From: Desulfocurvibacter africanus subsp. africanus DSM 2603
GTDB taxonomy: Bacteria > Desulfobacterota > Desulfovibrionia > Desulfovibrionales > Desulfovibrionaceae
Direction: 5' to 3'
NCBI RefSeq assembly: GCF_000422545.1
Contig: NZ_AULZ01000013.1
Span: forward strand, 1 to 64,000
Length of the DNA stretch: 64,000 bases
In this document: piece after piece, positions 1-64,000 of the stretch
Layout of the letters: every line of letters starts with the position of its first letter
Numbering within the stretch: the first letter of the stretch is position 1
Position numbers and translations under genes: made by a program
The notes under the pieces: generated by a model
Databases searched by the model: none
The model's input: the letters and a program-made list of their open reading frames with translations, nothing else
Told to the model about the DNA's origin: nothing

Positions 1-258
1 TACATTCTGTCCAAGGAAGAGGGCGGCCGTCATACGCCGTTCTTCTCCGGATATCGTCCGCAGTTCTATTTCCGCACCACGGACATCACCGGTGTGGTGA
101 CCCTGGCCGAGGGCGTGGAGATGGTCATGCCCGGCGACAATGCCACGTTCATGGTCGAGCTGATCGCCCCCATCGCCATGGAGAAGGGCCTGCGCTTCGC
201 CATCCGCGAGGGCGGACGCACCGTGGGCGCCGGCGTTGTCTCCGAAATCACGGAGTAA
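1..258 (+). CDS. tuf: Elongation factor Tu, C-terminal part (partial)
   Basis: This is the last 85 residues of EF-Tu; the gene begins before the window. The visible part is domain 3 of the GTPase that delivers aminoacyl-tRNA to the ribosome. The conserved GGRHTPF and [15 protein letters not shown] segments and the closing [15 protein letters not shown] are easily recognised. Frame 1 is open from base 1 to the TAA at 256. It lies 6 nt before rpmG, so the two are probably cotranscribed, as in many bacteria where tuf precedes the rpmG-secE-nusG block. Confidence 0.97.
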
Positions 259-264
259 ATACAG

Positions 265-414
265 ATGCGAATCAATATTCAGTTGCAATGCACCGAGTGC
301 AAGCGTCGCAACTACGCTACAATGAAGAACAAGAAAAACACTTCCGAGCGACTTGAGCTGAACAAGTACTGCCCGTGGGACCGTAAGCACACGGCGCACA
401 AGGAAGTGAAGTAA
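265..414 (+). CDS. rpmG: 50S ribosomal protein L33
   Basis: A 49-residue protein, the usual size of L33 in the large ribosomal subunit. It begins [17 protein letters not shown] and ends in a basic HKEVK tail. Two CxxC-type cysteine pairs would be expected in the zinc-binding form; here C9 and C12 are present, but only one later cysteine (C36) is seen and the second pair reads CPWD, so zinc binding is uncertain. It sits between tuf and tRNA-Trp, the standard order ahead of secE-nusG. Confidence 0.96.
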
Positions 415-428
415 GCATTTGGTTGATC

Positions 429-453
429 CGCCTGGGGCTCTTGGCCCCAGGCG
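429..453 (+). other. Stem-loop between rpmG and tRNA-Trp
   Basis: CGCCTGGGGC and GCCCCAGGCG form a 10-bp perfect stem around a 5-nt loop. There is no T-run after it, so it looks more like an RNA-processing or stabilising hairpin between the rpmG mRNA and the tRNA than a terminator. Confidence 0.6.
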
Positions 454-462
454 CAATCTGAT

Positions 463-538
463 AGGCCAGTAGCTCTAACGGTAGAGCACCGGACTCCAAA
501 TCCGGGGGTTGGGGGTTCAAATCCCTCCTGGCCTGCCA
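463..538 (+). tRNA. trnW: tRNA-Trp (anticodon CCA)
   Basis: A 76-nt tRNA. The 7-bp acceptor stem pairs AGGCCAG with CTGGCCT, the anticodon stem is CCGGA/TCCGG, CCA is at 496-498, the T-loop reads TTCAAAT, and the 3' CCA is encoded. It lies between rpmG and secE, a position where tRNA-Trp is found in many bacteria, and is probably processed from the same transcript. Confidence 0.97.
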
Positions 539-548
539 CAAATTTGGG

Positions 549-842
549 ATGGCCATGGCTAAGCAGACAAAGACGACCACCGAAGAGACCAAAAAGACTG
601 TCCAGCCTGGCAAGACCCAGGTTGCAGCGAAGCCGGAAGCCAATACCATTGGTACTCGCGTTTCTGAGTTGCGCGAGTTCTTCGAGCAGTCCAAGGGTGA
701 GCTCAAGAAAGTGGTTTGGCCTACCCGCAAGGAGGTCACTGCGACCACTATTGCGGTGCTCGTCGTGGTCGCACTCATGGGCATTTTCCTGGGAGTGGTA
801 GATTCCCTGCTATCCAAACTGATTCAGGTAGTCCTGTCCTAG
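549..842 (+). CDS. secE: Preprotein translocase subunit SecE
   Basis: A 97-residue protein with a charged, Lys/Thr-rich N-terminal 40 residues, the conserved amphipathic segment ELKKVVWPTRKEV (about 51-63) and one C-terminal membrane helix (about 67-90). This is the single-span SecE form, which clamps SecY in the translocon. The start could be 549 or 555 (MAMAK); neither has a strong ribosome binding site and the tRNA ends only 10 nt upstream. nusG follows 8 nt later. Confidence 0.95.
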   Translation: MAMAKQTKTTTEETKKTVQPGKTQVAAKPEANTIGTRVSELREFFEQSKGELKKVVWPTRKEVTATTIAVLVVVALMGIFLGVVDSLLSKLIQVVLS

Positions 843-850
843 GTGTATGC

Positions 851-1399
851 ATGAGTGAAACCAACGATACTAAAGCACGCTGGTACATCGTGCACACCTA
901 CTCGGGATTCGAGCATCGTGTGGAGCAGACCATCCGCGAAATGATGCGCACCGGGCAGGAGCAGGGACTCATCAAGGAAGTGGTGGTGCCCACGGAGAAG
1001 GTCATTGAGCTGGTCAAGGGCGAAAAGCGTACGAGTACGCGTAAGTTCTATCCCGGCTATATCATGGTTCAAATGATCATGACGGACTTCTCTTGGCATC
1101 TTGTACAGACCATCCCCAGAGTCACGGGTTTTGTGGGAGGTAAGAACCGACCCACGCCTATGCGCGACAGCGAAGCCCAGAAAATTTTGACGATGATGGA
1201 ACAGCGGCAGGAAAAACCCAGGCCAAAGTTCCACTTCGAACGCGGCGACGAAGTCAGGGTTATTGACGGCCCTTTCAGCGGCTTCAACGGCTCTGTCGAG
1301 GAAGTCAATTACGACAAGGGCAAGCTCAAGGTCTCGGTATCCATTTTTGGGCGCCAGACCCCCGTTGAGCTCGATTTCGTCCAGGTGAGCAAGAGCTAG
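851..1399 (+). CDS. nusG: Transcription elongation/antitermination factor NusG
   Basis: A 182-residue protein, the normal NusG size. The N-terminal NGN domain starts with [13 protein letters not shown] and contains the conserved [10 protein letters not shown]; the C-terminal KOW domain contains [16 protein letters not shown]. NusG binds RNA polymerase and couples it to Rho and the ribosome. The ATG at 851 follows an AGGTG five bases upstream; the longer open frame reaching back into secE lacks NusG similarity. It is encoded with secE and followed by the L11-L1 genes. Confidence 0.97.
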
Positions 1400-1438
1400 T
1401 GGCTACAAGCAACGGCAAGCGTTGAGGTTTAAAAGACA

Positions 1439-1861
1439 ATGGCCAAGAAAATCACTGGCAAAGTCAAATTGCAGATTCCGGCCGGCGCGGCGAATCCGTC
1501 GCCACCGGTAGGCCCGGCCCTGGGCCAGCAAGGTGTGAACATCATGGAGTTCTGCAAGGCATTCAACGCCAAGACGCAGGACCAGAAGGGCATGATTATT
1601 CCGGTCATCATCACCGTCTATGCTGACCGGTCATTCTCCTTCATCACCAAGACGCCGCCGGCTAGCGTGCTCGTCATGAAAGCCGCCAAGCTGGAGAAGG
1701 GTTCCGGTGAACCCAACCGCAACAAGGTTGGCAAAGTCACCATGGACCAGGTCCGCGAGATTGCTAAGCTGAAGTTGCCGGACCTGACGGCCAAGGATCT
1801 GGACGCTGCCGTCCGCTCCATCATGGGTACCGCCCGCAGCATGGGCATAGATGTCGTGTAG
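1439..1861 (+). CDS. rplK: 50S ribosomal protein L11
   Basis: A 140-residue protein. The N-terminal domain carries the proline-rich loop [20 protein letters not shown], the part that contacts the GTPase-associated centre of 23S rRNA and the stringent factor. The C-terminal rRNA-binding domain ends [11 protein letters not shown]. rplA follows 14 nt downstream with its own AGGAGAGGA site, the usual L11-L1 pair. Confidence 0.98.
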
Positions 1862-1875
1862 GAGAGGATCCAAAG

Positions 1876-2586
1876 ATGCCCAAGCATGGTAAAAAGTTTC
1901 GTAAGGCAATTGAAGGACTCGATATTCTCGAGCAGCGCTTTTCGGTTGAAGAGGCCGTAAAGCATGCCGTCGAGAGGGCCTACGCCAAGTTTGATGAGAC
2001 TGTGGATATTTCCTTCAATCTCGGCGTGAATCCCAAATACTCCGACCAGATGGTGCGCGGCGCTGTCTCGCTGCCGAACGGTCTGGGCAAGACTGTGCGC
2101 ATCGCCGTGTTCTGCCAGGGCGAGAAGCAGGCCGAAGCCAAGGCCGCCGGTGCCGACTTCGTTGGCGCCGAGGACCTGATCGAGAAGATTCAGGGCGGTT
2201 GGCTCGAATTTGACAAAGCCATCGCGACGCCTGATATGATGGCTCAGGTCGGTAAAATCGGCCGCGTGCTGGGTCCCCGCGGACTCATGCCCAATGCCAA
2301 GACCGGTACGGTTACCTTTGACCTCGCCAAGGCGGTCTCGGAGCAGATGGCCGGTAAGGTTGAGTTCAAGGTTGACAAGGCCGGCGTGCTGCATGCCCCT
2401 CTGGGCAAGGTTTCCTTTGGGCCCGGCAAGATTTTGGAAAACCTCAAGGCGATCGCCGATCAGATCCTGCGCCTCAAGCCCTCCACGGCTAAAGGCACGT
2501 ATATCAAGGGCATGGCTGTAAGCACGACCATGGGACCTGGCTTCAGGATCGACTCGGTCGAAGCTCGCAAGTTTGTCGAGGGTTAG
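1876..2586 (+). CDS. rplA: 50S ribosomal protein L1
   Basis: A 236-residue protein of normal L1 length. Diagnostic segments are [16 protein letters not shown] near the N-terminus, [18 protein letters not shown] in the middle and the C-terminal [18 protein letters not shown]1 forms the mobile stalk at the ribosomal E site and in other bacteria represses its own L11-L1 mRNA. The start is set by the AGGAGAGGA site upstream. It closes the rplK-rplA pair and is followed by a 163-nt leader before rplJ. Confidence 0.98.
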
Positions 2587-2599
2587 GTAAAGGCGGGCT

Positions 2600-2628
2600 A
2601 GGCTTTTTAGCTTAGTCTTGATTATAAT
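2600..2628 (+). promoter_or_regulatory. Possible promoter for rplJ-rplL-rpoB-rpoC
   Basis: A perfect TATAAT lies at 2623-2628 in an unusually AT-rich patch just after rplA. The hexamer at the expected -35 position is poor. The placement ahead of the L10 leader fits a separate promoter for the L10-L12-RNA polymerase operon, but this is inference. Confidence 0.35.
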
Positions 2629-2629
2629 A

Positions 2630-2749
2630 TATAGAATACCCATGGGATAGTGAGTCCAAGACCGCTGGCGGGCGAAGGCCCTTAATCTCCCGCGGTAGAC
2701 TGATTGGCTCCTCTCCCGCCCGGTTAACCTCCTAATCCAGGAGAGACAC
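2630..2749 (+). ncRNA. L10 (rplJ) leader RNA
   Basis: A 163-nt untranslated gap separates rplA from rplJ. It contains GC-rich complementary stretches (GGCGGGCGAAGGCC, CTCCCGCGG, CTCTCCCGCC) and ends in AGGAGAG just before the GTG start of rplJ. In many bacteria this mRNA region binds the L10-(L12)n complex and represses translation. The call rests on position, size and visible pairing potential; no covariance model was run. Confidence 0.6.
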
Positions 2750-3274
2750 GTGAACAGGTCGGAAAAAGCGCAGATTATCGACCAGATCAAGGCGAGAGCC
2801 GACCGGGCGAGCATTTGTGTGGTCACGGACTTCAAGGGCATCAAGGTTGAAGAGATCACCGAGCTTCGCGTTAAGCTGCGCGAATCAGGCGTGGACTACG
2901 CCGTGGTCAAGAACACCTTGGCTCGCATTGCCACTTCCAGCGGCATGCACAAGCCCCTTGGGGAACGCCTCAAGGAGAACAACGCCATAGCTTTCGGGTT
3001 TGACGATCCGGTTGTCGTGGCTAAGACCCTGGTTGAGTACGCCAAGGTCAACAAGAAGTTCTCCGTGCGTTTCGCCAGCTTGGAAGGCAAGCTTCTGACC
3101 GAAGCCCAAGTCCAGGATCTGGCCAAGCTCCCCGGCAAGCAGCAACTGCTCGGCATGGTCCTTGGCACCATGAACGCCGTGCCCACCAACTTTGTCTCGC
3201 TGTTGGCCAACGTGCCCCGCGGCCTGCTCAATGTCCTGACCGCGCTCAAGGACAAGAAGGCCGAGGCAGCCTAA
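2750..3274 (+). CDS. rplJ: 50S ribosomal protein L10
   Basis: A 174-residue protein matching L10 length. The N-terminal RNA-binding domain includes [17 protein letters not shown] and [10 protein letters not shown]; the C-terminal helix that anchors L7/L12 dimers is present. Translation starts at GTG with AGGAGAG four bases upstream. L10 is the base of the ribosomal stalk and, with L12, the likely autoregulator of this operon through the leader. rplL follows after 33 nt. Confidence 0.97.
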
Positions 3275-3307
3275 ACAAGCGTAACACATTCGAGAGGAGT
3301 ATCCCAA

Positions 3308-3688
3308 ATGGCTGATATCACCAAAGAGCAAGTAGTCGATTTCATCGCCGGCATGACCGTGCTCGAGCTGTCCCAGTTCATCAAGGAGCTCGAGGAGAAG
3401 TTCGGCGTGTCCGCCGCGGCCCCGATGGCCATGGCTGCCATGCCCGCGGCCGCTCCCGCCGAGGCAGTCGAGGAGAAGACCGAGTTCGACGTTATCCTCA
3501 AGGGTGCCGGCAGCAACAAGATCGCCGTCATCAAGGTCGTGCGCGCTCTCACCGGTCTTGGCCTCAAGGAAGCCAAGGACAAGGTTGACGGCACTCCTTC
3601 CGCCATCAAGGAAGGCGTGTCCAAGGATGACGCCCAGGCTGCAAAGAAGCAGCTTGAAGAGGCTGGCGCTGAAGTCGAAGTCAAGTAG
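3308..3688 (+). CDS. rplL: 50S ribosomal protein L7/L12
   Basis: A 126-residue acidic protein. The N-terminal dimerisation domain is followed by an Ala/Pro/Met-rich hinge ([15 protein letters not shown], about 37-52) and the C-terminal factor-binding domain [21 protein letters not shown]...[19 protein letters not shown]12 dimers recruit translational GTPases. A GAGGAG site lies ahead of the ATG. A 333-nt spacer with an attenuator-like hairpin separates it from rpoB. Confidence 0.98.
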
Positions 3689-4021
3689 ATTACTACTTCT
3701 TTCCTTTAGACGGGAAGAGCGCAGGGCTCCGCAGGGAGTCTTGCGCTCTTTTACCCGTTTTGAGAAGCCTTGCGCTGAGCAGTGCTCAAGGTTGTCTTAA
3801 TCTAGTCTCGCTCTTTGTGGACCGATCGTGTAGGATTTTAGAGGAAGGTCACACCCTTGACCATGAACACTTCGATGTCCACACTCACAACGTCCGCACA
3901 TTGCAATTTGTGCGACGTCTTCCCAGGAGCATACAACCGCGCCGATACCTCCGAAATCATCGGCGTGTCAACAATATCGGGCATACTCCCAGTTAACCGA
4001 AACTAGGTTGATGAGGATACC
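3689..4021 (+). other. rplL-rpoB spacer
   Basis: This 333-nt gap has no convincing gene. It holds the hairpin described separately at 3710-3756, then a relatively AT-rich stretch leading to rpoB. rpoB has GATGAGGATACC directly ahead of its ATG. Short frames here show no conserved features. Confidence 0.6.
3710..3756 (+). terminator. Attenuator-like hairpin in the rplL-rpoB spacer
   Basis: ACGGG-AAGAGCGCA pairs with TGCGCTCTT-(TTA)-CCCGT, followed by TTTT. A partial terminator here would reduce rpoBC transcription relative to the ribosomal proteins, as is known at the same position in E. coli. Confidence 0.6.
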
Positions 4022-8128
<4,107 letters not shown>

Positions 8129-8191
8129 CCATGGCTTGCGGACAAGGCTCCTTGGCATGATTCGCAACCTTGATAGTGCGAGGGTTTAAAT

Positions 8192-12349
<4,158 letters not shown>

Positions 12350-12378
12350 CCGGTCCGTACTCCATATCAAGCAAGCAT

Positions 12379-12410
12379 GCAGGGTCGCCTTCGGGCGGCC
12401 CTGCTTTTTT
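12379..12410 (+). terminator. Rho-independent terminator of the rpoBC operon
   Basis: GCAGGG(T)CGCC pairs with GGCG(G)CCCTGC across a TTC loop and is followed by six Ts. It lies 30 nt after the rpoC stop. Confidence 0.9.
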
Positions 12411-12461
12411 ATGGCGGCTTTGGGGTGCTCCGAGCGGGAACGGCGAGGGTTACTCAAGGTA

Positions 12462-12590
12462 TAGAGCATTTTGCTTTTTAAAAATGCTCTGCAAGCCATG
12501 CGTCGGCATGGCTTGCCGCCGCATAGGCGTAGGCGCAATTCACTTGCGCCGTCAACGCCGGAGCGGGCGTCTTAAAAGCGATCTGCTCTA
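12462..12590 (+). repeat. 126-bp multi-hairpin repeat, copy 1
   Basis: First of four copies. TAGAGC at the left and GCTCTA at the right are the outer parts of terminal inverted repeats (left TAGAGCATTTTGCTTTT). Inside are four stems: AGAGCATTTT/AAAATGCTCT, GCAAGCCATGC/GCATGGCTTGC with a GTCG loop, GGCGCAA/TTGCGCC and ACGCC/GGCGT. A TA dinucleotide is at each end. The copy sits between rpoC and dedA, which converge, and is bracketed by their two terminators. Confidence 0.9.
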
Positions 12591-12602
12591 GGAAAACGAA
12601 AG

Positions 12603-12632
12603 AAGGGCTTGCGGCTCAAACCGCAAGCCCTT
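12603..12632 (-). terminator. Terminator downstream of dedA
   Basis: AAGGGCTTGCGG pairs with CCGCAAGCCCTT over a 6-nt loop. Read on the minus strand it lies 30 nt after the dedA stop and is followed by CTTTCGTTTT. Confidence 0.75.
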
Positions 12633-12661
12633 TCATTATCAGGAGGCTGGTGACGGCGGGA

Positions 12662-13294
12662 CTACTCGCCGGTCGGCACAGGGGCGATCCGCTTGGATCG
12701 CAGACGCATATAGATGAAACAGGCTGCGGCCAAGCCCATGAGCAGGACCACGACAATATCGACCTGGTGTGAGTAGCGCTGCACAATGCCCCAGTGTTCG
12801 CGCAGCAGCATGCCGCACGCGAGCAGAAAGCCGTTCCAGAGCGTGGCGCCGACGACCGTGACGGCCATGAATGGCAATAGCTTCATGCGGCCGACGCCGG
12901 CAGGGATGGAAATGAGATGTCTGATCACAGGCACGAAGCGACTGGCGAACACGGCCCAGGTGCAGCAGCGGCGCTGAAAGAAGCGCTCGGTGATCTCCAG
13001 GTCGTGGGCATCGAGGAGCAGGAACCTGCCGAGCTTGAGCACCACGGGCTTCCCACCATAGTAGCCCATGAGGTAGGAGAGCAGCGAGCCAAGCAAGGAG
13101 CCGAGGCTTGTGACCGCGAGCGCAGGCCAGAGGCTCCATTGACCGTCAGCCACGAGGAAGCCCACGAAGGGCATGACCGCTTCGCTGGGCACGGGTGCGA
13201 TCATGCTCTCCAAGGCCATGAGCAAGCCCGCTCCCAGGTATCCCGTCGCTTCCAGACACTGGACCGCGAACCGAGTGATTGTTTCCGTCAGCAT
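12662..13294 (-). CDS. DedA-family (VTT domain) membrane protein
   Basis: A 210-residue inner-membrane protein with four to five hydrophobic segments. The family signature is visible: a glycine-rich first helix with ESMIAPVPSEAVMPFVGFL (about 29-47), then FASRFVPVIRHLISIPAGVGRM (about 115-136), which holds the conserved arginines. DedA proteins are proposed to flip undecaprenyl phosphate or phospholipids and to support membrane homeostasis. The start has AAGGAGACGGG directly upstream. It is transcribed alone, between a terminator and an outer-membrane protein gene. Confidence 0.9.
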   Translation of the reverse strand: MLTETITRFAVQCLEATGYLGAGLLMALESMIAPVPSEAVMPFVGFLVADGQWSLWPALAVTSLGSLLGSLLSYLMGYYGGKPVVLKLGRFLLLDAHDLEITERFFQRRCCTWAVFASRFVPVIRHLISIPAGVGRMKLLPFMAVTVVGATLWNGFLLACGMLLREHWGIVQRYSHQVDIVVVLLMGLAAACFIYMRLRSKRIAPVPTGE

Positions 13295-13389
13295 CCCGTC
13301 TCCTTGCGGTGATCTTGGCGTCGGTGGTGTGCGCCGCGCGCCTCATGAATAGGCAATATCGAGTACAGAGTCCATGATCATTGCGGGCG

Positions 13390-14064
13390 CTAGAACTCGT
13401 AGCGCAGCCCGGCCAGAAACTCGCTGGCACGCAAATCGGTGCTTACAGTGTTACCGCGGACATTGTATTTGGCCGTGCCGAAGTTGGCGTAGCGCCAGCC
13501 GAGATCGAGCATCACGCGCGGATTAACTCGCAGGCCCACGCCAGCGCCGATGTTCCAAGCCAGGTCGGAGGATTCGTCATCGCCGCTGAAATTGGCATAA
13601 TTGCCCGATACGCCGGCATCGATGTCATGGAACGCCGAACCCAGGCCGATGCCTACGTATGGCTGCCATATGGTGCTGGTGCGGAAGTCATAGTAGGCGT
13701 TCAGGAAAAGCGTGCTCACCCCGATGTCCGCGTCTACATTGGTGGTTCCATTGCCGTAGGAATAATCGAAGTCGCTGCGTCCCATGTACTCCAATTCAAG
13801 GCGAATCGGTTGCCTGTAGGCAGGGTAGAAATCGTAGCCGCCAAGAACTCCAAGACCCAGCACGCCTTCATCGTCATCCGATCCTGACAGGATGTATCCG
13901 CGCCCGGCGGCGTCGATTTCCATGTCGTCGCTGAAGACAAAGGATGGTCCCAGTCGCAATCCGACATACGGCCCGCTCTTATGCACCCCTTGGGCGGTGG
14001 CTTGCTCAGCGCAGCAAATCAAAAGCAGCAAAATGGTAAGGCATGGCATCAGGCTTCGATTCAC
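13390..14064 (-). CDS. OmpW/OmpA-like outer-membrane beta-barrel protein
   Basis: I place the start at the GTG at 14064 because AGGGAGA lies six bases upstream; this gives 224 residues and begins with a signal peptide (SLMPCLTILLLLICCAEQATAQ, cut near residue 27). The mature part alternates polar and aromatic residues and has repeated barrel-like turns (GPYVGLRLGPSFVFSDD, LNAYYDFRTSTIWQPYVGIGLG, NPRVMLDLGWRYANFG). It ends in LRYEF, the terminal aromatic expected for BAM-inserted barrels. The exact subfamily is uncertain. The longer open frame upstream has no signal peptide at its start and is not used. Confidence 0.8.
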   Translation of the reverse strand: MNRSLMPCLTILLLLICCAEQATAQGVHKSGPYVGLRLGPSFVFSDDMEIDAAGRGYILSGSDDDEGVLGLGVLGGYDFYPAYRQPIRLELEYMGRSDFDYSYGNGTTNVDADIGVSTLFLNAYYDFRTSTIWQPYVGIGLGSAFHDIDAGVSGNYANFSGDDESSDLAWNIGAGVGLRVNPRVMLDLGWRYANFGTAKYNVRGNTVSTDLRASEFLAGLRYEF

Positions 14065-14467
14065 GACGTCTCTCCCTTGGAATTGTGATGTGCGCATAAG
14101 GTCGTCATGGCCGTAAACTACATGGCCACGACTGGCGACATGACGTTGAGCAAGATGCATGCACTTTGCGTAAAGCGTGGAATCTCTTGATTGGAACATG
14201 CATGGACAGGGAGTGTCTGCGCAAGGTTTGTACGTGTGAGACGAAAACGGCGCACTGAGGCACAGTCTCGTTTCACACCCAAAGTCAGATGAGGTGAAAT
14301 GGACCTTGGCGTAGTGGACGGTCCGTCGAAAGCCCGGTTGCTTGGCCATATAAGAACATTGGCTCAGTACAGGGATATGGCTAGATCAGGGTGCTTGATA
14401 AAGAAAAAACCGGGAAAGGGCAGGTCCCTTTCCCGGTCAAGAAGCGAATAAGAGAAGCGGAGCGGAG
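14065..14467. other. Spacer between OmpW-like and FadL-like genes
   Basis: About 400 nt without a supported gene. It holds the FadL terminator at 14403-14437. A GGCC-centred imperfect hairpin near 14101-14132 (GTCGTcatGGCC/GGCCACGAC) precedes the OmpW-like gene. No convincing promoter hexamers were seen. Confidence 0.5.
14403..14437 (-). terminator. Terminator of the FadL-like gene
   Basis: On the minus strand ACCGGGAAAGGG pairs with CCCTTTCCCGGT over a 5-nt loop and is followed by TTTTTTCTT. It lies 30 nt after the stop of the gene starting at 15772. Confidence 0.9.
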
Positions 14468-15772
14468 TTAGAAGCGGTAGCCTACGCTGAGCGCATACAT
14501 ATGAGCGTGGCCGTTCTTGAATGTATTGCTGCTGCCAGCGACGTTCTCATCACTCTGTTCAGCCGTGGGGTTGAACTTTCGGTCGGTGATGTGCAGGTAG
14601 TTGTATGCTAGGTCCACGTCTAGATTCTCAGTGATATGGAAGCCGGTGCCTACGCCGAACATATGTCGGTCATTGGCTGGCACCATGTAGTCGGCATGAC
14701 CATCGGGGATCGGGCTCTCGTCGAAGACATAGCTCGCGCGCAAGTCGAGCCACGCAAGCAGAGCGTATTCGGCGCTGAATTGAAAGCGCCAAACGTCGTC
14801 CCAATCCTTCTGGGATTCATAGGAATTAACAGCGGGATTTCCGCCAATAGCGGGCACAACTGCTTTGTCGTATTCTATCTTCAATTCATCATAGCTGGAC
14901 CAGCGGGTGTAGATCGCATCAAATTCCAGGGAGAGTTTGTCCGTGGGGTACACGGCCACGCCGAATGTATATGAATCGGGAAGGGTGATTGTACCACTCG
15001 CATCGGTGTCATTGAACATGCTGCTATAGTATGCCGCAAGACCAAGAGGCGTTGCGCCTTTAGTGAAGTCAACTTCACCTTTTACCTCTTGCTTGACTTG
15101 GCTCCGATATGTGGCACCAAGGCGTAGCCAGTCTGCAGGAGTGATATGTATGCTCGCTACACCACCGTATCCCCAGCTGTCGCCGTCGAGCTGCGCGTCT
15201 ACATCAGTAGCAAGGCTCGTGGTTCCCGCTACTACAGTAGGATCAACCTTCTTCTTCTGACTGAACTCAAACCACATGATCTCAGGGCCGGCGGCCACGG
15301 ACAGCCAATCAGTCACCTTGACTGCCAGGGTCGGGCTCATGGACAGGCTCTGGATGTTCGCCTCGTACACGTTGTAGCGGCCGGCCCAGTTCTCGTCGTA
15401 CTCGATGCCCAGGCCGTAACGGGAGTAGACACCGAAGCCTAGCCAAAAAGTATCATTCAACTGCTGCGTCGCGTAAAGATGGGGAGGCGTCCAGAATTTG
15501 CTTTCGGCATCGTATGTGGTCCCGTCGATCTCTACGCTCGCCTCGGGATTGATGGTCGTGAAGCCAGCCATGAAGCCCGTGCCTTCCAACTGCGTAATAC
15601 CTGCAGGGTTGTAAGCCAGGGCCGAGGGATCATCGGCTCGACCCACCAGGCCGCCGCCGAGAGCGTTGCCACGAGCGCCGTATTCATACATGGCGAAGCC
15701 GGCGCCGTAGCCGGACGATGCGCCGAATAGTATTAGAGCCGCTGCAATGAGTGCAAGACGAAACGAATGCAC
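14468..15772 (-). CDS. FadL/TodX-family outer-membrane transport protein
   Basis: A 434-residue protein with a GTG start, chosen because AGGAAGAGG lies about seven bases upstream and because this start puts the signal peptide (SFRLALIAAALILFGASSGYG) at the N-terminus. The mature N-terminus has the family segment GAGFAMYEYGARGNALGGGLVGRADDPSALAYNPAGITQLEG, which forms the barrel plug. The C-terminus ends YALSVGYRF. Such porins take up hydrophobic compounds such as long-chain fatty acids or aromatics; the substrate cannot be read from sequence. It is monocistronic with its own promoter and terminator. Confidence 0.88.
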   Translation of the reverse strand: MHSFRLALIAAALILFGASSGYGAGFAMYEYGARGNALGGGLVGRADDPSALAYNPAGITQLEGTGFMAGFTTINPEASVEIDGTTYDAESKFWTPPHLYATQQLNDTFWLGFGVYSRYGLGIEYDENWAGRYNVYEANIQSLSMSPTLAVKVTDWLSVAAGPEIMWFEFSQKKKVDPTVVAGTTSLATDVDAQLDGDSWGYGGVASIHITPADWLRLGATYRSQVKQEVKGEVDFTKGATPLGLAAYYSSMFNDTDASGTITLPDSYTFGVAVYPTDKLSLEFDAIYTRWSSYDELKIEYDKAVVPAIGGNPAVNSYESQKDWDDVWRFQFSAEYALLAWLDLRASYVFDESPIPDGHADYMVPANDRHMFGVGTGFHITENLDVDLAYNYLHITDRKFNPTAEQSDENVAGSSNTFKNGHAHMYALSVGYRF

Positions 15773-15798
15773 GGGCACACCTCTTCCTGCGTTGAAGG

Positions 15799-15828
15799 GT
15801 AATACGAAGGCTGCACTATTTGTATCAA
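15799..15828 (-). promoter_or_regulatory. Candidate sigma-70 promoter of the FadL-like gene
   Basis: On the minus strand TTGATA (15828-15823) and TATTAC (15804-15799) are separated by 18 bp. The -10 lies about 27 bp ahead of the start codon. Confidence 0.45.
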
Positions 15829-15839
15829 GGACTATTTGT
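15815..15839. promoter_or_regulatory. Direct repeat overlapping the FadL promoter
   Basis: ACTATTTGT occurs at 15815-15823 and again at 15831-15839, 16 bp apart, flanked by TACGAAGG at 15803 and 15842. The first copy overlaps the -35 hexamer, so this could be an operator. Inference only. Confidence 0.3.
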
Positions 15840-16096
15840 GGTACGAAGGACTTCTCAGTACAGGACAACACATGAAAACGCCAGAGGAAATAACCTGCAT
15901 ATGGCGGAAATTGCTTTACATGACTAACTATTTAGCTAAAGTCAGGACAAAATCAGACAGGGTTTGCAAAAGCCGTCAAAGGCATGTACTGCTATGCATT
16001 CTAAAATCCGGCGTTGACGCCGAACCAAGTCCAGCCAGCTGGAGCAGGGCGTGCAATGGCTGATTCAGCCAAGGCTCGGCTAATAGCCTATACTCG

Positions 16097-16126
16097 TTGA
16101 CCGGAAAAGTGTTTCGATCGTATACG
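16097..16126 (+). promoter_or_regulatory. Candidate sigma-70 promoter of the mla operon
   Basis: TTGACC (16097-16102), an 18-bp spacer, then TATACG (16121-16126), about 70 bp ahead of the chosen mlaE start. Confidence 0.45.
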
Positions 16127-16194
16127 CATACGCCATGCCGCCGGCTCTCGCCGGAGTGAGCAAAAACAGCAGTCGGCCGGCATTCGGGGAGTAC

Positions 16195-17001
16195 ATGGCG
16201 ATTCAGGCAGCAATACTAGGTGCTCCGTTTGCTTTCGCAGGTAGACAGATCATCCTTGCCGTCAGGGAGCTCGGAGGGTGGGGCATCTTCACCGGGCTGG
16301 CGTTCTGGCATATCCTGTCCATGCCGTGGCAATTCAGGAAGATACTCGCGCAAGTGTACTTCATCGGCTCGCGCTCCATCTTCGTCATTGCGCTGGTCGG
16401 CATGTTCACGGGCATGGTGCTTGGGCTCCAGGGCTATTACACTCTGGTCAAGTTCGGCTCCGAGGGGGTGCTGGGAGCGCTCGTGGCCCTCTCGCTCATC
16501 CGCGAGCTCGGACCGGTGCTGACGGCCATAATGATCACGGCTCGCGCGGGATCGGCCATGGCCGCCGAGATCGGCATCATGCGCATCTCGGAGCAGATCG
16601 ACGCCCTGGACACCATGGACATCAATCCCGTGCGCTTCATGGTCAGCCCCAAGATGGCGGCTTCGCTATTAAGCTTTCCCCTGCTCACGGCCTTGTTCAA
16701 CGTGTTCGGCATCCTCGGCGGGTACATATCGGGCGTGGCGCTCCTGCACCTGAGTCACGGCGACTACTTCTATCGCATCGAGACGAACGTGGTCATGCAG
16801 GACGTCACCGGCGGCTTCGTCAAGTCGGTGTTTTTCGCCCTGCTGGTCTCGTCCATCTGCTGCTATCAGGGCTACTTCACCCATCTGCGCCAGGACGGAT
16901 TCGGCGCTCGGGGCGTCAGCCAAGCCACAACCTCGGCCGTGGTCATCTCCTGCGTGGCCATCCTCGTCTGGGACTACGTACTCACATCATTTCTGCTGTG
17001 A
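16195..17001 (+). CDS. mlaE: Mla transporter permease MlaE
   Basis: A 268-residue permease. The start at 16195 is preferred because GGGGAG precedes it; an ATG 60 nt upstream in the same frame has no binding site. Five to six hydrophobic segments and the family core GSRSIFVIALVGMFTGMVLGLQGY and SLIRELGPVLTAIMITARAGSAMAAEIG are clear. MlaE pairs with MlaF ATPase and MlaD in the inner membrane to move phospholipids between inner and outer membranes. It is the first gene of mlaEFDCA; mlaF follows after 12 nt. Confidence 0.93.
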   Translation: MAIQAAILGAPFAFAGRQIILAVRELGGWGIFTGLAFWHILSMPWQFRKILAQVYFIGSRSIFVIALVGMFTGMVLGLQGYYTLVKFGSEGVLGALVALSLIRELGPVLTAIMITARAGSAMAAEIGIMRISEQIDALDTMDINPVRFMVSPKMAASLLSFPLLTALFNVFGILGGYISGVALLHLSHGDYFYRIETNVVMQDVTGGFVKSVFFALLVSSICCYQGYFTHLRQDGFGARGVSQATTSAVVISCVAILVWDYVLTSFLL

Positions 17002-17013
17002 GGGAGAGCGCGC

Positions 17014-18255
17014 ATGGCTAGGGAACCATTGATCGAATTTCGGGGCGTGACCAAAGCCTTCGGGGAGCGTGTGATCCTCGACAAGGTCGACCTGTGCATT
17101 TACGAGAGACAGGTCACGACCATCATCGGCAAGTCCGGAGTGGGCAAGAGCGTGCTGCTCAAGCACATCATCGGCCTGCTCACGCCCGACGAAGGTGAAG
17201 TTCTCTTTCGCGGCAAGGCCCTGAGCGCCATGAGCGGCGAGGAACGCAGAGCCGTCAAGCGCCAATTCAGCTATATGTTCCAGCACAACGCGCTCTTCGA
17301 CTCCATGACCAATTTCGAGAACATCGCCCTGCCGCTGCGAGAGAAGACTCGCATGAGCGAGACGGAGATCCGCGAGAAGGTCATGGCCAAGATGAGCCAG
17401 CTCGAACTGGCCGAGGTGCCGGACAAGTATCCATCGCAGATCTCGGGCGGCATGGCCAAGCGCGTGGCCCTGGCCAGGGCGCTCATCACCGATCCGGCCA
17501 TCGTGCTCTTTGACGAGCCCACAACGGGCCTCGACCCCATCCGCAAGAACGCCGTGCTGTCCATGATCGCCCATTACCAGAAGCGCTTCGGCTTCACGGC
17601 CGTGCTGGTGAGCCACGACATCCCGGACGTATTTTACATCTCCAACCGCATAGCCATCCTCTATGAGCGCAAGTTCATCTTCGAGGGTTCGCCCCTGGAT
17701 CTGGAGCAGCTCGATCATCCGGTGGTGGAGGAATTCGCCAACAGCTTGCAGTCCCTCAAGGACGAACTGACCGGCCTTGATACCCGCCGGCGTTTCGAGC
17801 GCCGCTATCTGCGCGGTTTTGCCGGCAGCAAATCCCAGGGCGCGATAATCGTCTTCCGCATTGAGAATCTCGGCTCCGTGGAAGAGCATGTGGGCCACAT
17901 AGCGGCGCAGCATGTCATCCAGTCCCTTGCAAGCATCGTGGACCGAACGGTTGGAGGGGCAGGGTACTCCGCGCGTTTCAGCACGGATGAGATCCTCACG
18001 GTGCTGCCCGAGAACGGGGTGCGCGAGGCCGAAAACATTTGCAAAGAGGTCGGTCGCGAACTGAAGAAACTCGATGTGCTGCAGCACAAGAGTTATCCCC
18101 GAAACTGCTTCAACTTTTCCATCCATGCCGGGGTCGTTCCCGGCCGGCAGGGCGCCGACCTCAAGGAGCTTGCCGCCGGAGCCCTGGCTCGGCAGCGAGT
18201 GCTGGCCCAGCTTGAATGCCAAAACCCGGAGCGCAGGAGCGATATCGCGCAATGA
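17014..18255 (+). CDS. mlaF: Mla ATP-binding protein MlaF with a C-terminal GGDEF-like domain
   Basis: A 413-residue protein; ordinary MlaF is about 270. Residues 1-255 are the ABC ATPase: Walker A GKSGVGKS (39-46), signature ISGGM (143-147), Walker B VLFDEP (164-169) and the H-loop VSHD (199-202). Residues about 276-395 are extra and follow the GGDEF fold order: IIVFRIENLGSV, an alpha-helical part, YSARFSTDEILTVLP (319-332) where active enzymes have aRyGGDEFavllP, then FNFSIHAGVVP as the SiGva strand. The catalytic GG and EF residues are changed, so cyclase activity is unlikely; binding or structural roles are possible. It overlaps mlaD by 4 nt. Confidence 0.9.
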   Translation: MAREPLIEFRGVTKAFGERVILDKVDLCIYERQVTTIIGKSGVGKSVLLKHIIGLLTPDEGEVLFRGKALSAMSGEERRAVKRQFSYMFQHNALFDSMTNFENIALPLREKTRMSETEIREKVMAKMSQLELAEVPDKYPSQISGGMAKRVALARALITDPAIVLFDEPTTGLDPIRKNAVLSMIAHYQKRFGFTAVLVSHDIPDVFYISNRIAILYERKFIFEGSPLDLEQLDHPVVEEFANSLQSLKDELTGLDTRRRFERRYLRGFAGSKSQGAIIVFRIENLGSVEEHVGHIAAQHVIQSLASIVDRTVGGAGYSARFSTDEILTVLPENGVREAENICKEVGRELKKLDVLQHKSYPRNCFNFSIHAGVVPGRQGADLKELAAGALARQRVLAQLECQNPERRSDIAQ

Positions 18256-18719
18256 AAAAGTACACCATGGAAACCTCCGTCGGCATCTTCGTGCTTATAG
18301 GGCTGCTATGCGTGGCCTATCTGACGATCAAGCTCGGCCGACTGGAGGTCTTCGGCGCTGACACCTATCTGCTCAAGGCCCGCTTCAGTTCCGTGGGCGG
18401 CCTGCGCCCCGGCGGCTCGGTGGAGATGGCCGGGGTCAAGGTCGGCAGCATCACCCGCATATACCTGGACCAGGAAACCTACATGGCCATGGTGGACATG
18501 CAGATTGAGAGAAGAATCAAGCTGTCCGAGGACACCATAGCCTCGATCAAGACCAGCGGGCTCATCGGCGACAAATACGTGGCTCTCTCGCCTGGAGGGC
18601 TGGACGAAAGCCTCGCGGAAGGCGATATTATCACAGAGACCGAGTCCGCCCTGGACATCGAGTCGCTGATAAGCAAATACGCCTTCGGCGACGTGGGTGG
18701 GAGCAAGGAAGAAAAATGA
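18252..18719 (+). CDS. mlaD: Mla substrate-binding MCE-domain protein MlaD
   Basis: A 155-residue protein with one N-terminal membrane anchor (about 8-28) and a single MCE domain: YLLKARFSSVGGLRPGGSVEMAGVKVGSI, then KTSGLIGDKYVALSPG. MlaD forms a hexameric ring that carries lipid through the MlaFEDB complex. The true ATG overlaps the mlaF stop as ATGA; mlaC overlaps its stop in the same way, showing tight translational coupling. Confidence 0.94.
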   Translation: MKKYTMETSVGIFVLIGLLCVAYLTIKLGRLEVFGADTYLLKARFSSVGGLRPGGSVEMAGVKVGSITRIYLDQETYMAMVDMQIERRIKLSEDTIASIKTSGLIGDKYVALSPGGLDESLAEGDIITETESALDIESLISKYAFGDVGGSKEEK

Positions 18720-19327
18720 ACGCTCAGAGGGGAGTGATGAGGAAGACTGTTTGCGCCTTGGTTGTGTTTCTACTTATTGGCATGGCCGGGGTTGCGTCCG
18801 CCGCGGAGCCGACGCAGGTCATCAGGAGCGCCGTGGATGAAATCCTTGTGATACTGCGCGACCCCAAGCTCAAGGCCCCAGACAGAGCCGACGAGCAGAG
18901 GCAGCGCATTGCCGCCGTGGCCGAGAAATTCATGGACAAGAAGCGCTTTGCGCAGATCACCCTGGGCCGCGATTGGCGCAAGCTCGATCCGAAGCAGCAG
19001 GAAGAGTTCACGGAACTCTACGCGGACCTGGTGGAGAAGACCTACATCGACCGCATCCGCGAGTATACCGACGAGAAAGTGCTCATAACCGGTGAAACCA
19101 AGGCGAACGACAACAAGGCCGAGGTCAGCACGGTGGTCGTGTCCAAGGGCAAGGAAATCCCCGTGGTCTATCGGATGTACAACGACGGAAGCAGATGGCG
19201 CACGTACGATGTGCTCGTGGAGGGCGTCAGTTTTGTCATGAACTATCGCAGCCAGTTCAATGACATTCTGGCCAAGGGCTCACCCGAGAGCTTGCTGCGG
19301 CAACTACGTCAGAAGGCGAGTTCCTGA
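18716..19327 (+). CDS. mlaC: Periplasmic phospholipid-binding protein MlaC
   Basis: A 203-residue protein with a signal peptide (cut after VASAA, about residue 29). The MlaC/Ttg2D fold is recognised from EKFMDKKRFAQITLGRDWRKLDPKQQEEFTELYADLVEKTYIDRI and the C-terminal YRSQFNDILAKGSPESLLRQLRQK. It shuttles phospholipids across the periplasm between MlaD and MlaA. A second MlaC-family protein, HpnM, is encoded 24 kb downstream in the hopanoid cluster. Confidence 0.94.
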   Translation: MNAQRGVMRKTVCALVVFLLIGMAGVASAAEPTQVIRSAVDEILVILRDPKLKAPDRADEQRQRIAAVAEKFMDKKRFAQITLGRDWRKLDPKQQEEFTELYADLVEKTYIDRIREYTDEKVLITGETKANDNKAEVSTVVVSKGKEIPVVYRMYNDGSRWRTYDVLVEGVSFVMNYRSQFNDILAKGSPESLLRQLRQKASS

Positions 19328-19340
19328 AGCCGGAGGAAGC

Positions 19341-20231
19341 ATGACCCTGATCCGTATGGCCATTGTCTGCGTGCTCGGTCTGGCTACCCTGTCGCACTCG
19401 CAGCAGGCCTTGGCTCTAACTGGAACAGGAGAGCCGCATCGGCCTGAACTGGGCATGACCATGGTGGCCCAGGCCACGGGAGGGGTTATACAGGGCGATA
19501 CCGCCCGCCAGGAGCCCGGAGATGAATTCGAGGATGAATTCTCGGAATACTACGAAGCCGATGACTTAGCGCTGGCCCCGAGCGTGTCCGATCCCTTGGA
19601 GGGATTCAACCGGGCAATGTTCTGGTTCAATGACTACTTCTACTTCTATGCTGCCAAGCCCGTAGCGCGGACATGGGAAGCCGTGCTGCCCCAGCCGTTG
19701 CGCAGGGGCATTTCCAATGCCTTCTACAATCTGCGCTTTCCTATCCGTTTCGTAAACAGCTTGCTGCAGGGTAAGCCGGGACGAGCGGCCCAGGAAACCG
19801 GGCGCTTCCTGCTCAACTCGACTTTCGGCCTGGGTGGGTTGGTCAATGTGGCCAAGGGCGTGGATCTCGATCCGCCCGAAGAGGACCTGGGCCAGACCTT
19901 GGGTGTCTGGGGTATTGGCCAAGGCTTCTATTTGTACTTGCCATTTCTCGGACCCAGTTCGGCAAGGGATCTGGTCGGCGATACGGGCGACTACTTCCTT
20001 GACCCTCTGACCTGGCTGTTCTGGGACTTCGGTGACGAGGACAAGCAGCTCAAGAACTGGTCCGATTCCGAACGTCTGTGGGTGCCCCTGGCCATCAGGG
20101 CCGGCGATAACGTCAACGAACTGTCCTTCCGCCTTGGCGACTACGAGGCCCTCAAGAAGGCGTCCCTGGACCCTTACGCGGCCATCCGCGACATCTACAT
20201 GCAGGCCCGTCAGAACCAAGTGAAGCAGTAG
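19341..20231 (+). CDS. mlaA: Outer-membrane lipid-asymmetry protein MlaA
   Basis: A 296-residue protein with an N-terminal signal-like segment and the MlaA domain starting at SDPLEGFNRAMFWFNDYFY and including RFVNSLLQGKPGRAAQETGRFLLNSTFGLGGL, DLGQTLGVWGIGQGFYLYLPFLGPSS and DPLTWL. MlaA sits in the inner leaflet of the outer membrane and extracts mislocalised phospholipids. Unlike E. coli MlaA, no lipobox cysteine is seen after the signal segment; an acidic linker (about 55-75) follows instead. GGAGGAAGC precedes the ATG. It ends the mla operon. Confidence 0.92.
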   Translation: MTLIRMAIVCVLGLATLSHSQQALALTGTGEPHRPELGMTMVAQATGGVIQGDTARQEPGDEFEDEFSEYYEADDLALAPSVSDPLEGFNRAMFWFNDYFYFYAAKPVARTWEAVLPQPLRRGISNAFYNLRFPIRFVNSLLQGKPGRAAQETGRFLLNSTFGLGGLVNVAKGVDLDPPEEDLGQTLGVWGIGQGFYLYLPFLGPSSARDLVGDTGDYFLDPLTWLFWDFGDEDKQLKNWSDSERLWVPLAIRAGDNVNELSFRLGDYEALKKASLDPYAAIRDIYMQARQNQVKQ

Positions 20232-20252
20232 CCGGCGCATTCCGCAAATTCG

Positions 20253-20286
20253 AAGGCCCGCCCTCCGCAAGGAGTGCGGGCCTTTT
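20253..20286 (+). terminator. Terminator of the mla operon
   Basis: AAGGCCCGC pairs with GCGGGCCTT across a 13-nt loop, followed by TTCC. It lies 22 nt after the mlaA stop. Confidence 0.8.
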
Positions 20287-20330
20287 CCATCTAAGAAGTC
20301 ATCGATTAAAGTAGCTTGCGAATGAAATGA

Positions 20331-20405
20331 GGGTCCAGGGAAATTATTTCCCTGGCGGGAGTGGGTCTGGGAGAGGGCAGCGCCCTCACCCAGTTCAAGT
20401 GCAAA
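20331..20405 (+). repeat. Structured repeat, left edge of the islet (copy A)
   Basis: Begins GGGTCCAGGGAAATTATTTC and forms two hairpins: CCAGGGAAA/TTTCCCTGG and GGGAGAGGGC-AGC-GCCCTCACCC. A related copy in the same orientation lies at 21829-21905. Confidence 0.7.
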
Positions 20406-20410
20406 GTGCA

Positions 20411-20695
20411 CTAATACCTGAGGAGAAGGATCAGGGCACAGGCGAGATGGGCAAACCCCCTGAAATTCTCGGCGTGGTATTCCCACCGTATGGTGATGCG
20501 TCTGAACGCCCAAGTAAGGCGGACAGACGCTCGATCTCCACCTGCGCCGGTGTGCTGGATCCAAAGAATGCCGGCAAGGACTTTGCGGTTTGGCTTCCAG
20601 GGCCTGCCTCGACCATCGGGACGTCGCTTGGGCTCAGGGATCAGGGGCTCAAGGACCGCCTACTTCTCGTCCGTCAGGTAATCATATTTGCTCAT
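20411..20695 (-). pseudogene. IS5-family transposase remnant with internal deletion
   Basis: Translating the minus strand from the ATG at 20695 gives MSKYDYLTDEK, a stop (TAG) where intact IS5 transposases have Gln-Trp, then AVLEPLIPEPKRRPDGRGRP, the typical N-terminal domain. After about 50 codons the same frame jumps to the typical C-terminal end, WAFRRITIRWEY...GFAHLACALILLRY, and stops at 20411. The central catalytic region is missing. The whole stretch stays in one frame apart from the nonsense codon, so it looks like a clean internal deletion of an IS5-type element. Confidence 0.8.
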
Positions 20696-20702
20696 AAGGC
20701 AG

Positions 20703-20738
20703 AATAGGGCCTGAGCCGGGAATGAACAGGCCCTATTT
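20703..20738 (-). terminator. Terminator of the islet lipoprotein gene
   Basis: AAATAGGGCCTG pairs with CAGGCCCTATT on the minus strand, 12 nt after the stop of the lipoprotein gene. The U-run is weak. Confidence 0.6.
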
Positions 20739-20750
20739 ATGGGATGGTTT

Positions 20751-21413
20751 CTAGCTATTTGCTTCAGCGCCTTTTATATGAAGCATAATCCAATCAAGCA
20801 CGTCCTTTTCCAAAATTCCTACAGAATAGCAAGTCATGCCGCCCCCGACTCCCGGTTGAGTCTTTGAATTAAATGCGACCTCATAATCGGTTGCGATAGT
20901 TCTTTTGAATCTGGCTCGAATGGTTTTTCGACCTGTTATTGTATACTGTGCATTGACATCTACAAGCGTGCCACCTTCAACAGGTGTGCATATTATTCCG
21001 ACTTTGATATTATAACCGTTTTCAACGGCCTCGGTGACAACCTTATTGGCTTCCATATCGATATATTTAAGCGAGTAGCGCTCGGCAGCAGCCTGAGAAG
21101 TGGAGGTCTTCAGACTGCTAAAGCGACCACCATATCCGGCCGTGCGGGAACCGCAATCAACATACTGCGCGATATCCGAAACGCCCACGCTGAATGACAG
21201 GAGTCCTTTATCGGCTCGCGTTTCATCAAGTACATAAAACCGCGATTGAGCATAGTTCCTGATCATTGAAAGGACTTTCGCCTGGTCAGCTTGAACAATA
21301 ATACCGGACGCCACCTGTCGAGGTTGAGGCGGATTATAACTGTTCATTGTTTTATGAGAACAAGCGGAAAGTCCAATAAGTAGTATGTAGATAGTAAATA
21401 AAAATAGTTTCAT
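20751..21413 (-). CDS. Hypothetical lipoprotein in an AT-rich islet
   Basis: A 220-residue protein with a lipoprotein signal: a hydrophobic stretch, then LSAC with Cys18 as the likely lipidated residue. The mature part has no motif I recognise; it contains SQAAAERYSLKYIDMEANK and a beta-rich middle (DVNAQYTITGRKTIRARFKRTI). Base composition is clearly lower in GC than the neighbouring mla and recQ genes. It is flanked by IS5-type remnants and by a structured repeat at both sides, so recent acquisition is likely. TTTTCCTCTCG ahead of the gene gives AGAGGAAAA as the binding site. Confidence 0.75.
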   Translation of the reverse strand: MKLFLFTIYILLIGLSACSHKTMNSYNPPQPRQVASGIIVQADQAKVLSMIRNYAQSRFYVLDETRADKGLLSFSVGVSDIAQYVDCGSRTAGYGGRFSSLKTSTSQAAAERYSLKYIDMEANKVVTEAVENGYNIKVGIICTPVEGGTLVDVNAQYTITGRKTIRARFKRTIATDYEVAFNSKTQPGVGGGMTCYSVGILEKDVLDWIMLHIKGAEANS

Positions 21414-21647
21414 TGTATTTTCCTCTCGTAAGCTTATGGGATTGGTGGATACTGCGTTATGTCCTTATATAGACGAAATTCATGAGAGAACAAAGCGATT
21501 GCGGTCTTCTCATAAATGCAGGAGCGGAAGCAGGATACCGTTTGCCTTTATCACCACCCTCTAATCAGGTCAAAATAAATTCTATATTCAGCAGTGCGTT
21601 TATACTATTGTGAGTGGAGTGTCTTTCGAAATCCAATATTACCAAGA

Positions 21648-21730
21648 TTAGGCATCTGGATCCAGAACGCCCCGACCATCTGATCCATGTACCAGGGCAC
21701 AGGCGAGTTGGACAAAGCTCCTGAAGCAGT
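21648..21730 (-). pseudogene. Second IS5-type transposase C-terminal fragment
   Basis: The minus strand reads FRSFVQLACALVHGSDGRG and stops at 21648. It matches the GFAHLACALI ending of the remnant at 20411, and the DNA shares CAGGGCACAGGCGAG with it. Only the C-terminal tip remains. Confidence 0.55.
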
Positions 21731-21828
21731 GTCCTCGCGAACCTGACACCGCTCAATTCACGAATTGCCGTCGTGGGGTACGAGATTGGCGGTGTAGCTA
21801 TAGCCGGTTACAAGGAAAGAGAAAAAGC

Positions 21829-21905
21829 GGGTCCAGGGAAGTCATTTCCCTGGCGGGTGAGAGTCCAAGAGAGGGCAGCGCCTTCTCTTGGTTCGACTGC
21901 AAAAT
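21829..21905 (+). repeat. Structured repeat, right edge of the islet (copy B)
   Basis: Begins GGGTCCAGGGAAGTCATTTC, parallel to copy A. The second hairpin is AAGAGAGGGC-AGC-GCCTTCTCTT: its outer pairs differ from copy A, yet pairing is kept. Confidence 0.7.
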
Positions 21906-21947
21906 TCCCAGGCGTTGCAACAAAAGTTGGCTGCGTGAAAATCCGGT

Positions 21948-24203
21948 CTACTCCAAGTTGGCCGTGCGGCCGATATCGGCCCAGACCAGGCGCAGCAACT
22001 CGTAGGAATAGACTTCTCCCAAGGCTTCATGAGCCGGCTTGAGGCCCAGAAAGCCTTCGCGTGCGAACAGGCGCAAGGTTTCCGACAGGCACTCATATTC
22101 TTCTGATTGCAGTCCGGATACGGCCAATCCGTCCAATTCGTCATGGGCCACGGCATCGGTCATATGCGACCAGATCGTGGAGGCCTTCAGCGCACGCCGG
22201 GCAGCCACGGCTTCCACGCTGCCCAGCTCGCGGAACAGCTCCAGGCTTTCGCGAGCCGAGTCCCCGCGTCGACGTGTGCCCAGGCTGGCCGAGGGTTCGT
22301 CTCTGTTGCCGGTAGTCTCTGGTTCGGGCTCAGGTGCTGGCGTGGGCCTGCCGTGCTCAATGGCGTAAGCTTCGAGCAAGGCCAGGAAAGCCGGGCCGAA
22401 CCGCTCGGCCTTGCGTTCGCCCACACCGAAGGCAGCGCACAAGGCGCGCTGATCCGCGGGCCGCAGGCGCACGAAATCCAGCAAGGTGCGGTCCGGAAAA
22501 ATGGCATAAGGCGGCACGCCATGCTCGCGGGCCAGGGCCATGCGCAGCTCCTTGAGCTTTACCAGCAGGCCGCGAGCCTCACCTGTGGCCGGCAAACCCG
22601 TACCGCCTGCACGCGTTGCGCGGCGTGCTGAACGCTTAGCGTCGCGCCGGAAGCTCACCGATCTGCCGTTCTTTAGTACATCCCAACTTTTGGGAGTCAG
22701 GCGCAATCCACCATAGCTGTCGGGATCGGCGGAAAGGTAGCCGGAGGCGGCGAGTTGCCGATGCACGGACATCCAGCCGTCGCGGTCCAGCTCGGTGCCG
22801 ATGCCGAAGGTGCTCAAGCGGTCGTGGCCCAGTTCCAGCACGCGCGGCGAGGCCCGGCCCAGGAGTACGTCCGTCAGATGGCCCGCGCCGAAACGCTGGC
22901 CTGTGCGGAAGACGTTGGATAAAGCTTTCTGGGCCACCACCGTGCCCTCGAAGGTCTCGGGCGGCTCCAGGCAGCAGTCGCAGCTGTTGCACGGGCCTTG
23001 GAAGTTTTCGTCAAAGTAGCCGAGCAGAACCGTGCGCCGGCAGGCCGTGGTTTCGCAATAGCCCAGCAGCGCATCCAGCTTGCGCGCTTCCAGGCGCTTG
23101 TGTGCCAGGCCGTCGTGATCCTGACTGCCCGAGACCTGCGCCTCCTCCCCGCGCAGCATGGCGCGCATGGCCACGATATCCTGCAGGCCGTAGACCATCC
23201 AGGCATCGGCAGGCAATCCGTCGCGACCCGCGCGGCCTGTTTCCTGGTGGTAGGCCTCCAGGCTGCGCGGCGGGTCCAGGTGAGCCACGAAACGCACATT
23301 GGGCTTGTCCACACCCATGCCGAAGGCCACGGTGGCAACCATGATCAGGCCTTCTTCGCGCATGAAGGCATCCATGTTGCGCTCACGTTCCGTCGAGGGC
23401 AAGCCTGCATGGTAGGGCAGGGCGCGCAGCCCTTCCTTCGCCAGGCGCGCAGCGGTCTCTTCGACCTTACGGCGGCTCAGGCAGTAGACGATGCCTGCCT
23501 CGCCGGGATGCTCGCGGCGGATGAATTCCATGAGCTGCCGGAACGGGTGGTCCTTGGGCTTCACGATGTAGCGCAGGTTGGGGCGATCGAAGCTGGCGCA
23601 GTACAAGGCCGCGCCATGCAGGTCCAGTCCAGCCAGGATGTCCCGCCTGGTGGGCTCGTCGGCCGTGGCCGTGAGGGCGATGCGCGGCACGCCGGGAAAG
23701 GCCCGGCCTAGAACGGCCAGCTCACGGTACTCGGGCCGGAAGTCGTGACCCCACTGGGATACGCAGTGGGCTTCGTCGATGGCGAACAGGGCCAGCTCGA
23801 CCTGACCGAGCAGCCGCAGGAAATCGGGCCGCACTGCCCGCTCCGGCGCGACATAGAGCAGGTCCAGCCGGCCGGCGAGCATGTCCTCGATCACACTGCG
23901 GGCTGCGGAGGGCGTCAGGGCCGAATTGAGGCAGGCCGCGGCCACGCCCATCTGCGTGAGGCCGCCCACCTGATCCTGCATGAGCGCGATAAGCGGCGAT
24001 ACCACCACACCCAGGCCCGGCCGCAAAAGGGCCGGGATCTGGTAGCACAGGGACTTACCGCCGCCCGTGGGCATGAGCACGACGGCATCGCCGCCGTCGG
24101 CCACGTGCGTGATGATCTCTTCCTGTCGGCCCTGGAAAGATGCGTAGCCGAAGATCGTGCGCAGGATCTCGGCCGGTGTGGTCGCGTGGGGGTGCTTTGG
24201 CAT
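21948..24203 (-). CDS. recQ: ATP-dependent DNA helicase RecQ
   Basis: A 751-residue protein when started at the ATG at 24203; the upstream in-frame extension runs through a terminator hairpin and is rejected. Helicase motifs: GGGKS (47-51), DEAH (143-146) followed by [13 protein letters not shown], and the RecQ motif VI region [13 protein letters not shown]. The RQC zinc cysteines CNSCDCC follow, and an HRDC domain ([29 protein letters not shown]) is near residue 560. RecQ unwinds DNA 3' to 5' in repair and recombination. The tail after HRDC has a low-complexity EPEPET linker and a further helical region. Confidence 0.95.
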
Positions 24204-24232
24204 GCGTGGGCTTGTCGGCTCGGCAAAACGTA

Positions 24233-24253
24233 AAGGGGCGCCAAGCGCCCCTT
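24233..24253 (-). terminator. Terminator of the gsp operon, just before recQ
   Basis: AAGGGGCGC/GCGCCCCTT with a 3-nt loop, read on the minus strand after gspD; a weak T-run (TTTACGTTTT) follows. recQ starts about 30 nt beyond it. Confidence 0.7.
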
Positions 24254-24284
24254 GCATATAAGCTCCTTAGCCCAAGGAGGCAAA

Positions 24285-26531
24285 TCAGCTCTTGAGCATG
24301 GAGCGCTTGATGCTCTGCAGGCGCTTGATGAAATTCTTGGAGATGAAGTCGTTATCCTCGCGGCTTTCCACCACATGCGGAGTAATGAAAATGAGCAGTT
24401 CCCGGTTTTGATAGCTCTGGATTTCATAGCCGAAAAGATACTTGATCAAGGGAATGCGGTGCATAAGCGGCACGTTGTTCTCGTTGTTGGTATTGTTCTG
24501 CTCCATGAGACCGCCGATGACGATGGTCTGTTCGTCATTGACCACCACGGTGGTGGTGGCCAGCCGCTTGCGGAACAGCGGGGAATTGATGGCGCCCACC
24601 GAGGTATCCTCTATGGAGCTGATCTCCTGGCTGAGCTCCATGCGCACCAATCCACGCTCGTTGATGTGTGGGGTGACCGAAAGCAGGATGCCCGTGTTGC
24701 GGTACTGGATATTCTGCTGCACCGAAGTTGTGGTTTCGGAGGTTGTGGGGTCGGTCGTTTCCGTGACTTGGGTCAGGATGGGCACCTCCTGGCCGATGTC
24801 GATCTTGGCCTCCGAGTGGTTGGAGGACAGTATGTGCGGAGAGGACAGGATCTGCGTGCGGTTCTTGGTGGCAAGCGCTCTCAGAGTCGAGCGCAGTCGG
24901 TCGCCGTCCACCAGCGTTACGGCCAGGCCGCTGTTGAGGGTGGCGGGAGTGTTGCTCAGGCTGAAATCGATGCTGGCATTGCCGGTCAGGTCCAGCAGGT
25001 AACGCCAATCGATGCCTAGTTGGGTTTCATCATCCAGCGAAACCTCGGCGATGATGACCTCGATGAGCACCTGCTTGGGATAGATGTCCAGCTTCTCGAT
25101 GACCGAGAGCACGGTCCGGTAGTCGTCGGAGTTTGCTCGTGTCAGGATGGAGTTGGTGGTGACGTCGACCACGAAGACAACCTCTCCGGTCAGTTCGCCA
25201 GTAATGTTGGTATCGCGTTGCCGGGCCTGCGGAGCCTCGCGCTGTTGGGCTATCTGCTGGCCGATGGGCACTTGGCCCTGACCTGGCTGCTGTCCCTGCT
25301 GAGCTGGGGCGATGGCCGCGCCCGGGGCACGTTGGTTCTGCTGTTCCTGGCCGTTCTGTTCCTGCCGGGGCGCTGTGGTTGTCCGTCCCTCGGTCTTCGT
25401 GGCGAAGACGCCCTCCAGGGATTTGACGATTTCCTCGGCGTCGCCGTTCTGCACGTAGTAGACGAAGATGTTTTCGGCCCTGCCGGCCCTCACGAGCTGT
25501 GGAATATCCTGATCAAGTTCCTCGACCCAGATATCAACGAAATCCAGAATACTGCGCGTCCTGGCCACCACCAGGACCATGTTCAATCGCTCCATGGCCA
25601 GAAATGTCACTTTCTGGACTCCCTTGGGCGTGTTGATGCCCGTGCTCAGGGCCAGGTCCTGAAGATCTTGGGTCATGTCGGCGGCCGGCACGTATCGCAG
25701 GGTGTACACGCGCATGTGCATATCGGCGAAAACGCTCACGTCGAAGAGGTTGATGACCTGCTCGATCTTGAGCAAGGAATGGGGAAAGTCGCACACCAGC
25801 AGCAGCCCCCGTTCATCATTAGCGTAGACCAGTGCGCCTTTGGATAAGAAAGGCTTGATGACGTTCATGATTTCGGGAGCGGGCATGTAGTCGAGCTTGA
25901 AAGCGCGCACGACCTGCCCTCGTGTGGGCGAGCGGCCTTCGCCGGACAGGAATATGCCTTCCAGGGGCGCCAGGGCCGGAGCCTCGGACAGGGGCACCAC
26001 CTTCCACAACTCACCGTCGCGCAGCATGATGGCTCCATTCATGCGCAGGAGGGCCTGGAGCATCTCCTCTATCTGGGCACGGGTCAGGGTGTCGGAAACA
26101 TGAATGGACACGCTGCCCTTGACTCCCGGATGCAGGATGTAGTTGGCGCCCAGCTGGTTCAGTATCAGGCGCGTCACCTCCGCAATGTCCGCGTTGAGGT
26201 AGTCGAAGGCCACCTGCTGTCCGCCGTCGCCCTCCTCGGGCATGTCCTTGATCCGCCTGGCACCCCGTGACTCGCCTGAAAGGACTTTGTCCAGCCGCGC
26301 GTTAAGGCGGCGGTTGGACTGCTCCACCTCCTCAAGAACATCCCCGGTGTCTGGTTGGGCCGAGTCAGGCTGCTGCGGTCCGAACTCGGGTTTGCGGGCG
26401 GATTGCGCGGGTCCCTTTCGGTCCACCATGTTTCCGACGGGAAGGAAGGTCTCGTTGCGGTTGTAATCGGCGCAGGATGAGATGCCGACTGTGATGAGCA
26501 GGAGAATGGTCAAGGCGTGTCGCATGTGCAT
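24285..26531 (-). CDS. gspD: Type II secretion system secretin GspD
   Basis: A 748-residue outer-membrane secretin. It has a lipoprotein-type signal with Cys20 (TVGISSC). N-terminal N0-N3 domains come first (FDYLNADIAEVTRLILNQLGANYILHPGVKGSVSI is N0), then the C-terminal secretin domain with QVLIEVIIAEVSLDDETQLGIDW and VPLMHRIPLIKYLFG. A Gln/Pro-rich disordered insert (about 380-440) interrupts the N3 region. It is the last gene of the operon, 160 nt after gspM. Confidence 0.94.
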   Translation of the reverse strand: MHMRHALTILLLITVGISSCADYNRNETFLPVGNMVDRKGPAQSARKPEFGPQQPDSAQPDTGDVLEEVEQSNRRLNARLDKVLSGESRGARRIKDMPEEGDGGQQVAFDYLNADIAEVTRLILNQLGANYILHPGVKGSVSIHVSDTLTRAQIEEMLQALLRMNGAIMLRDGELWKVVPLSEAPALAPLEGIFLSGEGRSPTRGQVVRAFKLDYMPAPEIMNVIKPFLSKGALVYANDERGLLLVCDFPHSLLKIEQVINLFDVSVFADMHMRVYTLRYVPAADMTQDLQDLALSTGINTPKGVQKVTFLAMERLNMVLVVARTRSILDFVDIWVEELDQDIPQLVRAGRAENIFVYYVQNGDAEEIVKSLEGVFATKTEGRTTTAPRQEQNGQEQQNQRAPGAAIAPAQQGQQPGQGQVPIGQQIAQQREAPQARQRDTNITGELTGEVVFVVDVTTNSILTRANSDDYRTVLSVIEKLDIYPKQVLIEVIIAEVSLDDETQLGIDWRYLLDLTGNASIDFSLSNTPATLNSGLAVTLVDGDRLRSTLRALATKNRTQILSSPHILSSNHSEAKIDIGQEVPILTQVTETTDPTTSETTTSVQQNIQYRNTGILLSVTPHINERGLVRMELSQEISSIEDTSVGAINSPLFRKRLATTTVVVNDEQTIVIGGLMEQNNTNNENNVPLMHRIPLIKYLFGYEIQSYQNRELLIFITPHVVESREDNDFISKNFIKRLQSIKRSMLKS

Positions 26532-26690
26532 CCCTTATCGCTCGTAGCTTGACGCCCTCGGTAACCGGGAGGACGTCAGTCCGTTGCGCCGGTCCGCTCC
26601 CCTACCCACGCTGGTCGGAGATGGTCCGGGATGCTGCCATTCTTACCTGTTTAGCGAGGATAATGGCAAGTCATGGATGAATAATCCAAC

Positions 26691-27257
26691 TCATTGGCTG
26701 GTCAGTGCGGCCAGCCGAGCGTCGAAGTAGAAGTAACGCTCCTCGCGTGAGCTGATCTGTTTGATCTCTAGTTGGTCGAACCACATGCTGTGTGGGCTTT
26801 GCTGCACGGCCAGGATGAAGTCGCGGATGGCCCCGATCTCGCCCCTTGCGTTGATGCTCAGGTTGAGCACGGTCAAATTGTCGCGATTAGCCTTTGGGAG
26901 TATCTTGGTGGCCCGGATGTTGATCCGCGCATCCTGGCCCATCTGGGTGACCATGCTTTGGAAGCGGGCTTCGGCCAGCGGCAGCGTGCGGCCCGTGATG
27001 AAGCGCTGTGAAACGAGCGTGTCCCGGAAGCCGGTCAGGGCTTGGTGCAGCTTTTCGTACTGCCCACGGTTCGCCGCCAAACGCGAAAGCTTGTCGTACT
27101 GGACTTGGCGCAGTTCGATGGCCGAGCGCAGCTCCTGCATATAACCGTCGTACCAGCTCCAGGCATAGTAGACGCTGGTGATCACGAGCAGAGCCGCGGC
27201 AACGGCCAACAGCACGTTTTTGCGCTTGGCGGCGGAAAGGGTGGCATCCTGTTCCAT
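26691..27257 (-). CDS. gspM: Type II secretion protein GspM (PilO-like)
   Basis: A 188-residue bitopic inner-membrane protein: cytoplasmic tip, one membrane helix (about 14-34), a coiled-coil segment and a ferredoxin-like periplasmic domain. AAGGAGG precedes the ATG, and the gene begins 3 nt after gspL. It is expected to partner GspL in the inner-membrane platform. Identification is mainly from topology, size and position, because this family is weakly conserved. Confidence 0.75.
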   Translation of the reverse strand: MEQDATLSAAKRKNVLLAVAAALLVITSVYYAWSWYDGYMQELRSAIELRQVQYDKLSRLAANRGQYEKLHQALTGFRDTLVSQRFITGRTLPLAEARFQSMVTQMGQDARINIRATKILPKANRDNLTVLNLSINARGEIGAIRDFILAVQQSPHSMWFDQLEIKQISSREERYFYFDARLAALTSQ

Positions 27258-27260
27258 GCG

Positions 27261-28592
27261 CTAGCCTCCTTGCACAGGCTGGCGCTCCAGGCCGGCCAAT
27301 ACCTTGAATAGTTCCTTGTCGCCCCGTTTGGTCACGGGCGAGTCGAAGCGGGCTTCCTTGAACAGCGGTGATGCCTCCACCTGCTCGATGACCGTCGTGG
27401 CCGAGGCTGCGGTGCCGCGCAACTCAACACGCTCACGGTCCATGACCAGCGTGGTCAGCCAGACGTCCGGCGGCAGGATCTCGGTCAACTCGCGCAGTAC
27501 CTCGGCCGGCACGGGAGCGTTGCCCTGCGCGTTGGCCAGCCGGCGCAGCTCGGTTACGATGCGCTCGTTTTCGGCCCGCATGCGTGTGAGTTCGTCGGTT
27601 GTGGCGCTGATTTCCGTGATCATGGCGTCAAGCCGGCCCAGCTTTGCATTCAAACCGGCCAGGTGGGCCAGGGGAATGCTCAACACAGCCACCAATACCA
27701 GCAGCAGGGTGGCAGCCTGGACCCAGAAGGAGATGCGCCTGCGCCGCAAGACGGACTCGGGCACCAGCCCGATCTGGTAGGGAAAGTCGGCCAAGGCTCT
27801 GCCCGGATTTTTGGGGAGCTGATCCAGTACGGCCAAGGCTTCCGGGGCAAGCGACAATGCCGATGCTGCTTCGCGCACCTCGATTTCCTGCTCCCAAAGG
27901 AAATGGCGGCAGTCGCCTGGCAGGGGAGCATTGACCATGGCAGGCCTGGTGCGGGCCAGGAAGGTCGCTCCGGCTTCGGGTCGCTGCGCCAGGTCCCAGG
28001 CCGAAAAGATGATGCGGCCGTCTTTCCAGCCCAACACCTCGGTTTCGGTCTCTCCCCCGGATATATAGAAGCCGTTCTCTTCGTGCAGACGGGCCACCAA
28101 GGCCAGGGAGGGCAGCACGGCCGACACGGCGATGCCCGCTGATGCGGCATCCTCCAGCAGCGGGGACAGCTCGTCCTTGGGCACCACGGTGGCGCTCACA
28201 AGGAGCTGCTCGCCTGCGGGCTGGCTGTCATGGCGCACGTGCGTGGACTCCAGATCGAAAGGCACGTGGCGCATGAGAGCGTAGTGTACGGCCTGGTCCA
28301 GATTGTCGACGGCAGCCTGCGGCAGGTTGAACTCCACGAAGGTAAAGTAGCGCAAAGGCAGTCCCAGGTACCAGGAATCGTCGGCGCCTGGCCGGAACTC
28401 GGCCGTGATGCGCGTCAGGGTTCTGGCCAGGGCCTCTTCCGCTGGGCCGTCTTCTTCGTCCAACAGGTAGGTTTTCCTGTCCAGGAGCTTGCCCCGGTTC
28501 CAGGGCGTGTACCCGTAGCGGTAAAGCAGGACCCGGTCGGGTTGCAGCAGCAGGAAGACGGCGACCGGCCAGAGAGATGAGATTTTCTTCAT
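27261..28592 (-). CDS. gspL: Type II secretion protein GspL (PilM/PilN-like)
   Basis: A 443-residue protein starting MKKISSLW, 19 nt after gspK; the longer frame overlapping gspK is rejected. The N-terminal 270 residues form an actin-like cytoplasmic domain (LPLRYFTFVEFNLPQAAVDNLDQAVHYAL). One membrane helix follows at about 307-330, then a periplasmic PilN-like domain (EILPPDVWLTTLVMDRERVELRGTA). GspL links the ATPase GspE to the platform. Confidence 0.82.
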   Translation of the reverse strand: MKKISSLWPVAVFLLLQPDRVLLYRYGYTPWNRGKLLDRKTYLLDEEDGPAEEALARTLTRITAEFRPGADDSWYLGLPLRYFTFVEFNLPQAAVDNLDQAVHYALMRHVPFDLESTHVRHDSQPAGEQLLVSATVVPKDELSPLLEDAASAGIAVSAVLPSLALVARLHEENGFYISGGETETEVLGWKDGRIIFSAWDLAQRPEAGATFLARTRPAMVNAPLPGDCRHFLWEQEIEVREAASALSLAPEALAVLDQLPKNPGRALADFPYQIGLVPESVLRRRRISFWVQAATLLLVLVAVLSIPLAHLAGLNAKLGRLDAMITEISATTDELTRMRAENERIVTELRRLANAQGNAPVPAEVLRELTEILPPDVWLTTLVMDRERVELRGTAASATTVIEQVEASPLFKEARFDSPVTKRGDKELFKVLAGLERQPVQGG

Positions 28593-28611
28593 AAGGGTAT
28601 GCCTTCGGATG

Positions 28612-29571
28612 TCACGAGGATGATGCTCGCCGAACCAGAGCGCCAAGCCTGTCATCGGACAGGATGCGGGCAGCCTCCAGGAAGACGGTTTTCGGTGGCA
28701 CGATGTCGAAGTGCTGGCGCAGAATGGCCATGGATTCGGCTGGCAATACGTCGGCCAGATCCGCCAGGCGGGTGATCGGCTCGGCCTTGCGGATTGTTTC
28801 CAGCTCCGCGATCGTCTCGGGACTCAACCCCTGGATCATCAGAAAGGCCCTGGGCGAGGCGGAGTTGATGTCCAGCTTGTCCTGGCTGCCGCCTACGTCC
28901 AGCAGGTCGCTCAACCCCGGCCGTTCGTCCGTGCCGTGGTACAGCTCCGGCGTGACGCCTTTGACGAGCAGCAGCTCCTCGATGCTCTCCAGCGGGCCGT
29001 CCTTGCATAGGTAGGGCTTGTCCAGGCCCTGGTAGTAGTCGTTCTCGGCCCCGCCGATGCTAAAGTTGGTGTCCTCATCGGTCCAGTCGACGATGGAGTT
29101 GGCCACGGCCGTGATCTCAGCCGAGTCCTCCAGGCCGCAGGCCGCCAGGAGCGTGACCCAGCGGGCGTAGTCCAGGCTGTTGACGTCCAGCTTACCCGTA
29201 TCCCCCACCAGGCGCACGGCCATGTTCATGTCCTCCAGCCGGATGCGGTAGGCCTCGTGGCGAGGCCACCAGAGCCCGAGGGTTTTTTGGCCGATGGATT
29301 CAAGTTCGTCCTTGCGCGCCAGCAGATGCCGATTGAGCGTGTACTTACGCAGCTCATGCTCGCCCTTGGCCAGGGCTGACTGGAGCAGGTAGGTCTGCTT
29401 GGCCGCCGTGAGTCCGTGCAAGGCTTCCTGGCCCTGGAGGCGCGCCATGGTGGCGTAGCCAGTGGCGATGGCCGCCAATATGGCAGTTACCCACAGCACG
29501 GCCACCAGGGCGAATCCGCCTGGTGCGCGCCCGTATGCGATTCGACCCATGGTCGATGTGCGTCGGCTCAT
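28612..29571 (-). CDS. gspK: Type II secretion minor pseudopilin GspK
   Basis: A 319-residue protein. A type III-like leader precedes GGFALVAVLWVTAILAAIATGYA; unlike the other pseudopilins it lacks Glu at +5 (FALVA), as is usual for GspK. The large globular part holds the helical insertion typical of GspK, with LDVNSLDYARW and KLDINSASPRAFLMIQGLSPETIAELE. GspK caps the pseudopilus tip. It overlaps gspJ by 4 nt. Confidence 0.92.
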   Translation of the reverse strand: MSRRTSTMGRIAYGRAPGGFALVAVLWVTAILAAIATGYATMARLQGQEALHGLTAAKQTYLLQSALAKGEHELRKYTLNRHLLARKDELESIGQKTLGLWWPRHEAYRIRLEDMNMAVRLVGDTGKLDVNSLDYARWVTLLAACGLEDSAEITAVANSIVDWTDEDTNFSIGGAENDYYQGLDKPYLCKDGPLESIEELLLVKGVTPELYHGTDERPGLSDLLDVGGSQDKLDINSASPRAFLMIQGLSPETIAELETIRKAEPITRLADLADVLPAESMAILRQHFDIVPPKTVFLEAARILSDDRLGALVRRASSS

Positions 29572-30377
29572 TCCGTCAGTCCTCCGTACATGGCCAGCGC
29601 CCTGAACACCTGTCCGTCAAGTGCGTATTCAAGCTGTGTCACCGCCGGCAGGGACTGCTTGGCCCAGTCTTCCTCGGGCAGGAGACGGCTGGCGGCAAAG
29701 GGGCTTGCGTCCTGCTCCTCCGGTAAAATGGCCGCTCCGGCCGAGAAGCTGAAGGCCGCCTCGCCCAGATGGCCCAGAAGCAAGCGGGAGCGTTCGCGCA
29801 TACTTTCGGGCGGAAGCCAGGAAGCGCGGGTGTCGCCAGTGCTCGTGGCGAAATCGTGCAAGGCCAGGAAGTAGTCCTCGTCAGGGTAGGGCGACTTGTA
29901 GAGGTACAAGGCCTGCGCACTATCCCTGCCCGGCCTGGTTCTTTCCTCCGGGGCCAGGAAGAGGCAGGCGAAGAACAGCCCGTGGTCCGCGCGATCCGTT
30001 GAGCCGAGTCCGCCGGTGGTCACGTAGAAAACCGTGCCCTTGGCTCCGGCAAAGGCGAAGTCGCGGCCCTGCTCCCAGTTGAGGGTGTAAGGCCGCAGCC
30101 CGCGAAAATCGTCGGCCAGCAGCCTGCTTACTGTTTCCTGGCGCTGTTTTGGCGAGTCTCCGTCGTCCGTGCGGCTCCAGACCGTGGCCGCGGTGGAAAA
30201 GGCCATATAAAGCACGAGCATGAGCAAGGAGAGTATGGTCAGGGAGATGACCACCTCCAGGAGCGTGAAACCGGCCTGAACACGATTCGCTTCAAGGCGT
30301 GAATAGCCTCCGGCGGCCGGGGGGAGAGCCTCCCCCCGGACCCCGGCATGTGTGGCGATAAGTGCCGTGTGTCTCAT
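29568..30377 (-). CDS. gspJ: Type II secretion minor pseudopilin GspJ
   Basis: A 269-residue protein with a long leader (about 35 residues) before the prepilin peptidase site QAG-FTLLEVVISLTILSLLMLVLYMA. The remaining part is a soluble pseudopilin domain. It overlaps gspI and gspK by 4 nt each, so translation is coupled. The leader is longer than usual; an internal start cannot be excluded, but the ATG that overlaps the gspI stop fits the operon pattern. Confidence 0.88.
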   Translation of the reverse strand: MRHTALIATHAGVRGEALPPAAGGYSRLEANRVQAGFTLLEVVISLTILSLLMLVLYMAFSTAATVWSRTDDGDSPKQRQETVSRLLADDFRGLRPYTLNWEQGRDFAFAGAKGTVFYVTTGGLGSTDRADHGLFFACLFLAPEERTRPGRDSAQALYLYKSPYPDEDYFLALHDFATSTGDTRASWLPPESMRERSRLLLGHLGEAAFSFSAGAAILPEEQDASPFAASRLLPEEDWAKQSLPAVTQLEYALDGQVFRALAMYGGLTE

Positions 30378-30967
30378 TCCTGAGCCGCCTCTAGCTCTTC
30401 GGCCGGGGGCAACTCCTCCAGCACCGGCCGCTCGCCCTCGGCAAGCTCCTGCACATGGTCGTTCTTGAAATCGTCGTTGAAATAGCCCGGCTCGTAATCC
30501 CGGTAGAGGGACAGGCGCACATTGCGACCTCCTTTGGCCGTGAAGTCGAGCACGAACCTGTACAGCTCCGAGGGGGTTCGCACCGTAAGCAGCTCATCCT
30601 CGGACTGCTCGTCGGACTGCGCATCTGCATCAAGGGGTGCGGGCACATCCACGGCATACATGCTCACGTTCCAGGCGCGGCCTTCGGCCTCACCGCTCCA
30701 GGGGTACTCATCATCGCGCACGTCCATGGCCATGAGCTGGTCGAAGAGCATACGCGACTCCACCACGGCCTCGGCTGTCTGGCGGCTGCGAACCTCCAGC
30801 CGAAGGCTCCCGGAAAGGAGCTGAAAGAAGACCGACACGGTCAGGCCCACGATGACCGCGGCCACGAGGACCTCCATGAGCGTGAAGCCCGCCTGGCTAA
30901 CCTGGCTGGCCTGGCCGATCTGGACGGGCTGGGCGGAAGCGCCGGGCATGCCGTGCGCGCGGCTCAT
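30374..30967 (-). CDS. gspI: Type II secretion minor pseudopilin GspI
   Basis: A 197-residue protein with the prepilin motif QAG-FTLMEVLVAAVIVGLTVSVFFQLLSG at about 26-52. A Glu/Asp-rich C-terminal tail (ELAEGERPVLEELPPAEELE) is notable. It starts within the gspH stop (TGATG) and overlaps gspJ by 4 nt. The call as GspI rests on order (H-I-J-K) and motif. Confidence 0.86.
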   Translation of the reverse strand: MSRAHGMPGASAQPVQIGQASQVSQAGFTLMEVLVAAVIVGLTVSVFFQLLSGSLRLEVRSRQTAEAVVESRMLFDQLMAMDVRDDEYPWSGEAEGRAWNVSMYAVDVPAPLDADAQSDEQSEDELLTVRTPSELYRFVLDFTAKGGRNVRLSLYRDYEPGYFNDDFKNDHVQELAEGERPVLEELPPAEELEAAQE

Positions 30968-31542
30968 CAGCCTGCTCCCTGAGGCTGCATTTCCAGGCGC
31001 ACCCAGCCGAAGACCGGGTCCAGGCTCAGGCGCAGCTCCCTCCTGCCCGCATACAACAGCACTCCCGAGCCGTCCGAGGAACCATCGGGGTAGAAGCGCG
31101 CCACGGGAACGCCTTCCTCTCGGTCTTCCTCTGGCTCGGCTGTCCCGACGGATTCGCTCCAGGCCAGGTTCACGCCATCGGGCAGGCGCAAGCGCTTGCC
31201 TCGGGCCTGCTCCGTCAGCTCACGGGTGGCCGGATCGTACAGACAGGGGTTCTCCCGCTCGTCCAGCAGGGCGAAGCTGCGCGCCGAGCGCAGGAAACCG
31301 TAGACCTGCCGGCCGGCCAGCGTGAGTCGGAAGGCGTCGCTCTGACGGTAAGCCATGCCGGCCACGGCCCCGGCCATGAGCGAAATGATGAGCACGACCA
31401 CGATGATTTCGAGCAGGGTGAAGCCGCCCTGCCGCACGGACGGTGCCTGGACGGATGTCCCCAGGTTCCCTTGCGGGAGAAGAGTGAGGATGGGCGAGCC
31501 GTCCTGGCGGATGCCGCCCCATTCAATCCTCACGCGAAACAC
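30967..31542 (-). CDS. gspH: Type II secretion minor pseudopilin GspH
   Basis: A 191-residue protein with a 39-residue leader and the site QGG-FTLLEIIVVVLIISLMAGAVAGMAYR. The C-terminal half is a GspH-type domain (RFYPDGSSDGSGVLLYAGRRELRLSLDPVFGWVRLE). The GTG at 31542 is the first start after gspG and has TAAGG just upstream; another in-frame GTG lies 9 nt later, so the exact start is open. Confidence 0.86.
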   Translation of the reverse strand: MFRVRIEWGGIRQDGSPILTLLPQGNLGTSVQAPSVRQGGFTLLEIIVVVLIISLMAGAVAGMAYRQSDAFRLTLAGRQVYGFLRSARSFALLDERENPCLYDPATRELTEQARGKRLRLPDGVNLAWSESVGTAEPEEDREEGVPVARFYPDGSSDGSGVLLYAGRRELRLSLDPVFGWVRLEMQPQGAG

Positions 31543-31545
31543 GCC

Positions 31546-31989
31546 TTAGTTCTCCCAGCTCGCCACGTCCTGGTTCTCTCCTTCGCCGCCCTCGGCCTTG
31601 TCCGCGCCCAAGGACAGCAGGTCGTATTCGCCATGTTCGCCGGGGCTGCGATAGATGTACTGACTGCCCCAGGGATCGGCGGGAACATCCTTGCGCAGGT
31701 AAGGGCCGTCCCAGGTTTGCACGTCGCCGGGCTGGGTTACCAGCGCCGTCAGGCCTTGCTCGCTGGAAGGGTACTGGCCCACGTCCAAGCGGTAGGTGTC
31801 CAGGGCCGTGCCCAGCACCTCGATCTGCGTGCGGGCCATCTTCTGCTTGGCCCCGCCCACGCGCTTGAAGAGCTGCGGCCCAACCAGGGCGGCCAGCAGG
31901 CCGATGATGAAGACCACGATGAGGATCTCGATGAGGGTGAACCCGCCTTGGCGGGCGCGACGGTGAAGGAGTTCGTTATGGCAATCCAT
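31546..31989 (-). CDS. gspG: Type II secretion major pseudopilin GspG
   Basis: A 147-residue protein with a short basic leader and the cleavage site RQGG-FTLIEILIVVFIIGLLAALVGPQL. The conserved GspG C-terminus is present: YRLDVGQYPSSEQGLTALV, DPWGSQYIYRSPGEHGEYDLLSLGADK. GspG polymerises into the pseudopilus that pushes substrates through GspD. A GAGAGG site precedes the ATG. Three nucleotides separate it from gspH. Confidence 0.95.
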   Translation of the reverse strand: MDCHNELLHRRARQGGFTLIEILIVVFIIGLLAALVGPQLFKRVGGAKQKMARTQIEVLGTALDTYRLDVGQYPSSEQGLTALVTQPGDVQTWDGPYLRKDVPADPWGSQYIYRSPGEHGEYDLLSLGADKAEGGEGENQDVASWEN

Positions 31990-32020
31990 GTCTTAACCTC
32001 TCTCTTGCTTTTCGCGCCGA

Positions 32021-33325
32021 TCAGACGCCGATTTCATTGATGCTGAAAATCGCCAGCATTATGGACACGACCATTATGCCGATAACCAGACCGAGCACGA
32101 GAATCACGGCCGGTTCGAAAATGGATGTGAAGGACTTGATGCTCGCGCGCAGCTCCTTGTCATAGACATCGGCGACCTTGTGCAGCATGGCGTCCAGCCG
32201 GCCGGTCTGCTCGCCCACGCCGATCATGTGCACGGCCAGGGATGGCATGTACTCGATGGCGGCCAGCGAGCGCGATAGGGGCACGCCCTGCTTGATGTCC
32301 TCGATGATCTGGCCCAGGCGGCCCTTGAGGTCGCTGTTCTGGACCACGCCGCGCACGATGTTGAGCGAGGCCAGGATGGACACGCCGTTCGAAAGCAGCG
32401 TGCCCAGCGTGCGCGAGAGGCGCGCCAGCTCGATGCGCACCATGATGGAGCCCACCAGCGGCGCGCGCAGCTTGAAACTGTCGAAGGCCAGGCGGCCGCC
32501 CGGAGTGCGAGCCCAGGAGCGGAAACCCAGAACCGCCAGCAGCGCGGCCAGGAGCATGGCCCACCACCAGCCGCGCAGGAAGGCTCCGGTCGCGAGCATG
32601 ATCTGCGTGGGCAGAGGTATGGCCGCGCCCAGGTCGTCGAAGATGGTGGCGAAACGCGGCAGGACCACGGTGAGCAGCACGAATACGGACACGGCCGAGG
32701 TCAGCGACAGGATGGCCGGGTAGATCATGGACGAAACAAGGTATTCGCGAATCTCCTGCACGTTCTTGAGGTAGTCCGTGAGCTTGTCCAGCACCGCCTC
32801 CAGGATTCCGCCCTTTTCGCCGGCCGTGACCATGCTCACGAAGACCGGTGGAAAGGCTCCGGGGTGCTGGGCCAGGGCGTCGCCCAGGGAGCTGCCCTCG
32901 CGTATGCGCTCGTGCACGTCGGCCACCACCTTGCGAAAGACGCGGCCTTCGGTCAGCTCGGTGATGATGAACAGGCTCTTGTCCAGGGCGATGCCCGCGG
33001 ACAAGAGCATAGACAGATTCTCGGCAAAGGCGATGAGCGCCTTGTTGCGCACACGGCTGACGCGCGGCGTCCTCCCGGCGCGGATTGCGCGGGGTATGCC
33101 CGGGATTGCAACGACCTTGCGCCGGCCGCGACGCGACCGAGCCTGCTCCGCGCCCGCCGGGGGAGTTATCTCCAGGGGCACCAAGCCTTTCTGTTGCAGA
33201 GCGAGAGCCACTTGGCGCTCGTTCTCGCCGGTCATGGTCCCGGTGGCAACCCGTCCGTCACTGGCCACGGCCCGATAGGCGTACTCCAGTTGGGTCGCCG
33301 CCTGGGTCGTGTCGTCCATGGCCAT
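32021..33325 (-). CDS. gspF: Type II secretion inner-membrane protein GspF
   Basis: A 434-residue protein begun at the third of three close ATGs (MAMDD), which has GGGAAGG seven bases upstream; the first, 6 nt earlier, is also possible. It has two repeated cytoplasmic domains (FAENLSMLLSAGIALDKSL and LARLSRTLGTLLSNGVSILASLNIV) and three membrane helices. GspF is the platform protein that couples GspE to pilus assembly. It follows gspE after 19 nt. Confidence 0.94.
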   Translation of the reverse strand: MAMDDTTQAATQLEYAYRAVASDGRVATGTMTGENERQVALALQQKGLVPLEITPPAGAEQARSRRGRRKVVAIPGIPRAIRAGRTPRVSRVRNKALIAFAENLSMLLSAGIALDKSLFIITELTEGRVFRKVVADVHERIREGSSLGDALAQHPGAFPPVFVSMVTAGEKGGILEAVLDKLTDYLKNVQEIREYLVSSMIYPAILSLTSAVSVFVLLTVVLPRFATIFDDLGAAIPLPTQIMLATGAFLRGWWWAMLLAALLAVLGFRSWARTPGGRLAFDSFKLRAPLVGSIMVRIELARLSRTLGTLLSNGVSILASLNIVRGVVQNSDLKGRLGQIIEDIKQGVPLSRSLAAIEYMPSLAVHMIGVGEQTGRLDAMLHKVADVYDKELRASIKSFTSIFEPAVILVLGLVIGIMVVSIMLAIFSINEIGV

Positions 33326-33344
33326 GCGCATGCCTTCCCGCACC

Positions 33345-35021
33345 TTAGCCTCCCGCCACGCGCAGGACTTCCGTGGCCGAGGACAGGCCCTGGCGCACCT
33401 TTTCCCAGCCGCTGTCACGAAGCAGCTGCATGCCCTGGCTCACGGCCAGATCGCGGATGGCCGTGGAGCTCTTGCTCTCCAGGATGAGGCTCTTGACTTC
33501 GTCGCTCACGGGCAGGACCTCGAAGATGGCCGTCCTGCCGCGATAGCCGGTATTGCTGCACTTGGGGCAGCCCACGGCCTCGTACAGTGGTTCGGCCGGA
33601 GTGGGCGTCCAGGGCATGCCCAACCTGCGGACCAAGGCTTCATCAGGCAGAAAGGGTTTCTTGCAGGCCGGACAGAGCACTCGCAGCAGTCGCTGGGCCA
33701 GGATGCCCAAGAGGGACGAGGACAGCAGGTAGTCCTCCACTCCGATCTCAACCAGCCGCGTCACGGCGCCTGCCGCGTCGTTGGTGTGCAGGGTGGAGAA
33801 GACCAGGTGGCCCGTGAGGGCCGACTGCACGGCGATATCCGCCGTTTCCCGGTCGCGGATCTCGCCGATGAGGATCACATCCGGGTCCTGGCGCACGATG
33901 GAGCGCAGACCGCTGGCAAAGGTCAATCCGGCTTTCGGATTGGCCTGAACCTGGTTGATGCCGTCCAGGTCATATTCCACCGGATCCTCGATGGTGATGA
34001 TTTTTTTATCCGGCGAGTTGAGCGTGTTGAGGGCCGAGTAGAGCGTGGTGGTTTTGCCACTGCCTGTGGGGCCGGTGACCAGGACGATGCCGTGGGGTTG
34101 GCGAATGAGCTGGTCGAAGGCCTCCAGTTGCAGGGCCGGAAAGCCCAGTTTCTCCATGGAAAACGAGATGGACGTGCGGTCCAGCAGGCGGATGACCACG
34201 GACTCGCCGTGGGTCGTGGGCAGGCAGGACACGCGCATGTCTATGGATTTGCCGGCGATCTTGAGGAACATCTTGCCGTCCTGGGGCAGGCGGCGTTCGG
34301 CGATGTCCAGGCGGGCCATGATCTTGATGCGCGAGACGATGGCCTGTTGCAGATGACGAGGCAGGGCCTCGAAATCTTGCAGGATTCCGTCGATGCGGAA
34401 GCGCACCTGGATGCGATCCTGAAAGGTCTCCAGGTGGATGTCGCTGGCCGCGCTCTCCACGGCCTTGGTCAGGATGAGGTTGACCTTCTTGACTACCGGG
34501 GCCTCGGAGGCCAAATCCTTGAGCTGCTCCACATCCTCGAAGGCAAGGAACTCTGGTTCGGCGGCCTGCTCGTCATCACTGTCCTGCTGGCGGTGCTCGC
34601 CGTGCAGGTAGTGGGCCTGGATCCAGGCGCGGATGGATTCCTCGCGGCTTATGGCCAGCTCTATATCGCCCACCCTGAATAGTTTCTTGAGCGTATCGAT
34701 GACGATATGGTCGAAGGGATCGCTGATGACGATGGATAGTTTGTCGTCGTGCACGGCCATGGGCACGAAGGCGTGCTCCTGCATGAACAGCGGCGAAATG
34801 CGGGAGAAGGCCTCGGGGTCGTACGTCTCGGGAAGGGTTTTGATGAAGGGTATGCCGAGTTCCGCGGCCACCAGGCCGAGAAAGTCGTCCTCCGACACGA
34901 GGCCCGTGCGTATGGCCACCTTGTAGGGCGGTTCGCCCGTTCGGCTGTTGGCCACAACGCGGCGCAGTTCGTCGCGTTGCAGCATTCCTCGGTCTATCAT
35001 GGCATCGATGATATTAGACAT
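33345..35021 (-). CDS. gspE: Type II secretion ATPase GspE
   Basis: A 558-residue hexameric ATPase. An N-terminal GspE/MshEN domain is followed by the catalytic core with Walker A GPTGSGKT (317-324), the Asp box IITIEDPVEYDLDGINQVQ, Walker B DPDVILIGEIRDRETA and the His box LTGHLVFSTLHTNDAAG. A tetracysteine zinc element (CPAC...CPKC) follows. It powers pseudopilus growth. It is the first gene of the operon; no gspC is found upstream, where a lipoprotein gene runs the other way. Confidence 0.96.
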   Translation of the reverse strand: MSNIIDAMIDRGMLQRDELRRVVANSRTGEPPYKVAIRTGLVSEDDFLGLVAAELGIPFIKTLPETYDPEAFSRISPLFMQEHAFVPMAVHDDKLSIVISDPFDHIVIDTLKKLFRVGDIELAISREESIRAWIQAHYLHGEHRQQDSDDEQAAEPEFLAFEDVEQLKDLASEAPVVKKVNLILTKAVESAASDIHLETFQDRIQVRFRIDGILQDFEALPRHLQQAIVSRIKIMARLDIAERRLPQDGKMFLKIAGKSIDMRVSCLPTTHGESVVIRLLDRTSISFSMEKLGFPALQLEAFDQLIRQPHGIVLVTGPTGSGKTTTLYSALNTLNSPDKKIITIEDPVEYDLDGINQVQANPKAGLTFASGLRSIVRQDPDVILIGEIRDRETADIAVQSALTGHLVFSTLHTNDAAGAVTRLVEIGVEDYLLSSSLLGILAQRLLRVLCPACKKPFLPDEALVRRLGMPWTPTPAEPLYEAVGCPKCSNTGYRGRTAIFEVLPVSDEVKSLILESKSSTAIRDLAVSQGMQLLRDSGWEKVRQGLSSATEVLRVAGG

Positions 35022-35288
35022 GGCATCCAGATTACCCCAATCAGGGTCTTGTGCATAGATTTGCGATAAAAAAGCTCGGCCGGGAAGCGCGCCCTCCGCC
35101 AGGAAGCGCGCCGAAAAGGCCGGCGGTAGTGCATGTGTGCCAAGAATCTAGGCTCAATTGAAGATATGGGAAGACCGATTACAAAAGTTTCATGCTCAGG
35201 AGAGCCCATATGGCTGCCGGCTTGCCAAAACGCCGGGCATGGGCCATGGAAGGGCAGCGCCACAAGCAGCAATGGAGCCCAAGCGAGC

Positions 35289-35894
35289 ATGAGAATACCC
35301 GCCAACGAGCCGTGTTACGCACGCCCCAGGAAAGGCCTTCGGTCCGCCCGGTTGGTCGTATTGCTGCTGCTGTCCGTCCTGCTGGCTTCGGCTTGCGGGC
35401 TCAAGGAGCCTCCCCTGCCCGAAGCCACGGTCCCGCCCGAAACCTGGGGTATCGAGCCCATAGGCCTGTTCGTGCAGGAGTGGGGACAGCGTTCGGAATT
35501 CCGCTACCACGTCACGGATCCTGAAGCGGCCCTGGCGTTCATGTCCAGGCCGGTCAAGGCCATTCTCGTGCGCGAGAAAAGCGGCGAGCGCTATGAGCTG
35601 CCGATGCCCGTGCGTACGGGCAACCAGGAGTTGCTGGAACTGAACCCCGCGCCCTGGCGGGTCTACTACATGAGCTTTCGGCACGTTATCTTTCCCATCA
35701 GCGTGGGGGAGAGCATGAGCCTGATCATCGGCAACATGCGCGTGCAGGGGCTGGAGGCGCGGGACTTCAACGACCTGCCTCCAGGGCTGGACAGCCCGGA
35801 GCAGCCGGTGGCCGAACCTCAAGATACCATCCACATGCCCGGAGACGAACCGGACAGGCCATTCTACAGCGGTACGGTCGAAGATGCCGAGTAG
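35289..35894 (+). CDS. Hypothetical lipoprotein divergent from gspE
   Basis: A 201-residue protein from the ATG at 35289. The hydrophobic stretch LVVLLLLSVLLASACG gives a lipobox with Cys36. The mature protein begins with a Pro-rich segment (KEPPLPEATVPPETWG) and ends in an acidic Asp/Glu/Pro-rich tail. I recognise no domain. The N-terminus ahead of the hydrophobic core is rather long (about 20 basic residues), so a later start is possible. It is divergent from the gsp operon; a link to secretion is only suggested by position. Confidence 0.65.
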   Translation: MRIPANEPCYARPRKGLRSARLVVLLLLSVLLASACGLKEPPLPEATVPPETWGIEPIGLFVQEWGQRSEFRYHVTDPEAALAFMSRPVKAILVREKSGERYELPMPVRTGNQELLELNPAPWRVYYMSFRHVIFPISVGESMSLIIGNMRVQGLEARDFNDLPPGLDSPEQPVAEPQDTIHMPGDEPDRPFYSGTVEDAE

Positions 35895-35912
35895 GGGATG
35901 GCCGCATGCGGC

Positions 35913-36290
35913 TCAGGGCGAGGCCGCATCAGGGCCGAGACCGGCGCCGATTGTCTTCCTGCCCGCCACCGCTTCCACCACGTCCACGCAGGTCTGAGTT
36001 CCTCCATGCCCCGACGGGCCCCAATGCCAGGGACCCTCGTGGATGCGCAGGGCCGTGAGCTCGGCCACGGGAATGCAGCGCCAGTTCTCCGGCGAGCCGT
36101 CGCTGACCGGCCCCGCGCTGCTTTCGCCGCCGTATTGGTAGAACAGGCAATGCAGCCGGTCGCGCTTGCGGCCCAGCACGTGCGGGCACATCTCGCGGTA
36201 ATGGCCACCGTATACGGCGCTTACGGGACGCAACTCGCGCATGGCCCGAAGCAGGATGTCGTAGTTGGATACGCGCGGTTTTCTGACCAT
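35913..36290 (-). CDS. Conserved protein of unknown function
   Basis: A 125-residue soluble protein when started at MVRKPRVSNYD. It has distinctive invariant-looking motifs: AVYGGHYREMCPHVLGRKR, LFYQYGGESSAG, the WRCIPVAELTALRIHEGPWH stretch, and QTCVDVVE. Similar small proteins occur in other proteobacteria as I recall, without a known function. Several conserved Cys, His and Trp residues might indicate a ligand or metal site. It lies between repeat copy 2 and the lipoprotein gene (tail to tail, 18 nt apart). Confidence 0.65.
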   Translation of the reverse strand: MVRKPRVSNYDILLRAMRELRPVSAVYGGHYREMCPHVLGRKRDRLHCLFYQYGGESSAGPVSDGSPENWRCIPVAELTALRIHEGPWHWGPSGHGGTQTCVDVVEAVAGRKTIGAGLGPDAASP

Positions 36291-36346
36291 GACCCAGCAT
36301 AGCAGCTCCGGGACGGCCCGCAAGCTCCGCCCCAAAGCGTTGTAGC

Positions 36347-36472
36347 TAGAGCATTTTGCTTTTGAAGATGCTCTGCAAGCCATGCGTCGGCATGGCTTGC
36401 CGCTAGCTTCGGCCTAGGCAATTCACTTACGCCGTCAACGCCGGAGCGGGCGTCTTAAAAGCAATCTGCTCT
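36347..36472 (+). repeat. 126-bp multi-hairpin repeat, copy 2
   Basis: Same architecture as copy 1: TAGAGCATTTTGCTTTT at the left, AAAAGCAATCTGCTCT at the right, and the invariant GCAAGCCATGC-GTCG-GCATGGCTTGC hairpin at 36374-36399. The third stem is degraded (a 3-nt deletion and TTACGCC). It has TA at the left end only. It lies between the unknown gene (start 36290) and the traR 3' end. Confidence 0.9.
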
Positions 36473-36563
36473 GGGCGAAGAGGGGAGGCCGCACGCCGCG
36501 CATCACGACCTCCTGACGAATGTCCGAGTGACCGCCCCAGCCATCTGCGGCGGCAATACCGGC

Positions 36564-36890
36564 CTAACCTTCCCTGTGTCGCATGCAGCCAACGCAGTAC
36601 ACCGTGTCGGGCACAGCCTCCAGGCGTTGGATGGGTATGTCCTCACCGCAATCCGCACAGGTGCCGTAGTTCTCGCCTTCCATTCTACTCAAAGCCCTGG
36701 ACAGTTCGAATAGCCGCTGGTCCATGCGCTTCTTCCAGGCGAGATAGCTCATGCCGGTTCCGGCCAGTTCGCTGACAGTTATGGGATCTTGCGATTCATT
36801 GTAGGAAGACCATTTCTGCAATGCCTCACGAATGCTGGCAATCTCTGTTTCAATGTTGTTCTTGATTGAATTAAATCGACTCTGTCTCAT
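36564..36890 (-). CDS. DksA/TraR-family zinc-finger protein
   Basis: A 108-residue protein. A helical N-terminal half (coiled-coil like, Glu/Arg-rich) precedes a C4 zinc finger at Cys78, Cys81, Cys99 and Cys102 (GTCADCG...VYCVGC). The family binds the RNA polymerase secondary channel and adjusts promoter response, often with ppGpp. DksA itself has DxxDA at the coiled-coil tip; that motif is not seen, so this is closer to the TraR-like set. AAGGAGAG precedes the ATG. A terminator hairpin lies only about 20 nt upstream. Confidence 0.85.
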   Translation of the reverse strand: MRQSRFNSIKNNIETEIASIREALQKWSSYNESQDPITVSELAGTGMSYLAWKKRMDQRLFELSRALSRMEGENYGTCADCGEDIPIQRLEAVPDTVYCVGCMRHREG

Positions 36891-36910
36891 CTTGCTCTCC
36901 TTGAATTGTA

Positions 36911-36950
36911 AAAAGAAAGGCCCCATTTCCTGCGGAGATGGGGCCTTTTC
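36911..36950 (-). terminator. Terminator immediately upstream of the traR-like gene
   Basis: On the minus strand AAAGGCCCCAT pairs with ATGGGGCCTTT over an 11-nt loop and is followed by CTTTTT. The stem-U-run is followed about 11 nt later by the AAGGAGAG of the traR-like gene. It would also work in the plus direction (CCTTTTCGTT). Confidence 0.75.
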
Positions 36951-36970
36951 GTTGCAGCGAAGCAATGACG

Positions 36971-37087
36971 CTAGACGATGGCTCCCGGTGGCTTCTTGCA
37001 AAAGCCAAGGGACAGGGCAATACCTTTGACGGTATTGCTGAGTTGCTGAATTATCCTATTGTGGATATTTTTTAACCAAAGCTGCAT
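36971..37087 (-). CDS. Possible small protein/leader ORF ahead of the traR-like gene
   Basis: A 38-codon frame beginning MQLWLKNIHNR with AGGA seven bases upstream and ending PPGAIV. Two in-frame ATGs upstream (up to 37114) have no binding site. The peptide looks amphipathic and basic, with one Cys. It ends 21 nt before the terminator that precedes the traR-like gene. No homologue is known to me; it is real only if this region is translated. Confidence 0.35.
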   Translation of the reverse strand: MQLWLKNIHNRIIQQLSNTVKGIALSLGFCKKPPGAIV

Positions 37088-37337
37088 GTCATTATCCTGA
37101 TGCATTTTGTTCATGGCAAACGGACTAGATTCTACACACGTGCGTTTTATTTGCAAGGGATCTCCGAGACATTTTTATTTGCGGGCGGAGCCCCCAGCTA
37201 AGCCCATGGCGTCTCAATATGCCCGCATGGCGGCACACCGCCGCGCAAGCAGGTGCGCCATTTCGCCGTCCCCCTTGCAACGCCCCGTCAGTGCGGGTAT
37301 CTCTGACGGGTTGTGCCGTTAACGCAAAGGACGCGCC

Positions 37338-38495
37338 ATGTACTTCCATACTCCCACATTCCTTAAGGCCATGTCGCTCGTGTTCACCCGCAGGCCGCTC
37401 TCGGTCCGGCACATGCTCTTCGCCGTGATCTTCTCGGCTCTGTTCCTGGTCCTGCGCGCCGTTGTCATCGCCGGGCGCATCCTGGACGACTTTTTTTATC
37501 CGGGCTGGCGCTCTCAGGAGGTCAGGCGACCCATCTTCATCATAGGCAATCCGCGCAGCGGAACAACCTTCACCCACCGGCTCATGGCCGGAGACGAGCG
37601 CTTCACCTGCTTCAAGCTCTGGCAAACCATCTTTCCGGCCGTGACCTATTACAGGCTTTTCAGCCTGCTCGGCCGATTTGACCGCGAGATCGGTGCGCCC
37701 TTTGCCAGGATGCTGGCCTATGTCATGCGCAAGGGGCTTTCAGGCTGGGAAAAAATGCATCCCACGGGACCGGACAAGGCCGAATCGGACGAAATGCTGT
37801 TCGTCTATGCCTTCCTGAGCCCGCTGGTGTCCCTGCTCTTCCCGTATCTGGACGAACTGCCGCAGCTCAAGTTCCCGGACCGCCTGCCCGAGGACGACCC
37901 GGTGCATCTGCGCCTGTATTTCAAGGACTGCCTCAAGCGGCACGTCTACGCAACGCGCGTCACGCGGGCCAACGGCAAGGCGGAGCCGGACCGGATACTG
38001 TTGGAGAAGGTCGCGCTCATCGCCGGCAGGCTGCGCCTGGTCCTCGCCGCCGTGCCCGACGTGCGCATCGTGCACCTGGTGCGCCATCCCTACGAGTCGG
38101 TGCCCTCGCTCATGAGCATGTTCCATGCGCCCCTGCCCACTCTGGCCCCGCAGCATGCGGCCAAGAACGGTCCGGCCATGCGCCAGGTGGCGACCATGAT
38201 CTTCGAGTACTACCGGACCATTCTGGAAGTGAAGCGCGGCCTGTCGCCCGATCGTTTCCTGGAGGTGCGCTACGAGGATCTCGTGGCCGACCCGGCCGCT
38301 ACCGTGAAGCGCATCTATGACGTGTTCTGCATCCCCGTGAGCCCTAACTACAAGGACTGGCTGGCTCAGGAAGCCGGCAGAGCCAGGGGCTACAAAAGCG
38401 AGCACGCCTATTCCCTGGAAGAGTTCGGCCTGACCAAGGATATAGTCTATGCCGAGCTGAAGGACGTTTTTGATGAGTACGGCTTCAAGCCGTAG
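37338..38495 (+). CDS. PAPS-dependent sulfotransferase family protein
   Basis: A 385-residue protein. One N-terminal hydrophobic helix (about 26-46) suggests membrane attachment. The 5'-phosphosulfate loop is IFIIGNPRSGTTFTHRL (GNPRSGTT at 70-77) and the 3'-phosphate site is HLVRHPYESVPS (246-257). A third family segment, FLEVRYEDLVADPAATVKRIYDVF, is also clear. Such enzymes move sulfate from PAPS to an alcohol or amine; the acceptor is unknown. The gene lies next to hopanoid genes and ends exactly where hpnA ends on the other strand (TAG then TCA, no gap). Confidence 0.85.
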   Translation: MYFHTPTFLKAMSLVFTRRPLSVRHMLFAVIFSALFLVLRAVVIAGRILDDFFYPGWRSQEVRRPIFIIGNPRSGTTFTHRLMAGDERFTCFKLWQTIFPAVTYYRLFSLLGRFDREIGAPFARMLAYVMRKGLSGWEKMHPTGPDKAESDEMLFVYAFLSPLVSLLFPYLDELPQLKFPDRLPEDDPVHLRLYFKDCLKRHVYATRVTRANGKAEPDRILLEKVALIAGRLRLVLAAVPDVRIVHLVRHPYESVPSLMSMFHAPLPTLAPQHAAKNGPAMRQVATMIFEYYRTILEVKRGLSPDRFLEVRYEDLVADPAATVKRIYDVFCIPVSPNYKDWLAQEAGRARGYKSEHAYSLEEFGLTKDIVYAELKDVFDEYGFKP

Positions 38496-39482
38496 TCATC
38501 TTCCCATCTCTTCCAGATGCCAGCGCAGCGTATCCCGCAACGTGTCCGCCAGCGGCCGTATGCGGAAGCCTTCCGCGCCGCCCAGTTCGCGCCAGGTACG
38601 GCTGCCGTCGAAGGCCATCGAGCGTCGGCATAGCTTCACGCCCGTCACCGAAGACATTGGCTGGCGGCCCGTGCGCCGGCCCCACCATTCCTCCATCCGG
38701 CTGAAGGCCAGAGCCAAGCCATAGGGCACGCGGAAAGCCGGCGGCTTCATGCCTGCCTCGCGCGCCGCCATGGTCAGCAGCTCCTTTACGCTCAGGTTAT
38801 GGCCGGCCAGGATGTAGCGCCGGCCCGGCACCCCGCGTTCGGCGGCCAGCATGTGGCCCATGGCCGCGTCGCGCACGTCCACGAAGTTGAGCCTGCAGTC
38901 GATGTAGCCCTTGATCTTGCCTTGCAGGAAATTTCGCACCATGCGCCCCGGCGGAGTCAGGTTGCGATCGCCGGGACCCAGCGGCATGGTCGGGTTGACC
39001 ACCACGGCGTCGAAGCCCGAGGCGGCCAGTTCCAGGACGGCCCGCTCGGCGCGGTACTTGGAAAGGCAGTAAGGCCCGAGCTGATCCTCCTCGGTCACGC
39101 GCACGTCCTCGGTTATGGGGCCCGGATGGTCGCGCGGCGTGAGGATGGACTCGGTGGAGGTGTATACGAGCCGCTGGACCTTGGCCTCGCGCGCGGCCCG
39201 GATGACGTTCTCGGTGCCCTGGCGGTTGACCTGATCGAACACATCCGGGTTGCGGTCCCACAGCATGGGATTGGCCGCCAGATGGAAGACGCGCTCGCAG
39301 CCTCGGGCGGCCTCCTGCACGGCTCGGCCGTCGCGGATGTCGCCCAGCAGGATTTCGGCGGGCTTCGGAAGGTCCGTATGCCAGGGCTTGCGATCGAATA
39401 CGCGCACCAGCCTTCCCGCGGCCTGGAGCAGGCTGACGAGATGGCTGCCGATAAAGCCGCTGCCGCCTATGACCAGATCCAT
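38496..39482 (-). CDS. hpnA: Hopanoid-associated NAD-dependent epimerase HpnA
   Basis: A 328-residue extended short-chain dehydrogenase. The dinucleotide loop GGSGFIG is at 6-12, the STES segment follows VYT, and the catalytic YxxxK is Y138-CLS-K142. FVDVRDAAMGHMLAAERGVPGRRYILAGHNLS is typical of the HpnA group, which is thought to act on sugars in hopanoid biosynthesis, though the reaction is not established. ATG at 39482 has GAGAGG upstream; a TTG 6 nt earlier is the alternative. It follows hpnN by 12 nt, so the two are cotranscribed. Confidence 0.85.
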   Translation of the reverse strand: MDLVIGGSGFIGSHLVSLLQAAGRLVRVFDRKPWHTDLPKPAEILLGDIRDGRAVQEAARGCERVFHLAANPMLWDRNPDVFDQVNRQGTENVIRAAREAKVQRLVYTSTESILTPRDHPGPITEDVRVTEEDQLGPYCLSKYRAERAVLELAASGFDAVVVNPTMPLGPGDRNLTPPGRMVRNFLQGKIKGYIDCRLNFVDVRDAAMGHMLAAERGVPGRRYILAGHNLSVKELLTMAAREAGMKPPAFRVPYGLALAFSRMEEWWGRRTGRQPMSSVTGVKLCRRSMAFDGSRTWRELGGAEGFRIRPLADTLRDTLRWHLEEMGR

Positions 39483-39494
39483 ACCCAATACCTC

Positions 39495-42161
39495 TCAGCG
39501 CGCCTTCTTATGCTTGTTCGCCAAACCGGGCCAAAGGGCCAGCACCGCGGGCAGGATCATGAGCGTGGCCAGGAGCATGAGGCCGATGGAGACGGTCAGC
39601 AGCAAGCCCATGCCGGCCATGCCGTCGTGCGGCGAAAAAGCCAGGCTCACGAAGCTGGCCGTCGTGGTCAGGGCGCTGAACAGCACGCCCCGCGCCGTGG
39701 CCGTCCCAAGCAACTCCTCTGCAGATTCGTTTCCCGAGCGGTAGCGCTGCACGAGGTGGATGGAATAATCCACGCCGATACCCAGGATGAGCGGCACCAC
39801 GATGATGTTGGCGAAATTGAAGGCAATGCCCAGAGCCGTCATGGTCCCCAGCGTGTAGAGGATGGCCAGCGTAAGTGGCATGAGCATCAGCGCCGTCTCT
39901 CGCGCACTTCTCAACACCAGCAGCAGGAACAGGCTGATAAGCCCCACGGCGATGAGCATGGCCTGCAAAAAAGCCCCGGAGATGGTTTGCCCTGATTCGA
40001 GCACGGCCACTGGTGGTCCCGTAACTTCGGGGTCCACGGCCCGCACGGCGGCCACGAAACGCTTCTGGTTCTCGGGAATGGAGAGGTCCTGCGAGGGGAA
40101 AGCCTGCACCAGATAGACGCCCTGGGGCGAAACATACTGTTCCAGCAGTTCGGGCGGAAGGTCTCGCAGGCCGAAGGGCTCGGCGCGGCGCAGGTCGCGC
40201 AGGCTCTCAAGCAGCGCGGCCATGGGCCGCAGCATGGCCTGTTCCAGCAGACGCAGCGCGGATTCGCCGGCCTGAGGGTCGGAGAGGCGAGCGGTGAGTT
40301 CCCGTACGCTCGCCAGCAGCCCTGCGGCCTCGGACTGGCCCTGGCCCGACTCACGCAGATAGGTTTCCAGCGCCTGGCCAAAATTCTCGAACGCCGCGCG
40401 ACAGCTTGCATACTCGCAGTGGCGTACCTCGATGGGCTCGGGCGCGGGCGGCAGGGGCGGCAGGATGAACTCCAAATCCTGCAGGGCCGTGAGCTTGTCC
40501 TCTACGTCCGTGGGCAGGAAGTCGCCGATGTGCACCGTGCGGGCCACCTCGGGCAACTCGGCCAGCCGGGCGGCCTCGCGGGCCGCTTCCTCCCGGCTAT
40601 GGGCCAGGAGCGATATGTTCCATGGCGAATTGTCGCCAGTGCGGAAAAGATCCCTGGCCGTGACCACGGACTCGGCATCCTGATCCGAAAGATTCAGGGG
40701 ATTGGCGTCAAAGTGCACGCCGGGCAAAAGCGCCAGCGAGGCAATGATCAATACGGCAGCCGAGCCGGTTACCAGGCGGGCTCTTCGGGCGGGAAAGCGC
40801 GACACTCGCCGCCCCAGGCTCAGGCTGCGGCCTTGGGTCAGGTCCGTGGGCATGAGTGCGAACATGGCCGGCAATACGGTCATGGTCGCCGCGAGAATGA
40901 TGAACATGCCCGTGCCGGAGATGAGACCCAGTTCCGAGGCGCCGATATAGGCCGTGGGCACGAAGGAGTAGAAGCCGAGGGCAGTGGTCACCGAGCAAAG
41001 CATAAGCGCGTTGCCGGTTTCCTCGGCCGCCTGGGCCAGGGCCTGGTGCTTTTCCAGATGTCTGCGCATGTTTTCGCGATAACTCAGGCTGTACTGGATG
41101 GCGTAGTCGATGCCCAGGCCGATATAAAGCACCACGAAGGCCACGGAGATGAGGTTCAGTCGGCCGATGGCCAGCATGGCGAAGCCAAGGGTGCAGGTAA
41201 GGCCCATGAGCAGCGTGGCCAGGCAGGCCAGGACCATGCGCCAGGAGGCCAGGCCTATGTAGAGCAGCGCGGCCACGGCGATGAAGGACAGACCGAAACC
41301 CAGCCCCACACTGCTCTCCACGCTGCGCAGGTCGTCGCTCTTGAGGGCCACGTTGCCCGTCAGGCGCACGCGCACGCCCGGCACTTCCTGCTCCACTTCT
41401 TGAGCCGCGGCCCGCACGGACTGGATGGCCTGCCGGCCAGGGTTGAGCTTTCCGTAGTCCAGCCTGGGCCGCACCACCACGAACTCACGCGAGATTTCGT
41501 CCTCCTGCCCGTCATCACCACGCATGAGTTCTTGCCAGGACAAATACTCCAGCCGACCCTGCAGGGCCCCCTCGATGGTCCTGTTCATGGAAGCGAAAAG
41601 CTTGGGCAGGGTTTCCGCGTCCTCAAGCTCCTGACCGCCCACGATGAGAAAGTCGCCCAAGGTCGAAAGGAGCGAGGGCAGGCTCAGATCTTCGGCCAGA
41701 GGCGTAAGGAAGGGCTGCACCCCTGCCAGATTGTCCACGGTCTCCTCGACCTGGTCCAGCTCGCGCAGAAGAATGCCGTTGCGGCGAAAAAACTCGTCCG
41801 CTCCCGGCGCGAAAACCGATTCGAGCCCTGCCTCCGGAGCCATCCGCCGCAGCCGGGCGGCCAGCTTTTCCTGAAACGCGCGGGCCATTTCGGGAGCATC
41901 ACTCTCCACGACCGCCACGAGCGTCTCGCGCTGTCCGGGAAAGGCTTGGTCGAGCTTCTTGCGCATCTGGCGGAAAGGCAGCTCGTCCGAAACCATTTCG
42001 GTCATATCCGTGCTGATGGCGAAGTGGCTGACGGTATACCAGCCCAGCCAGCCCGTCAGGGCAACGGCCAGCAGGAGCGTGAGGCCGGGGTGGGCCAGCA
42101 CGGCCTGGACGACCCAACGGGGCATGCAGGGGATGTTCTTGCGTATGCGGCGCAGGGGCAT
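39495..42161 (-). CDS. hpnN: Hopanoid transporter HpnN (RND/MMPL superfamily)
   Basis: An 888-residue protein. The start MPLRRIRK has GGAG five bases upstream; the longer frame overlaps the upstream gene and is rejected. It has two halves, each with a periplasmic domain and a six-helix bundle: the first around FVVLYIGLGIDYAIQYSLSYREN, the second around FANIIVVPLILGIGVDYSIHLVQRY. These GIDYAI/GVDYSI segments are the membrane-core motifs of the family. HpnN moves hopanoids to the outer membrane in Rhodopseudomonas. It is downstream of the HpnL-like gene by 38 nt. Confidence 0.9.
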   Translation of the reverse strand: MPLRRIRKNIPCMPRWVVQAVLAHPGLTLLLAVALTGWLGWYTVSHFAISTDMTEMVSDELPFRQMRKKLDQAFPGQRETLVAVVESDAPEMARAFQEKLAARLRRMAPEAGLESVFAPGADEFFRRNGILLRELDQVEETVDNLAGVQPFLTPLAEDLSLPSLLSTLGDFLIVGGQELEDAETLPKLFASMNRTIEGALQGRLEYLSWQELMRGDDGQEDEISREFVVVRPRLDYGKLNPGRQAIQSVRAAAQEVEQEVPGVRVRLTGNVALKSDDLRSVESSVGLGFGLSFIAVAALLYIGLASWRMVLACLATLLMGLTCTLGFAMLAIGRLNLISVAFVVLYIGLGIDYAIQYSLSYRENMRRHLEKHQALAQAAEETGNALMLCSVTTALGFYSFVPTAYIGASELGLISGTGMFIILAATMTVLPAMFALMPTDLTQGRSLSLGRRVSRFPARRARLVTGSAAVLIIASLALLPGVHFDANPLNLSDQDAESVVTARDLFRTGDNSPWNISLLAHSREEAAREAARLAELPEVARTVHIGDFLPTDVEDKLTALQDLEFILPPLPPAPEPIEVRHCEYASCRAAFENFGQALETYLRESGQGQSEAAGLLASVRELTARLSDPQAGESALRLLEQAMLRPMAALLESLRDLRRAEPFGLRDLPPELLEQYVSPQGVYLVQAFPSQDLSIPENQKRFVAAVRAVDPEVTGPPVAVLESGQTISGAFLQAMLIAVGLISLFLLLVLRSARETALMLMPLTLAILYTLGTMTALGIAFNFANIIVVPLILGIGVDYSIHLVQRYRSGNESAEELLGTATARGVLFSALTTTASFVSLAFSPHDGMAGMGLLLTVSIGLMLLATLMILPAVLALWPGLANKHKKAR

Positions 42162-42199
42162 GCCGACTCCGATTAAACGTGATCCGTCACGCGACGGCT

Positions 42200-43243
42200 T
42201 CAGTTCCGGGATTCCTTGACGAAAGCCCTGTCCGGGGCGGATTGGCTTTGTCCCTTGCCATGGCGGCTTCGCCAGCCACGCGCCTCGATCCACAGCCAGA
42301 CGGCCAGACCGGGCGCGCCCAGGATGATCTCGCGGGCGCGTTTGATAAGGGCCAAGGCCAGGGCGACCTCGGGCGTGATGCCGAGCATGCCGCCCAGGAG
42401 CAGGATTGATCCTTCGCGCACACCCAGGCCGCCGGGCACCATGAAGGCCGCGCTGGCTGCGGCCGTACTCAGGGCTTCAAGGACCAGGGCATCTCCCAGA
42501 GTCGCAGGCACGCCGAGAAAATGCAACGCGAGCCAGCTTTCCCCGCTCTTGCTCAACCAGCCCAGAAGCCGCAGACCGGCCGCAAGAGCCAGCCTGCCCT
42601 TTGCCGCGTAGGTGGCCCGGATGTGCGTGTCCATGGCCTTGGCTTCGCCGAGCAGCGCCGTCAGACGCCGGCCCCGGGTAAGGCCTTGGAGCACCTGGGC
42701 CGCCGCTGTGAACATGCCGGCCCTTTGGGCCAGCACGAAGCCGGCCAGGAGCAGGGCTCCAAACCCGGTGCCGCCCCACAGGCGCAAACGATCGCCGCTC
42801 GCGCCCAGGTAGGGCAGGGTGGCCAGCACGCCGGCCAGGGCGAAGGCGAACTGTGTCACTAGGCCCAGGGTCACATCCACCGTCACGGTGGCTCCGCTTT
42901 CGCTCGGGCTCAGGGCCATGTCCGGCCCGCCTCGGCCTGCCATCAGCTTTGCGCGGGCCACATGTCCGCCCACCTGGGCCACGGGCAGCAGCGTATTGAA
43001 CGATTCGGCCACCCAGCGCGCCAGAAGCAACATGCCCAAGCCCGGTCCGCGTCCTCGGGGCATGGTCATGGCCCAACCCAGAGTGTCCAGGAAGAGGGGC
43101 AGCAGATGGTAGGCTGCCACCCACAACACCGACCAGCCGGCCACGGCCAGGGCAGCCAGTATGCCGGACGGGCCATGGCGCAGCACCAAGGCCAGCAACA
43201 GGGCCAAGCCTGCGGCCAGGGCGAAAAGCGCGGTTCGTTTCAT
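42200..43243 (-). CDS. hpnL: HpnL-like integral membrane protein (LPG synthase TM family)
   Basis: A 347-residue protein, starting MKRTALFAL; the ORF extends 66 nt further but without a better binding site. It has about seven to eight hydrophobic helices and the family segments AYHLLPLFLDTLGWAM, LGMLLLARWVAESFNTLLPVAQVGGHVARAK and AAFMVPGGLGVREGSILLLGGMLG. This flippase-like fold (lysylphosphatidylglycerol synthase transmembrane region) occurs as HpnL in hopanoid clusters. It lies first in the minus-strand hpnL-hpnN-hpnA set and is divergent from hpnM. Confidence 0.75.
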   Translation of the reverse strand: MKRTALFALAAGLALLLALVLRHGPSGILAALAVAGWSVLWVAAYHLLPLFLDTLGWAMTMPRGRGPGLGMLLLARWVAESFNTLLPVAQVGGHVARAKLMAGRGGPDMALSPSESGATVTVDVTLGLVTQFAFALAGVLATLPYLGASGDRLRLWGGTGFGALLLAGFVLAQRAGMFTAAAQVLQGLTRGRRLTALLGEAKAMDTHIRATYAAKGRLALAAGLRLLGWLSKSGESWLALHFLGVPATLGDALVLEALSTAAASAAFMVPGGLGVREGSILLLGGMLGITPEVALALALIKRAREIILGAPGLAVWLWIEARGWRSRHGKGQSQSAPDRAFVKESRN

Positions 43244-43364
43244 GCCTGGCGGATCCCTCCTCCCTGTCAGTCCACCCAACCAGATACACTCCAGCGAGAC
43301 CTTTGACAAACACTGGCGGGAATCATGCTCTCGCTCTCGTATAACGGTCGGAGTCGGAAAAATA

Positions 43365-43394
43365 ATGACCCGGCGCTTGCGGCTGGCCTATAGT
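43365..43394 (+). promoter_or_regulatory. Candidate promoter of hpnM-shc-hpnG
   Basis: ATGACC (43365-43370), an 18-bp spacer and TATAGT (43389-43394), about 65 bp ahead of hpnM. A TTGACA at 43303-43308 lacks a good partner. Confidence 0.35.
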
Positions 43395-43458
43395 CAGAGA
43401 TGATTGGAAAACCGTCCGCCCGCCGATGCGCCGGCGGCGCAACCAAGGGAGAGCGATC

Positions 43459-44109
43459 ATGCCCTGGAAACCAGCCGCGCGCCTGCTGTCTCTAGCGGTC
43501 CTGCTGGCCGTCCTGGCAGCCCTTCCGATTCAGGCGGCTTGGGCTGCCCAGACGGCCGCACAGGCCAAGGGCCTGAGTCCGGCCGAAACCATCGAGCGCC
43601 TCGACAGGACTTTGCTGTCCGCCATGCGCGGCGGCGAAAAGCTCGGATTCGAGGGGCGTTACAAGCTCCTGTTTCCGGTCATAGACACCATATTCGCCGA
43701 TCGTTTCATGGCCAGGTTTTCTGCCGGCCGGTTCTGGCGGGACTTCAGCGACAAGCAGAAGCGGCAGTACAGCGAGGCATACCTGGATTGGTCCGTGTCC
43801 GCTTATGCCGAGCGTTTCGACAGCTACAACGGCCAGCAATTCGACATCACGAAGGTGGACACGCAAGGCGACCAGGCCACAGTGGTCAGCACCCTGACCC
43901 GCTCGGACGGCAAAACGGTTGACTTCACCTACAAGCTGCGTGCGCAGGAGGGGCGGTGGCTGATTGTGGACATCATTGTGCGTGACGTGAGCCAGTTGGC
44001 CATGACCCGTTCCCAATTCACCTCCATCCTGGGTCGGGAGGGCTTTGATGCGCTCATGACCAAGCTTGCGCAGAAGATGCAGGTCTATTCCGAGGAGCTG
44101 TCCTCCTAG
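43459..44109 (+). CDS. hpnM: Hopanoid-associated MlaC-like periplasmic protein HpnM
   Basis: A 216-residue protein with a signal peptide (cut near AAWAAQT, residue about 30). The MlaC/Ttg2D-like fold is seen from RFMARFSAGRFWRDFSDKQKRQYSEAYLDWSVSAYAERFDSY and LTRSDGKTVDFTYKLR. HpnM likely carries hopanoids or related lipid across the periplasm for HpnN; this is inference from the MlaC pattern. AAGGGAGAG precedes the ATG by six bases. Divergent from hpnL, upstream of shc. Confidence 0.85.
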   Translation: MPWKPAARLLSLAVLLAVLAALPIQAAWAAQTAAQAKGLSPAETIERLDRTLLSAMRGGEKLGFEGRYKLLFPVIDTIFADRFMARFSAGRFWRDFSDKQKRQYSEAYLDWSVSAYAERFDSYNGQQFDITKVDTQGDQATVVSTLTRSDGKTVDFTYKLRAQEGRWLIVDIIVRDVSQLAMTRSQFTSILGREGFDALMTKLAQKMQVYSEELSS

Positions 44110-44396
44110 GCCTGTGCATGATTATTTCGGGGAAGAGCCTGTTATCCTTGGCAAGGGCAGAGGTTTGAGTGGGCCATGCGGAAAGTGAGTCATTCTGGAG
44201 GTGAGAGGAGCGCGGGCAACCTCCTTGGAAGACATATGAACGGCGGTGCCGCGGGATGTATTGCTTATGAACTATGATTAATAACGCGAATCAGGCCCGC
44301 CGCGTTGCCCCGAGCCAGCGTTTTTGGCACTCTATATGGCTTGATGGGACAGTTTACGCATGTGCGAACGCTCATACTCCCACAAGGAAGGATGCG

Positions 44397-46460
44397 ATGG
44401 ATATAATCGGGAATAGAGAAAACGCCAGCACAAGTCCCGTACGCGATCCTGCGCGGCCCGTGACCCTGCGCGATGTCCCCTTGCCCGGTCCCCTGGCGCC
44501 CGTCGGACGCCTGGAAACCGCCGTGGGCACGGCCCTGAGCCGGCTGCTGGGGCTGCAGAGCGAACAAGGCTACTGGGTTTTCGATCTGGAGGCGGATGCG
44601 ACCATCCCTTCGGAATACGTCATGCTCCAACGTTTCCTGGGCCGGGACATGCGCCCCGAGCTCCGGGACAAGATCGCCCGCTACCTGCGCAACCGGCAAC
44701 TGCCCGACGGCGGCTGGCCACTGTATACCGAAGGCCCGGCGGACCTGAGCTGCACGGTCAAGGCCTACTTCGCCCTCAAGCTCCTGGGCGATGCGCCCGA
44801 CGCGCCGCACATGGCCCGCGCCCGACAGAGGGTGCTGGAGATGGGCGGCGCCGAAAAGGTCAACGTGTTCACGCGCATCGCCCTGGCCATATTCGGCCAG
44901 GTTCCTTGGCGCACTGCGCCGTGCATGCCCATAGAGATCACCATGCTCCCGGATTGGTTCTTTTTCCACCTGCGCAAGGTTTCCTACTGGTCGCGCACGG
45001 TGGTCGTGCCGCTGCTCATCCTGTACGCCCGGAGGCCCGTGGCGCACATCGAGCCGGACCAGGGCGTGCGCGAGCTGTTCCTGCAAAATCCCGAGAACCT
45101 GCGCAACCTGGACGGCTTCTGCGTCAAGAGCGGGCGCAAGAATCTGTTCATCCTGCTGGACCGCATTCTCAAATGCACCGAAGGCTGCCTGCCCGTGGGC
45201 ATCCGCGAGGAAGCCGTGCGCCGCGCCGAGCGTTGGACCGTTGAGCGCATGCGCGGCGAGGGCGGCATCGGCGCGATCTTTCCGGCCATGGCCAATGCCG
45301 TCATGGCCCTGCGCGTGCTGGGCTACCCCGACAGCCAGCCGGACATGGCCCGCGGGATAAAGGCCCTGGACGACCTGTTGGTGGAGAAGGAGCACGAGGC
45401 CTTCTGTCAGCCGTGCGTGTCGCCCATATGGGACTCTTGCCTGAGCCTGTCGGCCTCGCTGGAGGCTGGCGCGAGCGCCGACAGCCCGGCCATGAAGGCC
45501 TGCGTGGACTGGTTGTTCTCCAAGCAGGTTTTCGCCTGGGGCGACTGGGCCCAGAACTCTCCGGATTTGCAGGCAGGGGCCTGGGCCTTCCAGTTCGAGA
45601 ACGATTTCTATCCCGACGTGGACGACACCTCCATGGTGCTCATGGCGCTGTTGCGCGCCGGAGCCCTTGACGACCCGCGCTATCAGGAGCGCATCGGCGC
45701 GGCCGTCAACTGGACCCTGGGCCTGCAAAGTTCGGATGGCGGCTGGGCCGCCTTTGACGTGGACAATAACAAGCTGCACCTGAACAACATCCCCTTCGCC
45801 GATCACGGCGCGCTGCTGGACCCGAGTACCGCCGACCTCACGGGCCGGTGCCTGGAGTTCCTGGGCATGCTCGGCTTCGACCGTTCCTTCAAACCCGCTG
45901 CCCGTGGCCTGGAATTCCTGCGCAAGGAGCAGGAGGCGGACGGCTCCTGGTATGGCCGTTGGGGCGTGAACTACCTCTATGGCACATGGTCCGTGCTCAT
46001 GGGCTTGCGCCAGATCGGCGAGGACATGCGCGCGCCGTACGTCCGGCGGGCCGTTGACTGGCTGCTGAGCCGCCAGAACGGCGATGGTGGCTGGGGCGAG
46101 AGCTGCTATACCTATTTCGATTCCAGCCTGGGCGGACGGGGCAGGAGCACACCCTCTCAGACCGCCTGGGCCCTGCTGGGCCTGATGGCCGCCGGCGAGG
46201 AACACTCCAGGGCCGTGCGTCGCGGCATCGATTATCTCGTGAGCAATCAACTGCCGGACGGGAATTGGGATGAGCGGCTGTTCACGGGCACGGGTTTTCC
46301 GCGAGTCTTCTATTTGCTCTATCACGGCTACAGCCAATACTTCCCGCTGTGGGCCCTGGGCGTCTATCGTCGATTGTCCAAAGGCGGACGCATGCGACAA
46401 GACGAGATGCGGCTGCCGAGCCCGCACAGGCTGCCCTTCAAGGTCGTGCCGCGCACATGA
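44397..46460 (+). CDS. shc: Squalene-hopene cyclase
   Basis: A 687-residue protein, started at MDIIGNREN behind AAGGAAGGA. It is a two-barrel triterpene cyclase with several QW repeats (QLPDGGW, QSSDGGW, QNGDGGWGE, QLPDGNW). The acid motif is D407-V-D409-D410-T-S; the middle Asp protonates squalene in the known enzymes. A longer frame reaches 44274 but starts without a binding site. It makes the hopanoid ring from squalene at the inner membrane. hpnG starts inside its stop codon. Squalene-producing genes (hpnC/D/E) are not in this window. Confidence 0.96.
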   Translation: MDIIGNRENASTSPVRDPARPVTLRDVPLPGPLAPVGRLETAVGTALSRLLGLQSEQGYWVFDLEADATIPSEYVMLQRFLGRDMRPELRDKIARYLRNRQLPDGGWPLYTEGPADLSCTVKAYFALKLLGDAPDAPHMARARQRVLEMGGAEKVNVFTRIALAIFGQVPWRTAPCMPIEITMLPDWFFFHLRKVSYWSRTVVVPLLILYARRPVAHIEPDQGVRELFLQNPENLRNLDGFCVKSGRKNLFILLDRILKCTEGCLPVGIREEAVRRAERWTVERMRGEGGIGAIFPAMANAVMALRVLGYPDSQPDMARGIKALDDLLVEKEHEAFCQPCVSPIWDSCLSLSASLEAGASADSPAMKACVDWLFSKQVFAWGDWAQNSPDLQAGAWAFQFENDFYPDVDDTSMVLMALLRAGALDDPRYQERIGAAVNWTLGLQSSDGGWAAFDVDNNKLHLNNIPFADHGALLDPSTADLTGRCLEFLGMLGFDRSFKPAARGLEFLRKEQEADGSWYGRWGVNYLYGTWSVLMGLRQIGEDMRAPYVRRAVDWLLSRQNGDGGWGESCYTYFDSSLGGRGRSTPSQTAWALLGLMAAGEEHSRAVRRGIDYLVSNQLPDGNWDERLFTGTGFPRVFYLLYHGYSQYFPLWALGVYRRLSKGGRMRQDEMRLPSPHRLPFKVVPRT

Positions 46461-47296
46461 TCAAGGAGCATTCGGCTTCTCTTGCGTATCCGAGTCGGAG
46501 AACGCTGGGAATCGTCACGGCATTGTCCCTGGAGGGGGCGGTCTTGCCTCAGGGGAGCCGATGGCAGGCAGTCGTTTCCAACACGAGCTTTGCGGTGCGC
46601 CGGGCGAGCCTGAACGGGTTGGAGTTGCTTTGCGTGCGTTCTGGCCCTGGGGTTTCGGCCGCGCGCAAGGCCGCAGAACTCCTCGTGGGCCATGGCGTCC
46701 AGGCCTTGCTGTGCCTGGGCGTTTCGGGCGGACTGGCTCCGGGCCTGAAAGCCGCCGACCTGGTGCTGGCCGAATCTGTAGCCTTGGATGGATTTGGAAG
46801 GGATGGAGGCGAAAGCCTGGCAAGCATTCCACTCTCTTGCGCATGGGTCAGACAAGCCCTGCCTGCCATATTGGCCTCTGCGCTTACACATACTCCTCAG
46901 CGTAAGATCCGACTGGGACGGATCGTGAGCCTGGAACGGCCCGTGCTCAGCCCGGCGCACAAGGCGGATTTGTGGCGTAGCGGCTGGGCTCTGGCCGCAG
47001 ATCTGGAAAGCGCCGGAGTGGCCGACGCAGCCGCCAGGGCCGGGCTGCCTCTGCTCGTGCTGCGCGCCGTGTGCGACTCCGCTGGACGTGATTTGCCGCC
47101 CGAACTGCCGCGCCTGCTGGACGAGCAGGGCAGGGTCAAACCCGGCCGGCTCCTGTGCAGCCTCGCGCGCAGGCCGACCCTGCTGGCCGACCTGCTGGCT
47201 TCGCAACGCGAGTTCTCGGCCGCCCTGGGGTCCCTGCGTCGGGCCGTGGCCGCCATGGCGCGCGCCGGAGCTTTGCTGCCCGAGGAGCGAGGCTGA
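46457..47296 (+). CDS. hpnG: Hopanoid nucleosidase/phosphorylase HpnG
   Basis: A 279-residue nucleoside phosphorylase-fold protein. The family segments are LGIVTALSLEGAVLPQ at the start, LLCLGVSGGLAPGLKAADLVLAES in the middle and LAADLESAGVADAAARAGLPLLVLRAVCD near the end, with the conserved D-E/L-S type ribose site. HpnG removes adenine from adenosylhopane on the way to bacteriohopanetetrol. Its ATG overlaps the shc stop as ATGA. It ends 4 nt from the end of gap on the other strand. Confidence 0.88.
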   Translation: MIKEHSASLAYPSRRTLGIVTALSLEGAVLPQGSRWQAVVSNTSFAVRRASLNGLELLCVRSGPGVSAARKAAELLVGHGVQALLCLGVSGGLAPGLKAADLVLAESVALDGFGRDGGESLASIPLSCAWVRQALPAILASALTHTPQRKIRLGRIVSLERPVLSPAHKADLWRSGWALAADLESAGVADAAARAGLPLLVLRAVCDSAGRDLPPELPRLLDEQGRVKPGRLLCSLARRPTLLADLLASQREFSAALGSLRRAVAAMARAGALLPEERG

Positions 47297-47300
47297 AGGC

Positions 47301-48323
47301 CTAGCGCGCGACGCCCGCCTTGTGGATGTAGGCGGCCAAGTCCGCGACACGGCAGGAATAGCCCCATTCGTTGTCGTACCAGATCACGAGCTTGGCCATT
47401 GTGCTGTTCTGCATGCGCGTGAAGTCTGCCTCCACGATGCCTGAATGCGGATCGCCCTTGAAATCCATGGAAACCAGCGGCCGATCGCTGTAGCCCAGGA
47501 TGCCCGCAAGCGGTCCCTCGGCTGCCTCGCGCAGAACCTTGCGCAGTTCCTCCGTGTTGGTTTCTCGCTCCAGGTTGCAAGCGAAGTCCACCACCGAAAC
47601 GGTGGGCGTGGGCACGCGCAGGGCGTAGCCGTCGATGCGGCCCTTGAGCGCAGGGATGACCAGGGCCACGGCCTTGGCCGCACCGGTCGTGGTGGGGATG
47701 ATGTTCTGGCCGGCGGCACGGGCGCGGCGCAGGTCTCGGTGCGCCAAATCGAGGATGCGCTGGTCGTTGGTGTAGGCATGCACGGTGCACATGAGGCCGG
47801 ATACGATGCCGAAGGCCTCGTGCACGACCTTGGCCGCCGGGGCAAGGCAATTGGTGGTGCAGGATGCGTTGGATACGATATGGTGCCGCGCCGGATCGTA
47901 ATCCTGTTCGTTCACGCCCAGCACCACGGTCACGTCCTCCTCCTTGGCGGGCGCGCTGATGATCACCTTGCGCGCCCCGGCATCGAGGTGGGCCCTGGCC
48001 TTAGGACCCGTGGTGAATATGCCCGTGGCCTCGACCACCAGGTCCACGCCGAGATCTCCCCAGGGAATCTCCTTGGGGTCGCGGCTGGCGAAACTTTTGA
48101 TGTTCCAGCCTCCGTAATGGATATCGGTCCCCTCGGCGCGCACCTCGAAAGGCGTCCGACCGTAGTTGGTGTCGAATTCGAGCAGGTGCACGTTGGTGGC
48201 GGTATCGAAAAGATCGTTCACGGCCACGACGACCAGCGAGTCGCCGTGGCGCTCGCGCATGGCCTTGAGCACTTGGCGGCCGATGCGGCCGAAGCCGTTG
48301 ATTCCTATGCGAAGCTTATCCAT
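47301..48323 (-). CDS. gap: Glyceraldehyde-3-phosphate dehydrogenase (type I)
   Basis: A 340-residue protein of normal GAPDH length. Rossmann loop [10 protein letters not shown] (8-17), catalytic Cys155 in [12 protein letters not shown], and the phosphate-site segment [27 protein letters not shown]+ is the likely cofactor, but this is not proven from sequence alone. AGGAGGAA precedes the ATG by six bases. It is 16 nt downstream of a GAF-domain gene, forming a two-gene unit inside the hopanoid region. Confidence 0.97.
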
Positions 48324-48339
48324 CTCAGGTTCCTCCTGG

Positions 48340-48900
48340 CTAATCCTCGAAGACCCGGTATTCGAACGAAGCGAGCATCTCGTAATCCTTCTTGAGCGCC
48401 TGGTGCAGCCTGGCGTTCTCGATGGCAACGGTGCTCAGGGCGGCGATTGCCCGCAGGAATTCCTCTTCCGCCGAATCGAAATTGCGAGGGGTGCCGGAGT
48501 AGATGCGCATGACTCCGATGGGCGATTCCTCGACCGTCAGGGGCGCGACCAGCACCGAGGCGATGCCTTCGTCCTTGGCCGCCTTGCCGTACTGAAAGCG
48601 CGGATCTGTCGTGGCGTCGGGGATGAAGATGATCCTGCCGGTGAGCGCTTCGCGGTCCACTTCGCTACGCGCTATCTCCACCGGTCCCTTGCGCATGTAT
48701 TCCTTGGACAGCCCCCAGGCCGCGCTGGGAAGAAGCCTTTTCCCCGTCCTGTCGCGCAGACGGATGGAGCAGCCCTTGGCCTGCATGGCCTTGGCTGCCT
48801 GCTCGGCGATGGTTTGCAGCACGGTTGAAGGGTCGAGGCTCGAGTTGACGATCATGGCCACCGTGTAAAGGGAACGATAATACGATTCATATCTGTCCAT
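48340..48900 (-). CDS. GAF-domain protein upstream of gap
   Basis: A 186-residue cytoplasmic protein made of little more than one GAF domain (about 22-170), started at [10 protein letters not shown] behind AGGAGGT. Motifs: [41 protein letters not shown] and [38 protein letters not shown]. No output domain follows, so it may sense a ligand or redox state and act through partner proteins. Its operon position with gap suggests a role linked to central metabolism, but this is inference. Confidence 0.85.
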
Positions 48901-49176
48901 GCCGACCTCCTGGCGTGTCGAGAAACGATCAACTGGGGTTCTTGCAATCTGTGTCAAACACGACATAACACGGGTCAATCCTTTACGTAACCCCCGCGCC
49001 TGGCGCGGCGGAAAAGGCGCGAATAAACTGTTTGAGCCCTGGAGAATCTACTCTCGTGTCCGCTTTAATCCTTTTGAAAAAACGACCGCGCGAGACAAGC
49101 AGGCTTACTCGGTGTGAAAATACTCGAGACTCCCTGAGCAAAGCGGAGCATTGCCCCATTAGTCCTGCTTGAAGGC
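48901..49176. other. Spacer between hpnH and the GAF-gap pair
   Basis: A 276-nt gap on the minus-strand side. Its composition is mixed, with AT-rich parts. TTGACC and TTGACA hexamers occur on the minus strand near 48950-48977, but no good -10 was found with either. I see no gene in it. Confidence 0.35.
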
Positions 49177-50196
49177 TCAACCCGCCCGCGCCTCTACGGG
49201 CAGGCGGCTGGAACGCCAAGCCTTGAGCGGCCTGTGCACGGCGTCGGTCACGGCCGAGGGCTCGAAACCGCAGTGCACCATGCAGTTCAAGCAGCGCTGG
49301 TCGCGGCCTCGGCCGTAACGCTCCCAGTCGGTCTCCTCCATGAGTTCGCGGAAGCTGGCCGCATAGCCGTCGTCCAGCAGGTAGCACGGACGCTGCCAGC
49401 CGAGCACGTTGCGCGAAGGCGTGCCCCAGGGCGTGCAGGCGTAGTCCTCGCGGCCGGCCAGGAAGTCGAGGTACAGGCTGGAGTGGTTGAATCGCCAGTT
49501 CCGGCCCTGGCCCAGGCGGAAGATGTCGCGGAACAAGGTCATGGCCTCCTGGCGGGACATGAAGCCGTTCTGATCGGCTGCGGCCTCGTAACTGAAGGCC
49601 GCCGACACGGTCATGCCTTCCACTCCCAGGGCCATGAGGGCGTCGAAGTGCTCAGCGGCGGCCTCCGAGGTCTGGCCTTTGAAGAAGGTCGTGTTGGTGG
49701 TCACGCGGAAGCCCTGGTCCAGGGCCTTGCGCATGGCCGCCACGGCGCGGTCATAGGCGCCTTGCTTGCAAACCATGGCGTCGTGCCGTTCGCGCAGGCC
49801 GTCCAGGTGCACGCTGAAGTTAAGGTAGGGCGAAGGGCGGAATTCGCCCATGCGTGAGGACAGGAGCTGTGCGTTGGTGCACAGGTAGATGAAACGTTTC
49901 TGGGCGGCCAGGCCGTCTACGATGGCCGGGATATCCGGATGCAGGAGCGGTTCGCCGCCGGGTATGGACACCACCGGCGCCCCGCACTCCTCGGCCGCGT
50001 CCAGGCACTCCTGTGTCGAGAGTTGCCGGTCCATGATCTCCTTGGAGTAGGTGATCTTGCCGCAGCCCTTGCAGTGCAGGTTGCAGCGGAAAAGCGGTTC
50101 GAGCATGAGCACGAGCGGGAAGCGTCGCTTGCCGGAGAGCTTCTGCTTCAGGATATATGTACCGATGCGTGCGGCCTGGATGGCGGGAATTCCCAC
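49177..50196 (-). CDS. hpnH: Hopanoid radical SAM protein HpnH
   Basis: A 339-residue radical SAM enzyme. Start set at the GTG at 50196 with AAGGA six bases upstream; the longer ATG frame lacks support. The cluster motif is C38-NLH-C42-KG-C45 in LEPLFRCNLHCKGCGKI, followed by SIPGGEPLLHPDI and LCTNAQLL. A C-terminal DQRCLNCMVHCGFE segment adds three cysteines. HpnH joins 5'-deoxyadenosine to diploptene, giving adenosylhopane, the substrate of HpnG. It is divergent from ispH. Confidence 0.92.
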   Translation of the reverse strand: MGIPAIQAARIGTYILKQKLSGKRRFPLVLMLEPLFRCNLHCKGCGKITYSKEIMDRQLSTQECLDAAEECGAPVVSIPGGEPLLHPDIPAIVDGLAAQKRFIYLCTNAQLLSSRMGEFRPSPYLNFSVHLDGLRERHDAMVCKQGAYDRAVAAMRKALDQGFRVTTNTTFFKGQTSEAAAEHFDALMALGVEGMTVSAAFSYEAAADQNGFMSRQEAMTLFRDIFRLGQGRNWRFNHSSLYLDFLAGREDYACTPWGTPSRNVLGWQRPCYLLDDGYAASFRELMEETDWERYGRGRDQRCLNCMVHCGFEPSAVTDAVHRPLKAWRSSRLPVEARAG

Positions 50197-50351
50197 GGTG
50201 AGTCCTTCTTGTTGCAGGTATTGGTCCCAGGATGACAAATCTAGCGCGGCTGGGCCGGCGGTTCAAGCCTCGGACGGATTATTAGCTTTTATCAACCATG
50301 GGCAGGTATCCGGAGCGGATCTTTTTGTCCGAAGCGTGAGGCTGGAGCCGG

Positions 50352-50379
50352 TTGCCCTGATGCCGGGCAATACTATACT
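50352..50379 (+). promoter_or_regulatory. Candidate promoter of ispH
   Basis: TTGCCC (50352-50357), a 16-bp spacer and TATACT (50374-50379), 59 bp upstream of the ispH ATG. Confidence 0.5.
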
Positions 50380-50438
50380 TGATGGTTTGCGAGGCACGAT
50401 GGCCGGAGCGACCCGGCGTAGACATCAGGAGACAGTCA

Positions 50439-51287
50439 ATGAAGGTCATTCGAGCGGAAACCGCCGGTTTCTGCATGGGAGTGGAGTTGGCCCTGAAGAA
50501 GCTGGACTTGCTGCTGGAGGAACGTTCTGGCAAGGGGCCCATCTACATTCTGGGGCCGATCATCCATAATCCACAGGTCTTGGCCGAGTATGCGGCCAAG
50601 GGAGTCATTACCGCCAAGTCGCCCGAGGACATTCCGGCCGGCGCTTCGGTGGTGATCCGGGCCCATGGCGTGCCCAAGGATATAGAGGAACGGTTGCGCA
50701 GGAGGGATGTGACCATCGTGGACGCCACCTGTCCCAAGGTCAAGAAGGCCCAGGTGCTCATCGCCCGCAGCACGGCCGAAGGCCGCAAGCTGCTGCTATA
50801 CGGCGAGGAGAGCCATCCCGAGGTCAAGGGCCTGCTCAGCTATGCCGCGGCGGGCGCGCACGTATTCGACGACCGCGCAGCCCTTTTCGGCATGCTCGCC
50901 AAGGATGAAAAATACTGCCTGGCTTCCCAGACCACCCAGGACCTGGTCACCTTCGAGGCGCTTGCCGGGGAGTTGGGCGAGTTGCCGGAAATGGATCTGG
51001 TGGTGCTCAACACCATCTGCGACGCCACCAAGCTGCGCCAGGACGAGGCCACGAGCGTGGCCGACGAGGTGGCGTTGATGGTCGTGGTGGGCGGGTTCAA
51101 CAGCGGCAACACGCGCCGCCTGGTGCAGGTGGTGGCCAGCCGCATGATTCCCTGCCTGCACGTGGAAACGGTCGAGGCCTTGCCGTTGGAGGAGATATCT
51201 CGCTTCGACTGCGTGGGCCTTACGGCCGGAGCCTCCACACCCAAGAAGATGATCGACGAGGTGGAGGCCTGCCTCAAGCGGCTTTAG
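50439..51287 (+). CDS. ispH: 4-hydroxy-3-methylbut-2-enyl diphosphate reductase
   Basis: A 282-residue iron-sulfur enzyme. The three cluster cysteines are C12 (AGFCMGV), C98 (VDATCPKV) and C194 (LNTICDATKLRQ). It completes the MEP pathway, giving IPP and DMAPP. AGGAGA lies six bases before the ATG. It is next to hpnH and so supplies the building blocks for hopanoids as well as for undecaprenyl phosphate. Its stop codon TAG (51285-51287) is the first three bases of repeat copy 3, so the C-terminal end depends on the repeat. Confidence 0.96.
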   Translation: MKVIRAETAGFCMGVELALKKLDLLLEERSGKGPIYILGPIIHNPQVLAEYAAKGVITAKSPEDIPAGASVVIRAHGVPKDIEERLRRRDVTIVDATCPKVKKAQVLIARSTAEGRKLLLYGEESHPEVKGLLSYAAAGAHVFDDRAALFGMLAKDEKYCLASQTTQDLVTFEALAGELGELPEMDLVVLNTICDATKLRQDEATSVADEVALMVVVGGFNSGNTRRLVQVVASRMIPCLHVETVEALPLEEISRFDCVGLTAGASTPKKMIDEVEACLKRL

Positions 51288-51411
51288 AGCAAATTGCTTT
51301 TGAGACACCCGCTCCGGCATTGACGGCGCAAGTGAATTGCGCCTATGCCTACGCCGCTGCAAGCCATGCCGACGCATGGCTTGCAGAGCATTTTAAAAGC
51401 AAAATGCTCTA
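51285..51411 (-). repeat. 126-bp multi-hairpin repeat, copy 3 (inverted)
   Basis: Inverted relative to the other copies. It starts inside the ispH stop (TAGAGC) and ends GCTCTA at 51411. The 26-nt hairpin is at 51359-51384 (GCAAGCCATGC/GCATGGCTTGC with CGAC loop) and all four stems are kept. TA is present at both ends. It lies between ispH and the P-ATPase, which converge. Confidence 0.9.
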
Positions 51412-51469
51412 ACAGGCTGTTTATCCGAGGCTTTGCGCCTTACCGCCTGAAAAACAGTCCGGGCTACAC

Positions 51470-54202
51470 TCACGCGGCCTGCGTCCGATGCTCCCGGCTG
51501 CGCAAGCCGAGCAAGGCCTTGCCCAGCTGGATGACCACGAAGGGTGTGAAGCTGCCCGTCAGGATTAGGGTCCAGCCTGTCCGCCCCGGCTCGTGCACGC
51601 GCAGAATCTCCGCCAGGGATGGCACGAACAGCGCCGCTGCGATAAGCGCACCGCACAGTCCCAGCGCGGCCCATACAAAGGGGTTGCTGGTCACCTCGTT
51701 GACAACGACGTGCGGGCCGGGATCGCGCATGTTGAAGGTGTGCAGCATGCGCGCGAAGGTCAGGGTCAGAAATGACACGGTCACGGCTTGGCTCTCGTCC
51801 AGGCCGTAGCGGTTCAGCGCGAGCCAGAAGGCCGCGAGCACGCAGACGGCGATGAGCAGGCCGTAAGCCCCGGCCAAGGCCCAATGCCTGCCGGTCACCA
51901 GATGCTCCCCTGGTTTGCGCGGCGGTGCGTCCATGACCATGGGATCGCCCTCGCCCACGCCCAAAGCCAGGGCCGGGAACACGTCGAAGAGCATGTTGAT
52001 GAACAGGATCTGCAGTGGGAGCAACGGCAGCGGCAGTCCGGCCAGGATGGCCGTGCCCACGATGATGATGCCGCCGATGTTGCCCGAGAGCAGATAGATC
52101 AGGAACTTGCGAATGTTGCTGAAGATGACCCGGCCTTGCTCCACGGCCGCGACGATGGTCTGGAAAGCGTCATCCTTGAGCACCATGTCCGCGGCCTCGC
52201 GAGCCACCTGAGTGCCGCGCAGACCCATGGCCACGCCTATGTCAGCCTTCTTGAGCGCCGGGGCGTCGTTTACCCCGTCGCCGGTCATGGCCACCACTGC
52301 CCCGGTCTTCTGATACAGGGCGATCAGGTTGAGCTTCTGCTCGGGCGTGACGCGCGAGAAGATGGTCGTATCGCGCAGTTCCTTGCGCTTGCTTTCGGAC
52401 AGCTTGTCCGGGTCGCCCAGCTCCTTGCCTTCCATGGGCCTTTGGCCGTTGGACAGCTTGAGGGTTTCGCCGATGCTCTTGGCGGTCATGGGCTGGTCGC
52501 CTGTGACCATGACGACCTTGATGCCCGCCCGGCGCAGCTTTTCGATGGCTTTATCCACTCCCTTGCGCGGCGGGTCCATGAGTCCGTACAGGCCGAGGAA
52601 GGTCAGATCCTCGTACGAGTCGTCGTGTTCATCTCCCGTGCGCTTCATGGCCGACCCGAGCACGCGCAGCCCCTGCGCGGCCATCTCCGAGTTCTTCCTC
52701 CGCCATTCGTCCCTGGCGTCGTCCGTCAGGTCCTGTTCGCCGTCCGGACCGAGCACGCGCGTGCTGGCTTCCAGCACCGACTCGGGCGTGCCCTTGACCG
52801 CCACCAGGAAACCATCGCCCTCCTTGTGCCAAGTGGCCATGAGCGCGCGCTCGGGATCGAAAGCGTCCTCGCGCACCTCGGGCTTGGCCTCTAGGAGCTC
52901 CTTGCGGTTTATGCCTTTGGTTTTGCCGGCCTGGAGCAGGGCGATTTCCAGAGGGTCGCCCACGCTCGCCTTGTCCTCTCCACCGATCTGGGCGTTGTTG
53001 CACAGTACGCCGACTTCAAGCATGCGCTTGAAAGCCGGGCTGTCCGAGGATCCGGCCGGATCTCCACTCCCGGAGGAATCCTTTCCGTCCAAGGGTATCT
53101 CGGCGATGCCGCTCTGTCCTGTCACGGCCACTCGCTGCAGATGCATGCGGTTTTCGGTGAGCGTACCGGTCTTGTCCGTGAAGATGACGCTGGTCGAGCC
53201 CAAGGTTTCCACGGCCGAAAGTCTGTTGATGAGCGCATTGCGCGCATTCATGCGCCACATGCCCCTGGCCAGGGCGACGGTGGCCACGATGGGCAGACCT
53301 TCCGGGATGGCCGCCACGGCCAGGGCAACGGCCGTGGTGATCAGCAGGTAGGTTTCCATGCCCACCAGATACCCGTTGACCATAACCGCGGCCGCGACCA
53401 GCAGCACGACCCAGAACAAGCGCTGACCGAGCGCGTTGAGGCGCTTCTCCAGGGGCGTTTCCTCGCCCTTGGCCGCCTCGGCCATCTCGGCGATATGGCC
53501 AAGCTCCGTGCGCACGCCCGTAGCCGTGACCACGGCCTTGCCCGAGCCCACGGTCAGGGCCGTGCCCTTGAAGAGCATGTTCGTCAGCTCGGCCATGGGC
53601 GCGTCTTTCTCCACGGGCTTCACGCTCTTGCCCACGGGCACGGATTCGCCCGTGAGCGCGGACTCGTCAGCCTGCAGACGATTGGACTCCACGATGCGCG
53701 CGTCCGCGGCCACGACATCTCCGCTCTCCAGCACGAGTATGTCGCCCGGGACAAGTTCCACGGCCGGGATTTCCTTGGCCGAACCACCGCGGAGCACCCG
53801 TGCCTTGGTGCCGCTCATGCGTTGCAGGGCTTCCATGGAACGTGTGGCCTGCAGTTCGGTGAAGAAGCCGATGAACACGTTGATGCCCAGAGCAATAAGG
53901 ATGGCCACGGCCTCGGGCCACTCGCCGAAGATGTACGAAACCACGGCGGCGCCAGCCAGCAGGGCGACGACGAGATTCTTGAGCTGGTCGAGCAGGATGC
54001 TCCAGGCCGAACGCTTGCGCCGTGCGGCCAGACGGTTTTCTCCGTATTGCTCCAACAGCGGCCCGATGTCGCCCTGACCCAAGCCTTGGCCAGGGTCCAC
54101 GCCGAGATCGTCCAGCACTTCCTTGGCAGCCCTGGCCCACGGCTGTTGGATGGCGGCTTCGGGTCCGTCGTTCGCTCCTCGCTCGTGTGGCTTGTCTGCC
54201 AT
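51470..54202 (-). CDS. P-type (IIA-like) Ca2+-transporting ATPase
   Basis: A 910-residue ion pump of the SERCA/PMCA branch. The A-domain TGES is at 184-187, the M4 site AIPEGLP at 298-304, the phosphorylation Asp at D343 in DKTGTLT, and the hinge TGDGVNDAPALKKADIG later on. In the M5 region the sequence is LLSGNIGGIII, so the site I glutamate of SERCA is Gly, while M6 keeps N...D (FINMLFDVFPALALG). A single-ion Ca2+ site like PMCA is therefore likely; other cations are possible. GAGG lies before the ATG. No partner gene is evident. Confidence 0.88.
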   Translation of the reverse strand: MADKPHERGANDGPEAAIQQPWARAAKEVLDDLGVDPGQGLGQGDIGPLLEQYGENRLAARRKRSAWSILLDQLKNLVVALLAGAAVVSYIFGEWPEAVAILIALGINVFIGFFTELQATRSMEALQRMSGTKARVLRGGSAKEIPAVELVPGDILVLESGDVVAADARIVESNRLQADESALTGESVPVGKSVKPVEKDAPMAELTNMLFKGTALTVGSGKAVVTATGVRTELGHIAEMAEAAKGEETPLEKRLNALGQRLFWVVLLVAAAVMVNGYLVGMETYLLITTAVALAVAAIPEGLPIVATVALARGMWRMNARNALINRLSAVETLGSTSVIFTDKTGTLTENRMHLQRVAVTGQSGIAEIPLDGKDSSGSGDPAGSSDSPAFKRMLEVGVLCNNAQIGGEDKASVGDPLEIALLQAGKTKGINRKELLEAKPEVREDAFDPERALMATWHKEGDGFLVAVKGTPESVLEASTRVLGPDGEQDLTDDARDEWRRKNSEMAAQGLRVLGSAMKRTGDEHDDSYEDLTFLGLYGLMDPPRKGVDKAIEKLRRAGIKVVMVTGDQPMTAKSIGETLKLSNGQRPMEGKELGDPDKLSESKRKELRDTTIFSRVTPEQKLNLIALYQKTGAVVAMTGDGVNDAPALKKADIGVAMGLRGTQVAREAADMVLKDDAFQTIVAAVEQGRVIFSNIRKFLIYLLSGNIGGIIIVGTAILAGLPLPLLPLQILFINMLFDVFPALALGVGEGDPMVMDAPPRKPGEHLVTGRHWALAGAYGLLIAVCVLAAFWLALNRYGLDESQAVTVSFLTLTFARMLHTFNMRDPGPHVVVNEVTSNPFVWAALGLCGALIAAALFVPSLAEILRVHEPGRTGWTLILTGSFTPFVVIQLGKALLGLRSREHRTQAA

Positions 54203-54362
54203 TCATTACCTCGCTCAGTCTCAAGTTGAACAGCTATGAGGAAAGGTAGCATAGTTCCGATGGCGGTCCAATGCGGGCACAGCAGAGAGCGGGAGTCCGA
54301 TATGTTGACAAAACGGATATCACGGCTAAATAACCCCGAGTTCCTTAGCGCCTTTAAGCAAA

Positions 54363-55223
54363 ATGGCCCGCGTTGTTAGCTTGGGCCTGCAAGATGCAAT
54401 GGCTCGCAACTATTCCGCAGACCGGAAATCGGTCTTTATCGGGCGTCCGAATAAGCGCGCCTTTAAACGCATGCTCCAGGGTGCGCTTTTGGGCGTCGGC
54501 GCACCAATGGGCTGGCTTGTAATCAGCGCCGCGACAGGCTTCAGCCAGCATGCCGATAGCACTTACCATTATGCGCTCATGGCCTACATGCTGCTGGGCA
54601 CCATGCTTTCCTTCGGGCTGTTCGGCTGGTACGCCGGTCGCAAGGAGGATCATCTTGCCCAGCTTTCGGTCATGGACCACCTGACCGGAACCTACAACAC
54701 GCGCTTCTTCCACCGGGCCCTGGAGCGAGAGTTCGCCAATTATACCCGCTACAGTCTACCCATGTCCCTAGTGCTCCTGGATCTGGACCATTTCAAGCTC
54801 ATCAACGACACCTACGGTCATCAGTCCGGGGATGTCGTACTGTCCGAAGTCGCCGAGATCATTTGTAGCACTGTGCGCCAGGGCGATACCGTGGCCCGCG
54901 TGGGCGGCGAGGAGTTCGCGGTGATCATGCCGGGTACGACCACCGATAATGCCCTGGCCGTGTCCGAGCGCATTCGCGAGGCTATCAAGTCCCGACCGGC
55001 GCGTTCCCTGGCCGGAACGACCTTCACCGTGCGCGCTTCCCTGGGGGTGGCGGGCACGGACAGAATTTGCCCCCTCTCGGCCACGGAGTTCTTCGCCCGC
55101 GTGGACCGCGCCTTGTATTGCGCTAAGGAACAGGGTCGCGATCGTTCCGTGGTTGCAGAGGAGACCGGCCCTCTTGCAGGCTCCTATTCCGCCATATCTT
55201 CCGAGGGCTCCACGAAATCGTAG
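54363..55223 (+). CDS. Membrane-anchored diguanylate cyclase
   Basis: A 286-residue protein with two hydrophobic segments (about 40-58 and 70-91) and a C-terminal GGDEF domain. The signature is GGEEF at 181-185, with the inhibitory I-site RQGD (172-175) five residues before it, and DHLTGTYNTRFF and LDLDHFKLINDTYGHQSGD upstream. Active c-di-GMP synthesis is expected. The start is uncertain: the ATG at 54363 and another at 54399 both lack clear binding sites. The gene overlaps the cupin gene by 40 nt at its 3' end, tail to tail. Confidence 0.88.
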   Translation: MARVVSLGLQDAMARNYSADRKSVFIGRPNKRAFKRMLQGALLGVGAPMGWLVISAATGFSQHADSTYHYALMAYMLLGTMLSFGLFGWYAGRKEDHLAQLSVMDHLTGTYNTRFFHRALEREFANYTRYSLPMSLVLLDLDHFKLINDTYGHQSGDVVLSEVAEIICSTVRQGDTVARVGGEEFAVIMPGTTTDNALAVSERIREAIKSRPARSLAGTTFTVRASLGVAGTDRICPLSATEFFARVDRALYCAKEQGRDRSVVAEETGPLAGSYSAISSEGSTKS

Positions 55224-55531
55224 CGGCCGCCGTGCTGTACGAGCAGGAAGCGCCCCTCGTCCGCGCCTACGTTGCGTGCGCCGTGCAGCAGGCCTGGGCG
55301 CACCTCGGCGCTGGCTCCGCAGGCGAGCCGAAAAGCCTCCTGCCCTTCGACCTTCAACAGCAGTTCGCCGGCCAGACCGTAAAACACGTCGGTCATCCAC
55401 GTGTGGCGGTGCGGCCTGACCTCGCCGCCTGGCGGTAGGGTCATCTCGGTCACCCGGAACGAGTCCTCAAGGACCACGACCTTGCGGGACGGGCCTGGCC
55501 GGGCTGAGGCTTTTTCCTGGCTCTCGCTCAT
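55184..55531 (-). CDS. Small cupin-domain protein
   Basis: A 115-residue single-cupin protein. The metal-site motif starts GGEVRPHRHTWMTDVFYGLAGE (His41 and His43) and the second motif is RPGLLHGARNVGADEGRFLLVQHGG with His near residue 82. The start MSESQEK has GAGGAAG upstream. Its function is unknown; small cupins bind a metal and often act as enzymes or sensors. The last 40 nt overlap the 3' end of the diguanylate cyclase gene on the opposite strand. Confidence 0.78.
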   Translation of the reverse strand: MSESQEKASARPGPSRKVVVLEDSFRVTEMTLPPGGEVRPHRHTWMTDVFYGLAGELLLKVEGQEAFRLACGASAEVRPGLLHGARNVGADEGRFLLVQHGGRYDFVEPSEDMAE

Positions 55532-55624
55532 GCCATCTTCCTCGTAAGCAAACGCCAGTTGAAAAACTGCATGCGCAAGCAGTTCTGTTTGTGGATGAAT
55601 CCTAGCAAACAAGAGGGAAATGAC

Positions 55625-55655
55625 AAAGGCCGACTCGGTTTGCCCGAGTCGGCCT
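55625..55655 (-). terminator. Terminator of the ppi-NapH-like pair
   Basis: AAGGCCGACTCGG pairs perfectly with CCGAGTCGGCCTT over a 5-nt loop, 33 nt after the NapH-like stop on the minus strand; the T-run is weak (TGTCATTT). Confidence 0.75.
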
Positions 55656-55687
55656 TGACATGAGTGCAAATGTGCTACGCAGGCGCG

Positions 55688-56698
55688 TTATAAGGGCAGT
55701 GTGTAGAACATGCGCAGCATATGCGCGGGGATGGGGCTTTGCCAGACGCCCGCGGCCTCGGCCAGCAGCCAGGCACCGAGCATGATAAGCAGCGCGGCCA
55801 GGCCCATGGTGATCCAGGGCATGCGTCGCCGGCCCAGGGACATCGACAGGCAGCCGTCCTTGCAGGCTTGCACGCAGGACAGGCAGCCCATGCACTCGGG
55901 AGAATTTACGCGAGGCGTGTCCTGCACACGGATGGCCATGGGGCAGGCCCGCGAGCAGCGGCCGCAACCAGCGCATGTATCCGTGTCGCGGCGCACGGCC
56001 ACGGGCGAGGCCAAGGCCAGCAGGCCCAGCAGCGCCCCATAGGGGCAAAGGTTGCGGCACCAGAGATTGGGCACCAGCAGGCTGCCCAGGACCAGAGCCA
56101 CGAGCACGCCGATACCCACGAGAGAGATATCCTGGAAAAAGGCCAACATGCGCGCATCGGCGGTAAGGTTGTAGGGGCTGCTCAGGAAGGCGTCCACCTG
56201 AGGCAGGCTCATACCCAGGATGGAGTAGAGGAAAAAGCCGAGGAATCCATATTTGACGGCCATAATCGGCCAGTCGATCCACTTGGGCGGTCGGCGCAGG
56301 GTGCCGAGCTTGCGTCCCAGTCGCTCCATACCGTTGGACAATAAACCCACGGGGCAGACATAGCCGCAGAAACCCTTGCGCGACAGGATTGCCGTGGCCA
56401 GGGCCGCCAGGAGGATGACCAGCCCGGCCGGATGGATCAGGTCCCATTGTGCGGACAAAAGCAGCTTTTTGAGCCCAAGCAGGGCGCTGATGGGCAGGAA
56501 CCCCTCGGCCAGGGGAGGGCGCGGAGCGAAGTCCGCAGCCTCTCCGCGAGCCCAGAGCAAGAAAAGGTGCAGCCGCCAGCCTGCCAGAACACAGGCTGCG
56601 GCGAACCCGGCCTGGATGAGTCGCCTAATGCGTTCCGGGGTGAACAGGCCCAAACCGATGAACCGCTTGCGCGCGCTCCTCTCCAGTCCCTCCCGCAT
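55688..56698 (-). CDS. NapH-like 4Fe-4S membrane protein
   Basis: A 336-residue protein with about five to six membrane helices. Two CxxxCP motifs, CGYVCP (111-116) and CRNLCP (214-219), and a pair of ferredoxin clusters (Cys242/245/248/252 and 269/272/275/279) are visible. This pattern is shared by NapH, NosR C-terminal domain and related proteins that pass electrons from quinols. A final helix (about 293-312) anchors the C-terminus. The start has GGAGGAG upstream. It follows the cyclophilin gene by 10 nt. No nap or nos genes are present, so its partner is unknown. Confidence 0.85.
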   Translation of the reverse strand: MREGLERSARKRFIGLGLFTPERIRRLIQAGFAAACVLAGWRLHLFLLWARGEAADFAPRPPLAEGFLPISALLGLKKLLLSAQWDLIHPAGLVILLAALATAILSRKGFCGYVCPVGLLSNGMERLGRKLGTLRRPPKWIDWPIMAVKYGFLGFFLYSILGMSLPQVDAFLSSPYNLTADARMLAFFQDISLVGIGVLVALVLGSLLVPNLWCRNLCPYGALLGLLALASPVAVRRDTDTCAGCGRCSRACPMAIRVQDTPRVNSPECMGCLSCVQACKDGCLSMSLGRRRMPWITMGLAALLIMLGAWLLAEAAGVWQSPIPAHMLRMFYTLPL

Positions 56699-56708
56699 TG
56701 CTCCTCCG

Positions 56709-57218
56709 CTAGATTTCGAAACGTTGCGCGCTGATGAGCGCGACGGGGTCCACGGGCACATCGTCGTGGCCCTGGAAGTGGCGCGTGCGCTTCTTGCTGA
56801 TCTTGAGCGCCACGTCCATGCCTTCGGCCACCTCTCCGAAGACCGCATAACCATAGCCCGCGTCCGTGGCGTCCTTGTGGTCCAGGGATGCATTATCCAC
56901 GACGTTGATGAAGAACTGGGCCGTGGCCGAGTCCATGCCTGCTGCCCGGGCCATGGCCACGGTGCCGGCCTTGTTGGCCAAACCGTTGGCTGCTTCGTTG
57001 GCGATGGGCTCGCGGGTGGGCTTCGGCTTCATGTTCAGGGTCATTCCGCCGCCCTGGACCATGAAGTTTTTGATGACCCGGTGGAATATGGTGTCATCAT
57101 AGTGGCTCTCGTCCACGTAGCGCAGAAAATTCTCCACCGTGACCGGGGCCTTGTCGGCGAACAGCTCGATGAGAATGTCGCCCTCGCTCGTTTCCAGGAG
57201 CACGAAGGGATTGGACAT
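56709..57218 (-). CDS. ppiB: Cyclophilin-type peptidyl-prolyl isomerase
   Basis: A 169-residue cytoplasmic cyclophilin without a signal peptide. Conserved segments: FADKAPVTVENFLRYVDESHYDDTIFHRVIKNFMVQGGG, ANKAGTVAMARAAGMDSATAQFFINVVDN and YAVFGEVAEGMDVALKI. It catalyses proline isomerisation during folding. Start at the ATG behind AAGGAGTG. Upstream of the NapH-like gene in the same operon. Confidence 0.93.
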   Translation of the reverse strand: MSNPFVLLETSEGDILIELFADKAPVTVENFLRYVDESHYDDTIFHRVIKNFMVQGGGMTLNMKPKPTREPIANEAANGLANKAGTVAMARAAGMDSATAQFFINVVDNASLDHKDATDAGYGYAVFGEVAEGMDVALKISKKRTRHFQGHDDVPVDPVALISAQRFEI

Positions 57219-57427
57219 GATTTCACTCCTTATGGCTGTGATGCAGGTCAATTGTTCGGTTGATGAAAGGCCGGGCTTCTTAGCCGCTTTTTCTGGAAAA
57301 GCAGAGGATCGGGCCCGTTGATGGGCACGTACGTCAGCCCGACAGGTAAAGCAGGTATGCCGATTCCACCGCCCCAACTACGCGCGACTGCTCCAGTACC
57401 GAGAGCGCGCGTATGCCCACGGACATG

Positions 57428-57463
57428 CCGAGGTCCAGAAAGCTTGGGCTTCCTGGACCTCGG
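57428..57463 (-). terminator. Hairpin downstream of uppS
   Basis: CCGAGGTCCAG pairs with CTGGACCTCGG (11 bp) over a 14-nt loop, 17 nt past the uppS stop. There is no T-run, so it may terminate weakly or protect the 3' end. Confidence 0.5.
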
Positions 57464-57479
57464 CAGTCTTGAAAAACGC

Positions 57480-58196
57480 CTACTTGGTCGGGCTTTCGAC
57501 CTGTTCGCCGGTGCGGCCGAAGCGGCGCTGGCGATGGGCATACTCGGCCAGAGCTTTGTCCAGCTCGGCCTCGTCGAAATCCGGCCAATGGGTATGCGTG
57601 AAGTAGAGTTCGGAATAGGCGGCTTGATAGAGCAGGTAATTGGACAGGCGGTATTCGCCGCTGGTGCGCACGATGAAATCCGGGTCGGGCTGGCCAACGG
57701 TGTACAACCGGCTGGCCAGAGCCTCTTCGGTGATCTCCTCGGGGCGCAAGCCATCCTGCAGGAGCAGGCGGGCGGCCCGCACGATCTCATCCCGGCCAGA
57801 ATAATTCAGGGCAAGGTTGAGAGTCATGGAGGAGTTGCCCGCGGTTTTTTCCATGTAGCTCTCTAAAACCTTGCGCGTGGTCGCGGGCAAATCTTCAAGT
57901 TCTCCCAGAACCTGCAGGCGGATATCGCGTTCCATGAGCTCGCGCAGCTCCTTCTGGGTGAAGTAGCGCGTGACGAGCCCAAAAAGAAAGCTGACCTCAT
58001 CCTTGGGACGCTGCCAGTTCTCCTTGGAGAACGCGTACAGGGTCAGATGACGGATGCCCAGATTCCGGCAGTGCCGATAGACTTTCTGGGCCGTCTTGAC
58101 TCCGGCCTCGTGCCCTTCGGTGCGGCTCATCCCACGGTGCGCGGCCCAACGGCCATTGCCGTCCATGATTAAGGCCAAATGTTGCGGCAGACTCAT
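57480..58196 (-). CDS. uppS: Undecaprenyl diphosphate synthase
   Basis: A 238-residue cis-prenyltransferase. The catalytic N-terminus HLALIMDGNGRWAAHRG (Asp12) and the C-terminal RTSGEYRLSNYLLYQAAYSELYF are diagnostic. It extends FPP with IPP to the carrier lipid for peptidoglycan and other envelope polymers. ATG at 58196 lies 8 nt after the frr stop; the binding site is weak (GGAG is 13 bases away). Last gene of the rpsB-tsf-pyrH-frr-uppS block; cdsA and dxr, often next, are not adjacent here. Confidence 0.93.
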   Translation of the reverse strand: MSLPQHLALIMDGNGRWAAHRGMSRTEGHEAGVKTAQKVYRHCRNLGIRHLTLYAFSKENWQRPKDEVSFLFGLVTRYFTQKELRELMERDIRLQVLGELEDLPATTRKVLESYMEKTAGNSSMTLNLALNYSGRDEIVRAARLLLQDGLRPEEITEEALASRLYTVGQPDPDFIVRTSGEYRLSNYLLYQAAYSELYFTHTHWPDFDEAELDKALAEYAHRQRRFGRTGEQVESPTK

Positions 58197-58204
58197 GGGC
58201 GGGA

Positions 58205-58759
58205 CTAAATCTCCATAATTTCTTTTTCTTTGACCGCCAGCGCTTCGTCGCACTTGGCTACATACTTGTCGGTCAATTTCTGGATCTCGTCCTGGCCGCG
58301 GCGCAGATCGTCCTCGGTTATCGTCTTGTCCTTCTCCAACTTCTTGAGCGTATCGTTGCCGTCTCGGCGGATGTTGCGCACGGCGACCTTGCCTTCCTCG
58401 GTGTACTTCTTGCCCAGCTTGACCAGGTCCTTGCGGCGCTCTTCGGTAAGGGGCGGCAGGCTGATGCGGATGATCTTGCCGTCATTGACCGGATTCAGGC
58501 CGAGGTCCGAGGTCATGATGGCTTTCTCGATAGGGCCGAAGGACCCGCGATCCCACGGCTGGATGGTTATGGTCCGGGAGTCTGGAGTTGCCACGGACGC
58601 GACTTGGCTGATCGGCGTGCTGGATCCGTAGTAGTCGATGTTGATGCCTTCCAAGAGAGTGGTGGAGGCCCGGCCGGTGCGGAGGCGCCCGAACTCGCGT
58701 TTGAGGTTTTCGACAACCTTCTGCATCCGGGTTTCCAGTTCCTTGATTTCCTTTTGCAT
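58205..58759 (-). CDS. frr: Ribosome recycling factor
   Basis: A 184-residue protein of normal RRF length. Conserved segments: [55 protein letters not shown] and [17 protein letters not shown]. With EF-G it splits post-termination ribosomes. AGGAGGTTAGC precedes the ATG, 3 nt after pyrH. Confidence 0.97.
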
Positions 58760-58762
58760 GAG

Positions 58763-59482
58763 CTAACCTCCTGTGACGATGGTGCCGATATCCTCACCCA
58801 GGACCACACGCATGATGTTCCCTTTGGTGAAAAGATTGAATACGACGATCGGCAGATCGTTGTCCATGGCCAAGGAGATGGCCGTGGCGTCCATGACCCC
58901 GAGACGCTTCTCCAGGGCCTGAAGGTAGGTGACTCTTTTGAACATGACGGCGTCGGCGTGCTTCATGGGGTCCTTATCGTAGACGCCGTCCACCTTCGTG
59001 GCCTTGAGAATGGCTCCGCACTTGAGTTCCATGGCTCGCAGGGCCGCGGCAGTATCAGTGGTGAAATAAGGATTGCCGGTTCCCGCCGCGCAGATGACCA
59101 CGCGTCCTTTTTCGAGGTGACGTATGCCGCGGCGGCGAATGTAGGGTTCGGCCACTTCGCGCATGGCGATGGCCGTGAGCACGCGCGTTTCGCGCCCGAG
59201 CTTCTCAATGGCGTCCTGCACGGCCAGGGCATTCATGACCGTGGCCAGCATGCCCATGTAGTCGGCCGACGCGCGGTCCATGCCCTTGGCGGACCCGGAC
59301 ATGCCACGGAAGATGTTGCCGCCGCCGATGACCAGCACGACTTCGCAGCCCAGGTCGGCCACTTCGGCGATCTCCTGCGCGAAGGCGTGTATCGTCTGCG
59401 GCTCGATGCCGTATTTTTGATCGCCAGCCAAGGCCTCGCCCGAGAGCTTAAGCAGTATGCGCTTGTAGAGAAGCTTGTCCAT
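58763..59482 (-). CDS. pyrH: Uridylate kinase
   Basis: A 239-residue UMP kinase of the amino-acid kinase fold: [15 protein letters not shown] at the N-terminus, [27 protein letters not shown] and [20 protein letters not shown]. It makes UDP for nucleotide and envelope precursor synthesis. I set the start at MDKLLYK because the upstream frame has no similarity; GGAGGAATG lies ahead of it. A terminator in the 100-nt gap with tsf may adjust expression relative to rpsB-tsf. Confidence 0.96.
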
Positions 59483-59542
59483 CCTGAGATCATTCCTCCG
59501 TGGTCTTTCCGGGCGCGCAGTCCGGCTGGGTCGCGTCCGGGC

Positions 59543-59571
59543 AAAAAAAACGGGCCTTGCGGCCCGTTTTC
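59543..59571 (-). terminator. Terminator between tsf and pyrH
   Basis: AAAACGGGCC/GGCCCGTTTT with a 4-nt loop; on the minus strand it is followed by a run of eight Ts in total. It lies just after tsf, so pyrH-frr-uppS must rely on read-through or on its own promoter. Confidence 0.85.
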
Positions 59572-59583
59572 GTGTGGCTTGCG

Positions 59584-60465
59584 CTACTCTTTTTCGGCTG
59601 CTGCGTCTTCGCCCAAGGCCATGCGCACGAAGCGGTTGACCTTGATCTCGCCGCCCAGGGCCTTGCCGGCCTCCTTGAGCATGGCGCCGACGCTCTTTTT
59701 GTCTTCCTTGATGAAGGGCTGCTCCAGCAGGCAGACATCCTTGTAGTACTTCTGTATGCGGCCGATGACGACCTTCTCGGCGATGGCTTCGGGCTTGCCC
59801 TCTTCCATGGCCATGTTCTTGTAGATTTCCTTCTCCTTGGCCAGCAGGTCCGCGGGAACCTGATCCGAGGAGACGCAGATGGGGCTCACGGCGGCCACCT
59901 GCATGGCCACGTCCCTGGCAGAGTCCTGGAAGCCGGGCTTGGAGGCCACGGCATCCGGGCAGGCGAACTCCACGAGCACACCGATCTTGCCGTTGGCGTG
60001 GACATACAGGCCGAAGCCACCCTCGGCCTGACGCTCCAGGCGCGTGAAACGGCCGAGCTGCATGTTCTCGCCCAGCACGGAAATCAGCGTGGACAGAGCG
60101 TCGGTAGCCGACTGCCCGCCCTGGTAATCCGTCTCGGCCAGGGTGGCCGGGTTCTGCTTGGCGACCTGCTTGGCCAGCTGGACCACGAAGTCCTGGAACT
60201 TGTCGTTCTTGGCCACGAAGTCGGTCTCGCACTTGACCTCGACGAGCACGCCGACCTTGCCGTCTTCACTGACGTAAGAGCCGATGAGGCCTTCGGAGGT
60301 GGCGCGGCCGGCCTTCTTGGCGGCCTTGGCCAGGCCCTTTTCGCGCAGCCAGGCGACGGCCGCTTCTTCTTCGCCGTTCGTGGCCTCCAGGGCCTTCTTG
60401 CAATCCATCATGCCCGCGCCGGTCTTTTCGCGCAGGTCTTTTACCATCGAAGCGCTGATAGCCAT
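59584..60465 (-). CDS. tsf: Elongation factor Ts
   Basis: A 293-residue protein. The N-terminal UBA-like domain is [44 protein letters not shown], followed by [31 protein letters not shown], which contacts EF-Tu. Ts recycles EF-Tu-GDP to the GTP form. GGAGGCATAA lies ahead of the ATG and overlaps the rpsB stop, so the two genes are coupled. Confidence 0.97.
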
Positions 60466-61257
60466 TTATGCCTCCTCGGTCACATCTGCATCGTCGGTAT
60501 CCAAGCCTTCGACAGCCTTGGGCGCGGCCTTGGGCTTGGCGGACTTATCCCGCTTGGCGGTGCCTTGCTCCTCGGCGCGGGCCTTGCCCTCGACGCAGGC
60601 GTCGGCCATGGCCGTGACAAAGAGCTTGATGGCGCGGATGGCGTCATCATTGCCGGGGATCACGTAATCGATGAGATCGGGGTCGCAATTGGTGTCCACC
60701 ACGGCCACGATGGGGATGCCCAGCTTGCGGCATTCCTTGACCGCGATCTCTTCGCGATTGGGGTCTATTACGAAAGCCACGCTAGGCAGGCCTTCCAGGT
60801 TCTTGATGCCGCCCAGGTCTCCGCTCAGCTTTCCCATCTCACGAGACATGCGTGAGATTTCCTTTTTGCTGTAGCGGTTGATGGTGCCGTCCTCGAACAT
60901 GGCCTCAAGCTTCTTGAGGCGCTCGATGGACTTGGAGATGGTCTGGAAGTTGGTCAGCGTGCCGCCCAGCCAGCGGTTGGTGATGTAGTACTGTCCGGCG
61001 CGCTCGGCCTCGGTCTTGATGGCTTCCTGAGCCTGGCGCTTGGTGCCGACGAAGATGCACGAGCCGCCCGCGGCGACGGAGTCCGCGATGAAATCATGGG
61101 CGGTGCGGAACAGGCCCACGGTCTGCTGGAGGTCGATGATGTGGATGCCATTGCGAGCGCCGAAAATGAACGGGCGCATCTTGGGGTTCCAACGGCGGGT
61201 CTGGTGTCCAAAGTGGACGCCGGTCTCCAGCATCTGTTTCATACTGACGTAGGACAT
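60466..61257 (-). CDS. rpsB: 30S ribosomal protein S2
   Basis: A 263-residue protein, begun at [10 protein letters not shown] behind AAGGAGAAG. S2 motifs: [54 protein letters not shown] and [27 protein letters not shown] Lys/Ala/Glu-rich tail follows. It opens the rpsB-tsf-pyrH-frr-uppS block. Confidence 0.97.
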
Positions 61258-61357
61258 TAGGCTTCTCCTTGCGGGTTTTTCCTCCGCCCCTGGGCCCAAC
61301 CCCCACCATGGGGGCACCCTGGGCTTACAACGGGGCGTGCGATTTGAAAGCGGGGAT
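61258..61357 (-). promoter_or_regulatory. rpsB leader
   Basis: The 5' region of rpsB on the minus strand holds GCCCAGGG/CCCTGGGC-type pairing around the hairpin CCCCCA-TGG-TGGGGG (61300-61316). In E. coli the rpsB leader is the site where S2 represses its own mRNA; a similar role here is only suggested. Confidence 0.35.
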
Positions 61358-61385
61358 ATTTAACTCATCCGGGAGAGCTTGGCAA
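61358..61385 (-). promoter_or_regulatory. Candidate promoter of rpsB
   Basis: TTGCCA (61385-61380), a 16-bp spacer and TTAAAT (61363-61358) on the minus strand, about 100 bp ahead of the rpsB ATG. Confidence 0.4.
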
Positions 61386-61394
61386 GCATATCGC

Positions 61395-62177
61395 CTACTG
61401 CATGGGAGTTTCCTTCTCGCTCTCTCCGGCCTTCTCGGCAACGACCCTGTTGATGAGGATACCCACGCCTTCGATCTCCACGCGCACTTCGTCGCCGTGG
61501 CGCAAAGGCCCGACGCCTTCCGGAGTGCCCGTGAGCACCACATCGCCAGGCTGCAGGGTCATGACTTTGGAGATATGGCTGATCAGCTCGAAAGGCGGGA
61601 AGAGCATGTCCCGTGTATTACCCTGCTGAATGAGGTTGCCGTTCACGCGCGCCGCGATGGCCAGGTTCCTTGGATCGGGCACCTGGGTTTCAATCCAGGG
61701 GCCGATTGGGCAGAAGCTGTCGAAGCCTTTGGCTCGGCCATACTGACCGTCTTTTTTCTGCAGGTCCCGGGCGGTTACGTCGTTGGCGCAAGCATAGCCG
61801 AAGATGTGCTCCGCAACCTCGTCGGGCTCCAGATTGCGACAGGCCTTGCCCATGACCACGGCCAGCTCGGCTTCATGGTCCACGCGGTTGGACATGGCCG
61901 GCAAGATGATGGGCATGCCGGTCCCGATGATCGAGGATGGCGGCTTGAGGAAGATGACCGGTTCGTCCGGCACGTTCTTTTGCATCTCCTGCGCATGGCT
62001 GCGATAGTTGATCGCCGAGCAGACAATCTTTGTGGGCATGACCGGCGGGACCACGGCCACTTCGCGTAGCGGGATGGGTTGATTGAGGCCCAGGGCTTTG
62101 TTGAGGCACATGAGCTCATCGCCGTGCAAGGAGGCGTAGAAAGTGTGATTGTTGTATTGGACGCGAAGCACTCGCAT
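61395..62177 (-). CDS. Fumarylacetoacetate hydrolase (FAH) family protein
   Basis: A 260-residue protein. The FAH fold motifs are visible: KIVCSAINYRSHAQEM, FLKPPSSIIGTG, the metal-binding VDHEAELAVVMGK (Glu-x-Glu), FGYACANDVTARDLQKKDGQYGRAKGFDSFCPIGPWI and VVLTGTPEGVGPL. Relatives cleave or isomerise acylpyruvates, such as oxaloacetate decarboxylase or hydroxyhepta-dienedioate isomerase; the substrate is not known. The start MRVLRV is chosen because upstream codons show no similarity. Confidence 0.88.
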   Translation of the reverse strand: MRVLRVQYNNHTFYASLHGDELMCLNKALGLNQPIPLREVAVVPPVMPTKIVCSAINYRSHAQEMQKNVPDEPVIFLKPPSSIIGTGMPIILPAMSNRVDHEAELAVVMGKACRNLEPDEVAEHIFGYACANDVTARDLQKKDGQYGRAKGFDSFCPIGPWIETQVPDPRNLAIAARVNGNLIQQGNTRDMLFPPFELISHISKVMTLQPGDVVLTGTPEGVGPLRHGDEVRVEIEGVGILINRVVAEKAGESEKETPMQ

Positions 62178-62535
62178 GGCAACCCGCCTGGTTGATGGTT
62201 GGCCGTTTCGGCGCACAAGAATCAAGAAATAGCAGGGGTTGCCGTTAAAGTCTAACTCCGGCCCTGATTTCAGGGCTCTGTATGTTCCCTCGAGAGAGAG
62301 AAACTCCTTGCATCGGATTCGGCTGACTCTAGTATGCCTATATGATAGGCTTAACAGCCTGTTGAAAAACAGGCTGTGCGGGCTAGGATGGCCCGCCGGA
62401 TGCGAAGCATCCGGAGTTGAAAAAAGCCAGGACGGCTTTTTCAACAGTCAGTTAACAGTCGTGATCGCCTGGTCCGCAACAGGGAGGGAGAGCATGCGTC
62501 GCGAAGGAATTCTGCCGTATGAAGGCAAGGTGATC
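62178..62535. other. Spacer between FAH gene and lipoprotein gene
   Basis: About 360 nt, divergent. Most of the right half is a separate TTGAAAAA-type repeat (62351-62455). No gene is supported. GGGAGGGAGAGC at 62482-62493 would serve an upstream in-frame ATG at 62494. Confidence 0.5.
62351..62455. repeat. TTGAAAAA-type inverted-repeat element
   Basis: A 105-bp segment with 19-bp terminal inverted repeats: TTAACAGCCTGTTGAAAAA at the left and the near-reverse complement TTTTTCAACAGTCAGTTAA at the right. Inside are hairpins GCGGGC/GCCCGC, CCGGATGC-GAA-GCATCCGG and AAAAAGCC-AGGAC-GGCTTTTT. Single copy here; the form resembles miniature transposable elements. Confidence 0.7.
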
Positions 62536-63171
62536 ATGAAGCCGTTCCTCGCGTTCTGCGTGGCGGGATTCGCGGCGTTGCTCCTGGTGGGCTGCGGAGC
62601 GGAGATGGCCGGTCCAGAGGCGGTGGGGCAAGACACGAGCGCAGGGGTTGAGTCTACTGGGCGCACCACGCACGAACCCAACGGCAAGGCCAATTTTGTT
62701 TCAGCCGCGGGTGCCTTCGAGATCTGGTTTCCGGAGCAACCCAAGGCTCGCACCAATGCCGAGGAAGGCACCAAAGGTGAGTCCTATATCCTGAAAAAGG
62801 GTGACTGGGAGTATTTTGCGGGCTTTGTAACGCACAACCGTAACAGCATGACCGAACTCGTGCTGCGCCGGGCCGTGCGCTCAACCGAGGAGCGCCTTGA
62901 GGGGAGCACCACAAAAGAGCGAACCATCTGGTTTCGAGGCAACGAAGGCAGAGAGTTCATACTGCGCGAACCAGCCGAATCGCGCACCCTTGCTCGTTAC
63001 TACAACCTGGGTCCGACACTTTACATGACGCGCTTCACTGCCGGCGACTACGATTTTCCCACGGACAAGGCCCTGGAGTTTCTCGACTCCTTCAACATCC
63101 TGGCCGATCCCCAAGCTAGAATAAAGGGCGGCCTGGGCACTGCGAAAATACTAACGCCGGCCGGCGGGTAG
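62536..63171 (+). CDS. Hypothetical lipoprotein ending in a repeat
   Basis: A 211-residue protein. The ATG at 62536 (AAGGTG upstream) gives a standard lipoprotein signal, KPFLAFCVAGFAALLLVGC, with the lipidated Cys near residue 20; an earlier ATG at 62494 with a strong binding site is the alternative. The mature region (AGAFEIWFPEQPKARTNAEE...) has two aromatic-rich beta segments and no motif I know. Its stop TAG (63169-63171) is the first three bases of repeat copy 4. Confidence 0.75.
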   Translation: MKPFLAFCVAGFAALLLVGCGAEMAGPEAVGQDTSAGVESTGRTTHEPNGKANFVSAAGAFEIWFPEQPKARTNAEEGTKGESYILKKGDWEYFAGFVTHNRNSMTELVLRRAVRSTEERLEGSTTKERTIWFRGNEGREFILREPAESRTLARYYNLGPTLYMTRFTAGDYDFPTDKALEFLDSFNILADPQARIKGGLGTAKILTPAGG

Positions 63172-63296
63172 AGCTTTTGATTTTGAAAATGCTCTGCAAG
63201 CCATGCGTCGGCATGGCTTGCCGCTAGCTTCGGCGCAGGCGCAATTCACTTGCGCCGTCAACGCCGGAGCGGGCGTCTTAAAAGCAATCTGCTCTA
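63169..63296 (+). repeat. 126-bp multi-hairpin repeat, copy 4
   Basis: Starts in the stop codon of the lipoprotein gene (TAGAGC) and ends GCTCTA at 63296. The central GCAAGCCATGC/GCATGGCTTGC hairpin (63195-63220) is identical to the other copies. The left stem is altered (AGAGCTTTTGATTTTGAAAATGCTCT). TA at both ends. It lies between the lipoprotein gene and msrB, which converge. Confidence 0.9.
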
Positions 63297-63318
63297 CAGA
63301 CTCGGGTGCGACAGCCGT

Positions 63319-63780
63319 CTACTCGAAAAGCTTCCGGTACTCGCCGTAGCCCTCCCGCTCCAGTTCCTCCTTGGGGATGAAGCGCAGGGCGGCGGAGTTC
63401 ATGCAGTAGCGCTGACCCGTATGAGCCGGGCCGTCGGGGAAGACATGGCCCAGGTGAGAATCGCCATGCCTGCTGCGAGCCTCGATGCGGCGCATGAGCA
63501 GCTTGTCGTCAACCCGTTCGACGATGTTTTCGGGCTCCAGTGGTTTGCAGAAACTCGGCCAGCCCGTGCCCGAATCGTACTTGTCCTTGGAACTGAACAG
63601 GGGCTCGCCTGAGACGACATCAACGTAGATGCCTTCGCGCTTGTTGTCCCAGTACTCGTTTTTGAAGGGCAGTTCGGTGCCCTCTTCCTGGGTGACCCGG
63701 AACTGCAGGGGAGTCAGCTTCTCGCGCAGTTCGGATTCGCTCGGCCGTGTATAATCGGCTGAGGGCTTTCTCGACGCCAT
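63319..63780 (-). CDS. msrB: Peptide methionine-R-sulfoxide reductase
   Basis: A 153-residue MsrB. Motifs: the substrate loop [10 protein letters not shown] (69-77), [29 protein letters not shown] with catalytic Cys126. The two CxxC zinc pairs of many MsrB proteins are absent; [17 protein letters not shown] stands there, so this is the zinc-free type. It repairs oxidised methionine with thioredoxin. ATG with GGAGG five bases upstream. An anaerobe would use it during oxygen exposure. Confidence 0.94.
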
Positions 63781-63811
63781 ATCCACCTCCGGTCGGTTAT
63801 CGTCATGAATA

Positions 63812-63841
63812 GGAGGGCGAGCCTTTCATGGCTCGCCCTCC
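63812..63841. terminator. Hairpin upstream of msrB
   Basis: GGAGGGCGAGCC pairs perfectly with GGCTCGCCCTCC (12 bp) over a 6-nt loop. No T-run; the element may end transcription from the right side of the window. Confidence 0.5.
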
Positions 63842-63934
63842 AGCATGCGCATCCATCCCGGACATGGGGAAACGGTCGCCAGGGAATGCGCGGGCGATGC
63901 GTCCGGCTCCAAGCCGAGCATCGCATCGGAATAA

Positions 63935-63957
63935 GGGAGCGGGCAAGACCCGCTCCC
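63935..63957 (-). terminator. Terminator for a gene entering from the right
   Basis: GGGAGCGGG/CCCGCTCCC with a 5-nt loop; on the minus strand TTATTCC follows. A minus-strand frame ending SSA with TGA at 63970-63972 could be the last codons of the next gene, but only about ten residues are in view. Confidence 0.5.
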
Positions 63958-64000
63958 ATACACTCTATCAGGCGCTCGAAGTCCTGTCCTGATAATTCAG

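Follow-up and report, generated by a model that had tools for sequence, protein, structure and literature searches.

The 64,000-nucleotide stretch of Desulfocurvibacter africanus subsp. africanus DSM 2603 that we analysed as a whole (the window; contig NZ_AULZ01000013.1) holds an operon of the Mla phospholipid transport system in the order mlaE-mlaF-mlaD-mlaC-mlaA. The ATPase of this operon, MlaF, continues past its ABC core into a tail that profile and fold comparisons place in the GGDEF family. The features considered here are the following.

16135..17001, + strand: MlaE permease gene (Pfam MlaE, 2.4e-77); the start was set mechanically and the true start may be later
17014..18255, + strand: MlaF, ABC ATPase with a C-terminal GGDEF-derived domain, 413 aa
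17014..17739, + strand: ABC ATPase core, MlaF residues 1-242 (Pfam ABC_tran, 5.3e-34)
17740-18252, + strand: extra C-terminal part of MlaF, residues 243-413, about 170 residues; the ABC core ends near residue 242
17743..17787, + strand: hinge, MlaF residues 244-258 (SLQSLKDELTGLDTR), defined by entropy per column in 63 tails
17758..18174, + strand: GGDEF-like domain, MlaF residues 249-387 (PF00990, AF2 model, GGDEF matches in the PDB)
17974..17994, + strand: degenerate active-site hairpin RFSTDEI in place of RyGGDEF, from alignment to the window's own GGEEF cyclase
18252..18719, + strand: MlaD, short form (Pfam MlaD, 1.4e-21; TIGR04430 above cut-off)
18716..19327, + strand: MlaC (Pfam MlaC, 2.8e-48)
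19260..20231, + strand: MlaA (Pfam MlaA, 2.7e-71); the true start is probably later than 19260
54363-55223: diguanylate cyclase in which the RQGD I-site and the GGEEF motif are intact, from sequence and alignment

The mlaF gene is a single open frame whose stop codon overlaps the start of mlaD in an ATGA at 18252-18255, so that the end of the gene is not an artefact. Its place in the Mla system follows from the adjoining Pfam matches to MlaE, MlaD, MlaC and MlaA, and the core carries a Walker A motif (GKSGVGKS), an ABC signature (SGGMAKR) and a Walker B motif (VLFDEP). This core resembles E. coli MlaF (6xgy, 6xbd; PMC7367683), with about 38% identity over 241 columns, and an AF2 model of the full-length protein finds E. 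coli MlaFB (6xgy) as its best match at a Foldseek E of 1.7e-28. The NCBIfam equivalog model for MlaF (NF008809) is the top-scoring NCBIfam model at 203.7 bits, which lies below its cut-off of 441, a cut-off that appears to be set for closer kin of the E. coli protein. Divergent from the operon, positions 14468-15871 encode an outer-membrane transport protein of the FadL/TodX type.

An earlier reading of this DNA, made from sequence only, had proposed that MlaF is fused to a degenerate GGDEF-like domain of about 140 extra residues, recognised by the order of its segments. The extra part is real, its length is nearer 170 residues, and the segment order was read correctly. By sequence profile and by model the tail is a homologous GGDEF-fold domain, beyond a mere likeness in segment order. 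Pfam GGDEF (PF00990) matches MlaF residues 249-387 at an E of 5.1e-13 (49.5 bits against a cut-off of 23.8), and the tail by itself passes NCBIfam TIGR00254 (41.5 bits against 37.4). Pfam GGDEF is likewise matched at 0.01 or better by 14 of 15 members of the order, and a profile built from 15 tails reaches the GGDEF domain of SadC in the PDB at 1.7e-19, returning the same entries as the structure search. The AlphaFold model of the tail, predicted from an alignment of 15 relatives, has a pLDDT of 88 and a pTM of 0.83; its Foldseek matches in the PDB include SadC (4wxw, E 7.6e-8), PleD and WspR and are all GGDEF domains among the matches listed, and it superimposes on solved GGDEF domains with a VIA Z of 16.1 and an rmsd of 2.9 over 147 residues. 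A fold unrelated to GGDEF, the outcome that would have spoken against the proposal, was thus not what structure prediction returned.

The domain resembles the diguanylate cyclases PleD, WspR and SadC in fold, sequence family and LTGL entry motif, but differs from them in being attached to an ABC ATPase and in having lost the residues of the active site. We compared 87 distinct tails, using the intact GGEEF cyclase of the window as reference and naming catalytic and ligand sites by what we take to be the corresponding PleD residues. Not one of the 87 has the canonical residue at the position of the catalytic metal aspartate, of the second GGDEF glycine or of the guanine-contact aspartate, and GG[DE]E is likewise found in none, so that no tail combines GG[DE]EF with the metal aspartate as an active diguanylate cyclase does. 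In the window copy, ARFSTDEILTVLP does stand at the place of the aRyGGDEF hairpin, as had been noted, and R, E and Q occupy the guanine-contact and metal positions. The I-site (RxxD, five residues before the GGDEF hairpin) is replaced by GGAG, with G and G at the R and D positions, and the earlier statement that both catalytic pattern and I-site are missing from this MlaF is therefore correct. The I-site R and D are kept in six of the 87 tails (family groups f42, f75 and f39), which lie outside the main supported group and close to the base of the tailed clade. Judged by these residues, the tail is no longer a diguanylate cyclase.

What has been retained lies elsewhere in the domain. Across 63 tails, the best conserved stretch by entropy is the hinge (residues 246, 248 and 252-255 of the window copy), whose LTGL corresponds to that of the D-x-LTGLxNR entry motif in GGDEF domains, and the core glycines G294 and G373 are also among the best conserved positions; conservation thus favours the hinge and core glycines over the ligand sites. 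In most close pairs the tail changes more quickly than the ATPase, yet its dN/dS is mostly well below 1: it is below 0.25 in 14 of 15 close pairs with a usable ratio, mostly 0.04-0.21, and reaches 0.59 in one very close pair. The loss of the catalytic residues together with a dN/dS well below one indicates a constrained fold that was kept after the enzyme was gone.

The fusion is widespread in the phylum. A family search for MlaF with the same tail, which the sequence-only reading had suggested as a check, found it in 40 of 297 genomes of the order (two of the 40 partial or in two frames) and in 50 of 395 genomes of the phylum, spread over 19 family groups and counting only matches that run on into the tail. 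Where neighbourhoods were read, mlaE and mlaD flank the tailed gene directly, and mlaC and usually mlaA follow; the exceptions are two loci at which parts of the operon were not found (L126 and L130) and contigs that end early. In one genome (G432, L120), a single mla cluster holds two tailed MlaF genes, each of a different subtype. None of the plasmid records covered 80% of the tailed-MlaF query, and a search of the genome contigs for related loci returned only distant untailed ATPases. Within the window's own family the tailed MlaF is missing from most genomes, and at least four genera hold a close untailed ATPase (L047-L050, in G024, G005, G030 and G009) whose core is 53-59% identical; mlaE, mlaD, mlaC and mlaA were not found near these orphan ATPases within the fetched stretch.

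We built a quick tree of 94 ATPase cores, without the tail; many of its forks stay open, and a single supported clade of 66 rows holds every one of the 58 tailed rows together with eight untailed ones. Among these eight are the orphan ATPases from the family of the window and the MlaF of G617 (L134), a protein of 286 aa in which the first helix of the tail survives as a truncated relic at the end (SLEELRRELTDPYARSRF...); five changes suffice to account for the pattern. Strict monophyly of the tailed MlaF proteins was rejected by an AU test, untailed rows being nested inside, and this rejection of an exclusive tailed clade is expected if there were losses. One old fusion followed by several losses fits the tree and is the simplest reading.

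We propose that the tail is an ancient GGDEF-fold fusion, catalytically dead, that serves as a C-terminal pairing or gating domain of MlaF, a reading to which we give an even chance and in which dimerisation by the tail, its taking the place of the handshake and any regulatory effect are argued by analogy. In E. coli, a C-terminal extension of MlaF of about 25 residues grips the neighbouring subunit and is required, and its loss is largely rescued by dimerisation forced with GCN4 (PMC7367683). The transport components E, F, D, C and A are the same in the window as in E. coli MlaFEDB; unlike E. coli, which has the handshake of about 25 residues together with MlaB, the window has a GGDEF-fold domain after the core and an operon without mlaB. 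The start of the tail falls at approximately the same place in the alignment as the handshake extension. MetN, MalK and ModC also carry a domain appended after the ATPase core, and these C-terminal domains pair below the ATPases (PMC7367683); the full-length MlaF model aligns with MetN over about 350 columns. Unlike the tail, the C-terminal domains of those proteins are ferredoxin-like or TOBE, and a survey of 379 ABC structures names no GGDEF domain at the C-terminus (PMC7367683). Because the handshake is required in E. coli, the C-terminal domains of other ABC ATPases pair and the start of the tail matches, we favour a role in pairing or gating. The domain would have been fused to MlaF in an early member of the phylum, starting at the site of the handshake, and retained since. 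Below the transporter it would join the two copies of MlaF, or make their spacing depend on a ligand or partner, and MlaF may thereby assemble on MlaE and turn over in operons without mlaB. Against this proposal stand the untailed operons of the same phylum that also lack MlaB, the faster evolution of the tail and its losses.

The absence of MlaB was followed in several ways. No STAS gene was found by Pfam in the mla operon of the window, no STAS_2 domain lies within 20 kb of the tailed gene among the matches listed for 30 tailed genomes, and a fuller STAS_2 list for 13 tailed genomes and eight with untailed operons placed none near either among the matches listed. E. coli MlaB as query found no relative in 60 fetched neighbourhoods. 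The untailed mlaEFDCA operons of the phylum (L133, L135, L136 and L146-L149) likewise have no nearby MlaB among the matches listed. The absence is therefore not specific to tailed operons, a one-for-one replacement of MlaB by the tail is rejected as a rule, and Mla evidently needs neither of them. The distribution of MlaB among diderms is sparse (PMC10665443), and its presence is thus not defining for the Mla core. Elsewhere in the source genome, a second transporter of the MlaE family (L035, C39:336000-345000) has a permease with an N-terminal STAS fusion, together with an untailed ATPase of 256 aa and an MlaD-type protein of 385 aa.

Other roles for the tail must be weighed against pairing or gating. 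GGDEF domains that lack cyclase activity are known from FimX (3hva) and LapD (3pjw), both of which are among the structural matches of the tail; their GGDEF domains are enzymatically inactive and, unlike the present one, are joined to EAL and other signalling domains rather than to a lipid-transport ATPase. Like the inactive GGDEF domains of hybrid proteins, the tail might bind another protein, such as a sensor or an active diguanylate cyclase, and so recruit Mla to a place or signal. A fold kept despite catalytic loss and a hinge that is its best conserved part are consistent with such binding, but no conserved partner gene was seen in the operon beyond mlaE, D, C and A, and we consider it rather unlikely. 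A tail that senses a ligand, binding c-di-GMP or another nucleotide to switch lipid transport on or off, is in our view unlikely. The GGDEF fold argues for it, as do the 21 GGDEF domains above cut-off in the source genome, since with these c-di-GMP is probably made there. One of the cyclases is the GGEEF protein at 54363-55223, which had been called functional and is indeed intact in sequence, and whose hydrophobic N-terminal part looks membrane-anchored. Against binding of c-di-GMP by the window copy stand the facts that it keeps none of the metal, guanine-contact or I-site residues, that both aspartates are lost in every one of the 87 tails and that the RxxD pair persists in only six. The suggested tie of the ATPase to c-di-GMP by nucleotide sensing is consequently unsupported and, on its residues, c-di-GMP control of the window MlaF is unlikely; the structural domain named as the alternative is the better fit. 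The six relatives that retain R and D allow a historical variant, which we regard as quite unlikely: the ancestral tail may have been a c-di-GMP receptor that coupled outer-membrane lipid transport to the messenger through RxxD, the tail having lost binding in the window's lineage and become a constitutive pairing domain. If this were true, the early-branching forms in f42, f75 and f39 would be c-di-GMP-controlled ABC lipid transporters.

A tail that is decaying and no longer has a function would agree with its higher rate of change, relative to the ATPase, in most pairs, and with the losses and the truncated relic in G617, but is very improbable in view of the full-length open frames in 19 family groups, the low dN/dS of most pairs, the confident fold and the ATGA overlap with mlaD. 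More improbable still is a tail that responds to redox state or metal through two recurrent cysteines (C365 and C402 in the window copy). The first position is C in 34 of 63 tails, the second in 38 and both in 29, but both are missing from the f4 tails of genus group g46 and an association independent of the tree is not demonstrable from the few informative pairs (median sign-test p 0.5), on which ground the pair was rejected as a redox switch.

The Mla ATPase, the GGDEF fold and the C-terminal regulatory domain of ABC ATPases are each known, and their combination was not found described. In the literature searched, outside which most subscription journals lie, there was no description of an MlaF-GGDEF fusion and co-mentions only. 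In Desulfovibrio alaskensis G20, the operon Dde_2297-2301 encodes homologs of MlaF, MlaD and VacJ/MlaA, and strong fitness defects are seen for it when phosphate is limiting, in starvation or with SDS (PMC5193443), which provides an assay within that group of sulfate reducers. MlaF with a GGDEF-derived domain across the phylum would be a concrete second solution, in which the tail probably helps to assemble or control the transporter rather than to make a signal. If this is borne out, a fold from signalling would have been recruited to an ABC ATPase.

Follow-up and report, generated by a model that had tools for sequence, protein, structure and literature searches.

The question raised by this locus is why a predicted lipoprotein gene ends exactly where a short repeat begins. 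The 3′ end of its frame reads ACG CCG GCC GGC GGG TAG, and the preliminary description was right in that the TAG is formed by the first bases of the repeat end TAGAGC. The same occurs at another place of the window (the whole stretch of 64,000 nucleotides analysed), where a LytB gene closes with CTT TAG inside a second copy; two of the four window copies (copies 3 and 4, Table 1) thus give a gene its stop codon, as had been described. From this it had been proposed that the element prefers to insert at TA within stop codons, or that selection favours such sites. The account favoured here, to which we assign a probability of about 0.88, is that the repeat is an IS630-group MITE with a preference for the target context YTAR and with ends that restore stop codons, and that its copies within genes are selectively lost.

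Table 1. Positions in the window of the repeat copies and of the features next to them.
Feature	Position	Strand	Basis or remark
MITE copy 1, 129 bp	12462..12590	+	intergenic
Part-copy of short repeat family B	20325..20405		
Second part-copy, same direct-repeat family as 20325-20405	21823..21903		
MITE copy 2	36347..36473	+	intergenic; last base mutated (GCTCTG)
LytB (IspH-type) gene	50439..51287	+	Pfam LYTB; stop codon from copy 3
MITE copy 3, 127 bp	51285..51411	-	empty site CTT TAA, a native stop
Lipoprotein gene, predicted, 225 aa	62494..63171	+	gene call
MITE copy 4, 128 bp	63169..63296	+	ends TAGAGC/GCTCTA
TAG stop of lipoprotein frame	63169..63171	+	TA of target duplication plus first G of element
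Right-hand TA of target duplication	63295..63296	+	next base C, giving empty site GTAC
MsrB/SelR-domain gene	63319..63786	-	gene call, Pfam; converges on copy 4, its stop 22 bp from element end

The repeat is an IS630-type MITE, that is, a non-autonomous IS630-group transposon with the ends TAGAGC…GCTCTA and a duplicated TA target. It shares its TAGAGCA ends with autonomous relatives and with elements of the sister genomes G041, G008 and G071, and it shows the TA duplication and the high, dispersed copy number by which such elements are recognized; at 128 bp it is too short to encode a transposase, candidates for which lie elsewhere in the genome. Across the 40 contigs (4.40 Mb) of the own genome, the pattern TAGAGC-N95..125-GCTCTA gave 171 matches versus 17 with the reversed control, and an exact 20-base core of the repeat occurs 251 times, so the genome holds at least 251 copies; an unbiased sample of 464 kb (the window plus loci L166-L185) contained 24 copies or fragments. 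No match was found in the plasmid and phage collections. From loci and fetched stretches, 182 distinct copies were assembled, 171 of them full length. TA was present at both ends in 167 of these 171, which form the set analyzed below (excluded were 11 partial copies and four in which one end lacks TA; for one of the 167, the left flank is just two bases long). As the set derives mainly from patterns that require intact ends, decayed copies are under-represented in it. One TA is duplicated at insertion, since it is seen in two nested insertions, one into another copy of the MITE (L148) and one into a family B repeat (L035): in both, the flanks joined with a single TA align without gaps to the unfilled repeat. 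Family B, found also at L161, L183 and L066, has similar ends (TAGAGCA and TGCTATA), carries a MITE insertion elsewhere, and is probably another IS630-type MITE. A MITE copy was also observed within about 230 bp of the starts of contigs C1, C15, C16, C23, C26, C27, C31, C34 and C39; the element probably breaks the assembly.

Listing all the copies, as had been suggested, revealed that the association with stop codons extends beyond the window. Genes called with a simple codon-usage model trained on the window enter 41 of the 167 copies, 20 through the left end and 21 through the right end, and every one of the 41 does so in frame 1, in which the TAG of the element is the stop. A lack of linkage to stop codons in the other copies, which would have spoken against the proposal, was therefore not what was found. 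When the codon model was applied to the 240 bp beside each end (334 flanks), coding in frame 1 was obtained for 39 flanks and in frames 2 or 3 for none; in 19 flanks the coding strand was the opposite one. A crude count of open reading frames without the codon model gave 59, 15 and 17 for frames 1, 2 and 3; such a count is noisy in a genome of 61% GC, so the codon model was used instead, and since it finds no coding in frames 2 and 3 the open frames there were taken as shadow ORFs rather than real genes. A further check was run with loci picked by the inner core alone (26 loci, corresponding to 25 distinct copies, as one copy appeared in two rows): genes ran into five copies, always in frame 1, and three of them were among the 17 copies new to the set.

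The phase finds a simple explanation in the empty sites, reconstructed by joining the flanks of each copy. In 37 of the 41 entered copies, the empty site contains a native TAA or TAG; the other four, including copy 4, have an empty site without a stop, and none of these is YTAR. An element that lands on the TA of a native stop is bound to recreate TAG in the phase of that stop, which accounts for the common phase of the copies. Considering all 167 copies in element orientation, the commonest empty sites were TTAG (67), TTAA (34), CTAG (19) and CTAA (15), with T or C mostly before the left TA and A or G after the right TA, so that 135 of 167 are YTAR. This context is palindromic, spells TAA or TAG on both strands, and is preferred at non-stop sites too. 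The excess of TTAG over CTAA (67 vs 15) in element orientation means that the left and the right end are unlike in their choice of target. Concerning the stop codons of the host, the predicted genes of the 464-kb sample end in TAG (164), TGA (135) and TAA (89). TAG as the commonest stop is unusual in a genome of 61% GC.

Whether stop codons are used more than expected depends on the sites they are compared with. The preliminary description took two of four copies as more than expected by chance, which does not hold for the window (at a rate of 41/167, a hand-calculated binomial gives at least two of four in about 25% of cases), while it does hold for the whole genome. In the comparison with random TA positions that had been proposed, stop-codon TAs were only 246 of 10239 sampled, against 41 of 167 copies. 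However, a null of random TA sites is too weak, as it ignores both the YTAR context and the loss of copies from coding sequence and so inflates the stop excess. TA sites outside repeats were for this reason classified in the 464-kb sample, and insertions were expressed per 1000 YTAR sites. The rate was 31.2 at stop codons (32 insertions; 108 sampled sites), 31.5 in 3′ flanks up to 300 bp (70 insertions; 234 sampled sites) and 8.0 farther than 300 bp (33 insertions; 434 sampled sites), and there were no insertions in coding sequence, with 411 YTAR sites sampled. Within the 3′ flanks, the rates were 42.5 at 1-50 bp, 31.4 at 51-100 bp, 36.1 at 101-200 bp and 14.8 at 201-300 bp. Targeting of stop codons implies a higher per-site rate there than at neighbouring sites, and stop and 3′-flank sites are used alike (31.2 vs 31.5 per 1000; Fisher odds ratio 0.99, p 1.0), with results stable at gene-call thresholds of 8, 12 and 20. 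This equality is confined to the comparison with sites close to the 3′ ends of genes. With the full set of convergent intergenic YTAR sites as reference, a less specific null under which stop codons look special, the ratio was 2.35 (Fisher p 0.003), and with the tandem intergenic sites it was 1.6-fold (p 0.07). So, a stop codon can be regarded as the tolerated 3′ site nearest to the gene.

The origin of the YTAR preference was sought among the transposases. IS630-group transposases, which carry DDE_3 and HTH_Tnp_IS630 domains and are candidate partners of the MITE, are encoded in the own genome; the one of L186 lies at the end of a contig, inside a copy of the MITE. In L186 (45-987) and L187 (1083-2013), the transposase is split, past an A-rich run, between two frames that overlap or adjoin, an arrangement that resembles IS using programmed frameshifting. 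The ends of these own-genome IS, TTAAAGCAACTTGCAA, are less like the MITE ends than those found in sister genomes, so that these transposases stay candidates for the exact partner. IS630-group transposases were found in four of the ten other same-family genomes searched (G008, G041, G067 and G071), and in three of these, which carry related MITEs (G041, G008 and G071), the transposase-element ends begin TAGAGCATTT. Among the best 80 of 174 transposase relatives, elements of about 1 kb in other phyla end in TAGAGC and GCTCTA. YTAR is the context of 35 of 37 resolved copies of such autonomous relatives in Kiritimatiellae and of 16 of 16 copies in Deltaproteobacterium FR_14, six loci of the set being without a resolved site. 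According to the codon model, genes enter the Kiritimatiellae copies in frames 2 or 3 in five flanks and in frame 1 in none, and the FR_14 copies in frames 2 or 3 in three flanks and in frame 1 in four. As these relatives use YTAR and interrupt genes, the context preference belongs to the transposase group and does not itself spare genes. The proposed insertion preference for stop codons is thus replaced by a preference for YTAR, shared with autonomous relatives of other phyla: the per-site rate at stops is no higher than in 3′ flanks, and the transposase group elsewhere enters non-stop phases. The absence of coding copies in this genome is best read as loss by selection. Selection for stop sites, the other half of the early proposal, survives in this negative sense alone, as the removal of copies inside genes.

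Related repeats occur in other genera. A sequence search of 38 other genomes gave just two weak hits, while a covariance model built on six own copies and four distant ones matched in 13 of 58 other same-family genomes, with many copies in several. An alignment of 71 matches, drawn from eight genera and ten other genomes, has 91.5% of its cells paired, and 30 of its 36 pairs are changed on both sides; covariation was strong, with a score of 0.354, compared to 0.133 when shuffled and 0.034-0.068 when slid. The covarying five-helix core was observed at high copy number in several related genera (L301, L305, L307, L304 and other sister loci). Some compensatory change could arise in the absence of selection, through hairpin-templated correction of DNA palindromes. 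As this could mimic selection and the core alignment was fitted to the model, the covariation stays short of proof, and the core is to be taken as a lead to function. In two of the sister genomes, the right end could be resolved in 15 of 21 copies (G003) and in 13 of 22 (G071), and YTAR was found in 12 of 15 and 11 of 13, respectively; genes enter these 28 copies in frame 1 five times and in frame 3 three times. No Rfam family matches the element: the window gives one tRNA only, the best hit over the element (RT-5) scored 14.6 bits versus a gathering score of 45.7, and eight sister loci gave no match. A mobile repeat with a fold conserved between genera, outside every Rfam family, is a separate lead. 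Because the five-helix core is kept by compensatory changes in at least eight related genera, with some hairpin sequences wholly changed, the fold itself may act. It is a tentative idea, and a rather doubtful one, that a folded nucleic acid (RNA or single-stranded DNA) would act for the spread of the element or for host 3′ ends, the stop-rebuilding (TA)G end being an adaptation to harmless life at gene ends.

From these results, the following course of events is proposed. A transposase would join the element ends at a TA, duplicating it, with preference for the palindromic context Y-TA-R. As YTAR holds TAA or TAG on both strands, many of the usable sites outside coding interiors in a GC-rich genome would be native TAA or TAG stops. 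Insertion into one of them would rebuild TAG in phase and leave the protein unchanged, whichever side the gene comes from, because the element starts with (TA)G at both ends. Insertions within genes would be removed by selection, and the survivors would for this reason lie either on a stop codon or a short way past the end of a gene, with the same rate per site. Of this, the copies and their ends, the target consensus, the TA duplication in nested copies, the lack of copies at coding sites and the equal rates were observed; we infer both which transposase moved the copies and that selection, not avoidance, clears the coding sites.

Two other explanations were weighed against this account. One is that insertion is actively directed, by the element or by its transposase, to stop codons or to the context of translation termination. 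The TAG phase in which each of the 41 genes ends and the odds ratio of 2.3 against all convergent intergenic sites are what it would predict; on the other hand, YTAR sites of the 3′ flank are used at the same rate, those at 1-50 bp even at a higher one than stops (42.5 vs 31.2), the autonomous relatives enter genes of other hosts in frames 2 and 3, and the preferred context is palindromic and is favoured away from stops as well, so that active seeking appears very improbable. The other explanation is positive selection, with copies being kept because the mRNA is protected or terminated by a hairpin-rich repeat that follows the stop. It agrees with the strong predicted fold (z -6.5), with the conserved covarying structure in related genera and with the enrichment of copies up to 200 bp from gene 3′ ends. 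However, stops are no richer in copies than the nearby 3′ flanks, and orientation is unbiased, both among entered copies (20 left vs 21 right) and among tandem intergenic ones (27 vs 27), an observation which is not decisive as the structure is roughly palindromic. Such a role seems unlikely as the cause of the pattern.

Copy 4, from which the question arose, is a special case. Its reconstructed empty site, GTAC, is the sole one of this kind among the 167 copies and contains no stop codon, so its flanks do not support the TAG as a native stop. The lipoprotein has no match to any Pfam family, and no relative from which its native end could be read came up in 98 other genomes of the family or in a scan of the genome collection. 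Either the unconstrained base to the right of the element mutated after insertion, or the copy made a new stop. The latter, by which the C terminus of the lipoprotein would have been shortened or replaced at this copy only, is suggested by the unique GTAC site and by the frame, which with the element removed in silico runs on from 225 to 330 codons. Yet the added part would lie antisense to MsrB, which makes it unlikely as the native end; all four empty sites without a stop are non-YTAR, which suggests later mutation of the unconstrained flank; and one of the four (L118) adjoins the apparent end of a family B element. We regard a new stop at copy 4 as credible although somewhat improbable.

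Concerning known systems, transposition of an IS630 transposon is reportedly preferential to the TA in CTAG, according to a paper of 1991. The MITE described here resembles the IS630/ISY100 group (Tc1/mariner-like) in its duplicated TA target and in the HTH_Tnp_IS630 and DDE_3 domains of its candidate partners, and differs in the wider context YTAR and in the lack of a transposase of its own. Insertion of IS630-type elements at TA with duplication is described in the passages cited (PMC2170065). A literature search (Desulfovibrio and MITEs; IS630, stop codon and insertion site) gave no paper on this MITE family among the titles listed. As outlined in parts of two reports, the ERIC or RU-1 elements of enterobacteria are alike in size (about 127 bp), TA ends, TA duplication, stem-loops and presence in several genera (PMC2759123, PMC10969869); they belong to another host group, and the comparison is by description. 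The pneumococcal RUP (IS630-Spn1), about 107 bp long and with ends like those of IS630-family IS in the cited part of the source (PMC3049150), is comparable in its short length and IS630-like ends, again in another host and by description. BOX, which in the same cited part is tied to ISSpn2 and not to an IS630-type element, shares with this MITE the supply of stop codons: 36 of 58 overlapping genes get their stop from BOX, with no strong evidence of truncation mentioned in that part (PMC3049150). Both TA targeting by IS630-type elements and repeats that supply stop codons are, then, already in print, and this MITE is an ordinary kind of element, not a stop-codon seeker. What the present analysis offers is a simple explanation, in numbers, of why repeats that target TA can lie so often on stop codons, namely a target context that is a stop on both strands, ends that restore the stop, and the loss of coding insertions, and the same reasoning can be applied to other repeats reported to supply stop codons.
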